Origin: Isoetes taiwanensis
Lineage: Eukaryota > Streptophyta > Lycopodiopsida > Isoetales > Isoetaceae
Reading direction: 5' to 3'
Length of the DNA: 64,000 bases
Assembly: GCA_021234155.1 (NCBI GenBank)
Contig: JAJEKV010000046.1
Span: 9,677,012 to 9,741,011 of the forward strand
The notes under the pieces were generated by a model, which was given only the letters and a program-made list of their open reading frames with translations, was not told the DNA's origin and did no database searches. This document shows positions 1-64,000 of the stretch, piece after piece. The translations under genes and the position numbers were made by a program. The first letter of the stretch is position 1, and every line of letters starts with the position of its first letter.

Positions 1-247
1 ACTTTGGTTAAACCAGCCGCCTTGTATGGCGCACAAGTTTGGGCTCCAAATCTCAGAGACCAATTAAGTTCAAATGACATCCAGCAAACCTTCAGTTCCA
101 CGTGTTATAATGCTGGCAGAATTGCAGCCAAACCTATAAAATTGGAGGCTGATCTCAGCACGTAGTATCTTATTTTCATAGACTAAAATCTTTTGCGGGA
201 CACACCCAAGAAGGCCCGAAGAAGCTCCCCTATTTGGCATTTATATC
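1..247 (+). mobile_element. LINE fragment, C-terminal part of the RT ORF
   Basis: The first reading frame encodes LVKPAALYGAQVW, the segment that follows the reverse-transcriptase core in the LINE at 7130-8570, where the same place reads [10 protein letters not shown]. It is cut at the left window edge. The LTR element at 248-3152 interrupts it. LINE sequence appears to resume after 3157 and to end at the LINE 3' tail near 3391-3437. It is a dead copy and makes no complete product. Confidence 0.65.
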
Positions 248-1260
248 TGTTAGAGTATGATGATGACTGTGCATGCTGAGTCATCACTTGTTGCTGACAT
301 GGCACTCTATATTAGCCATAGTCACGCCTCATTCTGGGGAGTTCACTCTCTAGGAGCTAGTAGGTGCTTACGCTTCTGTCCTTGTCTTTCCTCCATCCTT
401 CTATATTTCCTCATAGGCATATCATGGTTAGAGCCTATCTGAAGGGGAGGTTAGCATGTTCGATCACGGTTGATCTTCAAAATTCTCAGTGAGTTTTTGA
501 TTTGGAAGCTAAGCTCTCAAAGGCTTGGTCAGTTTTGACACAGATTTTATGAGAAATCTTGGTATAGATGTTCTAAGAAATCTGGTGTGGATTGAACCAG
601 TGAATTTTCGAGTCAATTTCTTGGCAAGATTTCTTGCAAGATCAATTGGGCTGCAACTGGAGCAAAGCTCTGAATGAGCGTTGCTGCATTGTGTGGATTT
701 GGTGCGGATCTACACCACAAGGTTGAAGAAGGATCGGTCGGTTTGCTCGGATCTGGAGCTTGCGGGCCGGATCTTGTCGGATTGTGGCATATGGCAAATC
801 GACAGTGTCGGAAAAATATTGCATGCGGAGTTATTTTTGGCTGGATGAATCAAAAAAAAAATTGTTGTTCCGCAGTTATTTTTGGCTGGGTGAATCCTTT
901 GCGGATTTGGTCGGATAAGGGCCACACTTGGAGGAACGGCACCGAATTTAGAACTTGGAGCCAGATTTGGCTCTGGATTTGAAGTTGGATCTGGCTTGCG
1001 GCACACTTCTTGCGGATCTCAAGTTTGCTGTGCCGGATCTCAAGTTTGAGGCTAGGATCTGGGCTTTATGGGCAGTTGGCTCAAGATTTGCATCTTTTGT
1101 TTGGGAGGACTTATAGTTTTTGCTAGCATTTGTGCAATTATTTGCACGGTTATTGATAATCAAAAGCACATAGATCAATAGTAGGACTGTATGCTGGGTG
1201 GATCTATGGACCTCTAACCGGGCAGATGCCATCAGCATATGATTGGGCTTCATTTGAGTT

Positions 1261-1672
1261 CTTAGCGCATGAAAATTATTCTAGCTGGCAAATTTTCATG
1301 CATACAAGCTTCTTTACTCCTATGGACAGGAACATTTGGATATTGTTCTTGGGAAGCATATACGGTTAGATGCAGAAGACAAGCACAAGTTTGATGCAGT
1401 AGATGAAATTGCTTTGAGCACTATTCGCTATGGCAATTGATAAAGAAATACATCCTTGGGTATTAGATGTGTTCTCTAGTTCTAAGGAACTATGGGATTC
1501 CTTGCAGTTTAAATTTGAAATAGATGCAGTTATGGCAACCATGATAGCTGACACAGATGTTCATCAAGAAGATATTCCTGATACATTTCCCCCGATGATT
1601 ATAAAATTGTGGAAAACATTTGGAGGATGCGCCAAGCTGCTTGGATCAAACAGAGCATACTATGTCCAATGA
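1261..1672 (+). pseudogene. Copia-type gag remnant in the LTR element
   Basis: Broken frames read like the N-terminal gag (UBN2-like) of Copia elements: a YSSWQIFMHTSF-like start near 1272, then IDKEIHPWVLDVF and SSKELWDSLQFKFE near 1435-1520. Family gags carry 'YxxW...' followed by 'A...W..L...F'. The frame is interrupted several times, so no capsid protein is expected. Confidence 0.55.
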
Positions 1673-2944
1673 AGATAATGGCAGACGATATTAGTCCATC
1701 TTCTATGATCCAAACTTCATTCGATTATATGTAGATTATGCTGTAACAGAGATGCTCTTGGAGTCTTCATCACTATATATTGCTCCTGTACCTGCTCTGC
1801 AGGGTGCACTGATTCAGGATATTTGCAATGAGATAGAAGACAAGCACATGGTAGTCTCATGTGAATGGAGTGCTGATTTTTCTGAACAAGATATACTTTC
1901 TGATCTTATCATGGACACAGCTCCTGATGTATCCTCTAGGGTATAGGTGAGCTGCATGTTTTGAAAATGACCACAAGCTTACATTGCAAAGTGCTTCAGA
2001 TGCTCTCACTAGTTTATGTCTCCTAGAAGATCATGTACAGCAAGGTCAAAATAATTCATATATGGAAACAGTTGCACCTACAGACTTAGAACAAGACCAA
2101 GATGTTATAGTTGAATCTGAACAAGATGATTTGCATGTGGCTTGTCTGCAAATGAGCATAGGGATGAAATATTTGAGCATCAATGATGGGATACTGCAGA
2201 TTTCAAAGATGAGTTGGTTCTTCAACTTCCTTGGATGGATATATATGAGCAGAATGCTGTTTTTAGTTCCATAATCACCAAGGTTAGTAAACATGAAGTC
2301 GATTTTCCACTTTTATATTCATCTACATATTCCATTTGCTTGCACTTATGATGGGAAGGTGGAGGATCATTCTAACTTGGATGACTGTTTGGGGTATATT
2401 TCTTACCCTGGTATTGGAGGATTCACCAATAGGCTAAAGGTAAATTACAGATGCTTGCATGTGAGAAATCAGGTATTAATTATTCTTGATATATATGACC
2501 ATACAAGTCACTCTACTGATAGTCTACCAGAGCAGTTTGTTTCAGTGGATCAATCTGAATCTTCAAACAATAATTCATTGGATTTGTATGATACTGATAT
2601 GATTGGAAGATTGTCAGATGTGATTTGTGAGTTCTACCATAGCACTGAATCAGATTTTTGAGAAAGGTATATGCACTGCAGAATATATATATTGTTGATA
2701 TGGGTTATCAGTCCCATGCTGGATCTTATATCAGTAGTATGAATGTCTACATCACAAAGACATATAGAATGGTACATTAGGCAGAAAAATAATGGTTTTA
2801 AAACCAAGTTTCAGTGGCATCCATGGTTACTTATGTGGTTGAGCTTGCTTTATATGCTGAATTTTAGGACATGTAACATCTCAGGGGATGTTAGTCCTAG
2901 GATTTATAGTTTTTTTTTTTCAGCCACAGACGTCATCAGGGGGA

Positions 2945-3152
2945 TGTTAGAGCTATGATGATGACTGTGCATGCTGAGTCATCACTTGTTGCTGACATGG
3001 CAGTTTGGGCTCTATATTAGCCATAGTCAAATGACATCCAGCAAACCTTCATTCTGTTATAATGGGAGTTCACCAAACCTCTAGGAGCTAGTAGGTGCTT
3101 ACGCTTCTGTCCTTGTCTTTCCTCCATCCTTCAGGATTTCCTCAGGCTATCA
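2945..3152 (+). repeat. 3' LTR with foreign inserted patches
   Basis: It pairs with the LTR at 248-424 but is 31 bp longer. The extra bases match, in order, sequence at 36-135 outside the element: an 11-base patch at 3002-3012, 25 bases at 3027-3051, 10 bases at 3055-3064 and 8 bases at 3073-3080. Confidence 0.85.
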
Positions 3153-3266
3153 ATATCATCTCCCAAGCATGGCTCCACATGAAATCTTTCCAATAGAAGA
3201 TAAGGCCACTAGGTCCGTACAAGGTATCCCAGCATTTTTTTCAGTCCCTTATCCCAGCATTTTTCC

Positions 3267-3611
3267 AGTCCCTTAAAAAGGACGCTTAGATGAACCAGTC
3301 ATGATGTAGATTTTATCTTTCTAATTACTTGCTAGAACTTAAAATCTAGGGGGATCTTCCAGATGATGAAGTTTATGTATTTATTTGGTCCCTAAGAGTC
3401 TCCTGTAGACGTTAACAAATCTTCCTTCCTTTCCAAGTGGTGTTTGACTATCATTTTCATCTTTTGCAAAATTAACCTACATTTCCAGTCCCTTAAAAAG
3501 GACGTTTAGATGAACCAGTCATGATGTAGATTTTATCTTTCTAATTACTTGCTAGAACTTAAAATCTAGGGGGATCTTCCAGATGATGAAGTTTATGTAT
3601 TTATTTGGTCC
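3267..3611. repeat. 125-bp direct duplication (3267-3391 and 3487-3611)
   Basis: Two near-identical copies, both running from CCAGTCCCTTAAAAAGGACG to TTTATTTGGTCC, are separated by about 95 bp. The spacer begins with a LINE 3' tail (GTAGACGTTAAC followed by TTCC repeats, 3391-3437). This looks like 3'-UTR sequence of a LINE duplicated around its tail. Confidence 0.8.
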
Positions 3612-3867
3612 AAGTGCTTCTGAAAAATTATTTTCATCTTTTACAAAATTAACCTACATTTCTCTTCCTTTGCAAATGCTTTGACCAAGTGCTTCTGAAA
3701 AAGGAACATGTGTACACATCTTTTTCTCCTGGGTAAGAAGGACAACAATCTAAATGCTTGCATAAGCAGCATCTTTTGAACCCGCATGAAGTTTTGCATG
3801 AAATCACTTAGTAAAGATAAACATCTGGACATAGCATAGCAATGGTAGGGTGGGGGAAGAGAGATAC

Positions 3868-3984
3868 CTTCCATCCATCTTTGAGACGCATTGAATGCTC
3901 CAGAATTACGGTTAAAAAACCAAAGGCAAGATCTTGTATTTCTTGAAGCCTTGCAACTTCCTCCGGCATGGTGCATGGAATCAC
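3868..3984 (-). CDS. BCHC2: BEACH protein exon 6 (last exon visible)
   Basis: 39 codons after CCACAG, ending [16 protein letters not shown]/gtatct. The LEHSMRxKDGWK block follows ISSYE in the family. Intron 5 on its 5' side is about 5.7 kb and full of LTR and LINE debris. I looked for the next conserved block (an EWL-containing segment) on the minus strand at 1-3867 and did not find it, so the gene continues off the left edge or is broken there. Confidence 0.82.
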
Positions 3985-6900
3985 CTGTGGTTTTACATCT
4001 CTCAGTATGAAGGAGTAAGCACAATTCTAATGTCAAGCATTTATCACATACGAAAGTATTATTCTATGTTATGATTTCGAGCAACTTTATGTTTCAAACA
4101 CTTGTCTAAATCCTTCTATAAAGTTATCTTCTAACTGGAAAATCTCCCTTACACCCAACACTCCCCTTAAACCCATGTGGACTAAAAATTTCAGCTTATT
4201 ATGTAGACTAAAAGTTTCAGCTTACTATGACCAGAGATGTGTATCGCTATTTGTTCATGAGCTTGAGCTTGCTCAGAAGTGAATGAGTGACTCAGTGATA
4301 AAAAGCAGCAGCAGCCCAAAAACCAAAGCAAATGGAAATTTCTTTATTCTTCCTTGTTGATATGAGCCACAACAAATGGACAGCTCCCCAAAGAAAAGGA
4401 AACTTCATGATATTAGAAAGGTGACATTGGTGACCTCTAAGAAACTAGAGCTGGCAGCAAACCAGAAACACAAGCCATCCTTACAGAGGAGAAAATATTG
4501 TAGGAATTGAAAAGAGCCAAACCAGAGCAATTGTTGGAGCAGATAAGATGGCAAATGGAACATCTAACTAGGAGCTTTTTTATTTAAGTTTAATTAGATG
4601 TTTTTTAGGAATTGAAATTTAATGCCTTGGAGGCTTTTATCCTCCTTGTCATAATTCTGTATATTTCGGTCTCATAGACCCAACCCTATGGGCCTGCCAT
4701 AGATGCTTAACAAATCTTTCTTTCCCTTGCGCTAAAATTTGACCATTCCCATCTGTTCCCCTTTGGCCAAGGGTTTGGTAAACATATGATTCTGTGTTGA
4801 ACAATAGGTTAAAGCCAGTTGATCGCCAGAAATAGTTCCCTTGCGAAGGAAAGAAGCATGCCAAGGTGTTTGGTTCTAGCATGCAATACTGGAATTTGTA
4901 CTCTGATTCTCAGTGTAAAGTTGTGGCTTCTGTATTGGAACACTGAGATCTTTCAACAACTTCCTGAGCCACATTGCTTCCTGCACCCCTGCTGAAAGAG
5001 CTTTAAAATCAGCCTCAGCAGCGCTGATGAAGACTGTGGATTGCCGTCTAGACATCCAATTGAACACATTGTTAGACCCATGATGATGTCACAGTGCTGA
5101 CCTGTCACTACACGCCTGTTGCTGACGTGACACTCTCATATAAGCCACAGTCAAGCAGTTACGTAGTTAGCATATTTCCTAGTTTCTAAGCATCTATCCT
5201 TGTGTTGCTTTCTTTCACCATGTATACATTCATATGTGTTCATGGTATCAGAGGAGTCGGATTGGTGTTGCCTTTGTAGCAAACCAATTTTCGCCCATTT
5301 TTAGACCAGTCTTGAAGAGCTCTTGCTATTTTTGGCAAAATTCTGTCACAGTGGCTTTTGAAAGGTATCCAAATCTCGGCAAAATTTTGCAGATCTTAGT
5401 GTTTCTCTCAGCAATCTAGCCGTTTCTCATAAGGAAAAGCTTTAGATCCATTCATCTTTAGATTTCTTGACAAAATTGGGCCTGGTTTTGTGTCTTGTTG
5501 GGATTATATCTGGTGATCTCAATCACAGGCTATTTTTGTTTCTAACCAATTCGATTTGGTCATGGCTACCATGCATTCTTGGAAGTTTGTAGCAGCAAGT
5601 TTGCTTGATGGTGAGAATTATTACTCTTGGAGAGACAATTTAAACATCAATTTTCAGTTAAATGATCTAGGAGATGCGCTGCTGCCTACATGGTCTCCTG
5701 CTACTCCAGAAGAGAAAAAGAATGATAATCTTGCACTGTATATGTTGAGGGCTACTGTTTCAGATGCATTTAAGAGAGATCTTAGAGGCATTCTCAGTTT
5801 TAAAGAGGCCCTTCTCTTTCTTAAGCAAACTTGTGTACAAGCAGGAACTGGTCAACATTAGCAATCAAGGGTAAGATGAATAGCCTCAGATTGCAAGATT
5901 GTGGCAATGTGAAGGATTATCTAGAGCAGTTGCAAGGAGAAATTATATGGAGCTGGTGGAACTATTGATGACCGACTTTGATCATGTATGCGTTGCAAGG
6001 ATTATCTAGGGATTACAAGAGTATTTCTGATCATTGTAAGTTGAAGGTCATTACTGGGGACCATTCTCCTCTCCTCTTTTGCCTCAAAACGTGTTTTGAG
6101 TTGGACACAAACTTGCCCCAAGAACCACCTTACTTCCATTTTGAGTTTGACCACTCTCTTGATCTCATCTATAATATTGAGCTTGATATACGATTGAGGG
6201 ACATTGATATGGCACAAGCTCGGGGGAGTGGCTCAGATGACTTTCAGTGATGCAAAGGAATTAATATTAGAGTTAAAGAACATGAATTGAGGGATAATTT
6301 CATAGTCTTTGAAATGCTTGAGTTTAAAACTAAATATAACTTGATAGTCAAGCCTTAGCTAATCAAATCTGCCTTAGACATCTTAATAACTATTTAAAGC
6401 AACGAAATTGTTAAAACGAAATACAAAGCAGAAGTTACAGTAGAAAGAAAGAAAGAAAGAAAGATTTATTAACGTCTACGTAAGACCCGAAGGGTCTATG
6501 AGAAAAGGATGGACGAATCCGGAATTGGCTCCAGTGCAAACGTAACTGGCCGGAAATGCTGGATCATAATAGGAGGGAGCTGGATTTAGTTAAAAGGCAA
6601 AGGTAAACCCAGAATTAGATATGAAAAGACCTTTTAGGATGATAAAAATAACAATCGATCTCCTTAGAGAGGGGACTCCCAGAGCTGTTTGTATGCTGTA
6701 GAAGGCATGATTGCTAACTCTGTAGTAGTTACGATAGCTGAATGTTGTTTCAGTGCCCTTCCTCAGTTTTGGAGTATTCCAGAGAATCCCAGAGAGGCTA
6801 TCCGGTTGGTTAGCAGACTCTCAGAATTGGGAAGAGCCTGAGCCAAGTTTTTGCAGTGTTCGCAAGTCTGAGCCCGGTTGGGTGGTGAATTTGTGCCAGA

Positions 6901-9900
6901 GGACCATTATTCTTCTGATCTAAAGCTGTTTTGCTTAACCCTGTTTGCTAGTTTTGCAGGAGATAAGACCGATTCATATCAAACATCCATATCTTTCAAA
7001 ATGTGGAAGAAAAGGCCACGTTGCTCACATCTGCCGTACACCAAGCCTGCATAAACACTTTCCCACACAAGCTTTGCTCCTTCCGTAAACAGCGTGCACA
7101 TATGCCCCAAAACACTTGATATGACAAGAACGCAAAAATCTTCACAAGCAGCTCAAGGAAGAGTTGGCATCCTGCTCTTCTACAACTATTGCGACTAAGA
7201 AAGCATACAAAAAGCTGATCCGCATGAAAAAAAAAGAATATATAAAGCAGGTGAGGGAAGACATGCTTAACATGCTGTACAGTAATAAATCTGATAAATT
7301 TTGGCAGAAGCTTCATGCTAAGAAATCTGATTTCCCCTTAAAGACCCAAAAGTGTGGACCACTTATGCTCGAGCACTCCTAAATGTGGGAAAAGCAGATT
7401 TGCTTGACATTGGATTGCAGCCCCGGCCCCAATCCTCCTCTCTTTTCTCCACTTCCCTTATCCAAGAAGCTATAAGCAAATTGAACACTGGAAAAGCAAA
7501 AGATTGTGAGGATCTGCAGGCTGAATTTCTCTGATCGATGGAATGGATACCCTTGCGCCTATAGTGGCAGCTTTATTCAATGCGATAATATGCTCAAGCT
7601 TTCCAAAACCATGGACCATTAATATCATCAAGCCAATTATTAAGGCTGGAGACCCAATAAATCCAAACAACTACCGCCTTATAATGATTGGACATGTCAT
7701 GGCAAGATTATATGGATGTGCATTGGACTTGATTATCAGTGAACACGCGGAGATAAATCTCCTTATAGCAAAGGGGCAGGCCGGTTTCAGAAGAAATTTC
7801 TCAACAATAAATCGTATCTTTACCTTGCAGTCTATCATTGAGGAAGCTAACGCAAAGAAAACAAAAGTTTATTGCTGCTTTGTGGATTTCTGCAAAGCCT
7901 TTGATACAGTCCCTTGGAACTGCCTAGTTCATAGACATACTAAACTGGGATTCTCGCATCAAGTCATATGGGTCGTTTTGATGCTCTATGAAAATGTTTT
8001 GAGAAGAATTAAAGTGCCCGGGGGCTACTCGAATGACATAAGCAGCACAATTGGGGTTAAACAGGACTGTCCCTTATCCCCTACACTCTTTGGTTTGTAC
8101 ATTGACGAGTTGGAAAATTCCGTAGCAGTGCTTGGAGGTGATGGGTCTGCTTTAGCTGATGAATGCATATCCATCCTTCTATATGCAGATGATGTGGTAC
8201 TTATATCCTCTTCTCCTGAAGGCCTTCAGCATCATTTATTGGCACTTGAGAAATTTTGCGCTCAAGGAGAGCTTAAAGTGAACTTGGACAAAACAAAAGT
8301 AATGGTTTTCAACACATCACGTACTTTGCATGCATCGTAGTACCTTCTTTTTCATAAATCAACAAGTGGAAGTGGTCTCTTATTATACTTACTTGGGTGT
8401 GCATATGAAAGACTCACAAAGGGATATGCCTCGATTGCAATGCTAGAAAAGAAATGTTTCAAAGCGGATTTTCAGGATGTCCCAGCAAAGCTTCATCTTT
8501 TCAATACCTTAGTTAGACCAGCTGCTCTATACGGAGCTTTGATGTGGGGGATGGACATGACAGTTCTTTTTTTATTTCAGCAGGAGTAAGTGGATTCCAA
8601 GATTTATCCAACACTTCACCCAAATCCTTCAATTAAGGTGAGTTTGAAGAGCATCTCTCCATGTAAAATAATTGTCAGCATCAAGGACTGAATGTTGGAA
8701 ATATTTCCAGGGTTCAGTACTGGCTGCCATTGTGATTGCTCAAAACAAATTCGTGCTGGAAATAACTGTGTGCCTGAATCTGAACAAGTACACCAGGAGG
8801 ACGACTCCAAGCACTCAGATCTGGAAGAAATCTCTTTAGAATATGGAGTTGGGCAATTGTGGAAACTCAGATCTGACAATGCTCTGCCTCAAAGATGGGC
8901 TGCTGTAGCAAGAAATGAAAACACCTGATAATTCCTGCTCAGAGGTTGCAATCCCTGCAAATTCTCATGATTCTTGCAAAACTAGCAAGAATCACCTGTG
9001 AAATCTTCTGATGCAGAAGCCTCAGCAAGGTCCGCTCAAGGTGACGGAATCCTCTCTCCAGTTAATCAATCGGGAAAAAAAAAAATTAGAGAGAGCTCAC
9101 TCCTTCCTCCAAGCCCGCTCTGATACCATGAATAATCTCTATGACTGAAAAGTGAATTGAAGGAATAGAGAAAGACACGGAAGGCGGCGTCTACGCATGC
9201 AAAAGAAGAAGTGAAGAAGACTAAAAACATATATCTGCACTGATAATTCGGGAAGCCAAGCCTTTTGGGAAAGGTCTGAAACAGTACAGGGAAAAGATGA
9301 TTCGTGCATAAAATTGAAAAACTCCTTGATAGCCTTCAGCGCTACTGTAGAAGATAAAGCTTGACTTGTCTACCTGAAATCAATTGTCTGTTTAAATCCA
9401 AACCGTTGCATAAGCCAGAGTTCCATTATCTTGAATAAACCAGAGAAGATGCTCCAGCTGGATTTCTATTGGATTCTCGGGATTGATGGGGCCGAAGAAT
9501 GCCTGTCAAGCCTGAACCCAGTTGTGTGTATCGAATTTGTGCCAATCGAGCCAGTTTAAGTGGTTGTTTAATTGTTTTTACTTCACACAGTTTGTTGACT
9601 TTGCAGAAGCCAGGATAACTCATATCAATCCTGGTCATATTCTATGGCATAAACAAACTAGCAACAATTATCCTAACCTCATATGAAGAAATGAGCACTT
9701 CAAGAAGCCATTCTGGCCATTCTGGCATCTCCACTAATTGCATCCTGTTCTCCAAGCGTGAACAGGCTAGTAGAAAAATGTCCTGAAAGCAAGAATTAAT
9801 TCACATTAAACATAGACTCAATCCAGATTCTTCTTTTTACTTCAATTGCCTTTCTATGGACTAAAAGATATCATGCACTGTGTGGGGAAAAGTACATGCA

Positions 9901-12900
9901 ATACTAAATGAAGGCAAGGAAAACCGTCAATCAAGAAGAGGGCCTCAATTTGGTATTCATTAATTGTTCTACCATGACGCCAAAACACTAATTTTTTTAT
10001 CAGTATTCATAAGATAAGGGGGACACATTTCAAAGCTTGAAGTTGGAAATTGAACCATCCTCGATTTGCTATGCAAGGTAAGCTTAAGCAATTAAGTTGA
10101 CAAAAAACAGCTAAAATTCTAAACAGAAAAGTGACTGCACTTGGAGAGCCCGATGTTGTAACTCTGATGAAGCATAAGGAAGTGAACGAAGTAGTGCCAG
10201 CAGTAGTTGATTATGCTCAAAACGATGGATTGAGTCAAATATAACAAGCCGATCTTCAGAAAACAGTGTGCCCACCTGTAATTATTCCATTATCTACTGT
10301 TAGACAATATGCTTAATGTTGCTATAGATGTTCTTGATGCTTAATGACAATATAGAACTGGCATGGAATAGTTGCATAGAAATTTGATAAGATATAATTT
10401 TGCATATTTAATATTCAACAACTCTATGGACTTGTAGCAAGCGCAACTTTAAAATCAATAATGAGTGAATGCATTGAATGAACTTGGATTGGGATGGAAT
10501 TAAATGCAAATGCTTTTGTCTTGTATAAGTGTTTGAGGCTGAAAGTTCCCTAGCTGTGGCGGATTTCAATTGGCTTTGCAACAAGCCAAGGCTCATTCGA
10601 ATCGACGAAACAATTCAGGAAATCGGACAATTCTTGCAGATTGCCCATTCACAGACCGTTTTTTGATAAAATCTTCAAGTTTCTGCTATGGATTTGTCTT
10701 ATCTTGAAATTTCCTTAGTCAGCAAGCCGGCTTAGCTATGGTAAAGCTAGGGAGGGAGGCAATGAAACCTAAGACGCACTTCATAATATACTGGGCATGT
10801 AAAAATAAAGTGTCCTCAGACTCAATTGCATTCAAATAATGTTTTCCTTCGTTTCACCGAATAGAAGGAAAACATAATTCTTGAACTACGATGTAGTTAG
10901 GCGTTAGTTAGGTTGGCAGTTTCCCAGCCCTATTTAGTTTCTTGCACGTCCATTTCCTGCTTCATCAGCCTCCTAGCATCTCCTTCATCTTTTCCTACGG
11001 TCAGGCCCACCCCCCCACCCTTCCTTGCATGATTAGCTTGTTGGTAAACTAACATTCGGTTTGAAGGCCTAGTGCCTGTTTTGGGGCTGAGAGCCTGGTG
11101 GGGCCTTGGTGCCTGGTTGAGGCCGGTGTGCCTAGTGGAAGGCTTGGTGCCTAGTTGGAAGCCTTGGTCGCTGGATGGCCTGGGTGGCCTTTGGTTGGTC
11201 TTTTTTGTGTATGCAGGGTTTAGCGTGGCTGTTTGGAAGAGAGCTTTGGATTCGAAGCACAAGATGAAGATCTATGGAGAAGACAATTCAAACATGTTTC
11301 GTCTTTGGCAACTTCATTGCTGTAATGTACTTTCACCCAATAAGGCTAGTCAGCATGAGGGTACAAGATCTATTATGTTTTGGACCTAGCATTGGTTAGT
11401 GATCCCATTATTGTTCGGGTTTTTCCTCGAAAACCCGAAAGGGCGAAGTTTTTTAATCCCGGCCATAATGGTTTCACTAGCTTGCATTTGATGTACTCTA
11501 TTGTTGTTTAGTGGAGATGCCCAGAGCATTCATTATAATGACATAACCTGCAAATCCTCTTCGTGCGCTCGACCTTAGGTCTTGCTGCACGGCCAGCCTC
11601 AATCTCAAGCTGATGGGTTGAGACCATGAGCTGCCTAATAGCATGTCTCACCTTATGTGCTAGGTGAATATTTAAATACCCTAAGTGCTGAATGAAACCA
11701 TCTTCATTGATCTCAAGAAAACAACCTTTATAAAATTGCAGAGCAGCTCACCTGGAGTCAGCCATGTCCTTGATGCATATAAATATTCCAAATCGTGTCG
11801 GATCAACTGGTTCATGCTCTTTAAAATTTCTTTTTAGCTCCAGGTTTTACAGCATTATTGACTGCAGCCATGTTATAATGAAAAGGAGCAGCCACCTCCG
11901 ATGCCTTTGAAAGCCAACATTCTTTGACTCTTTTTTTATCCAATCTTTTTGAAGTCTTAAAAGCAATCCATAGAAGTCTGCTTTGACCTTTCCAAGGTCC
12001 CAAGCTGGTTCAATTATACTAGTGGGATGCTGCGTCGAGTTGCAAAAGAGTTGCCGAAAATTCAGCTCGCATCATTGGATGTGGCACAAATGCTTTACCA
12101 ATAATTATTTGAATAAAAATATACATTTGAAGCCTCTCTATTTGAGCCCGTTCTTTGGTGTCATGTCCATCCCCCACATCAAGGCTCCACATAAAGCAGC
12201 TGGTCTAACCAAAGCATTAAAAAGATGAAGCTTTGCTGGGACATCCTGAAAATCCAATTGGAAAACATTTTCTTTCAAGCGAAACATGTCCTTTTCTGAG
12301 CCTTGCATATGCTGCAGCTTTCATATTGAAGAGACCCTTGAATTGCAGACCCAAGTATGTATATTGAGAGACCACCTTCACTGGCTGATCCGTAAAGAAG
12401 AAGGAGCTGCGCTTCATGCAGGCTCGTGTTGTGTTGAATCACCTTTGTTTCGTCCAGGAAGTTCTCTTTGCACACAGAATTCCTCAAGTGGCAAGAAGTG
12501 ATGTTGAGGGCCTTCAGGGGAAGAGGATATATCATCCGCATAAAGATAGATGAATGTTCACTCCTCAGTTAAAGTAGACCCGTCACGTTTAAGTGCTGCT
12601 AAAAATCTTCTAGCCTGTCAATGTAACAGACCAAAAAGCGTAGGGGATAAGGGGCACCCTGTTTGATCCTGTTTGACCCCTATTGTACTCTCGGGCCTTA
12701 GTTTACAGAATCAGGAAAAAAGGTGAACGTGGATCACAAGGGGAAAGCAGGTCTTTTCAAATCAGAATTATTGGGAATCATTCCCATATTGAAAAAAAAT
12801 GAAGCAGCAAGATTCCTATGGGTGCAGATACGGACATCCCCAGTAGATTGCATTTATGTTACTCCCACTACTCCCCCCCAGAACTCAGATTATGCTGATG

Positions 12901-15900
12901 TTGATTCACAAGAAGGAGCCCTCCCATACATGGCTTTATTTGATGATATCAGAAGACTCTTCTAAGCAAGGGAAAGTCCTGCTCCTAGACGATTTTAATG
13001 CGCTTCTTGTGAGATTATTTGGCTGCAAAAGTTGCTTCAAGATCTTAATTGTCCATATAGAGGTATTCCATTCATTGCGACAACTAAAGTTGGACCAAAA
13101 TGACAATTGATTCACTTTTTTCATGCATGAAGTAATCAAATCCAGGCTTTCATGGGCATGATACGTTCGGGCCAGGTTGCACTGCGGTAGTCTCCTATTG
13201 ACACTCAACTAGCACTGATAAACTAATCCTTTAATCCCTTCAAACCTTTTCTTCCTTTCAAATAACAAGAATAACATCATTTATGGCTGTACATAAAGCA
13301 CAATGACTGGGTCCATTAACTTCTAGAGTAAATGTACACGCGCAGACAGGGTGTTGTCAATAAAAACAATCAACATCCCATTCTTTAGGTGGTTCTTGCA
13401 TATGTACTTTAATTCTTGCATTGCCTCATTCTCTCAGATTACCTGTTCTCTAGCCTAAAGTACTCGTTCTTTCAAACACCAGGTTAGTGCATGAAGTCAC
13501 TTGAAATCCAATAACTTCATAAGTTGTGTCATAAGAAACATCAGAAAGACTCACCTCTGATTTCACCACAGCAGCCAATAATGACATGTAAGCATTGCTA
13601 GTCAGGAGTCTTCTGGGGGCAGTCTGAAATGCCTTCTGCAGTGCATAAAGCAGCCAAGTACCTTTGCTGGCCTCCTCAACATCTTCGACCTTTACAGATG
13701 GTTGGTCCGCAGCAAAAAAATTCAGATGTTGCCCTGCCATGAGTGCACCAAGAAGACTGATAATAATGACCACTTCTCCATCTCCTCTGTCTGTATTCGT
13801 AAAATCGTTTCTTGCGCTGTCTGCTCTTATAGATAAACTGATTCCACCTAAATTTCTGCTTCCTGCCACTGTCTTCCTTGAAGAAAGGCCCGTTGCACCT
13901 TTTTCTATATCATCCTTAATTTCACTGTATTCCATATGGTGGGTTTTGCTTGCACTGTATTCCATATGGTGGGTTTTGGTTTTCTCGCTCTTGTCTTCGT
14001 GCTCCTGGCCACTTTTTATTGGTGGAAGGAAAGGAGCATTTTCACCCTTCTCTATTTCACGTTGCAATAAAATCAATATCATTTCAGCACCCCCATTTTT
14101 AATAAGTAACTCAGCAAAGGTGGCAGCACGGGAAGCATTCGGCTGTGTTATCAATCTATACATCAAGTGTAAAATTCTTGTAACCTGCACAAAATCGTAT
14201 TGATTTAAAACTTAAATATGATCCTATAGCTTTTGTAAAATGTTAAGATCAGTTTTATACTTTAGCATGAAAAGACCACTTAGCAATTGGTTATAAGGAA
14301 TGGCAGAACTATTTGTGTTCACACACACGCGTGCGCATATATATATCCACTATATATAAAATCTATAAGGAAAAAAAATGAATCATCATCAACTAAAGAG
14401 ACAGCCAGAAGAACAAAGACTTAGATTTGATAAGTTCAGAACAAAGATGATGTCAGTAGACCGAAGTTTCAAAAGAATGCTGATTTGCATCAAAATAAAA
14501 GGCCATCCTACCCTTAAAACACGACACCAAGCCCTCCATTCGACAGCATTCTCTCAATTTATCTTCGGTCCTAAATGGCACAGATTATCAAGCTTGCAGG
14601 AATTTAGTAAAGGAGGTTTGTTAGATATGAAGTCTGCTTAAGATGAATTGGTGAGCAGCAGACATTAGACTTTTACCAGACAAATCTGGATAAAGCACAA
14701 TGCATGAAAGAATATATCAACAAGATAAAGAATCTCAAGAGAGACTTAATCAAAACTGAATGTGACATTAGTGAGAACTGAGTTTGCTAAGAGGCCCAAG
14801 AAAGAGCTTGAAAAGTAATAAAATTTGTTAGAATGGATCCCAACAATGAAATCTTGAAGTCTTATGATACACTCACTTCAGTCCTTTAAAAGAGACTTCA
14901 AATAAGAATCAGCTCATACAGCACGATCTGGAAATTTCATAAGTATTAAGGACATGGGTTAGCACTTAAAGTGAGACATGCTATGGGTCAGCTCAGGGTC
15001 TCATCTCATCAGCTTGAGGTTGAGGCTGGCCATGCGAGTAGGCCCAAGGTCGAGCGATCGAAGAGGATCTGCAGATTGTGCCAGTTGAATATAATTGAGT
15101 CTGAGGAATATTTCATCTTTACATGTCCAGTCTATTATGAAATACGGGGCAGATTCCATTGCCTGTTTCAGGAACCTACCTCCCTCTCAAAACTGATTAG
15201 ATACGAGGACCAGAAATGTATAGCTCTTTTCCTTCACCAAATGACTGTGCATAGAAGAAATCTGTTTAAGAAGCATGCTGGGGGGAAAGCGGGACAAGAA
15301 AATGACCCCACACAAAGGCTGATCACTCTCTTTCCCATTGGAGGTTATAATGATAATAAATGGAAGTCAGATCCTCTTCCTGGACCATCTCAGTTGATCT
15401 CAAATGAGGTAACCGTGAAAGTGTCTAGAAGATAAAGCAGACAATAAAGGAAAAACATAAGCAGTCCTTTAAAATAGAAAACAAGTCTGACATCACTTTA
15501 TACGTTGAACCCGTGGTCAAGAAGAAAATGTTTCCTTGATTTAATTTCATTGTTTTAGTTTTTCTTTTTCATTTTATGCAATATCTCTAGGAGGCTGCAA
15601 TTGCGCCCCTAGCTGTACACGATTGGTGTATATATGGTCTCACAGACTCAAGTGGTCTCTTGTAGACGCAAAATAATCTTTCTTCCTTTCTTTCACTGTG
15701 AAAATTCTAGAAATTCAGAAGTGGGTAAAATCCATAGAAGTGGATAAAATCCAGGTGTACAGAGCCCTATAGCCCAGTAAGAGTAGGTTGTTTAAGAAAT
15801 CATAAGCCTTGATTTCTTTCATTATTTTTCTATTTCACACATTACAACATGGTATCAGCCAAGTTAAGCAAATGTCTGCAGCAGGACTTTCGCAGAGAGA

Positions 15901-18900
15901 AAAAGCTACAGGTAAACTTGGAAAAGAGAGTTTTCAATATTTCCTGCACTCCATTCATCATCTCAAACTTCTTTCCAAGACAGTAGGTGGACATCACTTC
16001 AGGTACACTCGAGTGCTCAGGCACTCTGTTCTGAATGTTAGAATTATTAGATGACGTCACTGCTGCTTCGCCATCTGTTGCCGACCTCGCATTCGTATAA
16101 GAGCCATAGTTAGACACCATTAGAGTAGTTACTTGCTTCCTAGCTAGAGCGTTGCTATTAGGCGTTTCTACCCTGTTGTATTTATCTTTCCTTTCCATGT
16201 ACAGATTGTTAGGATTAAGCACTTCAATCCACAAGCTGTATTGGATTGTGTTGGCTTTTTAACAAGCCTGATCTTATTCAAATTGGAAGAATAATTCGAG
16301 AAATCCTTGCAAGATTATTTGCTGAGATGTTTTTTCTGGTAGAATGTTCAAGAACTTAATGTGAATTATCATATCTTGGTAATTTTTTGAAGTTATCTAG
16401 CTGGCTTTGTTGTGAAAAAAACCTCAGGATCTACTTTTTCATAAACTTTTTCTTAGTTTGGTTGGAGTTTGTTGCCGTGGAAGCTCAAAGTATCAATTGC
16501 TCAAGTTTTTTCAGATCGGGTTGGATCCAGGGAATATTTGGCATCTAAATACTCCCAATTCAGCTCTGCATCACTCAATTCAAGAGGAGATATATGCAAC
16601 TTGAAGATGCCACAATTCTCACAAGTACCATAAAGGCACTCCCTATGGAACTCATCATCAGCTTCTTTTGGACAAACAATGCACCTCCATAACTCATTTG
16701 TTAAGAGATTATTAACGTGCGAGGTTGCTTTCGTGATTTGTTAAATTCGTCGAGATTCCAGCATTGGAGCTCGATTTAACGAATTGGGGTCATAACTCTA
16801 TGTTATATGGTGAAACTGCCTTTTCAGGAATCCAACAACCTTGCAGCACTCCTGGAATATTTTCATGAGCTTGCTCAAAAACGAAGGAGAGTCCTCAACG
16901 ACAGAAACAGCATCAGGCTAAGGAGCCTGAAGCAAGCAGAAATTACTTCATTCTTCCTTGTTGAGGAAGAGTCACAACAGTTTGGAATGACAGCTAGGAT
17001 TGCATCTTCCTAACAGTTTGTCTTTTTGAAATTTCATTAGATGTTTTTTGTGACCCAGTATTTTAATGCCTGCGAGGTAAATCCTCCTTGCAGATCCACA
17101 ATTCTGTATGTTTTTGGTCTCACTGACCCTCTAGGTCTCGTGCAGACATTAACCAACCTACCCTCCCTTCTTCCTTCCTTAATTAGTGTTTCTCAAATAT
17201 TAAGTGAATTTGGGCTTGATAGCCTAAGGAAATCCTAGATATGAAGACAGAAGACTTTTTCCCAACAATAGAATCTATTATTGCACGCATAGTGACCAAA
17301 TGGTCAATAGTAGACCTTCTGGGTCTGAATCCAGCTTGTCCCACTGCTCTAGCATTATTATCCTGAACCCACATACTAATTTTTGAATCCAGAGCGTAAG
17401 CCATCTCCTAGAGTGAACTAAAAAATGTGAGGCTTATATAGTCATGTCATGTCAGCACAAGTGGATCATTCAGCGTATGCTACCATCCCCCTGAAATTGA
17501 ACACGTGAGACAAAGCAAACTTAGTCACACCATAAGCCATGACTGCCAAACCATAGCCTTGAACCGTATCTTTCTGCCTCTCTACCATTCTCATTTCTTG
17601 TCAACGTAAAAATCATTTACAATCAAATTCTGTCTGAAATAGACCTTGTTTTCAACCTACCTGTAAGACTGACATTCTAGATCTTCGTCAAAAGAAAGTT
17701 TCCAATTATTCTTCGAATCATTTCTAAAATTCTGATATTATACGTGTGTAGACGACATTGGAATTCACAAAACTGTCCTGTTAACACTTGTGACCATGTA
17801 CCAGGCTTAACATCATTATTAACCAGGTTTTCCTCTTCAGAGGCATCATTAATCAGTAAGACCTGATTTTCAGAGTGTACCCTTCAAGATCAATGCAAGA
17901 AATATACCCTAAGCACTTAGCAGAAATATGATGATTCTGCATCATGTGAATAAACAACTGGAATATGTAGATTCATGGAGAGTGGAAAATCTAGTTCATG
18001 TTGACTAACCTTGGTGATAAGTGAAGTAAAAACATCGGTCTGCTCATGAATATCCATCCAAGGAAGCCCTAGAACCAACTCGTCTGCAGCAGTCATGCTA
18101 GGTAACTCGAGTTGCTGCTCCATGATTCCAAGTTCTCCAGCACTTGCCAATTCAAGTTTTCTTTCCCTAAGATCTGGAACAAGTTGCAGCTGAACATGTA
18201 TCAAACTGAGCCTGCCACTATTACGTAAGCATGCTACCTCTGTTTTCCCTTCAGATATACAAGGCAAAATTGGCCTCTCTTCATCTCTAGTTTATATAAG
18301 AGCATCCCAGATATGCATGACAAAAGAAGAATAAGCACAATGATCATCGTAAATCTCGGGAATTGGTAATGTTATAATGTCACGTAAAATTCACAATTTG
18401 CTCGTGGCAGTTATTAGCTTCCAAATGAATGTTCTCAAACTTGGACTGTAAACATTCCCATAGTGCCTTGCAACTACAAGAACTACTTAAAACCCATGGT
18501 CATACTTGCTGATCAATGTTAAATTTGAGATCCAAGGCATTGCTGTCTTTCAAATCAAACCTTTTTGGATCTTGTGCCTCTGATCTCGCAAACTGCCCAC
18601 TCACAATTTCCCAGTAACCATGACATGGAAGAGGATTCTTTCTGACGATTTTCCATGGTGAATAATCGTCATGGGGAAAACTCAAATTCTGCCAGGGGTA
18701 TCTAATATCCATAGTCTAGGAGTTGGACTGTATCTCAGAATTTCGTTTGCTTGCAGTACCAATAGTATTGCCAAGAAACCAGAGGAGGATTGACTCTCCC
18801 TTCCAAGAGTATCAATCCAACTCCTGTTCTCAAGAAATAGCTCCCATCCTGACTTGCAGGAACCTACTCCCAGAAAGAGAAGATCGAGAATCACGGTAAA

Positions 18901-21900
18901 TGGTTGCCCCGCTTGTTAACAACAGTAGATCTGACCAATAAAAATTGCCCAAGCCAAAGACCGGTCTAATGTGACCACGTTGCAAGATCTTGCAAAAATA
19001 ACTCAACAGAAATGAAAGAACTCGAACCAGAAATAGCTCCGCCAAAACTCTGACAAGTGGCACTTTTCTTCAGTTAACCACCTGTTTTGGATCAAATACG
19101 ACTCAAAACAAGGTTCTAATTTTGTCCAAATGTCGACAAACACCAGATGTTCAAATCTCGTTACACAGATCCAACCACCACAACCAAGACCTTCGTCCAA
19201 ATTCCAGCAAACATCAGATCCGAGCAAACCAATCCAATTCTTTGTCAATCTTGTAAATTCATATCAGATCCACAAAATGCGAAAACGTTTCATTCAGAAC
19301 TCTGCTCCTTTACAGCCACTTGATCTTACAAGTAATCTTGCCAAGACATCAGCTCGAATTCCTCTCGTCTGGAAGAAACCTGGCTTGTTAAAAAGCCAAT
19401 TCAAGTTTGATCCAGCTGGTGGGAGCTTAGCTTCCAAATTAAGATGCTTGAAGAGATGTTGCAGATCAATCGTGATCGACTTGCACTAACTTCCTCCTTC
19501 AGATAGGCTCTGATACCATGATAGCCTGAGGAAATCCTAGATATAAAGGATGAAAGAAAGACACAGAGGACAGAAGCATAAGCAGACTGGCTCTTAGAGT
19601 CAATTAACAAAAATGTGAGGCATGACTATGGCTTATATACTCATGCCATGTCAGCACAAGTGGATGACTCAACATGCACAGTCATCATAGGTAAGTATGA
19701 TAATACTCTAACAGGACTTTACCATTCAGCTGATTCACAGAATGCGATGCCAAGACTATCCAAGTTAGTGGCAAGATGACAGAATCTAAAATTAATGCTT
19801 TCAAGTTTGCAAATCTGACACCTCAAACAAGGAGTACACAGTTGTTAACAGATAAGGCGAGACCTGTTCAATCCTCTCTTGCTGATCTTTGTACAGTTAA
19901 AAGCTCATTGTTCAGTTTGAAGAATCTATACAGTTATGCTGATCTTCTTGTAAAAGAGGACTAAAGTTGAGTAAAAAAGCCTAAAGGAAAACAAAGGGTG
20001 GCCCAGAAGAAAAAAGGTATGTAAATGTTCAAACAAACCTGATTAGGTTGCGGACAGTCGAGAACAAATTGTATTAAGTGATGTACTTCAGCATCTGCTG
20101 CCAATCCTTGTGCTGAACCTATTAAAAGTTCCACTATCACTAAAAGCTCATCTACAAGTGCATTCAGTTCCCCAACAGGTCTAGGCAGCCTTTCTCCAGC
20201 AAACCCGTGCAACGATCCAGGTTCCGCAACAGTCCAATAGCAATATCTGCAACCATCAAGTAGCATTTGAACGGCATTTGCAGTCCTCATTGTTAATTCT
20301 TCGCTGAAAACCATGTCTGCAAGAGAGGATAAGAGCTTTTTTTGCAGACCATAAGAACATCGACTCCACAACTTCAAATCAAGAAGTAGACAGCTGTAGA
20401 GATGTGTTTTCAGTGTTTGATTCTTACTGGGTGCCTGACACAAGGCCACCACTGCAGCAACCAGTTCTTCATTATGTTCCTCGTCATTTGGTTCAGACAA
20501 GTTATTTTTGATGCAAAATAGATGTCTTAATATGTGTGAAAGCAACTCGGGTCCATGGCTCCTCACCATCTCCTCTGCATTTCCTGGGTGCTGAAGTGCC
20601 ACTGATAATATCCGCAAAATAGAAGGCGAAAGTAATGCAGCCCTTGATGACAAACTTATCTCTCCAATGCAGGGTTGAAATGTCTCTTTGTCAATGCAGC
20701 CAACTGTTAAGGGAAGTAAGGCAAGACAGCCGCCCTCCCCCATGGCCCACATTGCTTCAACTGGCTTGCTTCGAACTGCAACATGAACATGACCAAGAAC
20801 TTCTGCTGGTTTTCTGTGCAGGCCTGCATAATCATGCGAGAACATTAGCTAATTAATTAATTATACATCTCACACAATAGCAAGATCATGCTTACTACAA
20901 ACATTTAAGCATGACTAACTGCAAGAAGAACAAGTATATACCAACATAGATGCATGAAATTGGTCCTAACAACCTGCTGTATACTACTGTGAAGTCTCAA
21001 GTGGAAAATATTTCTACGTGCTCTAGGAAATAAAATAGTAATTTAATTCAATAGCAAATTAGTGTGCCGAATACAACTAGAGATAACTTCACACTACAAG
21101 CCAAGCAAGTTATAAAGGTCCACCTGCTGCTCCTAATGGAGATGCATCCACACATGTCCTCCCTACCAGCAGCTTTGGATGATAAAGCAAATGCAACTTA
21201 GGACCTATATCAGCATCTAAAGCTGCACTGCACTCTGCCAGAATCATTGCCTGATTATTTGTGGCGAGCCACGGCATCCCTGCACCGCTTCCAAACATGG
21301 GCACTGCATCTCCACCCCTTAATGCCATTCGAATCATCTTGTCATGGCCAATAGGCTCTTTGAAAATATACACAGGACCCATCTCTGCAAATAAAGGGCA
21401 TTGTCGACGTCGTCTCTGCAATCCAGCCATTGCAGGCGGTGGGTTGGTGCCAACACAACAAAATGCTAATGGTTTTGAGATCCGTGGGAACTCAAACTGA
21501 CGACTCTCATAAAGCTGTTCATTGATGTACAACTTGAGCTCACTCTCAGACTTCCCAAGGAGGCTTTGCTTGAAGCTATGTTCCAGGCCCACAAAATACC
21601 AGCAATGTGATTCAAAGGCATGAGTAAAATGTAGTGATGCTTTTCTACCTTTGCCGCTTGCTATTTCAACAACTAAAAATTGTCCATGAAAATAAGCTTC
21701 TATTCCTTGGTTGTCTGCAGTCAAGAAGCTAAAAAGTCTAGGCATGTGAGCAGTTCCTTCCCCTGCAAGAGCACTTGCCGCTGCAGCAGCCGACATTGGT
21801 GATGCCTTCCCCACCTTTGCCACTGCAGCTGCTGCAACAGCCGCTGCAGTTGTGGCTGTGTTCAGAGTGTCTGCAAAACTCTCAATATAAAGCCAGGTTG

Positions 21901-23521
21901 CAAATGCATATCCATTTACAAATGGCCAACGTGTTTCTCCTGGACCCAAAAGACCCGAGCTTTCTCCATCAAATTCGAAAGTGTATGAAGGACCTCTTGT
22001 TTCCTCCCCAGACATTGCTTTTTCCAATGTCAATACTAGTTCCCGGGATCTGGCAGTTGACAAAGTTTCAGATACTGTGTGAAGCCATGTTTGCAGGTCA
22101 GGAACTGTCAAGGAATGTGCCCCAAGAATCTCTATTGCATTTAGCAATGGACCTATGCAAGTACTTGTCTCGGCACAATCGGAGGTGAAAACTATTTTAA
22201 CTGCCTGCAGAAGCACTTGCAAAAGCCCTGCTGCAGAACACATTGCTCGGTTCCTTGTGCAAGATTGCAACACCATTAGAAGCCCCTTTATCATCTTGGT
22301 CCTTGGAGATGAAGTCTTCTCATCGTCCTCTTTTGCAGGAAGCCAAGGAATCACCTCTCCTGCCACAACAGCTGCACCTGCACTCAGCATCATTCCCGGG
22401 GCTGAACAACTTTTCTCATCCTTACATTCCACCCCACCCATCTTTGCAACTAGAACATCAACAACCAGAGTCAGTATAGTATCGAGGTCTCTAAACTCTT
22501 GAAGAAGAATATCTTTCCCAGATATGACATTCTTTAGCCTCTCCAGACTATTTTGATCAGACCCCTGGATTGCAGAATCAATCATGCTCATCAATTCTAT
22601 TGATGCATTTGGTCTCACCACCATCTCTTCTTGGAGTATTGGAGAATCAAATAGGGAAGTTAAATTTTCATCATCTACAGATGGAGTTGAAGTTAATTTA
22701 TGGGCAGATAATGAGCTCCTTGAGCTGGTATTAGAAGAACTTGTTGCTGCTAAGCAATCGTTTGGCTCGGTATGTAAACTCCCCGTGAAATCATTAAGAC
22801 TCACATTTACAAAATACCCTTCTCTACTTGGATCTTCTGTTACAAAATACCCTTCTCTACTTGGATCTTCTGTTACAAAATACCCTTCTCTACTTGGATC
22901 TTCTGTTATGAAAGATGGAGTTTGCTGCCCTATATCCACCGAGACTTCCATGATAGAATGTGAGGAGGAAGCAACCCCAACTGCATGACTACTTTCTTCT
23001 GTGGCAATGTCAATATCTTGCTCTGTTATAGATAACGTGTCATCTGCATGAAAGCCATCATCTTCCAGTCTTGGAAATTCAGTTTCAATTAAATCTGCTA
23101 TAAGAAGTCTACCCTCATTCTCAATGCTTGAACCTTGACTAACAACACTAAAGTCTCCACCAGCTAATGCAACTCTATAAGCTTCAGGCAAATTATTCAA
23201 CAAAAAATCTTGTTTAATCTCTTCCTCTAATGCGGGAATATGAGCGTTTGGTAGATCTTCTAATTGTAGCCTGTCGTCTGCACTGGCATTTCTGAAATCT
23301 GATACTTCATTATCCACATTCAGCAGTTGATCTCTTCCACATATAGGATCTGACGATATGTCATACTTTTCCCCGTGAAGATGTTGAGCACCAACCACAT
23401 CCAATTGACAAAATTCCACATGCTGTCCCCCGGTAGTAGGAATCTCATAAGATGCAATTACCTCAACATGCCCACCACTGTTCAGATTGACGTCTTGCAC
23501 TGAGCAGTCTCTCGCGTCCAT
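3868..23521 (-). CDS. BCHC2: BEACH domain-containing protein, plant C1/C2 class (N-terminal part)
   Basis: Large scaffold protein of the BEACH family, which acts in membrane trafficking and vesicle fission or fusion. Exons on the minus strand are 23521-21124, 20823-20039, 14184-13501, 10275-10141, 9782-9678 and 3984-3868. Every junction has GT and AG, and the phases join to 1408 codons without a stop. The order follows plant BEACH C proteins: an acidic N-terminus, a concanavalin A-like domain (about residues 520-790), a conserved armadillo-like stretch with [10 protein letters not shown] and DCPQPNQ, then [52 protein letters not shown] and [12 protein letters not shown]. The first ATG after an in-frame TAA is at 23521. 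The DUF4704, PH, BEACH and WD40 parts are not in the window and should continue left of position 1. C1 and C2 are close paralogues, so the symbol is tentative. Confidence 0.9.
4290..4729 (+). mobile_element. LINE 3' end with hairpin tail
   Basis: It is similar in order to 16807-17195: a CTTTATTCTTCCTTGTTGA segment, TTAGATGTTTTTT, then AATTCTGTAT, GGTCTCATAGACC and the terminal AACAAATCTTTCTTTCC. No intact coding frame remains. Confidence 0.6.
4730..5066 (-). pseudogene. Copia RNase H fragment
   Basis: The minus strand reads [20 protein letters not shown] then [19 protein letters not shown], the RNase H region of Copia pol (family form SRRQSTVALSTAEAEY). Frames after YTENQST are broken. It stops 3 bp before an unrelated LTR on the other strand at 5070. 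Confidence 0.75.
5070..6250 (+). mobile_element. Copia-type LTR plus gag fragment
   Basis: A 173-bp LTR (5070-5242, TGTTAGACC to GTGTTCA) is followed directly by the initiator tRNA-Met primer site TGGTATCAGAG. A gag frame starts at ATG 5562 with [20 protein letters not shown], then [16 protein letters not shown], a Copia UBN2-type gag. A frameshift follows near 5860, and a second open piece at 5978-6250 contains [14 protein letters not shown]. No pol and no second LTR are found, so it is truncated. Confidence 0.75.
6441..6600 (-). mobile_element. SINE/LINE 3' end with (TTTC)n tail, minus strand
   Basis: Read on the minus strand it gives CTCATAGACCC, TTCGGGTCT, ACGTAGACGTTAATAAATC and then a TTTC repeat. 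This is the same double-hairpin tail as at 3391, 4668, 15637 and 17120. The head upstream was not recognised. Confidence 0.6.
7130..8570 (+). mobile_element. LINE (non-LTR retrotransposon) reverse transcriptase, broken
   Basis: The region before the RT (7164-7382, lysine-rich, [15 protein letters not shown]) is followed after frame breaks by RT at 7543-8340: [18 protein letters not shown], then [48 protein letters not shown] and the catalytic YADD at about 8182-8193. Reverse transcriptases of this kind copy their RNA at a nicked target. The frame breaks at 8340, but homology continues to [14 protein letters not shown] near 8505. It lies inside BEACH intron 5. Confidence 0.85.
8600..9129 (-). 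mobile_element. LTR retrotransposon 5' part, minus strand (primer site and gag start)
   Basis: On the minus strand an LTR end (ATTCA, last base 9129) is followed by TGGTATCAGAGC at 9128-9117. Further in, frames read like a Copia gag start (an [11 protein letters not shown]-like stretch spread over two frames near 8640-8690). The LTR extends right of 9129, but its outer edge could not be placed. Confidence 0.55.
9678..10275 (-). CDS. BCHC2: BEACH protein exons 4 (10275-10141) and 5 (9782-9678)
   Basis: Exon 4 (45 codons) begins [26 protein letters not shown] and ends LQHRALQ/gtgcag. Exon 5 (35 codons) begins [13 protein letters not shown] and ends [10 protein letters not shown]/gttagg. Both are phase 0 and fully open, and neither is long enough to show in simple ORF scans. 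They match consecutive blocks of plant BEACH C proteins, which fixes the order and strand. Confidence 0.85.
11760..12690 (-). mobile_element. LINE RT fragment, minus strand
   Basis: The minus strand encodes TIGVKQ and [11 protein letters not shown] near 12680-12610, YADDI near 12535, then [17 protein letters not shown] and, after breaks, the [14 protein letters not shown]-like piece near 12215-12170. These match the + strand LINE at 7130-8570 block by block. Several frameshifts show that it is dead. Confidence 0.75.
12723..13050 (+). mobile_element. LINE endonuclease-domain fragment
   Basis: The frame reads [15 protein letters not shown], then [13 protein letters not shown] and, after a one-base shift, [13 protein letters not shown]. 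This is the apurinic-endonuclease-like domain of LINEs, where LLLGDFNAR is usual. It lies head-to-head with the minus-strand RT fragment to its left. Confidence 0.65.
13501..14184 (-). CDS. BCHC2: BEACH protein exon 3
   Basis: 228 codons in phase 0, from GTGCAG/GTTACAAG to GGATTTCAA/gtgact. It starts [25 protein letters not shown] and ends with the conserved [22 protein letters not shown] block. The middle is a variable linker with a 30-bp tandem duplication ([10 protein letters not shown] twice, 13924-13983). Intron 2, on its 5' side, is 5.85 kb long and hosts an LTR element and LINE fragments. Confidence 0.88.
14950..15703 (+). mobile_element. LINE C-terminal zinc-binding region and 3' tail
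   Basis: The frame 14971-15435 has [14 protein letters not shown], then a zinc-knuckle-like CRLCQLN and [20 protein letters not shown]. This is the C-terminal region that follows the RT in plant and animal LINEs. It ends with the family's tail GTCTCTTGTAGACG and TTTCTTCCTTTC (about 15650-15700). It lies in BEACH intron 2. Confidence 0.7.
16036..16260. repeat. Possible solo LTR of the TGTTAG family
   Basis: It starts TGTTAGAATTATTAGATGAC and shares the layout of the LTRs at 248, 5070 and 19713: a GACGTCACTGCTG block, then a TATAAGAGCCATAGTTAGAC block, then CTTTCCTTTCC. The right boundary and a target duplication could not be fixed. Confidence 0.35.
16807..17195 (+). mobile_element. LINE 3' end
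   Basis: Short coding remnant ([18 protein letters not shown]), then the same 3' block as at 4290-4729, ending GGTCTCACTGACC, GGTCTCGTGCAGAC and a CCTTCCTT tail. Confidence 0.55.
17217..19713 (-). mobile_element. Non-autonomous LTR element, minus strand, same family as 248-3152
   Basis: The 5' LTR is 19713-19519 (TGTTAGAG to GGCTATCA) and is followed by TGGTATCAGAG and CCTATCTGAAGG. The 3' LTR is 17485-17217, preceded by an AGGGGGA-type purine tract and split by a LINE RT piece (about 17404-17245, [15 protein letters not shown]). Flanks GGACT (19714-19718) and GGGCT (17212-17216) look like a diverged target duplication. The interior has a gag remnant (18712-18500, [12 protein letters not shown]) and a retropepsin-like [15 protein letters not shown] (about 18085-18040). 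It is shared in order with 248-3152. Confidence 0.75.
20039..20823 (-). CDS. BCHC2: BEACH protein exon 2: armadillo-like region
   Basis: The exon opens after ATGCAG with [15 protein letters not shown] and runs through [45 protein letters not shown] and [16 protein letters not shown] to DCPQPNQ/gtttgt. These blocks are diagnostic of plant BEACH C proteins. The open frame continues a little into the intron on the 3' side, but conservation stops exactly at the donor. Confidence 0.9.
21124..23521 (-). CDS. BCHC2: BEACH protein exon 1: acidic N-terminus and ConA-like domain
   Basis: About 799 codons. The first 400 residues are acidic and poorly conserved, and include a perfect three-fold 11-residue repeat ([11 protein letters not shown], 22808-22906). 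A poly-alanine-rich stretch near 21780-21860 precedes [20 protein letters not shown], the start of the concanavalin A-like lectin fold found in BEACH proteins. [17 protein letters not shown] and the [18 protein letters not shown] region follow. The exon ends in phase 1 at GCAGCAG/gtggac, a donor of moderate strength. Confidence 0.9.
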
Positions 23522-23539
23522 CAGGAGCTCCAAACCTTA

Positions 23540-24990
23540 ATTAACGTTCATAAACCCAGATCCATCTGGTTCTTTGTTCAGACGGTAAAATCAGCCGCAT
23601 CGTAACTCAGAACAGTGCAGGCCCAAAAAATCGGATCTTATCGCTTACCCGTTCCCAAGTTTTTCCTAAGAATGCGCCCTGAGACAGTGCTACTACAATT
23701 TTAGAGGAGGAACATTTGGTCTTTTTAGTTGTGCCATGATCGATGCGACGGGGTAACAGCAGTAAATCACAATTTGTGACATGCCCCGTACGGCCACCAA
23801 GGCACATTCTGCAATAGGGTGCATTTATTGGCTCCCGATTTGGGTTTGGATTCCAAGGGGGTATTAGACTCGTGGAATATGGGTACTCGTGGTTATTCCA
23901 GAAGTTCAATCGATGCATTTATTGGCTCCCGATTTGGACTTGCATTTCGGGGGGTATTAGACTCGTGGAATAGGGGGTATTAGACTCGTGGTTTCGGCAT
24001 GCACACTTATTCCACAAGTCGAATACCATCAATTTTAGGTTGATATTGGGCAAGTCAAATACCTCCCATTTCTCCTTCGTCGGACCTCCTGTCCCTAAAA
24101 AGGGGGTATTAGACTCATCTAAACTCACATCTGCATTAGACAAGTAGAATACCCAGGGGCTCTTCGCAATTACGCACCTGTTTCCAGGCTACACTCCGCC
24201 CAATAGAAGCAGATTTAAGGCCCACGAGAAACACTATTTTGGGGGTAGAGACTTTTAACGAGTATTCTTGAAAGGACTAACTGCCCACCAAAAATTAACA
24301 CCAATCCCTTCTTCAGAAGTCTAGATCTAGAACAAAACAGGGCAAAATCGAACAGCCCACTTCTGGATTTGCCCCCCAAGAACCGCCCAAACGGCCAAAT
24401 GGGATAGAAGAATACTGCTGGAAGGCAAGCAAACGATGCTCTGACACAAGGGGCAGAGCCAAAAGAAATGGGGCAATATATAATGGCCAGGCAAGAAAAG
24501 TGGCAAAAAGCAGGCTTACAGAGCAATGCAAGAGTGGCAAATTCTTCGAGGCAGAGGGGAACAGGTCAGATCCGACAGAAAGGATGCCCGCTTGCATTCA
24601 AGATGGCGGGAAGGGAAGCTTCTGCTTGTAGCCTGGCAGTGGAAAGAGCACCATCGGTTTTGAGTGTTAAACTAGAGTATTCAACCTGCATATCAAACTA
24701 GATTGTTCGACATGCATATTAAAAAGGCGTATTCGACCTGCAGATTAAAAGGGCGTATTCGGTTCATAGATTGCAGCGGTTGATTTGGCGGGCCGAATAC
24801 CCCCTTGCCGGATTTCTTTATCAGATCAGATGCAGTTTCAGATCAAAACAGTGGCTTATTCGATCTGCAGATCAAAACAGGGGCGTATTTGACGTAGGGT
24901 TTTCTGGAATGCAAGTCCAATTCTGGAGCCAATATTTCCTTCGAAGTTCAATACTCCTAATTTTAAGTTGATATTAGGCAAGTCGAATAC
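23540..24990. repeat. Cluster of short degenerate repeats upstream of the BEACH gene
   Basis: GGGGGTATTAGACTCGTGG-like words recur at about 23858, 23950, 23973 and 24100. A GCATTTATTGGCTCCCGATT block repeats 94 bp apart at 23821 and 23915. From 24672 to 24890 a second word (GTATTCGACCTGCAGAT-like) occurs about five times. Related words recur at 44950-45060. No gene is seen. The region includes whatever promoter the BEACH gene has, but no TATA box can be assigned with confidence. Confidence 0.6.
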
Positions 24991-26515
24991 GTCCAAAATG
25001 GAAAAACTCCTTTGCCAGAACTGCTATCCCAAAAAAGGTGCTACGCACGAGGGGTTGCCCTCTGGTGGCCCGAGGGTGTGTTTTCATGGATCCTGTTTTG
25101 TTCGTTTGAACACAGTGTGTCATTTCCTTAGCCTAACTCATACTTGTTGGTTAGTAAACTCGTTTGACCTTATATGTTGACATTGCCTTCATCCATTAAC
25201 CTTACATGACATTTTAAAGCTCTTGATAGTATATATAGGTTATGCAGAATGCTTGAATCATACATCATTGACACAAACTAAAGATGGATTATATAAAATC
25301 AACATATCCCTTGCTTAATTATTTTCTAGAATTTATACTATGACACTTATCTAAGTCCAATTACATCAAACTCAAATAATTCAACGTACTTGATGGGTAG
25401 TTAAATACAAAGTTTAAAGGGCTGCAATATATTATTAAGGAGTTGACCAAGCATCAGCTTTTTGGTTGGCCATACAAATATGAAGTTCTCCTTATATATG
25501 CTTAAAGAACTTACAAGTCCGCTCAACGTTCATGCCCAGTAAGTTGGTTTAGTTGTTCATGATGTTGTGCAGTTCTTGTATTACTATAGTGTATTTCTGC
25601 CACTCATCATGGATGCATCTTCATCAAAACATTTTATGTCAAGCTTGTTAGCATATTTTATTTAGTTCAAGGACCATGGATCTGCGTATATCTTTTTTAT
25701 TCCAGATCCTATATGGCACTAGAAGGAAAGTTTTTACAAAAAGATATAAAGAAACAAAGAGAAATATATCTTTTCACAAGCAAGATACGAGTTTCTATGC
25801 CGCTAACAGCTAACAGTCTTCTTTGGTAAGTGTTGAGCAATATTCTTTAACATATCCGCTAATCTTAAATTGTAACAAGTAAGGCAACAACTATTACCAT
25901 GGGTTCTGTAATATACCATATGCATAAATAAATACACAAGTCACTCATTCCTTCCTGGCATTTTACTAGTTAAATAAGTTTTCCAAATGTCCCGTCTAAG
26001 TGATTCCACCTTGTTACATTTCAACGTCATAAACTACTACGGTCATCAATTACTACAGATAAGACCATTTTGCAGCTCATTTCCATCATTCATTTTCTGT
26101 ACCATAAACTCTAATGTTAGTTGATTCCAATCATGAATTCCATATATCCTCTTCTCAAGAAAGCACCCGAACTTCGAAATTTGTCTTTAGAAAATCCAGG
26201 ATCACCACCAGCTTAGTAAATAGCAATGATCATGCCTGCAAAGGCATGTTAAGAAAGAAACTTGCTAATTACATTGAGATCTCAACTTGAAAATGCAACG
26301 ACACCTAAAAGTTTTATGCAGGGTGGCCCAGATGGAGTAGATTACAGAGGGCAACAAACATTACAAAGGCTATATTACGATATGATATACTGTGAAATAT
26401 GATGATTGCAATAGTATAACACTTGATCTTCATCATACATCCAATGCAACATTATGTGGCTACCTTGGCAGCTACAGCAGTTTCCTTGGCAGTGGCCGGT
26501 GTAGAAGATGAAGAA
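24990..26515. other. AT-rich intergenic stretch, nothing recognised
   Basis: No conserved coding block, tRNA, terminal repeat or array was recognised on either strand. Confidence 0.5.
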
Positions 26516-27123
26516 GCTCCTGTTACGGCTTAAATGCCGGCTTGGGGGAGTGGCTCAGGCTCAACGCGCTTCGAATTAATATTTTCGAATGCTAGAAAAT
26601 AACTTAAGGGGGAACCTATTTTATGAACCTTGAGATCAAGGGGTAGTTTATATTTTATGAACCTTATAAGTTATGGACCTTATGTTTGATATTTAAAATA
26701 ATAAATGAACCCGCGGCTGATAAGGGTCGTGAAGCAAAGACTATAACAAAACGACAGCCTTTCTGGATCTTACAAAAAAGGGTCGATCTGCTGCTGAAGA
26801 AGGCCGAATCTAACCTATTTGCAGTCGAACCATAATTATCTATCCATATCTACCTTTTTGTCAGCTATTTGTGCTCTGAAAAGGGAATTCCGGAAAAAGG
26901 CTGCTCCCTCCTCATAAATACAATTGCTGCTTCTCCTTTTGTTTGTTGTTGAGGAAGCGAGAAAACGAGTTCTTGCTAGGAAACCGGAGCCTGATTGGGT
27001 GGAAAAATAACTCCTAAAGATTGGAGTGATTTTTTTTTGAGATTTTTGTTGACTGCTTTGTTGAGTTAATTGAGTTTGTATCAAATTTGATATTAGAGCC
27101 AGGTTATCCTGGAATCTGTAACG

Positions 27124-28361
27124 ATGGCTCATCGTTTTAATGTTCCTGAAAACCAATACCAACAGGCATTAAGAACTGCTGATTTCATTGCTACCCAGAT
27201 AGCGCAGCCACAGCCTACATCTCCCGAGGATTATCAGCATAAACTCGAGCAGATCGCTCTGCTTTATGGATTTTTACCCAGTGATGCCCAGCAACCTCCA
27301 CTACCCAGAGATCCCCCACTTGCTAATCCACCACCACCTGAAAATCTGCCACCAGTTAACGCCAATCCAGATCCCCTTACGCCTACAGAAAATGACTCCC
27401 AAATAAAAAGGACACGGCTCCTAAATGGTTAGAGAAAGTGGACCTGCCATACTTTACTGGCAGAGTAGCTATTAAGTCGATGCAGGTGATAAGTTTTCTG
27501 GGAATTTGGGAAAAATTCTTTGAGAGAGTTAGCGCGACTGAACAAGAGAAACTGCAAGCCATGGACGCTTATGTGGATGAACAAGCAGAAGTATGGTGGC
27601 AAGGCCACAAATTGATGCAGCCTGAGGTTAACTCATGGACAGTATTCCGTAGTGCATTCGAAGCCCATTACTTGCCCGCAAACTATTATAGGATATTGCA
27701 AAAAGAGTGGGATCTTGTTAAACAGGATGATGGAAAAAATGCGTCTGATTATTACATGAATTTAGTCATTTGGGTTCACAAGTTAGAAACTTGGGTGAAA
27801 ATGAACTTTTAAGAAAGTTTGTGAATGGGTTAAGAGAAGAAATATTTGCAGAGCTAGCTTATTGAACCAGTCAATATGGAAGATGCAATTAAAAAAGTAG
27901 GAGCTGCAGAACGGAAATTAAATCCCAAGACCCATAAGTTAATTATTTGGGAAGGAGTGCCTTCTGGAGAACAGAAAAGACTGAAGCGTGAAAATTTTGA
28001 AAATAGAAGGGATAAGAAAAATAAAAGAGGCCGCAATGAGCATAAGATAAGGTTTAATGGAAGAAATGGGAAACGCTCAAATAATGGACAGAAGGCCAAA
28101 CAGGAGCATAATAAAAGGCCAAAGACTGGATGTTATATTTGTGGAGGTCCGCAATACCAATCTAACTGTCCAAAGAATACAACTCCGGCAAATAAGAATG
28201 TTAAGAAGGTACAGTTCAAAGAGCCGCCAAAGAAAGGCAGGTTGCTCAATCACACCATGTGGAAGACAGATCAGAAACTTCCAGGGAAGGGGAAGAAAGG
28301 AATAAAGGAAAGCTCGCAGCTATTGAACAAGAAAAAGGGAGACTGTAAATTGCATACCTAA
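27124..28361 (+). pseudogene. Gypsy gag remnant with zinc knuckle
   Basis: Three open pieces: 27124-27432 (MAHRFNVPENQ, proline-rich end), 27438-27812 (AEVWWQGHKLMQPEVNSW, then AFEAHYLPANYY, the capsid block of plant Gypsy gags) and 27876-28361 (basic, with CYICGGPQYQSNCP, a partial CCHC knuckle). Stops at 27430 and 27810 separate the pieces. Confidence 0.8.
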
Positions 28362-28366
28362 AGAAT

Positions 28367-30179
28367 TTGTCAGCAACAGATACAGGGCCTCTAGAAACAT
28401 GGTTATTTAAAATGAAAGGTTCAGTAAAAGGCCAGGAGGTGACTGTTTTACTTGACGATGGATCAACACATGATTTCATTTCGCAGGACTTAGTGTACAA
28501 ACTAGGATTATCTATTTGTGATTTGCAAACTAAAATCACAGCCGTGCAAGGTTTGAAGGGTCCCAAGAATCAGTGCGACAAATATGTGATAGCTCATATC
28601 CAAATAGAGCAGTACTCGGAAGACAGAGTTTTGATTATGGCTCCTTTAGAATCTATAGATGTGATATTGGAAATTGGATGGCGAGAACAGTTTGATGCCC
28701 GGCCTAATTATCGTGAAAAGACAGTGACTATAACTGTTGAAGGTCAACCTTTGAATCTGCACACAGATTCTGCATCTCAAGTTGAACCCTTATTGACCTA
28801 TTCAGAAACTAAGAAGTTAATACAAAGAGAAGCAGAGTCATATTTTATATATTTGAGAAATTCAGATCCACAGCCACATGTGCCTCCTGAATTGTACAGC
28901 TTTCTTAGGCAATTTGATGATCTCTTCAAGGATGAAGAAACTCTGGATTTACCTTCTCATCGTCCCGAAGATCATACGATACAATTGCAAGAAAATGCAA
29001 AACCTCCAAATAGGGCACCTTACCGAGTCAACTATTTTGAAAAAGTGGAATTTGAAAGATAGGTAACAGAGATGTTAGACCATCAGTTAATACGGCCGAG
29101 CTGTTCACCTTTTGGTGCACCAATCATTCTGATTAAAAAGAAAGATAAGGGATATAGGATGTGCGTAGACTATAGAGCTCTCAACAAGCTGACTATTAAT
29201 GATAAGTTCCCGGTGCCCAGAGCTGACGATTTATTTGATGAAATACGAGGTGCTTGCATCTTTAGCAAAATAGATTTGAAATCAGGATATCATCAGATCC
29301 GAATCAAGAATGAGGATATTGATAAGACGGAATTCAGAACAACTTTTGGTCATTATGGGTTTCATGTGTTGCCTTTTGGACTGACCAATGCTCCGACAAC
29401 ATTCTGTCGACTCATGGGGAGAGTTCAAGCACCAGTATTAGGGAAAAATGTTGTAGTCTTCTTTGACGATATACTTATATATAGTAGAGCTATTGAGGAG
29501 CACAAACAACATCTTCAGCAGGTTTTTGATCTTCTGAGGCAGAATAAGTTGTTTGTTAATGAGTCCATATCCAAAGAAGGGATATGAATGGATCCAGAAA
29601 AGATTAAGGTTATTATTGATTGATCTGGACCTGAAAACCTCAAGGATCTACGTTCCTTTGTACTATCGAACAGTTGTGAAAGATTTTGCAAAAGTAACTT
29701 TTCCTCTTAGCAGATTTTTAAAGAAGGATACACCCTTTGCTTGGAATTCGGAAGCCGAGGAAGCTTTTCGAAACCTGAAAGAGAAGATGGCAACTGAACC
29801 AGTATTAGTACTGCCTAACTGGCATATGCCCTTCACAGTATGTTCCTATGCCAGTGGAAATGCTATTGGTGCAGTACTTATGCAAGATGGACATCCATTA
29901 ACCTATGTCAGTCGAATGCTCAAACCATTGGAGCAAAAGTATAGTACTTATGAGAAAGAATTAATTGCCTTGGTTCATGCACTAAAGAAGTGGAGACATT
30001 ATCTTATGGGATCAAAGTTTGTAGCTCATTTTGACCAGCAGAGTTTGAAACATATACAAACACAAGATATTATCAATGCGCGACAGTTAAAACTCATTGA
30101 CACTATAAATGACTTTGAAGGGTTGCAGCTTGAATATAAGCCTGGAAAAGAGAATCAGGTTGCCGATGCACTAAGCTGA
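28367..30179 (+). pseudogene. Gypsy pol remnant: protease, reverse transcriptase, RNase H
   Basis: The protease motif LLDDGSTHDFIS is at about 28447. The RT runs about 29072-29587 with KKDKGYRMCVDYRALN, FSKIDLKSGYHQIRI, LPFGLTNAPTTFCRLM and catalytic FFDD (about 29459-29470). RNase H (about 29730-30179) has SGNAIGAVLMQDGHPLTYVS, but the usual catalytic Asp of DASG is replaced (reads YASG). A stop at 29060 and a frameshift near 29585 separate the parts. No active polyprotein is possible. Confidence 0.85.
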
Positions 30180-30379
30180 GTAAATATTCAAGCCATATCC
30201 ATAACAGAAATTATTGATTTAGAACCAATGAAAGGGGGAATATGTGAACGACCCCTTCTTTGTTGTTCCATACGCACAGGTAGAAAAGGATGGGAGAGAT
30301 TCTTTGGCAGAGTACAGAATCCATAATGGGTTATTATTCTACTGAAATCGTACGTGTATTACACAAGCATATAGGTTGA

Positions 30380-30600
30380 AAGTGATAAAGGAATGTCATG
30401 AACCCCCATATTCTGGACACAGAGGAACTCAAGCTACCTTGGCAACTGTTAAAAGACGTTTCTTTTGGCCAAAACTTGAAAGATGTTAAAAAATATGTCG
30501 AAGCATGTCTTACTTGTTAACAAATAAAAGCTTCTACTGGTAAGCCTCCGGGATTGGTACAACCTTTGTCTATAGCCAGATTCAGCCCAACTTGACTCTC
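30380..30600 (+). pseudogene. Gypsy integrase zinc-finger remnant
   Basis: Reads ECHEPPYSGHRGTQATLA, then VKRRFFWPKL, the HHCC segment of a Gypsy integrase, followed by stops. The catalytic core is missing. Confidence 0.7.
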
Positions 30601-31183
30601 TTTAGTTATATGAACTTTTGTTTATTGTTGAGGAAGCGAGAGGAAGCGAGAAAACGAGTTCTTGCTAGGAAACCTGAGCCTGGTTGGATGGAAAGTTAAC
30701 TCCTAAAGATTCGAGTGATTTTTTTGAGATTTTTGTTGATTGCTTTGTTGAGTTAATTGGAGGTTGTATCAGCTCCTCTCTTATTTTTATTTTTGCAGCC
30801 CTCAAAAGAACTTTTTGCTTAAAAGAGCCTCAAAATACAATGTTGGGCAATGTTACTATCTCTGGATAGTAATATTTACACTTCTCACCGCAGTCAAAAT
30901 ATTTACAAACTTCCAACTTATGCCCAGCAAATCGTTACTAGTTATGGTATATTGACTTGCCAATGCCAAAAAACATATGTCGACCCGAGGGGTATCAAAA
31001 TTTTGAATGCATTTTGGGGCAGGGAATATGCAAGCAAATATTCCCTATATTAATGGCAAATTTTGCATGTAAAAACATGCAAAATATTTGGGTTGAAAAT
31101 TTCTATTGGTGGTCTAATTTAGGAATGAACACAAATCTAGAAACAATTCCCATGTATTTTATGTTAAAGATCCAATGGATATG

Positions 31184-31369
31184 AATGTAAATGCTCCTAT
31201 AATAATGACATTTCCCTTTTGCAGTAAGCCTGCATTCTTTCAAATAAAACAATACAGGATACTCGATAGTCTTTCAAATATAACAAAACATGCATTCACC
31301 CATTCGACAAATGTAAATGCTCCTATAATAATGACATTTCCTTTTTGCAGCAAGCCTGCATTCTTAGCA
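31184..31369. repeat. About 57-bp direct repeat, two copies
   Basis: AATGTAAATGCTCC through CCTGCATTCTT occurs at about 31186-31242 and 31312-31369. Neither copy lies in a gene. Confidence 0.75.
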
Positions 31370-31867
31370 TTGATATTTCTTTCTTTTCTCGCCTGGTATC
31401 CTCTCTCTCTCTACTACAAGATGCTCTGCATACCCATTAACTTTAGATATTTGTATCTGTTGGGCAACCTTTGGCTGAGGAATGACCAACTTGCACACAT
31501 CAAAATTAAATTGCCTTTAACTATTCTTTCTAACAACCCACGTCAAAATGCCATACTTGGAGACGGAGAAGGATACAATAACCAAGTAAGACTACTTTTC
31601 CAACCAGGAAAATCTACCACGGGAATACACCATCCTCCAGTTTCCCTTTCAACTATAACACGTTGCATCTGGAATGTCATTTGCTGCTATATTATCTTGT
31701 TTTGCCCATTCATGTGTATCAACACCAGTTTTGTCCTTCCTTCTCTCGTACAAAAGGTTGCTTCCTTGCTTTCTCATTTGCTCTTTGACGCACAAAAGTT
31801 GGCGCACAAAATAAGAACGTGTTGATTGTCTACAAGGTCATCAGCTCTTAAACAATATACATATGTA

Positions 31868-31993
31868 GCAAAATAACAGGAGGTTCCAATGGGATTTGAT
31901 ATGGATGTAAAAATATCAATTCCTAATACCATAGACCATATATCCTTAAAACAATTGAATGGGTTGTTATAAAAAAAAATATAGATTCAAGAT
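31868..31993. repeat. Dispersed 126-bp repeat (second copy at 42105-42230)
   Basis: Both copies run from TAGCAAAATAACAGG to TATAGATTCAAGAT with few differences. This copy is followed by a GC-rich imperfect hairpin and CTAA; the other is followed by a SINE. Confidence 0.8.
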
Positions 31994-32559
31994 GCCCGGC
32001 TTTGCCGAGCTAATGTCCTACCATGTGTTTTTGCTCGGCCTTTAAGATCCATATGTGCAACTTTCGAACATATGTTCTTTGGGAAGAATGGCATTATTTA
32101 CTTTTGTAATTATTTTTGTTATTGAATGTCTAATGACAATATCATCAATGCATTAACTTTGCGTTCATGGTAGAGAAAAGAATGGTCAAAACACAAAACA
32201 AAACTTATGCTCAAATTTTGGAAAGACATATCCAAAACTTAATGTCACCCTTAGAAATAGTCAAGTATATCAACAAAAAATAGGTACAAAAATGCAAAAC
32301 ACAAAATTTTGTCTTGGTTCTCATTAGGCATTTTATGACATGGTCACCAAACCACGGATCCAAAATACGCACCATCTACATGGATGAAGAAGTAAATAAG
32401 TAAGTAAGTAAGAAAAGTAGAAGAAATCAATGAGAATAAAGAGAGATTAGAAGTAGAGATTCTTAAGTATTAAACTCACACTTAAAGGAGTTCTTTGTAT
32501 ACAATATTTGTTGTATATCTTGATCTGTCAACAAACGTCTAAGAAGCATCTCCATTCTT

Positions 32560-33572
32560 TCATAGAATGAGTACCTTTATGCCTTGGATTCTTTGAGCTC
32601 TTGAGAGTGCCATATAGAGTTGTCCATGACTTAATACTGGATTTGGCAAATACAAACCAACCATTTTCATTGTCTGGCCCTGGTTGTTGATTGTCATATC
32701 AAAAGCTGGACGCAGCGGAAATTGCATGCGTTCAAACTGGAATGGGAGTTCTGCCTTATTAGGCACCAAAGGAATTCGAAATATAAATACTCTGCTTCCA
32801 ATATTCTTTCCAGTGACATCTCGACATCTATAGCACGTCTTCCCAATGAATGTAATGAGGCGGGTGCCATTGTAGAGTCCCTTGCGTGTCGAAACAGACC
32901 TCAATAACATGACAATCATGCCAACCTTCAATGTCAATTGATGTGGAGGCATCCCACTCGGAGTTTGTGCATTTAAAAATTCAGTAGGATAGACCTCTGC
33001 ATCATTCTCATCAACAACTCGATCAGCACTGTAATAATCAATAGGTGCAGCGGGCAACCACTCTGTCATTCGCTTGTTTACTTCATCTACATCCTCATTT
33101 AGTGGCGTAAGGATCGCCCTTTGCACCCAATAGGACACATTTCTATAATTTGTTGAAATATTAGGGAATGACACGGCGAGCAAGTCATTTAAGTCCTGCG
33201 ACTTGACACAAATATCTTCCGGAAGACGTATCACATCCGATCCAATGTTGAAAAAAGTGGTTTCAAGCCCATCTCCAACTCGTAGGAGATAGTCAGCAAA
33301 TGCTTTTTGCTCTTCCGCATCTCTTCCCACATTATTCATTACCCGCATATTTGTGTTGAGCTTGTCGATGCATTCTTCTTGAAAAAGGTTGTCAATGTTG
33401 TCCCATTATTCTTGTTTCTTAAAGTGTCCACGCTCATACCTTCTTGATAGTATACATCTTGTTGCATTGGGAGATGTACAACCAGTCTAGTGACGTGAGG
33501 AAACTGTTGTTGTATTTCATATGAGAGAATTCTCCATGATGCCTCAGAAGCTGAGAAATAGCGTGCATTCAA
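32560..33572 (-). pseudogene. Helitron helicase C-terminal remnant
   Basis: Pif1-like helicase end: IRLPEDICV, AILTPLNEDVDEVN, the LTLKVGMIVMLLRS block, then FDMTINNQGQTMKMVGLYLP and GQLYMALSRAQ (helicase motifs V-VI). Upstream of 33339 only a short piece with RYFSASEASWRIL remains, so the ATP-binding motifs I-III are absent. Confidence 0.85.
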
Positions 33573-33629
33573 GAACTGTTCAACCTCATCATGGTTTATG
33601 GTATAGATGCCCTGCTAGTAGATGCAAAA

Positions 33630-35350
33630 TCACTCGCAGCTTCTAAGTTCACATTGATCATATCCGGCCCTTTGTAGACATACTACCTCAACATTGATAT
33701 GGCACTTGAAGTATGACGTTAGCCATGGATTATGTGGCACGACCCATCTGTTGTTTAGATTTATATCACCTTTTTTTACTTTCTGGCCATCGTCCCTTCT
33801 CCGATACAATGGATATCTGTCAACAACTGTCGTCTGAAAATGCGCGTGGGTAATGCTTTGTACACTTACCATCCTGCATGCACTGGCTAGTACCACATGG
33901 CCCATGCATCATATTACGTGTGACTACCTCATACAATTCAGGATATACGTCCTTGTCTGGTATTTCAGCACAAATAATTTGATCAATCTCTTCCGCTGTA
34001 AAGGGCTTGTCAGCCTGATCCAACATAGTCAACAAATGTACATGTGACAAGCCTCTCTTTTGGAACTCAATAACATAGACTTTTGCAATTATGCGACCGA
34101 ATATACCATAATTAGTTATAAGATCTATCAGCTCCTTTACTTTCATATGGAATACTCTAGCCACTAACTCGGAATGATCACTGGGCGGTTGGCCATATAA
34201 TAACTCTCTTCTAATCTCTTCCCAATTTGTGTTAGCATTCATGGTTTTAAAGAGGTCCGGCCTGCCAAGTTCACGAACAATAGACATAGCATCTTGATAT
34301 CGTTGGGTCATATATCTCGGACCTCCTACATGTGAGGATGGTAACACAACTTTTTGGCCAATAGCACTTGCATCATCTCCTTCAAAGTCCATAATACCCT
34401 GCAGCATGTCTTTTCGAATGGTATGTTGATTCAACACGACAAATTGTAGTCTTTCTTGTCCCATCTTTGCAAATATATCACAAATATATTCTTGAAACAA
34501 ATGACCAGCCATGTGAAGGGGAGATGCATGCCCATGACGTGTGAACAGATGATATCTGTAGTACTCCATAATAGTTACTTCCTTGGCACCACTCCGTCCA
34601 TGAGGTATTTTAAGATGCCATCCATCTGTACCATAGGGAAGAAGTAGCACAAAGTGCAATGGACCTCACAGGATTTTGCACATTGCAAGAAGGTATACGT
34701 AAACGGATATCCATGGTTGGATGAATACGCATAATTTGTGCCGCGCTAAAAAATATGCTAACAAATGGATTGTGCTCCATCATAAGGGCCTGTAACTGTA
34801 CCACTATTGCTTGCTTCAATCCATAAAAAATGGATATCCTATGTTCAACTTGCATGTCATCACCATCTATGATATATATCTGTGCAAAATTTGCATGCTC
34901 TTGATGTCCTTGCGTTGGCAATAGTGTTCCCATCTTATGGCACATACGGCCATTGACCCTAAAAGTATAAGCCCCACCAATAGCATTTGCCAGCGTTTCA
35001 TCAATTCTCACACCGACTGAAGCAAATGAAAATATATTATTGTACTTTATAATGTTTATTTGAAAGTGATCATCTAACCTATCTATTCTTGTATATAGCT
35101 CAAATAAAGCTTGTGATGGTTTCGGGATCAATGGCAACTGAACGTTTCCATCAGCACATGCCCGGCAAGTCTTCTTAACTTTGAGCTCCGCTTTCCATTG
35201 CATAGCCCCACAATACAAACATCTATAATCCGTGTTACCAAGGTCATGAGGATTGAAACCACTTTTATGAATAGGCCGTTCTCTAGGACCAACAACAGTG
35301 TTGTAATCCAACCTCAAGGCTGTATGCTTTGCCACCCTTCTTCGCTGCAA
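33630..35350 (-). pseudogene. Helitron N-terminal and Rep domain remnant
   Basis: 34610-35350 has GNTDYRCLYCGAMQW, a zinc-binding segment usual in Helitron N-termini. 33820-34659 has YYRYHLFTRHGHASPLHMAG, then LFQEYICDIFAKMGQERL, the GRPDLFKTMNANTNWEEI block (family: GRPDLFVTFTCNPNW), KRGLSHVHLL and a CMQDGKCTKHYPRAF stretch. 33630-33905 adds YPLYRRR and NRWVVPHNPWL. Frame changes at about 34650 and 33830 break the frame. Confidence 0.85.
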
Positions 35351-35379
35351 GCGTCTCCTTCTCTCAATATTACTTTCAT

Positions 35380-36150
35380 AAGCAGGTGTCCTGTATGATG
35401 GACTGTAGGTGGTGTTATTTGGTGGGATGTTACAATGAGCCCCGCATGTGATGGTGTGATTTCATTAACATTTGATGCAATGAACTGTGAACTCTCAGTA
35501 TGTGCAACATATCTTGCTCCAACACCATCATGCAAATGTTGCTATCTTGCTATTTGCCTCTCCGTCTGATTGGTTGGACTCTGCATTGGTTCTGCCCTTA
35601 CAACCTATGGTGTGGCTAGCCTAGAGGTAAGACATATTTGAGCTGGTTGAGTTTCAACTTCCACTGCAACTGTTAACTGATCAACATCAAGCTTTCTCTG
35701 TAGCATCCATGTTATACGATAATTTCAAAGCTTTAGCTTTGCCCCATCATACATAACGCCCCCCAATGAAAGTAAGTCGAGCAGGAAGAGACGCTTGGCA
35801 CGTAGGCGGCGTGTTGCTAGCCACGGTCGATGGTGTTTTTTGATGCGACCTCCCAGTGTCATTAACATTTGATATGATGAACTGTGAACTCTGCTTATGC
35901 GCAAGAGATCCTTCCCCAACAGCATTGTTCAAATGTTGGCATCTTGTTGGCTGCCTCTCTACCTGACCAGCTGGACTATGCATTGCCCCTGCAAGTACAA
36001 CTTGTTGTGTGGCTGGCATAGAGGTAAACCATGTTTGAGCTGACTGAGCTTCAACTTCCACTGCATTGATTAATTGGCCAACATCATCTGTCTCTGTAGC
36101 ATCTATATTGTATTATAATCTCAAAGCTTTGGCTTTTGTAGCCCGCCTAC
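35380..36150. repeat. Tandem duplication of about 385 bp inside the Helitron N-terminal region
   Basis: The stretch with CTAGAGGTAAGACATATTTG, CAACTTCCACTGCA, CTCTGTAGCATC and CAAAGCTTTAGCTTT (about 35560-35740) recurs with substitutions at about 35950-36145. A third partial copy may reach 36330. Confidence 0.65.
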
Positions 36151-36604
36151 GTGCCAAGCGTCTCTTCCTCTCTGATTTACTTTCATTGACGGGCGTTGCG
36201 TATGACGGGTTGTTAGCCACGGCCGGTGGTGTCTTTTGATGGGACCTCCCCATTTGGGTCTTGGTACCTTGTAATCTATACCCATTTAGATGCTTGCAAG
36301 CAAATGCTCGTAGGAGGATATTCATTCGCTATAAGCTACTCCTATGAAAGCATGAAAAAAAGAAATGAAAGCATGAAAACACAAAAGCAAATAAAGCATG
36401 AGTTATACCTTTAATTCTCTACTACATAGGTTATTTGAAGAGGTCCACAGCTTTCCACCAAGAGCCAAATTATCTGGAGAATCGATTCAAACAAAGGAAG
36501 CAATTACTAAAAGTTTAATAACCCTTGCAATATGTGAAGGATTACTTTTATTTTTATTTATTTATTTTGGTTTGTGGAGGGGGGCATCTACTTTTGTAGA
36601 TCTA

Positions 36605-36750
36605 GGAAAGAAGAAGAAGAAGAAGAAGAGATTTTAACGTCACGCCACAAGGCAGCGTCCTATCGGACATGTGACACTTTACAACACACCCAGATGGGTC
36701 CTGCCCCCACCACTTTACATTTGCTGAAAGGGCAAATGCGAACCATAGAT
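36605..36750 (-). mobile_element. SINE-like 3' end with (TTC)n tail
   Basis: Minus-strand reading gives GGTTCGCATTTGCC, CATCTGGGTGTGTTG, GTCACATGTCCGATAGGA, GCTGCCTTGTGGCGTGACG, TTAAAA and a TTC repeat. The same end is at 44088-44175 with a CTAT tail. Confidence 0.6.
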
Positions 36751-39041
36751 TCATGTAGTACATGTATATGTTTTGCTACTTGGAAATGCAAACTCTAAAT
36801 TGATGTATCATATCCGTATTTTTTCTTCTTTTAAGTTCCTTTTTTATTTATTTAGTTCAATAAGTTTTTTTGGCCAAGTGTTGCTATTTCACATTTTCAG
36901 CTACAACACACGGTATTTCCCATTCTCAATGGTATATTTTAGATTTTCTCTTTGCTATTTTGTCAAACAAATGAACCTACTTTGTTTTTTTGTTTTTTTT
37001 TTGAGGGGGAGGGGATTTAAGTGCTGTTCGGTACGTTTGCCTTGTTTTCAGGGACATCTTGTGCTAGACATATGGATATTTTCCATTCCTAATAGTATAC
37101 ACTATTGGGTATGTTTGTTTTGTTTACTATCATCATTGTGCATTAGGTAAAAATATGCAGTTTTAAGTTGCATGTGCAGTCTTATTTATTCAGGCCAGAT
37201 TGGTTTATACATTAGCCACACCACGATGTCCCTTGCTGCCAAGATATGCACATTCAAAGAAAAATTACATTAGATCTGATTTTTAAAAATGCGTTACAAA
37301 TGTTGGCATAGCTAAGTATCTTGCCAAAGTTAGCTACAATCCATCATTTTAGTTCTTTGCATTTCAACATTTTGGTTTTGCTGTTTATTCCAACAAGGTT
37401 TAAGATTTATGATCAAACGCAAGGCAAAAGTTGCACGATATCCCTTTCTCTAAACCTGAACATGCAAAACACAATATAAGATATAGATAATCCAAATGAA
37501 ATGAGCCTACAAAGAAAATGGAATGGATGTTTATGTTGTTATAAGATTTGGCAAACAGATTGGCACAAACTTTAACTGCCATTTCTCCTGGACTTTTATC
37601 AGTAGCAAGGGGTGAATGCATGTCTTAATTTAATCTGTACCATAGAGTCTCCAAGCTCGTGTACAATTGCTCTTTCTTATGTACACAAACTGACATAAAC
37701 CAAGACAACGGAATGAGGTTGACACATCTCTATGGTGGAAATATTGACAGAAAAAGAGATTGCTGTTCAAAAGTTAGAAGAGATCATTAGAAAACAATGA
37801 AAGTTAGCATGAATGTTCTCTCGTGGAATGCACTCCTCGCATAGCCAAGAGGATCGTCATAAAGGTAGGTATGCCTGGCTGTGCATTTATGTTAGCATAT
37901 ATTGGTGATGTAATCCATGTGAAAACAACTCCACACAACAATTGAAAAAAAATACAACTCCTCAATAGCTTGGATATTCAACAGCTTAAGTGCACCATAA
38001 GGTTCTGCTGATCCAAAGAAGAAATCCAAAAAAGAAAACAGAAGAAAACTTGCACACAAATCTAAGACTAAGACTGAGTTAATAAAGCCAGATTTAGATG
38101 TCGTGGATATTGGAAATGGCCTAGAAAGGAACACCGGGAACACTTTGTGCCATTTGAAGTTTACAGCCATAATGGATTGGGGTTTAGGATTGGGGTCAGC
38201 AAAAACACATAAAGTTTAGAGATGCCAGAGATATAGACAAAACAAACCCTGTGCTAGAATGCAGACATAGGTAAACCGGTTAACCAAAACATGGAGATAG
38301 CTCAAAAGCTTGCAATCAAATAGCCCAAAATGCAAAGAAAGTATTCCCAGCAAAGATCGTAGGCTCCAATGACGCCTCTGCTTCTTATTTGGGTTATCTG
38401 TGGGAGTCTATTGTTTGGAGTCATATTGAAAAGGTGGGAGCCAACACAGATCTGATGACTGAGCACTGGGCATTAGAACCAGGAGCTTCTGCTCATAAAA
38501 TCAGAATTCAGAAGGGCATGCAGAAGCTAAAATGCAGGACGAAATAAGATATACTTTAGCTTCAGAGTAGCAAACCTAGAGCCTGGGTTCTGGAGCTGCC
38601 GCCATGTTTGTTGCACAAAATGCACAAACGAACCTGCTCTACTCTTCTAAAATACCAGCAACAAACATGTGTAAAATACCCAGCATCAAGCATCCGACAA
38701 CTAAAAACTCAACCCAAACACAATAGATTTGCATAAAAAAGGGGCAAAATAGCTACTGGAATCTTTAGCATCGCTTGCAATACCTGCAAGTAGAATTTCG
38801 ACCCTCTTATATACTGCTGCTTCCTTTTTTATCCTCGCTCTGTGAGAAGAAGGACACTGAGAGGAGGAAGAGGAGCCGATTGCAAGTGCTATATGAAGAA
38901 AGAAATGAAGAAGAAATGATGTCCGCCTGCCCCTCCCTCCAGAATTAAACTCCAAATGCGGGGAAATGATCTCCAAATGGAGAAGCGTTTCAGAAATCAG
39001 GAGAGAAGATGCATTCCAAAAATGATGTAGAGTTTAATGGC
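36750..39041. other. AT-rich stretch without a recognised gene
   Basis: Only short open frames without family features. Both strands were read and no conserved block was recognised. Confidence 0.45.
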
Positions 39042-40044
39042 CACCGTTTCAGTGTTGTTTACGTACGCGTATTTTACCTATGGGTACGTATAATACCTCT
39101 TACATAGTACTATATGTACTATACCTTAAAGGTGCTTTGCCAACTTTCCAATCCTTTTGTTTAATACCGTACTTAATGTATTGGTTCGAAAAATACGTAT
39201 AGTACGTATTTAACCCAAAAAAAAAACCTTCAAATGCCTTAAATACAAAAAATGGGCCAAAATGACATTAGAAATTCGAAATTAGATTTAAAAAAAAAAC
39301 AATGGAAAAAACAAAACCCTCGTAACAATTTTCCCTCTCTCTCTGTTTTTTCCTCTTTCATTTACCCTAAACGAAAACAGGCTGCCGAAAATGCGCAAGT
39401 CCATACTCCGATCGATGCAACAGCTGGCATTTGGTTTTTATTGAGGGATTCGGTTATGGGCATATAGAGGAGTTCGGTTATAGAGGAGTTCGGCTTACAG
39501 GAGTTCTGTTCAGCTTACAGGAGTTCGACTTACATACAAGAGCAAGAGGTCTTGAACAAGGAGTTCAATTTTTAAGGAAGTGAAAGAAGAAGAGTTCGAT
39601 TTATATAAGAAAAGGTCTGTAACGCAAGGAGTTTAGGATTATATTCTCTTTTGTAAGCTTCAGTTTTTTACTGATATAAACAACTTCAGTTTTTTCTGAT
39701 AGTTCCTAGGTTGCTGTAGAAAAAAGGACGAGCTTTTATTACGTTTTTGCATGGTATACAAGTTCCAGAACCACTAAACAAACTAGTACTTCGAGAACCG
39801 GTAAAATTCTTTCTCTTTTAATCTATAAATCTAAGGAAACAGATTTGTAATTTGCAGTTTATAATTTTGGATTTAGATTTGGTAAATAAAGTTTTCTTAT
39901 ACCTGGCGCAGGAGGCTTTTACATGCCAACACGTCAAATGAGCACTGAAAATGTTTAGCCTGGACTGTTATTCTCTGTTTATTAATGTTTTAGCAAATGA
40001 GTCATGATTAGTGCCTTGGCAGTTTGGTAAGTGTAGTTTGAAGT

Positions 40045-40296
40045 TTGGAATGGACTGATTGGCAGACATTAGATTTGGGTTTGAAAGCATGTGGCAGCAC
40101 TAAGTCATTAGACAAAGGCTGGGAAATGCATAAGATGATTGCAGAAAAGGGATTTGGAGAAGATCCTTTTGTTGCAAATGCGCTAGTTGATATGTATTCC
40201 AAATGTGGTGTTCTTGTAGAGGCACAGGGAATCTTTGACCAGTTGGCAGTTCGAGATGTTGTTGCTATGTTGTTGTGCATGATGATTACCAATTAA
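40045..40296 (+). pseudogene. PPR protein fragment inside the hAT-like element
   Basis: About 80 residues with LDLGLKACGSTKSLDKGWEM, then GEDPFVANALVDMYSKCG and IFDQLAVRDVV. These are PLS-class pentatricopeptide repeats, which in whole proteins guide organellar RNA processing or editing. Only about two repeats are present and the frame stops at 40296. It is a captured fragment and not a working gene. Confidence 0.8.
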
Positions 40297-40318
40297 ACAT
40301 GTTTATAATGCCTCGCAG

Positions 40319-40906
40319 GAACGATTTCAAGAACGTCCAGATATACAACTGGTGAGATGTGCAAATTATTTTGTTGATGCATTTAAGCCTGTGACCCCAT
40401 CTCAATTCTCCTGGAAAAAGATTTCAAAAGAGCCTATGTCGAAAATTTATGAGGTCAGTTGGATTGGATAGATTCTATTTTACATCAATCAAGTAATTTG
40501 TAGATATGCTGCATGGACATCATATGCATATGCCACATTGTGGAGCTTTGTTCGAAAAAATTATAACACTTATTCACAGGACATGCATTGCAGCAAAGAA
40601 TAATTTTTACAAAATAATGAATGCTGCACTAATTTCAGGTTACGCTGAAAATTGCCTTAGGTGAAGAGGCCTTGAATTTCTTCCTGCCAAAATACAATAG
40701 ACGAAAGACTTTGGCATATGTCTTTTGAGAATTGGCATTGTCTCTACATGTTTTTTAATAAGTCATCTAGCAGTAGCAATGGCAGTGGGAGAGGGACAGT
40801 ACAGTTGAGATTTTGATGAATGATAATAAGAGCTCTTGAAGCATGATATTTTGTTTTGCAGGTAGTTTTTCCAAACAAGAAGTTATCTTTCCGGATACTT
40901 GATACG
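40319..40906 (+). pseudogene. Captured exons of an unrecognised host gene
   Basis: Three open, phase-0 exon-like blocks with splice sites: 40319-40453 (after GCAG; starts ERFQERPDIQLVRCANY and ends EPMSKIYE/gtcagt), 40639-about 40718 (after TTTCAG; VTLKIALGEEALNFFLPKYN, weak donor) and 40862-40906 (after TTGCAG; VVFPNKKLSFRILDT/gtaaag). The family was not recognised. Introns are retained, so capture was at DNA level. It is unknown whether this and the PPR piece come from one locus. Confidence 0.55.
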
Positions 40907-41814
40907 GTAAAGACTCTTTTGATACCTGTTTTTCCCGTGCATGTCTGTTGATACACTTGTGCTTTCTATAGAGGGTTCATGAAATTATGTTTAATTGGTA
41001 ATCTCCAGGCATGCTTATACTCATGTACTCATCTGTGATGGTCCAAGCTTGACTTTTAAGGTGGAGAGTGTGGCATTTCACCAGATTTGTGTTTTAAAAG
41101 CTTGAGTGAGTGCTTGCACCTGTTTTTTCCATTGGAGGATCTTGTACTGCTATACTTTGTGGAAGCTAGCACCTATGGTATTATGGTAAATTTCCTGGGC
41201 CATTAATCTGTTGCCTACGACCAGAATTATACGTTTGAGCAATAAGCCATCATGTTTGGCAAATTCATGGGACAAGTGACACATACTTTATCAAGTGACA
41301 CATACAGTTTCATTATGAAGAATGCAAACATTAACTATAGCTACTCTTAGCTAAAGTTTTTGAGAAAACAATTATTTATGGAGACTATAGTATGATCTAT
41401 TGCTTGAAGCTGAAAATCCATTGTAATTGCAGCTATTTTAGAATTTAGAACTGTTTTTAAAAATTGGCATGAAGTACTTAACGTACTATACGTTAAGTAC
41501 GTATTTTACGTATTTTACAAGTACTTAACAAATATGAAAAACGTATTTAAAGTACTTTTAATCTAGGAGGTATGGAACCCGTATTAGTACGTTAAATACG
41601 TACCGTATCCGTATCGTACCTGACGTACCTGACAACACTGCACCGTTTGTTTAGTCCTAGGGCACGAAAAAATGAAAATGAATGTAATTTTTTACAACCC
41701 GTAAAAAAGAAAAAAGAAAACGCAAAAATCGGCATGAGCGGGCCAAAATCCAGCGTGAGCAAGACTGGAAAAACCGTTAGCTCCGGCCTCAAAAACATTT
41801 TAGATAAGTAGATA

Positions 41815-42105
41815 AAAAATAATCACATTAGCTCACTGGATATATTGGTTAAAATAGTCTTATTAGGACATTAAATTATTTTGGTAGAGGTTCAAGCCCC
41901 CGTATTCCATATTCTAAAATCTTAGGCAAAGTCGTATAGAAGGTGCAATATTCCCTAAAAACCTTAGGCGAACTCGTATATTTCAAAATCATAGGCGCCT
42001 CAAATCATAAATGACTATAAGCGAAACGAGAGGTGCCCAGACTAGGTCGTAGGATCAGCGAATCCGACAACTGTGGTAGTCAAGGTGCACCTGGTTTAGG
42101 ATATA
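41815..42105 (+). mobile_element. tRNA-derived SINE, copy 1
   Basis: An A-box-like TAGCTCACTGG (41829-41839) and a B box GGTTCAAGCCCC (41889-41900) mark an internal RNA polymerase III promoter. The body runs to CTGGTTTAGGATATATAGC. It is similar over its whole length to copy 2 at 42235. Confidence 0.65.
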
Positions 42106-42234
42106 TAGCAAAATAACAGGGGGTTCCTGGGGGATTTGATATGGATGTAAAAATATCAATTCCTGATACCATAGACCATATATCCCTAAAACAATTGAAT
42201 GAGTTGTTATAAAAAAAATTATAGATTCAAGATT

Positions 42235-42552
42235 AAAAAATAATCACATTAGCTCACTGGGTATATTGGTTAAAGTAGTCTTATTAAGACATTGAGTTAT
42301 TTTGGTAGAGGTTCGAGCCCCCCTATTTTATATTCTAAAATCTTAGGCAAAGCCGTATAGAGGTTCGATATTCTCTCAAAACCTTAGGCAAACTTGTATT
42401 TCATATTTCAAAATCATAGGCGCCTCCAATCATAAATGACTATAAGCGAAAGAAGAGGTGCCCAAAGGTCCCAGCATACGATCTGGACCGTAGGATCGGC
42501 GAATCTGACGACTGTGGTAGTCCAAGGTGCACCTGGTTTAGAATATATAGCT
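42235..42552 (+). mobile_element. tRNA-derived SINE, copy 2
   Basis: A-box-like TAGCTCACTGG (42250-42260) and B box GGTTCGAGCCCC (42310-42321), which fits the GGTTCGANNCC consensus. It is separated from copy 1 by the 126-bp dispersed repeat (42105-42230). Confidence 0.65.
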
Positions 42553-42599
42553 ATCTGCAGTGATAAGATGTAAGAGACAAATGTAACATGTTTCTCTAT

Positions 42600-43540
42600 G
42601 CAATGTTTAAAGTCTACAATGCACAAAGTAGTTAGGGGACGAAAGCTTTATCAGGAACTTGGGGCTATTCTGGATTATCCTGCCCATATACTTGCCATAG
42701 TTAGATGACGCAAAATCACTATTTATTCAATAATCATCTTTCCAGCTTCTCAGCTCTCCATAATAGTCAAAATTTTCTGTTCATTAGCTAACATCAATGC
42801 CCATAAAGAATAGGACAATCAAGGCATTAGGAGGAATGACAAGCTTGCAATAAGTCACAAGTGAATGGGATTTTAAACTGGAAACATAACAAAGCTCTGT
42901 TGTAAGAAACAATGAACTTGGATGAGATACTTGACAGAGTCATGTACGTAACATGTGGTTGTACTCGTATACTTGATACTTTCTCTTTGCAGCCACATCG
43001 TTATGCTGACAAAATTTTTGGAATCAAAGTGTCCAAATTTCTGATGCACATGTTAATCTAACAGTCCACAATCTTAGCAACTATTAAGATACTTGAAATG
43101 GTCAATAAATTTGCTTTTAAAGAGGAATTTTCACAAACGTTGCAAAGGAAGCACATCAAATCTGCACGAAGTAAAATTGAGTTGTTCCAACATCATATAA
43201 GTCTATAGGGCAACATCTTACATGATAATGGAACAGATCAATTCTACTTGTTGTAGATTTGATGGGCTGCCACTAGAATGTTTCCATGTAATTATTAGAA
43301 TATCCTTTCAGATTCTACCATTTCTCATGCACCGCATATTCCAGTTTTATTTTTTCTATAAAAAAGTCACAAAGTTTTGCACCTCAACTGAAGTTGCTAC
43401 TTTAGAAAAATACTAAATTGTGCTTGTTATATTTAACATCTTATGAAATTAATCCTTCATTGCAAAATTCCATAATGCGGCAAAGAAACTCTTACCTTGT
43501 TTCCTCGATGGGTACCTCCTCTGCAATTGGTATGCAAACT
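42600..43540. other. No gene recognised
   Basis: AT-rich, with short frames only and no conserved blocks seen on either strand. Confidence 0.4.
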
Positions 43541-43861
43541 CTAGAGGTTGCAGCAACATTCTTGAAAATACCTAATGGCTTTTCCCCAATGCCAACCTAA
43601 CAAATTGGTGCTAACATGACCATAACCACGATGCTCAACCTGTCTTTTTGTCTTTATAATCGATTTTAAATGTTGTACGAGGCTGGTGAGATCTGGGAAC
43701 ACCTTATTCGACTTACAAAGCCTTATTGTCTTTATATTGTACAATTTCAAATACAGATATTTACTCTTATGCAAAATCATAAGGTACTTCCCACTTCCGG
43801 AAGCAATACAAACAAGACAAAAGAAGGAACCACAATTGCATTGTTCACATAAAGCTTGCAA
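43541..43861 (-). pseudogene. Possible exon of an unrecognised zinc-finger-like gene
   Basis: The open frame ends with VFPDLTSLVQHLKSIIKTKR, then QVEHRGYGHVSTNLLGWHWG, which has the look of a conserved single-finger plant protein (hydrophobic heptads, H...HRGY). The first half reads like translated intron. A Cys pair for a finger is not clear. Family unknown; this may be chance. Confidence 0.2.
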
Positions 43862-44087
43862 AGTTCATTGTTATTAATAAAACACTGTGTCAAGAAAACT
43901 ATATGCTCTCCTTTCTCTATTTATGATCATCTAGTCTCGACATCATCCTCCTCATCTAGGTCATCCACATCAAATGTTTCAGGGTTAGATTCTTCTGCAT
44001 CAACCTCTAGCTCCAGTAATAGTCTCTGGAAGTTGAGAGATATGCTTTGTTATATTTACGAGGCTTCTCTCTTTCTCAATGTAGTGT

Positions 44088-44175
44088 GGTGTGTGGTCAC
44101 ATGTCCAGTTGGATGCTGCCTAGTGGCGTGACGTTAAAACTACTATCTATCTATCTATCTATCTTTCTATTATTT
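44088..44175 (+). mobile_element. SINE-like 3' end with (CTAT)n tail
   Basis: GTCACATGTCC, GGATGCTGCCTAGTGGCGTG, ACGTTAAAACTA and a CTAT repeat. Shares its end with 36605-36750 and with the tail-only insertion at 54260. Confidence 0.65.
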
Positions 44176-45059
44176 CAGGTAACATTTCCTTGCAATTGGC
44201 ATTGACCAACTCACTTTGTCGTTTATCTGTCCTCAATATTTCATCCCAAGTATAACATACATAGAAATCTTAGCTCAGGTTGGATGCTTCAGAATCCTGG
44301 TCTTCAAGCTCGAACACAACAAAATTTAAAATGGTGAGACTCTTTTAAATAAAATTTAAAGCCAGAGAGAAAAGTTGGAAAACTTACCAGCATATTCAGT
44401 TGGATGCTTAAGAGCTCTGGATGATATAACTCCTGGAATACTTATCTTGGTCATGATTTGAAGGATGCAAATGATGGTTTTCCTTCAGGCTCTAGCTCTG
44501 ATGTTTTTTGAGCTCGCTGCTTTCCATTGTCTCGAGCCTTGATAGAAAGGAAAAAATCTGCAGTCATCACAAAATATGTCTGGGGCATTGAGATGAGCAA
44601 GCCCTAGAACAAGGGCCGCTTAGCTCTACCAGAGAAAAAAATCTTCGACTCCTTTTTTTTAATTGATCGTGATCAGAGCCCAAGAATCCAGGAGTGCAAT
44701 TAGGTGGGCAGTCTTTGTGCAGCTAAGGACCTAGGAAGAAGCTGGAGCTACAACCTGAGCCACCATCGGTAGAACATAGGTTAGCCGGTTTCTAGAGTGG
44801 CTGCCCAACAACAGAAATGACCAATAGTTTACAGCCAATAATGGGTTTGGAGCAGTTATTGGCATATTTTGGGTATATACTGGCATATACCTGGAATATA
44901 CCACAACCCCACATGGACGAGGATTTGCCCCCTTAGCAGCAACCCAAAAAAGGAGGTATTAGACTCATCTAAACTCACACCTGCATTACACAAGTAGAAC
45001 ACCTAAGGGGGTATTAAGCACATCTAAACTAAGGTATATATTGTGCAAGTCGAATACTG

Positions 45060-45660
45060 TGACATTCCAAGGAATCACATCGTCTACTTTCAGAAGGTGG
45101 TCAATATGGACGGTGCTCATCTCTCTAATCTAGCTTATACCATGGCAATGCGCCGTAATGTTTCAAGGCCTATTGGAGGGAAAATAGAGCTCAATGGCTG
45201 GCCAGATGGAATGTGCAAGAGCACAGGTGCATACAGGTGCAAACAGAGGCAGATCACCATAGCTTGAGTCAATACCTTGATGCTTGCCTTCTCAGCAAGC
45301 TATGGGATGCTAGTGCCCTTGAACAGGTCAAGACAACACACTATCAATACCACATAAACCCCACATTAGAACAGGGCTCACAATGCTACCTGTGTACCCA
45401 TTTGCCAATGGAAAGCCAGAGACTCATTGCCTCAATTCGTACAGATGCACACCACCTTCGAATTGAGACGAGCAGATGGATTGGGGAGCCACGCCAGAAC
45501 ATGCTTTGTCAATGCTGCCAAACAAGAGCATTGAGGATGAATGCCATACTTTTTAAAGTTGTTCAACGTATGATCAAATTCGTACATGCTATGCTGAGTT
45601 GGTCAGGCCTGACCAGCCGCTACATGTGATATTGAGCACGACTTCCATACAGATGCTAGG
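45060..45660 (+). mobile_element. LINE C-terminal fragment
   Basis: Frames read LIASIRTDAHHLRIETSRWI and GEPRQNMLCQCCQTR, then in a shifted frame SIEDECHTF. This matches the C-terminal basic and CCHC region after LINE RTs (compare [14 protein letters not shown] and CRLCQ at 14971). Frameshifted and dead. Confidence 0.55.
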
Positions 45661-45767
45661 CTCATACCTTCAGGAGGTCATAAATATGGGGGAATAACTA
45701 TGTCCTTGAATACACACTTGATATATCATAACATATATATGTTCTTATGTTTGTCCTCCTGAATCCG

Positions 45768-46170
45768 GCCGTTGATCCGAGATCCTACGGCTTACGTGGC
45801 TTTAGGACGTATCCTACGGCCCAGATGGCTTGGGAGTTTGTTTCAGATTATATGTAAGCAATCCTACGGTCTAGGTTAATCTGATCCTAATCGTCGGTCC
45901 GAGATCCTACGGCTCACGTTGCTTTGGGACACATCCTACGGTGCACATGGCTTTGGGAATTATATGTAATCGATCCTACGGTCTAGGTTGATCCGATCCT
46001 GATCGTCGATCCGAGATCTTACGGCTCACGTGGCTTGGCACATATCCTACGGTGTACATGACTTTGAGAATTATATGTAATAGATCCTATGGCTCATGTT
46101 GCTTTAATTATTGTCACGTGGTGAGATCTCGACCCTTGATCGGGTCCAAGATCCTACGACCCAAGTTGAA
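45768..46170. repeat. About 115-bp tandem repeat, three units, built on ATCCTACGG
   Basis: Units start at GATCCTACGGCTTACGTGG (45780), GATCCTACGGCTCACGTTG (45901) and GATCTTACGGCTCACGTGG (about 46013). Each holds two to three ATCCTACGG words and a GATCCTGATCGTCG-like end. A fourth unit decays after 46080. Confidence 0.8.
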
Positions 46171-46252
46171 TGCTCATCCCTTAGGAAAACGCTTTTAAAC
46201 GGCCCAAGTTGAATACTCATCCCTTAGGAAAAGGCTTTTAAAATTTTTATGT

Positions 46253-46318
46253 TGTGTGGGGGATTCGAACCCCGGCCATTGACTCCCCAACCCCCCATTC
46301 TAACCACTAGACCAAGCA
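46253..46318 (-). repeat. tRNA-derived head (SINE relic), minus strand
   Basis: Minus strand has a perfect A box TGGTCTAGTGG (46314-46304) and B box GGTTCGAATCC (46271-46261) with a paired TpsiC-type arm GGGG/CCCC. The acceptor strands (TAATGCT against CACACAA) do not pair and no proper anticodon arm is seen, so it is not a working tRNA gene. Confidence 0.6.
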
Positions 46319-48732
46319 TTAATTTCATGAATAATTTATGTTTCAAATATACTTAAGGGTAATATTCGCATTAAGATAAAATAGACTATAACATTCTAGC
46401 TAGTTCAAGAAAGTTCTAGAATGTTTTGGAAGGCTCTAGAAAGTTCTAGAATCTTCTAGAAAGTTCTAGAACATAAGAGAATCTAGGGGGGATCTAAGAA
46501 AATTCTTCCAGAAAATTCCAAATTGTTCTAATAAGTTTTAGAATGTTCTAGAATGTAGGGGAATCTACGGGAATGTAAGGAAATCTAGGGAAATACTTCC
46601 AGAAAGTTCTAGAATATATATTGAAAGTCTTAGAATGTTCCAGAAAGTCTTAGAATGTTCTAAAAAGTTATAGAATGTAAAGGAATCCAGAAGAATCTAA
46701 TAGAATCTAAGAAAATCTTATAAAATGTAGGAGAATCTAGGAAAATATTTACAAGCCTAAGGGAATCTCTTAAAATCTAGGGGATCTAAGGGAATCTTCA
46801 TAAAATCTAAGGGAATCTAAAAAATGTTGATGAAATCTTAGAGTATCTAGGGGAATCTTTATAGAATCTCTTTGAATCTCATATAATGTAAGGGAACCTA
46901 GGGCAATCTCATAAAGTCTAAAGGGATCTAAGGGAATCTAGGGGGGTCTTCATAGAATCTTGGAGAATCTACAGAAGGAATCTAGAGGGAATCTTATAAA
47001 ATTTAGAGGAATCTCTACGAAACCTCCAAGAGAACCTTGGTAGAATCTTAGAGAATCTATGAATTTAGAGTATTCTCAAAAGATTCTTTTTAGACCAAGC
47101 ATTGAATTTCATGAATAAATGTTTCAAATATATAGGAACATGCTAAAACTCATTAAGATAAAATAGGACTATTAAATTTCTAGTTCAAGAAAGTTCTAGA
47201 ATGTTCTGGAAGGCTCTAGAAAGTTCTAGAATCTTCTAGAAAGTTCTAGAACATAAGAGAATCTAAGGGGGATCTAAGAAAATTCTTCCAAAAAGTTCCA
47301 AATTGTTCTAATAAGTTTTAGAATATTCTAGAATGTAGGGGAATCTACGGGAATGTAAGGAAATCTAGGGAAATAGGCGAGGAAAGTTCTAGAATATATT
47401 GAAAGTCTTAGAATGTTCCAGAAAGCCTTAGAATGTCCTAAAAAGTTCTAGAATGTAAAGGAATCCAGAAGAATCTAATAGAATCTAAGAAAATCTTATA
47501 AAATGTAGGAGAATCTAGGAAAATATTTACAAGCCTAAGGGAATCTCTTAAAATCTAGGGGATCTAAGGGAATCTTCATAAAATCTAAGGGAATCTAAAA
47601 AATGTTGATGAAATCTTAGAGTATCTAGGGGAATCTTTATAGAATCTCTTTGAATCTCATATAATGTAAGGGAACCTAGGGCAATCTCATAAAGTCTAAA
47701 GGGATCTAAAGGAATCTAAGGGGGTCTAGGGGGATTTTCATAGAATCTTGGAGAATCTACAGAAGGAATCTAGAGGGAATCTTATAAAATTTAGAGGAAT
47801 CTCTACGAAACCTCCAAGAGAACCTTGGTAGAATCTTAGAGAATCTATGAATTTAGAGTATTCTCAAAAGATTCTTTTAGAATGTAGCGCACGACAAGAA
47901 CTTGCAGCATAGGAACATGCTAAAACTCGGACATGCACCGTAGGACGCATTAAATTTCCTAGTTCAAGAAAGTTCTAGAATGTTCTGGAAGGCTCTAGAA
48001 AGTTCTAGAATCTTCTAGAAAGTTCTAGAACATAAGAGAATCTAAGGGGGATCTAAGAAAATTCTTCCAAAAAGTTCCAAATTGTTCTAATAAGTTTTAG
48101 AATATTCTAGAATGTAGGGGAATCTACGGGAATGTAAGGAAATCTAAGGCAGAAAGTTCTAGAATATATTGAAAGTCTTAGAATGTTCCAGAAAGCCTTA
48201 GAATGTCCTAAAAAGTTCTAGAATGTAAAGGAATCCAGAAGAATCTAATAAAATCTAAGAAAATCTTATAAAATGTAGAAGAATCTAGGAAAATATTTAC
48301 AAGCCTAAGGGAATCTCTTAAAATCTAGGGGATCTAAGGGAATCTTCATAAAATCTAAGGTAAAAAAATGTTGATGAAATCTTAGAGTATCTAGGGAAAT
48401 CTTTATAGAATCTCTTTGAATCTCATATAATGTAAGGGAACCTAGGGCAATCTCATAAAGTCTAAAGGGATCTAAAGGAATCTAAGGGGATCTAGGGGGA
48501 TTTTCATAGAATCTTGGAGAATCTACAGAAATCTAATGGAATCTAGAGGGAATCTTATAAAATTTAGAGGAATCTCTACGAAACCTCCAAGAGAACCTTG
48601 GTAGAATCTTAGAGAATCTATAAATTTAGAGTATTCTCAAAAGATTCTTTTAGAATGTAGGGCACGACAAGAACTTGCAGCATAGGAACATGTTAAAACT
48701 CGGACATGCACCGTAGGACGCACTAAATTTCT
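46309..48732. repeat. Three tandem units of about 780 bp, rich in TTCTAGAA and GAATCTA words
   Basis: Homologous points AGTTCAAGAAAGTTCTAGAA lie at 46402, 47182 and 47961, giving a period of 779-780 bp. Units 2 and 3 are more alike than either is to unit 1 over the 5' part. Inside each unit, hundreds of bases consist of degenerate GGAATCTA and TTCTAGAA words, so the unit itself grew from a short motif. The array ends about 345 bp before the SKA1 start codon. Confidence 0.9.
46404..48030. promoter_or_regulatory. Heat-shock-element-like arrays (46404-46471, 47184-47251, 47963-48030)
   Basis: Each 68-bp stretch is a run of 14 alternating TTC and GAA triplets with 2-base spacers, the nTTCnnGAAn arrangement bound by HSF trimers. 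In units 2 and 3 only one triplet deviates (CTC), and in unit 1 one more (TTT). Real heat-shock promoters usually have three to six such modules. The match is exact, but a function is only inferred, since repeat growth alone could produce it. Confidence 0.35.
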
Positions 48733-49078
48733 TGTTTATATATGTATACATGTATCATGATGATGCATATTTATATAGCTTGACATCATTTTTATTACTG
48801 CCATGGGTTTTCCTTCGAAAACCCTTCGGGATGGGGTTTTTTAACTCGGATAGTCTTTCATTGGTTGCTCTCAAATATTTGATCGCAGCCCTTGAATCAT
48901 CTTCCTCCCTGAATCTCCACATATCCATGGCATATTCTAATTTCACCTATACGTTGTCAAAAAACACGGGTTTCCTTTGCAACCAGGGTCTGGACAAGCC
49001 AAAAATATAAACCACAAACTTGAAAAATGGCTTTGGCGCACTTATTGCACTTTTTCGAGTAGCTGGATTTGTACGAGA

Positions 49079-52000
49079 ATGGAAGCGATGATCGAGGCCT
49101 TTGGGAGCCGAATAAGTCAGCTAGAACAGCTTTTAATCATCCGCAGTGATGCAGGTGAGTGGAACCTGTCCTGATAACTTGGGCTATCCGACGAAGGTAG
49201 AATCATATTTCGTTCTTCCAGATGAAAGCGAAGCCGAGATGTCGGCTCTGGATGTCGCCCTGCAGGCTATGGAGCTCCATTTGCAGGCAATTAACGATCA
49301 TTTAAAGAAGGAGGCCAATGCATTTTCTAAAGCTAAAGTAAAGTGCTATATATTCACTCATTTTGTCATATATCTGCAAATCTCATTAGGTCACACAGTT
49401 TGATGACCTGGTCATACGGACGATGAAGTAGTAGTTAGGCATAGTCTGTTGTTGAACATTTGCAGGGTTCTTAAGCGCGAATAAGCTATCTAATGGTCGG
49501 ATAATGTTAGATGTAGATAAACAGGGAAAATTCAGGTAACATGTCTCTTAGGCAAGCACATTGTTTATGTTCTCAAGCCCAGCCCCCATGTCTTAAATGG
49601 CATGCCATATATTCTTCTCATGGAGAAGCAAGGCTCTATTCAAAGGTTTAGACCACAATATTTTTCACAATTGTTACTTATCTTGGAAGGATACGCAATA
49701 TTTGGGTAGGTCTCAAATTCTTCTCTATCATGTTCTGTATGAACTTTCTCTTAACAGACTCTCAAGAGATGCTTTTTCAAATCAACAGAAGTTAGATGCA
49801 GTAGAGTTTATTTTGAATCGAAAAGTATTGTTGTGGCATTGATAATATGCTCATGCCTGTGTGCAAATGTTAATGCTTATTTCCAGGCATTGTCAGAAAT
49901 ATCATTCAAACAAGAAGAGAGGCTTCAGCATATTTTTAAACACTTACCATTAAGCCTACCAGGCTCAGATGCCAGTCTAGATATTAAAATTAACAAGTAT
50001 GTTGGTTTTCCAAGGAGTTTTGTTTTCAACTTTCTGATGCCTAAACTTTGATTTTGGCGGTCCTTTAATCTGCGCAAAAAGTACTATGTCAACTGCTGCA
50101 GCACCATCCTTGTTCAAGGTATACGTGGTCTTTATTACAGCATATACAATATGGAATTTGACTCTAAATGTAACAGGATAGAAAAGCCAAGATGCTTCCA
50201 CGGAGATATGTATCTGAAGGTGAACTAGCCTCCTTGTCAAAGTAAGAGAATACTGGTTATTATCTAAATATATATAAGCATAACCTGGTTATTTTTCAGT
50301 TACATGAAGGGGAGGCTTACACTTGATAAAATAAATGGTGCCATAGACGAAATGTTGACATTTGCTGAAAACAACTTGAAACTCTTATCTGCTCCCAGAA
50401 AGAAGGTAACACAAACTTTACTCTCTTGATGTTTATAACTGATCAGAAAGTGACGTGTTTTCATTTGGGTATCAATATGGTAATTGTTTCAGTTAGGAGA
50501 GGAGGCTCTGGATAAAGTTCTGGTGAGCATAGTATTCCGTACTATATGTTGTTAAGAATGCTCATGTTTTATTCAGCATAATATTAATAGGAATTGAGGG
50601 ATATTTCGGTTACTGAATCCGTAAAGGGGAGAGGTTTCTTTTTGGAATCGGATATGAAGGGCCAATTTTTCAAACTGGACAACACTGGAAAGGCAATTCT
50701 AACTGTAAGTTTTTGCATACTGCTTAGACTGTCAAAACTTGTGATCTAGGCTAGAATCAAACAGCAAGAAAACAAGAGAGAAAAGAGACGGAGTGAAAAC
50801 CAAAGGAATATGATGGATTGGATAGTTTTTCTTCGGTGCTACAGAATATGGTCACATATGTGACGTGCATAGCAAGTTGACACCTAACCTACCTAGGGGG
50901 CATACATGAACTTAAATATATGCTAAACTATAAACCATGGTCCTATGTAAATACATAGGCTGCCATGTCAGCACATATGTGTGCTTAACCATTAAGAATT
51001 ATTTCTGCCATCCTCCCCTAAGCACATATATGAACTGAGAACAAAAGAAGATGAGAACAAAAGAAGAATGCTACAGCTTATCGTGATAATCCTCCCCTAA
51101 CCTGAGCATTCGAATACCAAGCTGAGTCTTGAATTTTTGAAATGTAGACCCTGCTAATGGCTTGGTGAAGAGGTCAGCCAATTGATCTGTGGTTGGAACA
51201 TGATGAAGATCAAGCTGACCATCAATCAAGGACCTTCTCTCGCACAAAATGATAATGTGTTTCAATGTGTTTGCTGCGGGCATGAAACACAGGATTATTA
51301 GCAAGTTGCAGAGAGCTTTGGTTGTCACAATAGAGTGGAATAGTGCATGTGTCAAAGCCTAATTCTGCGAAAAGTTTGGCTAACCAAACGGCTTCAACAC
51401 AGCAATCGCTAAGGCTTTATACTCTGCCTCCGTGCTAGAAATAGAAAGAGAGACTGAGGGCTGAAGCTTGCTGAGCCAAGTAATGATGTTCTTACCAAGG
51501 CCAAACGCATAACCTGTGGTGCTGCGTCGCGTATCAAGACAACCAGAATGATCAGCATCTACAAAACCATGTAAAGCAGGCGGCGGATCACGCATATAGC
51601 AGAGGCCCTCATTAAGAGTACCTTTTAAATAAGCGAGCACTCTTTTTGCTGCTTGCCAATGGCTCTGTTTTGGACAGGCCATAAAACGGCTCAACATGCC
51701 CACCGCAAAAGAGATCTCTGGTTTGGTGACTGTAAGGTAAATCAGTCCACCAACAAGTGAGCGATACAAAGTAGCATCTCTACCTGAGGAGACTCATCAC
51801 ATGTGGATAATTTCAAACCAGGCTCCATGGGCTGTTTGGCAACCTTGCAATCTGTCATTGAAATTTTGTAAGATCTTGGACGTAGTTACCTTGAGACAAA
51901 GAGATGCCATCAAAGTGATGCCATCGTGAGTTTGCCAAATTTCAATCCCAAGAAAGTAATGGGACAGACCTAAGTCTGTCATAGCAAATTCATGTATAAT

Positions 52001-55000
52001 CGAAGTGCGCAATTGATCAATAAGATCATGGGCATCTCCTGTAAGCAGAAATCATCAACGTACAACACAACAATGCAGAGAGATGTACCTTTGGGTTTAA
52101 AGTATAAATTGGGATTGGAAAAAGAATAGCCATGTGCTTTAAGATAAGAATCTATCTTATGGTACCAGCACCGAGGTGCTTGTTTAAGGCCGTAGAGATT
52201 CTTCTTCAATTTACAAACTAAGTGCCCTTGCTCTTCCGAGACAAAACCTTGTGGGTGCTGCATATAAACTTCATCGGACAGGTCTCCATTTAAAAAGGCA
52301 CTTTGGAAGTCCATTTGATATACGGGCAAAGACTTTATCATAATCAATGCCATGCTGCTGAGCGAATCCTTTGGCAACAAGTCTAATCCTTTGGCAACAA
52401 GTCTGGCCTTATGCTTACTGATAGAGCCATTTGCATTGTATTTTTTTTTAAAGATCCATTTTGATCCAATCGCTTTCTTCCCTTTAGGAAGGGGAACGAG
52501 ATCCAAGTCTCATTCTTAATGAGCAGGTCATATTCATGTTGCATCGCAGCCACCCAATCTGGATTGGTAAGAGCTTCCGCAAAACTAGAAGGCGTATGCT
52601 TCATAGATCTTTGCCATCAAAGCAAAATTTCAAGTGTGCGTAACACTTGGTTGTGCATCAGATAAGGCCTTAAGCCGCTCGCTCAGATCGCCTAAGAGGC
52701 ACACCATCATCATGATTTGGAGCAGGAGACGGGGCTGGAGAAATCCTGGAACTACTAGCAGGCTGATTGGCAGCATGAATATCAGACAAGGCAGCAAGAT
52801 ACGGATCATTTTCGTCATCATCACTATGATCACAAACACTGGTCAGTACAGCAGCAACAGCACCATTACTTGCATTCTTCTGAGTGTCAAAATCAAGCAA
52901 AGAATGAATATCAAAGGGCGCGTCAATATCATGCTCGAAAGCATCATAGTAGCCATCCTTCAAGAATTTGGCATCAGGACTGATCACAGGCTTCTTAGTG
53001 ACTGGGTTATAGAATTTGTAAGCTTTATATCCATCAGTATACCCAATAAAAATGCATTTGACTGCCCGATCATCAAGTTTCTTCAATTTTGAATGAGGAT
53101 GCACAAAAGCAGGACAGACAAAGATTTTCAAATGCGAGACATCAGGTTTTATACCATAGAACACCTCGAAAGGTGTTTGCCCTTTCACAATTTTTGTGGG
53201 AGCTCTATTCAAAAGATAGGCTGTTGTTTTAACTGCTTCACCCCAAAATGACAGTGGAAGGCGTTTATAAGCGAGCATGCTTCTTGCCAAATTCATAAGA
53301 GCAAGATTCTTGCGTTCAGCTACACCATTTTGTGGCGAACAATATGGAGCACTCAATTCGCAAACAATGCCAGAATCTCGAAGATGGCATCAAAAGAATG
53401 GTTTTTGTACTCACCACCATTGTCGGACGTGAATGCCTTAATCAACTTCCCTGTTTGTTTTTCAACCATAATCCGGAACTCCTTAAACTTAGAGAGTACA
53501 TCAGATTTGTAATGCAAAGGGTACACCCACGTCATCCTAGAATGATCATGAATAAATGTACAAAAGTAGCGTGCTCCACTCAAAGAAGGGAACCTGATTT
53601 CGCATACATCATTATGCTTGGGGAAAGATGCAGCTACTTGCTTTCCAAGATTGCAAGCATCACATTGCAGTTTATGAGTATCTACAGCAGGCAGCCCAAC
53701 AACCATCTCTTTTCCATGCATCATACAAAGAGATTTGAGTTGATACAAAGAGATTGACAACTCAAATGACCATAACGAGCGTGCCATAGTTCATCCGAAG
53801 ACATGCTAATAGCAGAAGCAGCAAACAAGCCTTTCTGCTCTACAACAGAAGCGCAAAATTTATACAAACTATTTTGGAGAATGCCGCGAGCAACAATGTC
53901 AGAGTCGGGAACGGCAGGGCGCGTAGGAGTAAGTATAACTTCTCCTTGTCCAAATATAGCATACAAGCCACTGTTGTCAACCTTAGAAACGGACAACAAA
54001 TTTTCTTCTAAGTCCAGGAATGTAAATAACATCTTTAACATACTTTATGCCGCTTTCCTCAGTAGTAGAAAATGTGACTTCGCCCTTCCCTCGAATCTGG
54101 TAGCTGAAATTATCAGCAAATTTAACTCGACCACCATCCACTTTCCACTTGCTGTAGTTTAGAAAAATACTTTCTTTTTCCTGTCATGTGCGAAGTGGCA
54201 CCGGAGTCAAGGTACCACGGATCACTATCAGATCTGTCCAAAGACATCTTGGAAGCTTTGCGTGACGTTAAAACTACTATCTATCTATCTATCTATCTAC
54301 CTATCTATCTATCTATCTATCTATCAGCACTTTCTGGTTCAAATTCAGCAGCTACGAAATTAGATTGCTCCTTACGATCATGATCATGTGAGGGCTGATC
54401 TTTACCATGTGAGGGCTGATCTTTACCATGTGCGGGCTGATCTTTACTTGCTGTAGCAGCTTTGGCTTCTTTCTTTAAGTGCTTTGGGCAATCACTAATC
54501 CAATGCCCTTTCTCGTGGCAATATCTGCAGGGATATCTGCTTGAACCTTTCTTGCTTCCGCTCCCCCCATTAGAATTACTACCTGAAGACTCAGAGGATT
54601 TATTATTTATTTCGAGAGAACCTATCAGTGTGCTTCTTGGGATTATATTTGGAAAAGAAAGCATTCTGATTTGACTGCCTTTTCAACTCCAATTCAGTCT
54701 GAAGGAGAAGATTAGGCAAGTCTTTCAGCTTAATTGGACTGTCTCTTGCACCTAATGCAAGAATAAAAGGCTGATGGTCTATAGAAAGACCACGAAGCAA
54801 TGCGGAAATTACCTCACCATCTGGTACTTGCTGTTTCATATCATCCAATTTGCTTTTAATCTCTTTGGCCTTGGAAATATAATCAAGCATATCCTTACAA
54901 TTGTCCAAGCACAAAGAGTGTAACTCATCTCTCAAGAAAAAGGCTCTAGAGTAGTCTGTATCTCGAGCGTACACCCTTTTCAGCTGATCTAGTGCTTCAG

Positions 55001-58000
55001 ACAATAATTTACAAACCCTATATGGCACTAAACTTCTGGTGATACAAGAACTTTCAAGAGGCCCAAGCCTTTCTTATTTTTTGATGAAAAATCCGCATCT
55101 TTTATATCAAGAGAACCATCAACAAGTCCATCCAAACAATGCATGAGGAGATAACCTTCAAACACATCAATTTAGTGAAAATAATTATCTCCCTTCAAGA
55201 TAGGATTTGGATTGTTAAATTTGGTAGAATCCATCCCGATGAAGGTATTACACCTTACCAAAGAGCACTAAGAGAGAGATTACTGAGCTTTAGATCTTTA
55301 GATGCACAAAGAAGACAAACTAAGGGAATTACTCAGACAGATGGTATGTCACAGAAACTGCATCAACATTGCTCAATCGTCACAAATCTCTCACGAAATT
55401 GCTCCCAGAGTCAAAATTACCAATTGTTCAAGCTTTCAGAACAAAAACGGCACAAAACTGCAAAAAACGGCACCTTTGTGCAACAAAATTTCGAATTTGA
55501 TCAAAAAGTACACAATTCGTTGATGACGTAACAAAAAATTGGCCGATTTTGCAATTTTGGTTGAAGACGTCCAATTTCGGCATAGTGTTGCTAACTTCTG
55601 AATTCACCTTGATCCTGACAAATTTCCCTCACTGGTTGGTTCTAGCCACCCTGGGCTCTGATACCATGTCAAAACTTGTGATCTAGGCTAGAATCAAACA
55701 GCAAGAAAACAAGAGAGAAAAGAGACGGAGTGAAAACCAAAGGAATATGATAGATTGGATTGTTTTTCTTCGGTGCTACAGAAGATGGTCACATATGTGA
55801 CGTGTAGAGCATAGCACGTTGACACCTAACCTAACCTACCTAGGGGGCATACTTAAATATATGCTAAACTATAAACCATGGTCCTATGTAAATACATAGG
55901 CTGCCATGTCAGCACATATTTCTGTCATAGACTGTCCATAAAGTTTTTTTCAGGTGGATATGGATACAACGTATCATGTAAGTCAAATGCGTTGTTAGTA
56001 TTAATCATGTTTCAGGCCATGTCGATGTAGCATACAGGACACTCAGATTTGTCTATAATTAGATCTGTTAATAGTAATCGGGTAGAGCACTCATCCTGAG
56101 CCTATGATTTGTGTACTGACTTCTGTGTCTTCCATTTTTGTCTAGTAGATCCTGTGTCCTTGTTTTCTCCATCATCTCGCAATTTGAGAGTATAGGGGAG
56201 GGCATAATTGAATCAGGAAAACTCATAACACCAAGAATGGCTATGATATGCACAGATCACAGGTTTTCCAGATTTCTTGCAGGAAAGGAGAAATTATCTG
56301 GAGAAATGCAGTTTTTTTGCAAATTATTGTTAGTTATGTGGCATTTTGAGCACACAATTTGATTGAGGTTTGAGTAGATCCAATCTAGATCCATTAGATT
56401 TAGTTGCTTCTTGGCTGGATCAGCCAGTTTCTCAGTTTTTCGACAAATCTTTCAATGGATGTCCCTATTTGAATTCTGGTTGAACTATTATCTACAGAAA
56501 TTCCAAATAGGATAATGAGATCTTAAGGAGGTTATTGGGAGATTGTAAATCATTAACCATGCAAACGAAAGAACACTTTTAAGTTATCAAAATTTGACAG
56601 GGCTATCACTTTTGCTTGAGGCGCTTATAGAGGAGCTGATCTTGGGAATACCAAAGTTTCTTGGAGGAAATTGTTTAGGTAAACTTTCAGTGCATTCCTT
56701 CTGACTTGCACAACCTCTGGGCAAATATCATTGCATCTACTTGATTTCTGGATATATTATCCGATCTATTGTTGGAGCGTTAAATCCATTTGACCATAAC
56801 AAGGCCTGAGATTGCATATTTTCTAAGCTCTTGAGCAGGTTTGTGTCTGATCCTACAATATGCCATTGGAGACCAGAAAAGCTGTTTAAACTACACCAAA
56901 GTTGCCCAAATTATGGTCTATATTATGAAAGCAATGGAGAATGCATGGTTGCACTGCAAAATGGCAATGCGAAACGTCACGTGGAACGAAAATTAGGCTG
57001 GCTTGTGAGCAATGTGTTCTGAATCACCTGTTTTTTTGGTCAAAAAGTGAGACTATTGCCTGGCATACTGAACCAAATGGGCATTGGCGATTGCATACGC
57101 ACCTTAAAACGAGTGAGTATAAGAGCAGAGAGCAGATCCTTTCAAAACATAGTTCATTCTATGCCTGCACATAAGGATGATAAGGCTTCTGCTTTTCGGG
57201 CAGAGGCACTTCTAGCCAACGGATCTCCAGCACAAGCATTACCACATGCAAACTTTTGAGGCTCTTTTTGGATATAATTTATAAGTGTTTGTTGGCAGCT
57301 TAGCACATGCAGTTGTTACCATGAGAACGGATCTCCAACATAAGCATTACCACATGCAAACTTTTGAGGCTCTTTTTGGATATGATGTATAAGTGTTTGG
57401 CAGCTTAGCACATGCAGCTATTCCCATGAGAAGTTCAAGATACAAGCTAAAGCGTGTGGACAACCCAGTTAAATGTCTCCAAAAGGGTGGAAGTCCTATG
57501 ATCCAAAAACACAATTGTAATGCAGAATTTTTGGAGAATCAAGATTCCTTTTCCAACCAAAGTGGACATCATTAATCAAGCTGATCTGATCAAACATCTA
57601 ATTCAACAAATGCGCATCATGAAATGTCCAGCATATCCAATAACAATTCTAAATCTTTTGATTCTACAAGATGATTGCGCCATTGTAAGTCAAGAAGATA
57701 CACCTGAAAGATCTCAACCTGATCTCCCTAATGATCTCTCTAAGTACGATGTGTGGCATCTATGAAGATGTTGGCAACTCAACATCTTCAATCCCTACCT
57801 CTTCTGCTCGGCAAGACCCTACTCAAGTGAGCCTCACTGTCACTGGATGCACATGCCCTCATTACTTAGCATTTTCACACTCATGACTCTCAGCACTTGA
57901 ATCATAAAGATCAGCGAACATATCAGCACGCAATAGGCTTTCGCATCATTCTCAGCCTGCACTTGCTTTTGGTGGTTTTCGACACTGCTGCTGCATTGCA

Positions 58001-59761
58001 TCGACAATTAAGAATTGCCTCTATAGGCTCCATAATACATTCTCTTCCTCATCGAGAGGAACTAGCTTCTCCCTGCCATGAATGTGTTGTCTGCATCTTC
58101 AGCATGGAAGGTATTATTTCTTCCTTAAAACTTTAACTGTTTCATAAAACGAAAAATTTTCAGACATGCTAAAGCCATCCTTTGCTAATAACGTCTTACC
58201 TTTGGTGTCCTTTAACCTTGTCTTGATTTCCATCTTTCTTGATTGTGCTACTGAAAGGGCCCTCATAAAAGAGGGGATTGCATGAGTATTCCTCATCAGA
58301 TTGGGTTACAAGCGTTTAGCTTATAACACTGCAGATTCTTCTATGAATTATGATTGTCCTCTGTGAATGCTAACTTCTATGGATTGATGTCTCTATAACA
58401 CTGCAGATTCTTGTATGAATTATAATTGTCCTCTGTGAATAGTAACTACTATCGATTGATGTCTGCATTTTGGATTTTGCCTCCCCTGAAATTGAGCTAC
58501 TAGCTGGGGCAGACCGATGAATTTCTAAAACCAGTATTTCGGACTTGGATTACTGGCTGCTAAAAGATTGATGAAAGATTTGGCCATGATCGGAATGGTA
58601 TGGACTATTGAGGTGTTTGATGCAAGAAATGTGGAGACCCAAGTTGCACATTCTTTATGGCAAAAGGTGGAAGTGGGCCGACATGGCAATGCATGGCACT
58701 GGATGTTGCCAATTTAATAGAAAAGTGGCAGATTTTGGTCGTATGGCATTGAACATTGCCGTTTGACAAAAACGTGGCAAAAGTAAGATAGCCACTCTGA
58801 AATTACAACTGCTGGCCTTTAGAATATTCCATGTGCCGAGATCAAAGATATGTGCCGCTACAGTAATTGCTCTTACTACCTATGGTTAAGTCTTAGTCTA
58901 CTATTTATTTTGCACATATACTAACATTCATATCAGTGTATGTCTATCCCAACACATGATAACTAACTTTTGTCAGTTAAACAGTATTAGGGATGGCTTC
59001 GATTGCTCATTTAGCTTTCGACTCAGCTTCATTGATGCCGATTTGACTGTTTTGAAAGCCCATGTCTATTCCAAAGGTGAAATATGTCCAGTGGTAGCCA
59101 GCATGGGCTGCAGTTGTGTACATGGCTGGTCCTTTTAAGATGATCTGGCTGCCAGCCTATGGCTCCTTCTATAATGCTGCATAAATGGACTAGCCTGTCC
59201 AAACAACAAATATTTTGTTAACGTGGAGTTGACTGAGGGAGATGTACACGATCATTTTACACCTGAACTCCTGAACGAAATGCACCAAGATGGGCGATCC
59301 TATTTGCAGCATCACCTCTGACAATCAGGTCATACATAAAGAACTACGATGCAAATTGATTATTATGTACCTTCTAATAAAAATTAGGATCTGCCTTTTA
59401 CATCAAAAGGTCTTGTTTCAACAATAATTTGCCGCTTTTGGCATGCAACATCTCGGTCTGTTTAAACCATACCCTTTTCGAGCTTCGAAGAGACTTACCA
59501 CTTTGTCAAACCTCTCCCATTATATATAGATAAGAGAAGAAGAGACGGGAAACTTTACCCTAAAGGAATTGCATTGAAACAAAATGATTGTGTCAGAAAG
59601 GCTCAGTCAGAAAGGCTCAGTCCTTTAGTATTATTTTGTTTGTCCTGCAATTAGTTATATCTCTTGATTTTTCATGCTTATAAATATTGCAGATTCTTAG
59701 GCATCTCGGACGTGTTTGGGAGTTTCGAATTGGTCGCCACAGGGTATTTGTTATTCCGTAG
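49079..59761 (+). CDS. SKA1: SKA1, spindle and kinetochore-associated protein 1
   Basis: Microtubule-binding subunit of the SKA complex at the outer kinetochore, which helps hold chromosomes on spindle ends in mitosis. Exons are 49079-49154, 49222-49337, 49887-49996, 50082-50118, 50177-50241, 50300-50405, 50493-50522, 50591-50704 and 59693-59761. All introns are GT-AG and the phases join to 240 codons plus TAG, near the usual 250-270. The N-terminus is a coiled coil (FGSRISQLEQLLIIR, then LQAMELHLQAINDHLKKE). The C-terminal winged-helix microtubule-binding domain has the family signature NYMKGRLTLDKINGAIDEM, then ELRDISVTESVKGRGFFLE, KLDNTGKAILT and ILRHLGRVWEFRIGRHRVFV. The last intron is 8988 bp and holds a Copia element. 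Exon 4 (12 residues, low complexity) is the least certain, and the 67-bp first intron is short. Confidence 0.88.
51071..51769 (-). pseudogene. Copia RNase H remnant
   Basis: MYRSLVGGLIYLTVTKPEIS, FMACPKQSHWQAAKRVLAYL, HGFVDADHSGCLDTRRSTTG and LSISSTEAEYKALA. It continues after a frame change as LHHVPTTDQLADLFTKPL near 51190-51130, the usual end of Copia pol. Confidence 0.88.
51979..52604 (-). pseudogene. Copia reverse transcriptase remnant
   Basis: AIGSKWIFKKKYNANGSI, KARLVAKG, QMDFQSAFLNGDLSDEVYM, CKLKKNLYGLKQAPRCWY and catalytic YVDD (52062-52051). A 19-bp duplication (about 52363-52402) disrupts the frame after KARLVAKG. Confidence 0.88.
52670..54041 (-). pseudogene. Copia gag-pre-integrase and integrase remnant
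   Basis: ELWHARYGHLSCQSL (53800-53760) is the pre-integrase segment and CDACNLGK its zinc end. The integrase core has FCTFIHDHSRMTWVYPL, the AFTSDNGGEY block and QNGVAERKN (a frame change at 53350 separates the last), then FWGEAVKTTAYLLNR, TPFEVFYGIKPDVSHLKIFV and FIGYTDGYKAYKFYNP. All three catalytic acidic positions (D, D, E) can be seen. Confidence 0.88.
54260..54326 (+). mobile_element. Tail-only SINE insertion with (TATC)n in the Copia
   Basis: GCGTGACGTTAAAACTAC followed by about eleven TATC units. It equals the last bases of the SINE end at 44125-44175. Only about 20 bp of element body are present. It interrupts the Copia between gag and protease. Confidence 0.7.
54317..55028 (-). pseudogene. 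Copia gag remnant
   Basis: LLSEALDQLKRVYARDTDY, MLDYISKAKEIKSKLDDM and EVISALLRGLSIDHQPFI, then the zinc knuckle CRYCHEKGHWISDC (CX2CX4HX4C). A frame change near 54640 and a microsatellite insertion at 54260-54326 break it. A direct repeat (HGKDQPS, 54390-54450) follows the knuckle. Confidence 0.85.
57219..57432. repeat. 108-bp tandem duplication
   Basis: ACGGATCTCCA through CAGCTTAGCACATGCAG and CCATGAGA, at 57219-57326 and 57327-57432, with a few substitutions. Confidence 0.85.
58322..58463. repeat. 72-bp tandem duplication containing an acceptor-like site
   Basis: TATAACACTGCAGATTCTT starts each copy (58322 and 58394). It resembles TATAAATATTGCAGATTCTT at the SKA1 exon 9 acceptor (59680). 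Confidence 0.85.
59693..59761 (+). CDS. SKA1: SKA1 last exon
   Basis: After ATTGCAG the exon encodes ILRHLGRVWEFRIGRHRVFV, then IP and TAG. This completes the winged-helix domain opened by KAILT at 50704. It lies nearly 9 kb from exon 8, so short-range gene finders would miss it. Frame and phase 0 agree on both sides. Confidence 0.85.
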   Translation: MLRHLGRVWEFRIGRHRVFVIP

Positions 59762-62700
59762 TGAACAGATTTGAATATTACGGTAAAAAGCTTAGCAATG
59801 CAAATTTTCAATATTATTCTAGGTAAGGAAAGATACAGCAACGCCAATCATATCTTATATTCTTAAAAGTTGAGCTGATAATTCTTTGGGATCTTCTAAA
59901 ATTGATGCAAAATCTCATCCTTCTCCACAATACATACGAAGGACACAAAAAGGACATCACTCCTTTGGTTAGATTCAGCCAAAGCTGAGCATTGAACAAA
60001 GCTACATTTTTTGCTTTCACAGTTATCTTTGCGCAGTTCTTGACTTTTGTTCCACATTGTAACATAGATGGCACGTGGCGATATCACATGCAAAAAAAGC
60101 AATCCAACTTCCATTTTATGGTAGGGAGTTAAAAAATTCTAGCAGTTCCAGCAGAACAATGGTGGTGGGGGAATTAAACCTTCCTGGGCAATTGCACTGC
60201 TCTAGCCCATGCAAATCGAAACAAAAGTTTTTTTTTTTCTTTTTCTTTGTTTTGTGCGCGCCCTCTATATCTTTTACAAGAAAATGAAGCTCCTCTGTCC
60301 CCTTGAGCTTTAGATTTGAGTTTATATGGATTTGGGACATTTTAAGCAGCGAGGCAAAGCCATTAACCCCTGACTCTAACCCTTGGCGATCAGTACGAAG
60401 GTCAAAATTTGTGGGCAAAGCGGTAGCCTTCATCTTTAACTTTTTCTTCTTTCTTTAATGTTTCAAATGGGTGATTTGTTTTTTGAAAGAACAAAGAAGG
60501 CGGCTAAGTCCAAAGACCAGATCCAGACATCTAACACAAGCCAAGATACTTAGTTTGGTTAGACTTATCGGTCCTTTTTCAAAATGAAGATAACCTTATA
60601 GGAGGTACAATGTAGTCTGACCCAAACCAATACTTAACATTTAACAAATGGCATGCTTAATGACATTATGTATTTACTAAGACTAACAAAAGCAGTGCAT
60701 ATTATTTGATTAGACAAAAAAAGAGCAACACTACTAATATTATAAATCCCTAAGTCTTATGCCCAACAAGTCCTTTGAGAAAGAATCAAATCACATGTAA
60801 CAGATACTCTTGCTTATGCATAGATTGCTAGAGGGCAGGCCAGGGATTGAGCTTGCCATGATTCTCTTTTTGTTGCAGGTTCATTGTGGACCCTCAACCT
60901 GGCTTAAGAGTCAAACACAAGAAGCCAACTTGAAGTTGGATTTAGAACCTCCAGATCACTTAAGGTGATCAGTCTATAAAAGGAAAATCCAACAGGAAAG
61001 TCAAAAGAATGAATTATTTATAGCTTTCCCATTTTTGCAAAATGATAGCAGTATTCAAATCGAAGTGGGTTGCTGATGGTTTGATTGCTCACACAAGTAA
61101 AAAAAAAAAGCTTATAGGAGATGGGTGAAATTCTTGGCCAAGTCAGTTCAGATCTGTGAGTTATTCAAGCTCAACCTCGGGTCAATTTCTGGTCAATGCA
61201 AAGTCAATCTACAAAACAACACACAGAAATGGAGTATTTGAGTTCCCAATAAGTTTTTTGAAAAAGTCCAAAGCCAATGTTTGCTAAAAGTAGTAGTAAT
61301 GAATGGCAACTGATCAAACTATTTGGAACTTTGTAAGTATCTTCTGTATCCAGATTTACAAAAACACAGTGAAGAATAGTTATAGACAGAATGTTGAAAA
61401 TTGGACCTCGAGTTTGTAAAGGTATTTTTGGAAAATTTCAAAGCACGCAGGTGCTTGAAGTTGATGTGAGTGATGGCAACTTGTCAAAAAGTGGATTTAA
61501 AATGCATGAGATTTTCCTATCAAAATGTTTGTGATGGCAAAAAGTTAAAAATGATATTAGATCATTTTTTTTTATACTTGGTAGGTATTTTTCATTGATG
61601 TAATAGTCAATAAATCACAATGGTATTGTATCCATGCTAATCAGTGCGTTAAACATAGGGAATGATCATCCAAAGTTATATAATACGATACTTCATCTTA
61701 ATCAATAAGTATTAGATCGAGGAGTGCACAATAGCTTCCAAGGTCACTTCCTAACATGTTGATCATGTATTTGAGAATTCTCGACTGCGTTTGGGCCTTC
61801 AAAAAATGTCTGTAGCTCTTTCCTTTATATATAATTGTGGATTTAGTGGTTCCGACATCTTAGAGCTTAATTTTAGGATCATTATGTTTAGGAAAAGCAG
61901 GAAGCCCAAAATAGGATAATTATAGCGGTATGACAGGCATTCCGGCATGATTCGAGCTCTTTTAAAAATTTTAGGGTTCGCATGCAGTATTTTTGTGCTT
62001 GGTTGCGATAGGTTCTTCATATATTTTCCTGTATTTCTCATATTTTTCTATATTAATTATGGTTTTTGATAATTTTGAAGACCAGTAGATAGAGATCCAG
62101 AGCCATATACCATGGAAGAAAGGGATTTCATAAGAAAAGAATTTGATGCACTTGGGAAACTTTTGGGCTATAAGTATAGGTTTGGGTTGAATCATGATCA
62201 TAGGAACAACACCAAGTCATGGAGATATGTAGGGGCATGGCCAAAGTGAATGTATAAAATGATAAAGGGGCATGTAGATAAAGCAATATAACAAAGGAAA
62301 TGGTGGAGGGGAAGTAGCCAAGGTAGAGAACAAAGAGATGAATGTGGATAAATATAAAGGTGAAGCATGTGTAGATGGCTACGCAAAAAGGATCCAAGGG
62401 AGACTTCATAACAAAATAGCAATCATGGAGTACACAGATGTAGGGAAAATAATGGCTAGGGGGTGTAGTATGGGGCAAGGTTAAAAGTAAATATGGAGTG
62501 GAAAAAAGAGGAAAGTGATGCCAAATTATAATATATCATGCTAAGGGGCCTTCCAAACTTCCAAGTGATTGACTTCAAAATTTCAAAATAGATGTCTTCC
62601 AACTTCCAGGAACATGCTTTGACCAATAGTTTCTTACTCTTGTCAAGTTTGACAATGAGTGCATTATGTTGACTTTGAAAATAGATCTTTCTTGACCTTG

Positions 62701-62870
62701 GCACCAAGTTCACCTACCATGGTCTTCTGACCTAGACTTAAGGCAAAGACCAATGACTAGTATGTTGCCTTTTGGAGGCAACATCTTGCCAAAACAAGAA
62801 AATGGCTGGTCCTCTCAGCCATAGAAATAACTCTTGAAGAGGTCTTCAACATGAGTGGATGCTTCCATGT
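59762..62870. other. Intergenic, including the SKA1 3' UTR; nothing else recognised
   Basis: No polyadenylation site could be assigned with confidence. Short hydrophobic frames at 62128-62480 on the minus strand come from AT-rich sequence. Confidence 0.45.
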
Positions 62871-62871
62871 G

Positions 62872-63090
62872 GAAAATGCTATGGTATGAATGTATAGAAG
62901 TAGATGTGGAGTGTATGTATGATGAAATGAGTATGTATGTGATGAGTGTATGATATGGATGGAATATGGATGTGCAAATGGAGCCTGAATAGTGGGATGT
63001 ATGTGGAAATGATATGTATGGAGTATGAGGATGGTGGTGAGATGATGAGTATGGAATGTGAGTGTGCTAATGAAGTGGAATGAGTGTGCT
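62872..63090. repeat. Degenerate GTATG/GATGA-rich low-complexity stretch
   Basis: Words such as GAGTATGTATGTGATGAG and GGATGGAATATGGATG recur without a fixed period. Confidence 0.6.
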
Positions 63091-63299
63091 CATAGTGTGA
63101 ACTCGCCAAAACAAGAAAATGTGTGCCTAGTGCTTGATTATTTGAAGGTGCAACTCTGCCATGATGGTGAAGAATGCTACTGCACTCATGTTTCTTATCA
63201 ACATGCAAGGACATTTGTGAAGAGCCGTGTCCAAGTCTACATGAAGCAAAATCCAATGGGTTTATTATTTGGTAAGGCAACTATCAAGCCTTTATCTAC

Positions 63300-64000
63300 T
63301 TTACATATTCTTTGATCATGAGGATGAGCTCGAAATTGTTGACACTTCCATGGCAGTAGCGCATTTGGAAGAAATTCATGAAGAACAGGTCCATGGAGTG
63401 TGGCAGCAACCTATTAGAAACTTTCTACAGTATGGAAAGTTGCCCCTAAATCTCAAATCAAGTCAACAAAGGAGACTCAAGGAAAAATGTAAGCAAGTTA
63501 AGCTTATAGATGATGTTTTATGCAAAGTCAATAGGGATGGAGTTCTACTAAGATGTGTGGATGAAGAGGAGGCTGCCGTGATCATCAAGGAAATGCACAA
63601 AGTCATTTGTGGAGGCCACTTTGCTGCGGACACCATTGCCAAGGAGATCTTAAGGTCAAGATACTATTGGCCTACTATTTTTAAGGATTGCTATGATGTC
63701 ATAAAAACTTGCCACTAATGCCAAATTTTTGGCAAAATGATTCTTCTTTCAACTGCCTTGAATATCATTGTCTCTCTAGGGCCATTTCAGATATGGGGAC
63801 TTGATTATATTGGTCCTATTAATCCTCCGTCTGCAAGTCAACATTATCACGTTATTGTGGCCACAGATTATTTTACAAAGTGGGCAGAACCATACCTTTA
63901 AAACAAGCAAATGCAATCGCAACAGCAAGATTCCTGCATGAACATTTATGTGCCAGGTTTGGTATGCATTCTGATGGAGGTACACCTTTTTGTAAATGAA
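63300..64000 (+). mobile_element. Gypsy integrase fragment, cut by the right edge
   Basis: The open frame to 63718 has the zinc-binding segment MHKVICGGHFAADTIAKEIL, then RSRYYWPTIFKDCYDVIKTC, followed by a stop where the last Cys pair begins. Shifted frames continue with the integrase core WGLDYIGPINPPSASQHYH, VATDYFTKWAEP and RFGMHSDGGTPF, including the first two catalytic Asp positions. The rest lies beyond 64000. Confidence 0.85.

What the first reader, a model, noticed from the sequence alone, without database searches (positions are those of the whole stretch)
2945..3152. 3' LTR interleaved, in order, with sequence from outside the element
Compared with its partner LTR (248-424), this LTR has extra patches at 3002-3012, 3027-3051, 3055-3064 and 3073-3080. 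They match 36-46, 70-94, 103-112 and 128-135, in the same order and orientation; one match is 25 bases long. The donor region is LINE sequence upstream of the 5' LTR. Chance is excluded by the 25-base match and the collinearity. Either two templates were merged during consensus building, or repeated microhomology-driven template switching occurred between the LTR and its flank.
Basis: seen in the sequence. Interest (0 to 1): 0.7.

Follow-up and report, generated by a model that had tools for sequence, protein, structure and literature searches.

The report
LTR blended with flanking LINE sequence
One end repeat of a jumping gene reads as a stitched blend of itself and the old LINE sequence next door, most likely because assembly software merged two versions of the same spot rather than because the DNA is really like that.

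Summary
LTR3 (2945-3152) holds four patches, 3002-3012, 3027-3051, 3055-3064 and 3073-3080, that match 36-46, 70-94, 103-112 and 128-135 exactly and in order. Across the mosaic the LTR's own sequence loses only five bases. Four of four other LTRs compared lack the patches, so they are additions. Chance is excluded. The flank is decayed LINE.

All eight switches fall on 1-3 bases shared by both sequences. These lie on the optimal LTR-LINE alignment more often than random collinear switches do (2 of 2000 reach the observed value), provided the alignment starts at the first switch. A path through an alignment graph behaves this way. Simulated partial-order consensus gave at least as many switches in 317 of 2400 runs, never this exact sequence. 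The partner is the pre-insertion flank, and the element has a 5-bp target duplication. Best explanation: reads from an empty allele, or a LINE copy without the element, were merged with LTR3 during read correction or polishing. A real patchwork cannot be excluded without reads. Interest is low.

The parts
1..247 (+). decayed LINE sequence (3' part of the RT-encoding ORF), the partner of the mosaic and the left flank of the insertion
   Evidence: tblastn to window LINE 8506-8559, 61% over 18 aa, E 1.8e-4; frames broken by stops
243..247 (+). left target-site duplication ATATC
248..424 (+). 5' LTR without patches
425..2944 (+). internal region; the one ORF scanned (2275-2658) had no Pfam hit; related to the copy at 17217-19713 (-)
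2945..3152 (+). 3' LTR, mosaic
3002..3012 (+). patch 1, equals 36-46
3027..3051 (+). patch 2, equals 70-94
3055..3064 (+). patch 3, equals 103-112
3073..3080 (+). patch 4, equals 128-135
3153..3157 (+). right target-site duplication ATATC
17217..19713 (-). diverged relative of the same element; its 5' LTR (19713-19519) lacks the patches, its 3' LTR (17488-17217) lacks them too and holds a different LINE piece
5070..5246 (+). LTR of a more distant related element, lacks the patches (3' end approximate)

Best explanation
The mosaic is a consensus artefact. A fairly young LTR element sits in old LINE sequence. Reads that carry the unfilled site (the other haplotype, or a LINE copy without the element) were piled onto reads carrying the 3' LTR. 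Because they share the right flank, LINE bases were aligned with unrelated LTR bases. A path-following consensus (partial-order or DAG type) then hopped between the two wherever a few bases coincided. Shown: exact collinear patches, shared bases at every switch, fit to the optimal alignment once it starts at the first switch, absence from four other LTRs, a 5-bp target duplication, and that such a consensus can make similar mosaics. Inferred: that an empty allele or copy exists and that this software step happened.
For: Each of eight switches has 1-3 shared bases, sum 16; of 20000 random sets, all eight >=1 in 0.00105 and sum >=16 in 0.0014. The shared pairs lie on the optimal LTR-LINE alignment more than random collinear chains with the same run lengths (2 of 2000 under each of four scorings). 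Offsets fall 2966, 2957, 2952, 2945 towards 2910, the offset of the target duplication, as expected if the partner is the unfilled site anchored at the right flank. LTR5 256-401 has no substitution against LTR3, only the five missing bases, so the insertion looks young and could be heterozygous. In simulated partial-order consensus 317 of 2400 runs had at least as many switches as the observed (4 by that block-counting measure); the closest was 10 edits from the observed 79 nt, against 34 and 23 for the parents. The six internal junction words all turned up in further simulations, on average 2.4 times as often as for random chains; 27 and 28 of 1000 random chains did as well. PMC10997618 (passages): correction on POA graphs can mix alleles of different haplotypes. 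PMC5411767 (passages): Canu follows the highest-weight path of an alignment DAG and collapses less diverged haplotypes.
Against: No reads, no own genome and no knowledge of the assembly method. LINE 1-35 and 136-247 left no patch in the LTR, although the model would align the latter too. The mosaic has no stray error, unlike the simulated ones printed. No simulation gave the exact sequence, and the slices were cut at the observed first switch; when the whole LTR and the whole flank were aligned end to end, the sampled optimal alignments held only 0-3 of the 16 pairs. An earlier small partial-order trial came no nearer than 31 edits to the 151-nt target, parents 40 and 82. A FALCON-like simulation made few switches (mean 0-1.8, maximum 4, observed 5 by that measure).
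Confidence: 0.74

Rival explanations
1. The patchwork is real: a polymerase (plus-strand completion by the element's reverse transcriptase, or replication/repair by microhomology-driven template switching) hopped eight times between LTR3 and the neighbouring LINE.
For: Donor is 2.9 kb away on the same strand; eight of eight switches have microhomology. Template switching during plant LTR-element reverse transcription is published (PMC1950507, abstract seen).
Against: Each return to the LTR resumes where it left off, with five LTR bases lost in all, so both templates would have to advance in step without homology. Overlaps are 1-3 nt. The switches track the optimal alignment. The published cases, by the abstract, are fusions of two parent elements, not alternation every 5-25 nt.
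Confidence: 0.15
2. Several independent small templated insertions, or a filler event during break repair within LTR3, later fixed.
For: The relative copy also carries foreign LINE sequence in its 3' LTR, so LINE pieces do enter these LTRs.
Against: Four insertions in donor order with the LTR kept between them are not what one filler event gives (inference); independent events would not keep the order.
Confidence: 0.07
3. The patches are ancestral LTR sequence lost from the other LTRs, and the flank copied them.
For: None found.
Against: Four of four other LTRs lack them, and patch 2 lies within an open frame of the LINE flank.
Confidence: 0.02

Closest known systems
Mixed-haplotype consensus from POA/DAG read correction (PMC10997618 and, for the graph method, PMC5411767; passages seen)
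   Same: A path through an alignment graph that can combine two alleles
   Different: Those passages speak of heterozygous alleles in general; a filled versus empty transposon site merged inside an LTR is my extension
Template-switched complex LTR retrotransposons of Triticeae (PMC1950507, abstract seen)
   Same: LTR element joined with other sequence
   Different: There two parent elements are fused; here four patches of 8-25 nt alternate with LTR sequence in one LTR only

Membership tests
LTR retrotransposon, Copia-like non-autonomous | paired LTRs in direct orientation with TG...CA ends | tested here: met
   LTR5 and LTR3 begin TGTTAG and end ATCA
LTR retrotransposon, Copia-like non-autonomous | 5-bp target-site duplication | tested here: met
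   ATATC on both sides
LTR retrotransposon, Copia-like non-autonomous | primer-binding site and polypurine tract | tested here: inconclusive
   PBS-like TGGTTAGAGCC after LTR5, TGGTATCAGAGCC in the relative; purine run CAGGGGGATG before LTR3. That the latter PBS motif pairs with initiator Met tRNA is recalled
LTR retrotransposon, Copia-like non-autonomous | gag-pol genes (absent if non-autonomous) | tested here: inconclusive
   only one internal ORF (2275-2658) was scanned, no Pfam hit; frames broken by stops
Mixed-allele consensus artefact | switches only at bases shared by both sources | tested here: met
   eight of eight
Mixed-allele consensus artefact | switches lie on the alignment of the two sources | tested here: inconclusive
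   met when the alignment starts at the first switch; 0-3 of 16 pairs when whole LTR and whole flank are aligned end to end
Mixed-allele consensus artefact | no single read carries the mosaic | not testable with these tools
   no reads; no own genome
Mixed-allele consensus artefact | an unfilled allele or copy exists | not testable with these tools
   no own genome
Template switching | junctions with microhomology to a nearby or co-packaged template | tested here: met
   1-3 nt at eight of eight
Template switching | change present in a physical molecule | not testable with these tools
   no reads

The most novel reading that the evidence does not exclude
The mosaic is real: an LTR was rebuilt by rapid back-and-forth copying between itself and the pre-insertion flank, two non-homologous templates advancing in step, perhaps in a heteroduplex between a filled and an empty allele whose short paired stretches were kept and whose loops were repaired piecemeal. 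The foreign LINE piece in the relative's 3' LTR would then be a second product of LINE uptake by 3' LTRs of this family.
Probability: 0.08. Interest if true: 0.75.

Novelty: not a real feature. Interest (0 to 1): 0.17.

Why it matters
If an artefact, it is a readable example of how consensus software can write plausible but non-existent DNA at a possibly heterozygous transposon site, and it would distort LTR dating and family models built from this copy. If real, it would show a collinear two-template patchwork for which I know no mechanism (from recall).

Tried and rejected
Other LTRs as carriers of the patches: four of four negative. Other interleaved sites in the window: 58 same-strand chains and 21 opposite-strand rows were judged by eye. 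One patchy chain, 9065-9178/19465-19564, was examined and reads as another LTR end with primer site; one weak opposite-strand pair, 16251-16317/19399-19333, was not examined. Two further presumed LTR pairs, 50725-50985/55660-55925 and 26930-27090/30610-30780, showed no such interleaving by eye; some of their indels look like tandem duplications. Exact 24-mers of the LTR and of patch 2 in viral contigs: none. Six paper searches showed, among the titles and abstract starts listed, no report of a filled/empty transposon merge inside an LTR; only PMC5411767 and PMC10997618 (passages) and PMC1950507 (abstract) were opened. The first POA trial and the FALCON-like simulation did not reproduce the sequence. 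The species was not identified; 'plant' rests on general features and recall. Checkpoint notes are.

Full report
What is there. An LTR element occupies 248-3152, with LTR5 at 248-424, LTR3 at 2945-3152 and a 5-bp target duplication ATATC at 243-247 and 3153-3157. Its left flank is decayed LINE sequence: the flank's frame matches another LINE in the window. A diverged relative lies on the minus strand at 19713-17217, and a more distant LTR at 5070. No genome is held for the window, so copies elsewhere and reads could not be looked at.

The observation. The four patches are exact and in order, occur in none of the four other LTRs compared, and are not chance. The LTR's own blocks run on through the mosaic, 256-304, 305-324, 329-336, 337-346 and 348-401, with five bases missing; the flank's blocks skip 23, 8 and 15 bases. 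The stretch 3002-3080 is fully tiled by the two sources. In scans of both strands I found by eye no second mosaic of this kind, though one weak pair was left unexamined.

The switches. The overlaps at the eight switches are 1, 3, 3, 3, 2, 1, 1 and 2 bases. For random jumps between LTR5 and the flank, all eight having at least one shared base has P 0.00105, and a sum of 16 or more P 0.0014 (20000 draws). I then asked whether the 16 shared pairs lie on the optimal alignment of LTR 304-349 with LINE 36-135. Their mean marginal over all co-optimal alignments was 0.66-0.67, against 0.29-0.30 for random collinear chains with the same run lengths; 2 of 2000 reached it under each of four scorings, and likewise when the alignment ran on to the target duplication. 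When the whole LTR was aligned to the whole 247-nt flank, the alignment took another course and the sampled co-optimal alignments held only 0-3 of 16 pairs. So the fit depends on starting at the first switch.

Simulation. Noisy reads of the LTR5 slice and of the LINE slice, mixed near parity and put through a partial-order consensus, gave at least four switches (the observed value by that block-counting measure, which misses the shortest blocks) in 317 of 2400 runs; the nearest was 10 edits from the observed 79 nt, where the parents are 34 and 23 away. All six internal junction words of the observed mosaic appeared in further simulations (0.4-7% of 2000 runs each), on average 2.4 times as often as for random chains; 27 and 28 of 1000 random chains did as well. 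An earlier small POA trial and a FALCON-like consensus were less like the observed. The simulations therefore show that the artefact is possible and resembles the find, not that it happened.

Why this partner. The mosaic's partner is the sequence that stood beside the site before the insertion. If the element is heterozygous, reads of the empty allele share the right flank with reads of LTR3, and their LINE bases fall on LTR3. The falling offsets 2966, 2957, 2952, 2945 and finally 2910 at the target duplication agree with that. LTR5 256-401 has no substitution against LTR3, which fits a young insertion; the last 23 bases of LTR5 differ, and there LTR3 is closer to the relative's LTR than LTR5 is. 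Against the model, LINE 136-247 left no patch. The passages seen support the general mechanism: POA-based correction can mix alleles of different haplotypes (PMC10997618), and Canu follows the highest-weight path of an alignment graph (PMC5411767).

Verdict. Consensus merge, about 0.74; a real patchwork of some kind, about 0.22 in all. Reads decide it.

Noticed in passing
17243-17392 (-): The 3' LTR of the relative copy contains a 150-nt open LINE reverse-transcriptase piece (42% identical over 50 aa to the window LINE at 7723-7872) that its 5' LTR lacks. Two of two 3' LTRs of this family seen in the window thus hold LINE sequence, in different ways.
   Followed up: partly
400-435: The 3' end of LTR5 and the primer-binding site are irregular (ATAGGCATATCATGGTTAGAGCC) compared with the relative (CAGGCTATCATGGTATCAGAGCC); small indels that may be decay or the same kind of consensus trouble.
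   Followed up: partly
3262-3391 and 3482-3611: A 130-nt stretch is repeated 220 nt on at 99% identity just right of the element, with a further short repeat (3450-3485/3627-3662, 94%). Could be a tandem duplication or a false duplication of two haplotypes.
   Followed up: no
2207-2426 and 18085-17875 (-): The best conserved internal stretch of the two element copies (73%) reads DELVLQLPWMDIYEQNAVFSSIITKVSKHEVDFPL / [35 protein letters not shown] in one frame, with somewhat more differences at third positions (14, 12, 20). A possible protein of this family; Pfam gave nothing for the ORF 2275-2658, which overlaps it in a different frame.
   Followed up: partly
9065-9200 (-): What looks like the end of another LTR with a primer-binding site (TCATGGTATCAGAGC shared with the relative copy).
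   Followed up: partly
22807-22908: A 33-nt unit repeated three times without a mismatch, in frame within a long ORF weakly like Neurobeachin (below Pfam's cut-off).
   Followed up: no
46308-48731: A tandem array of about 780-nt units, each made of degenerate short repeats, about 93% alike.
   Followed up: no
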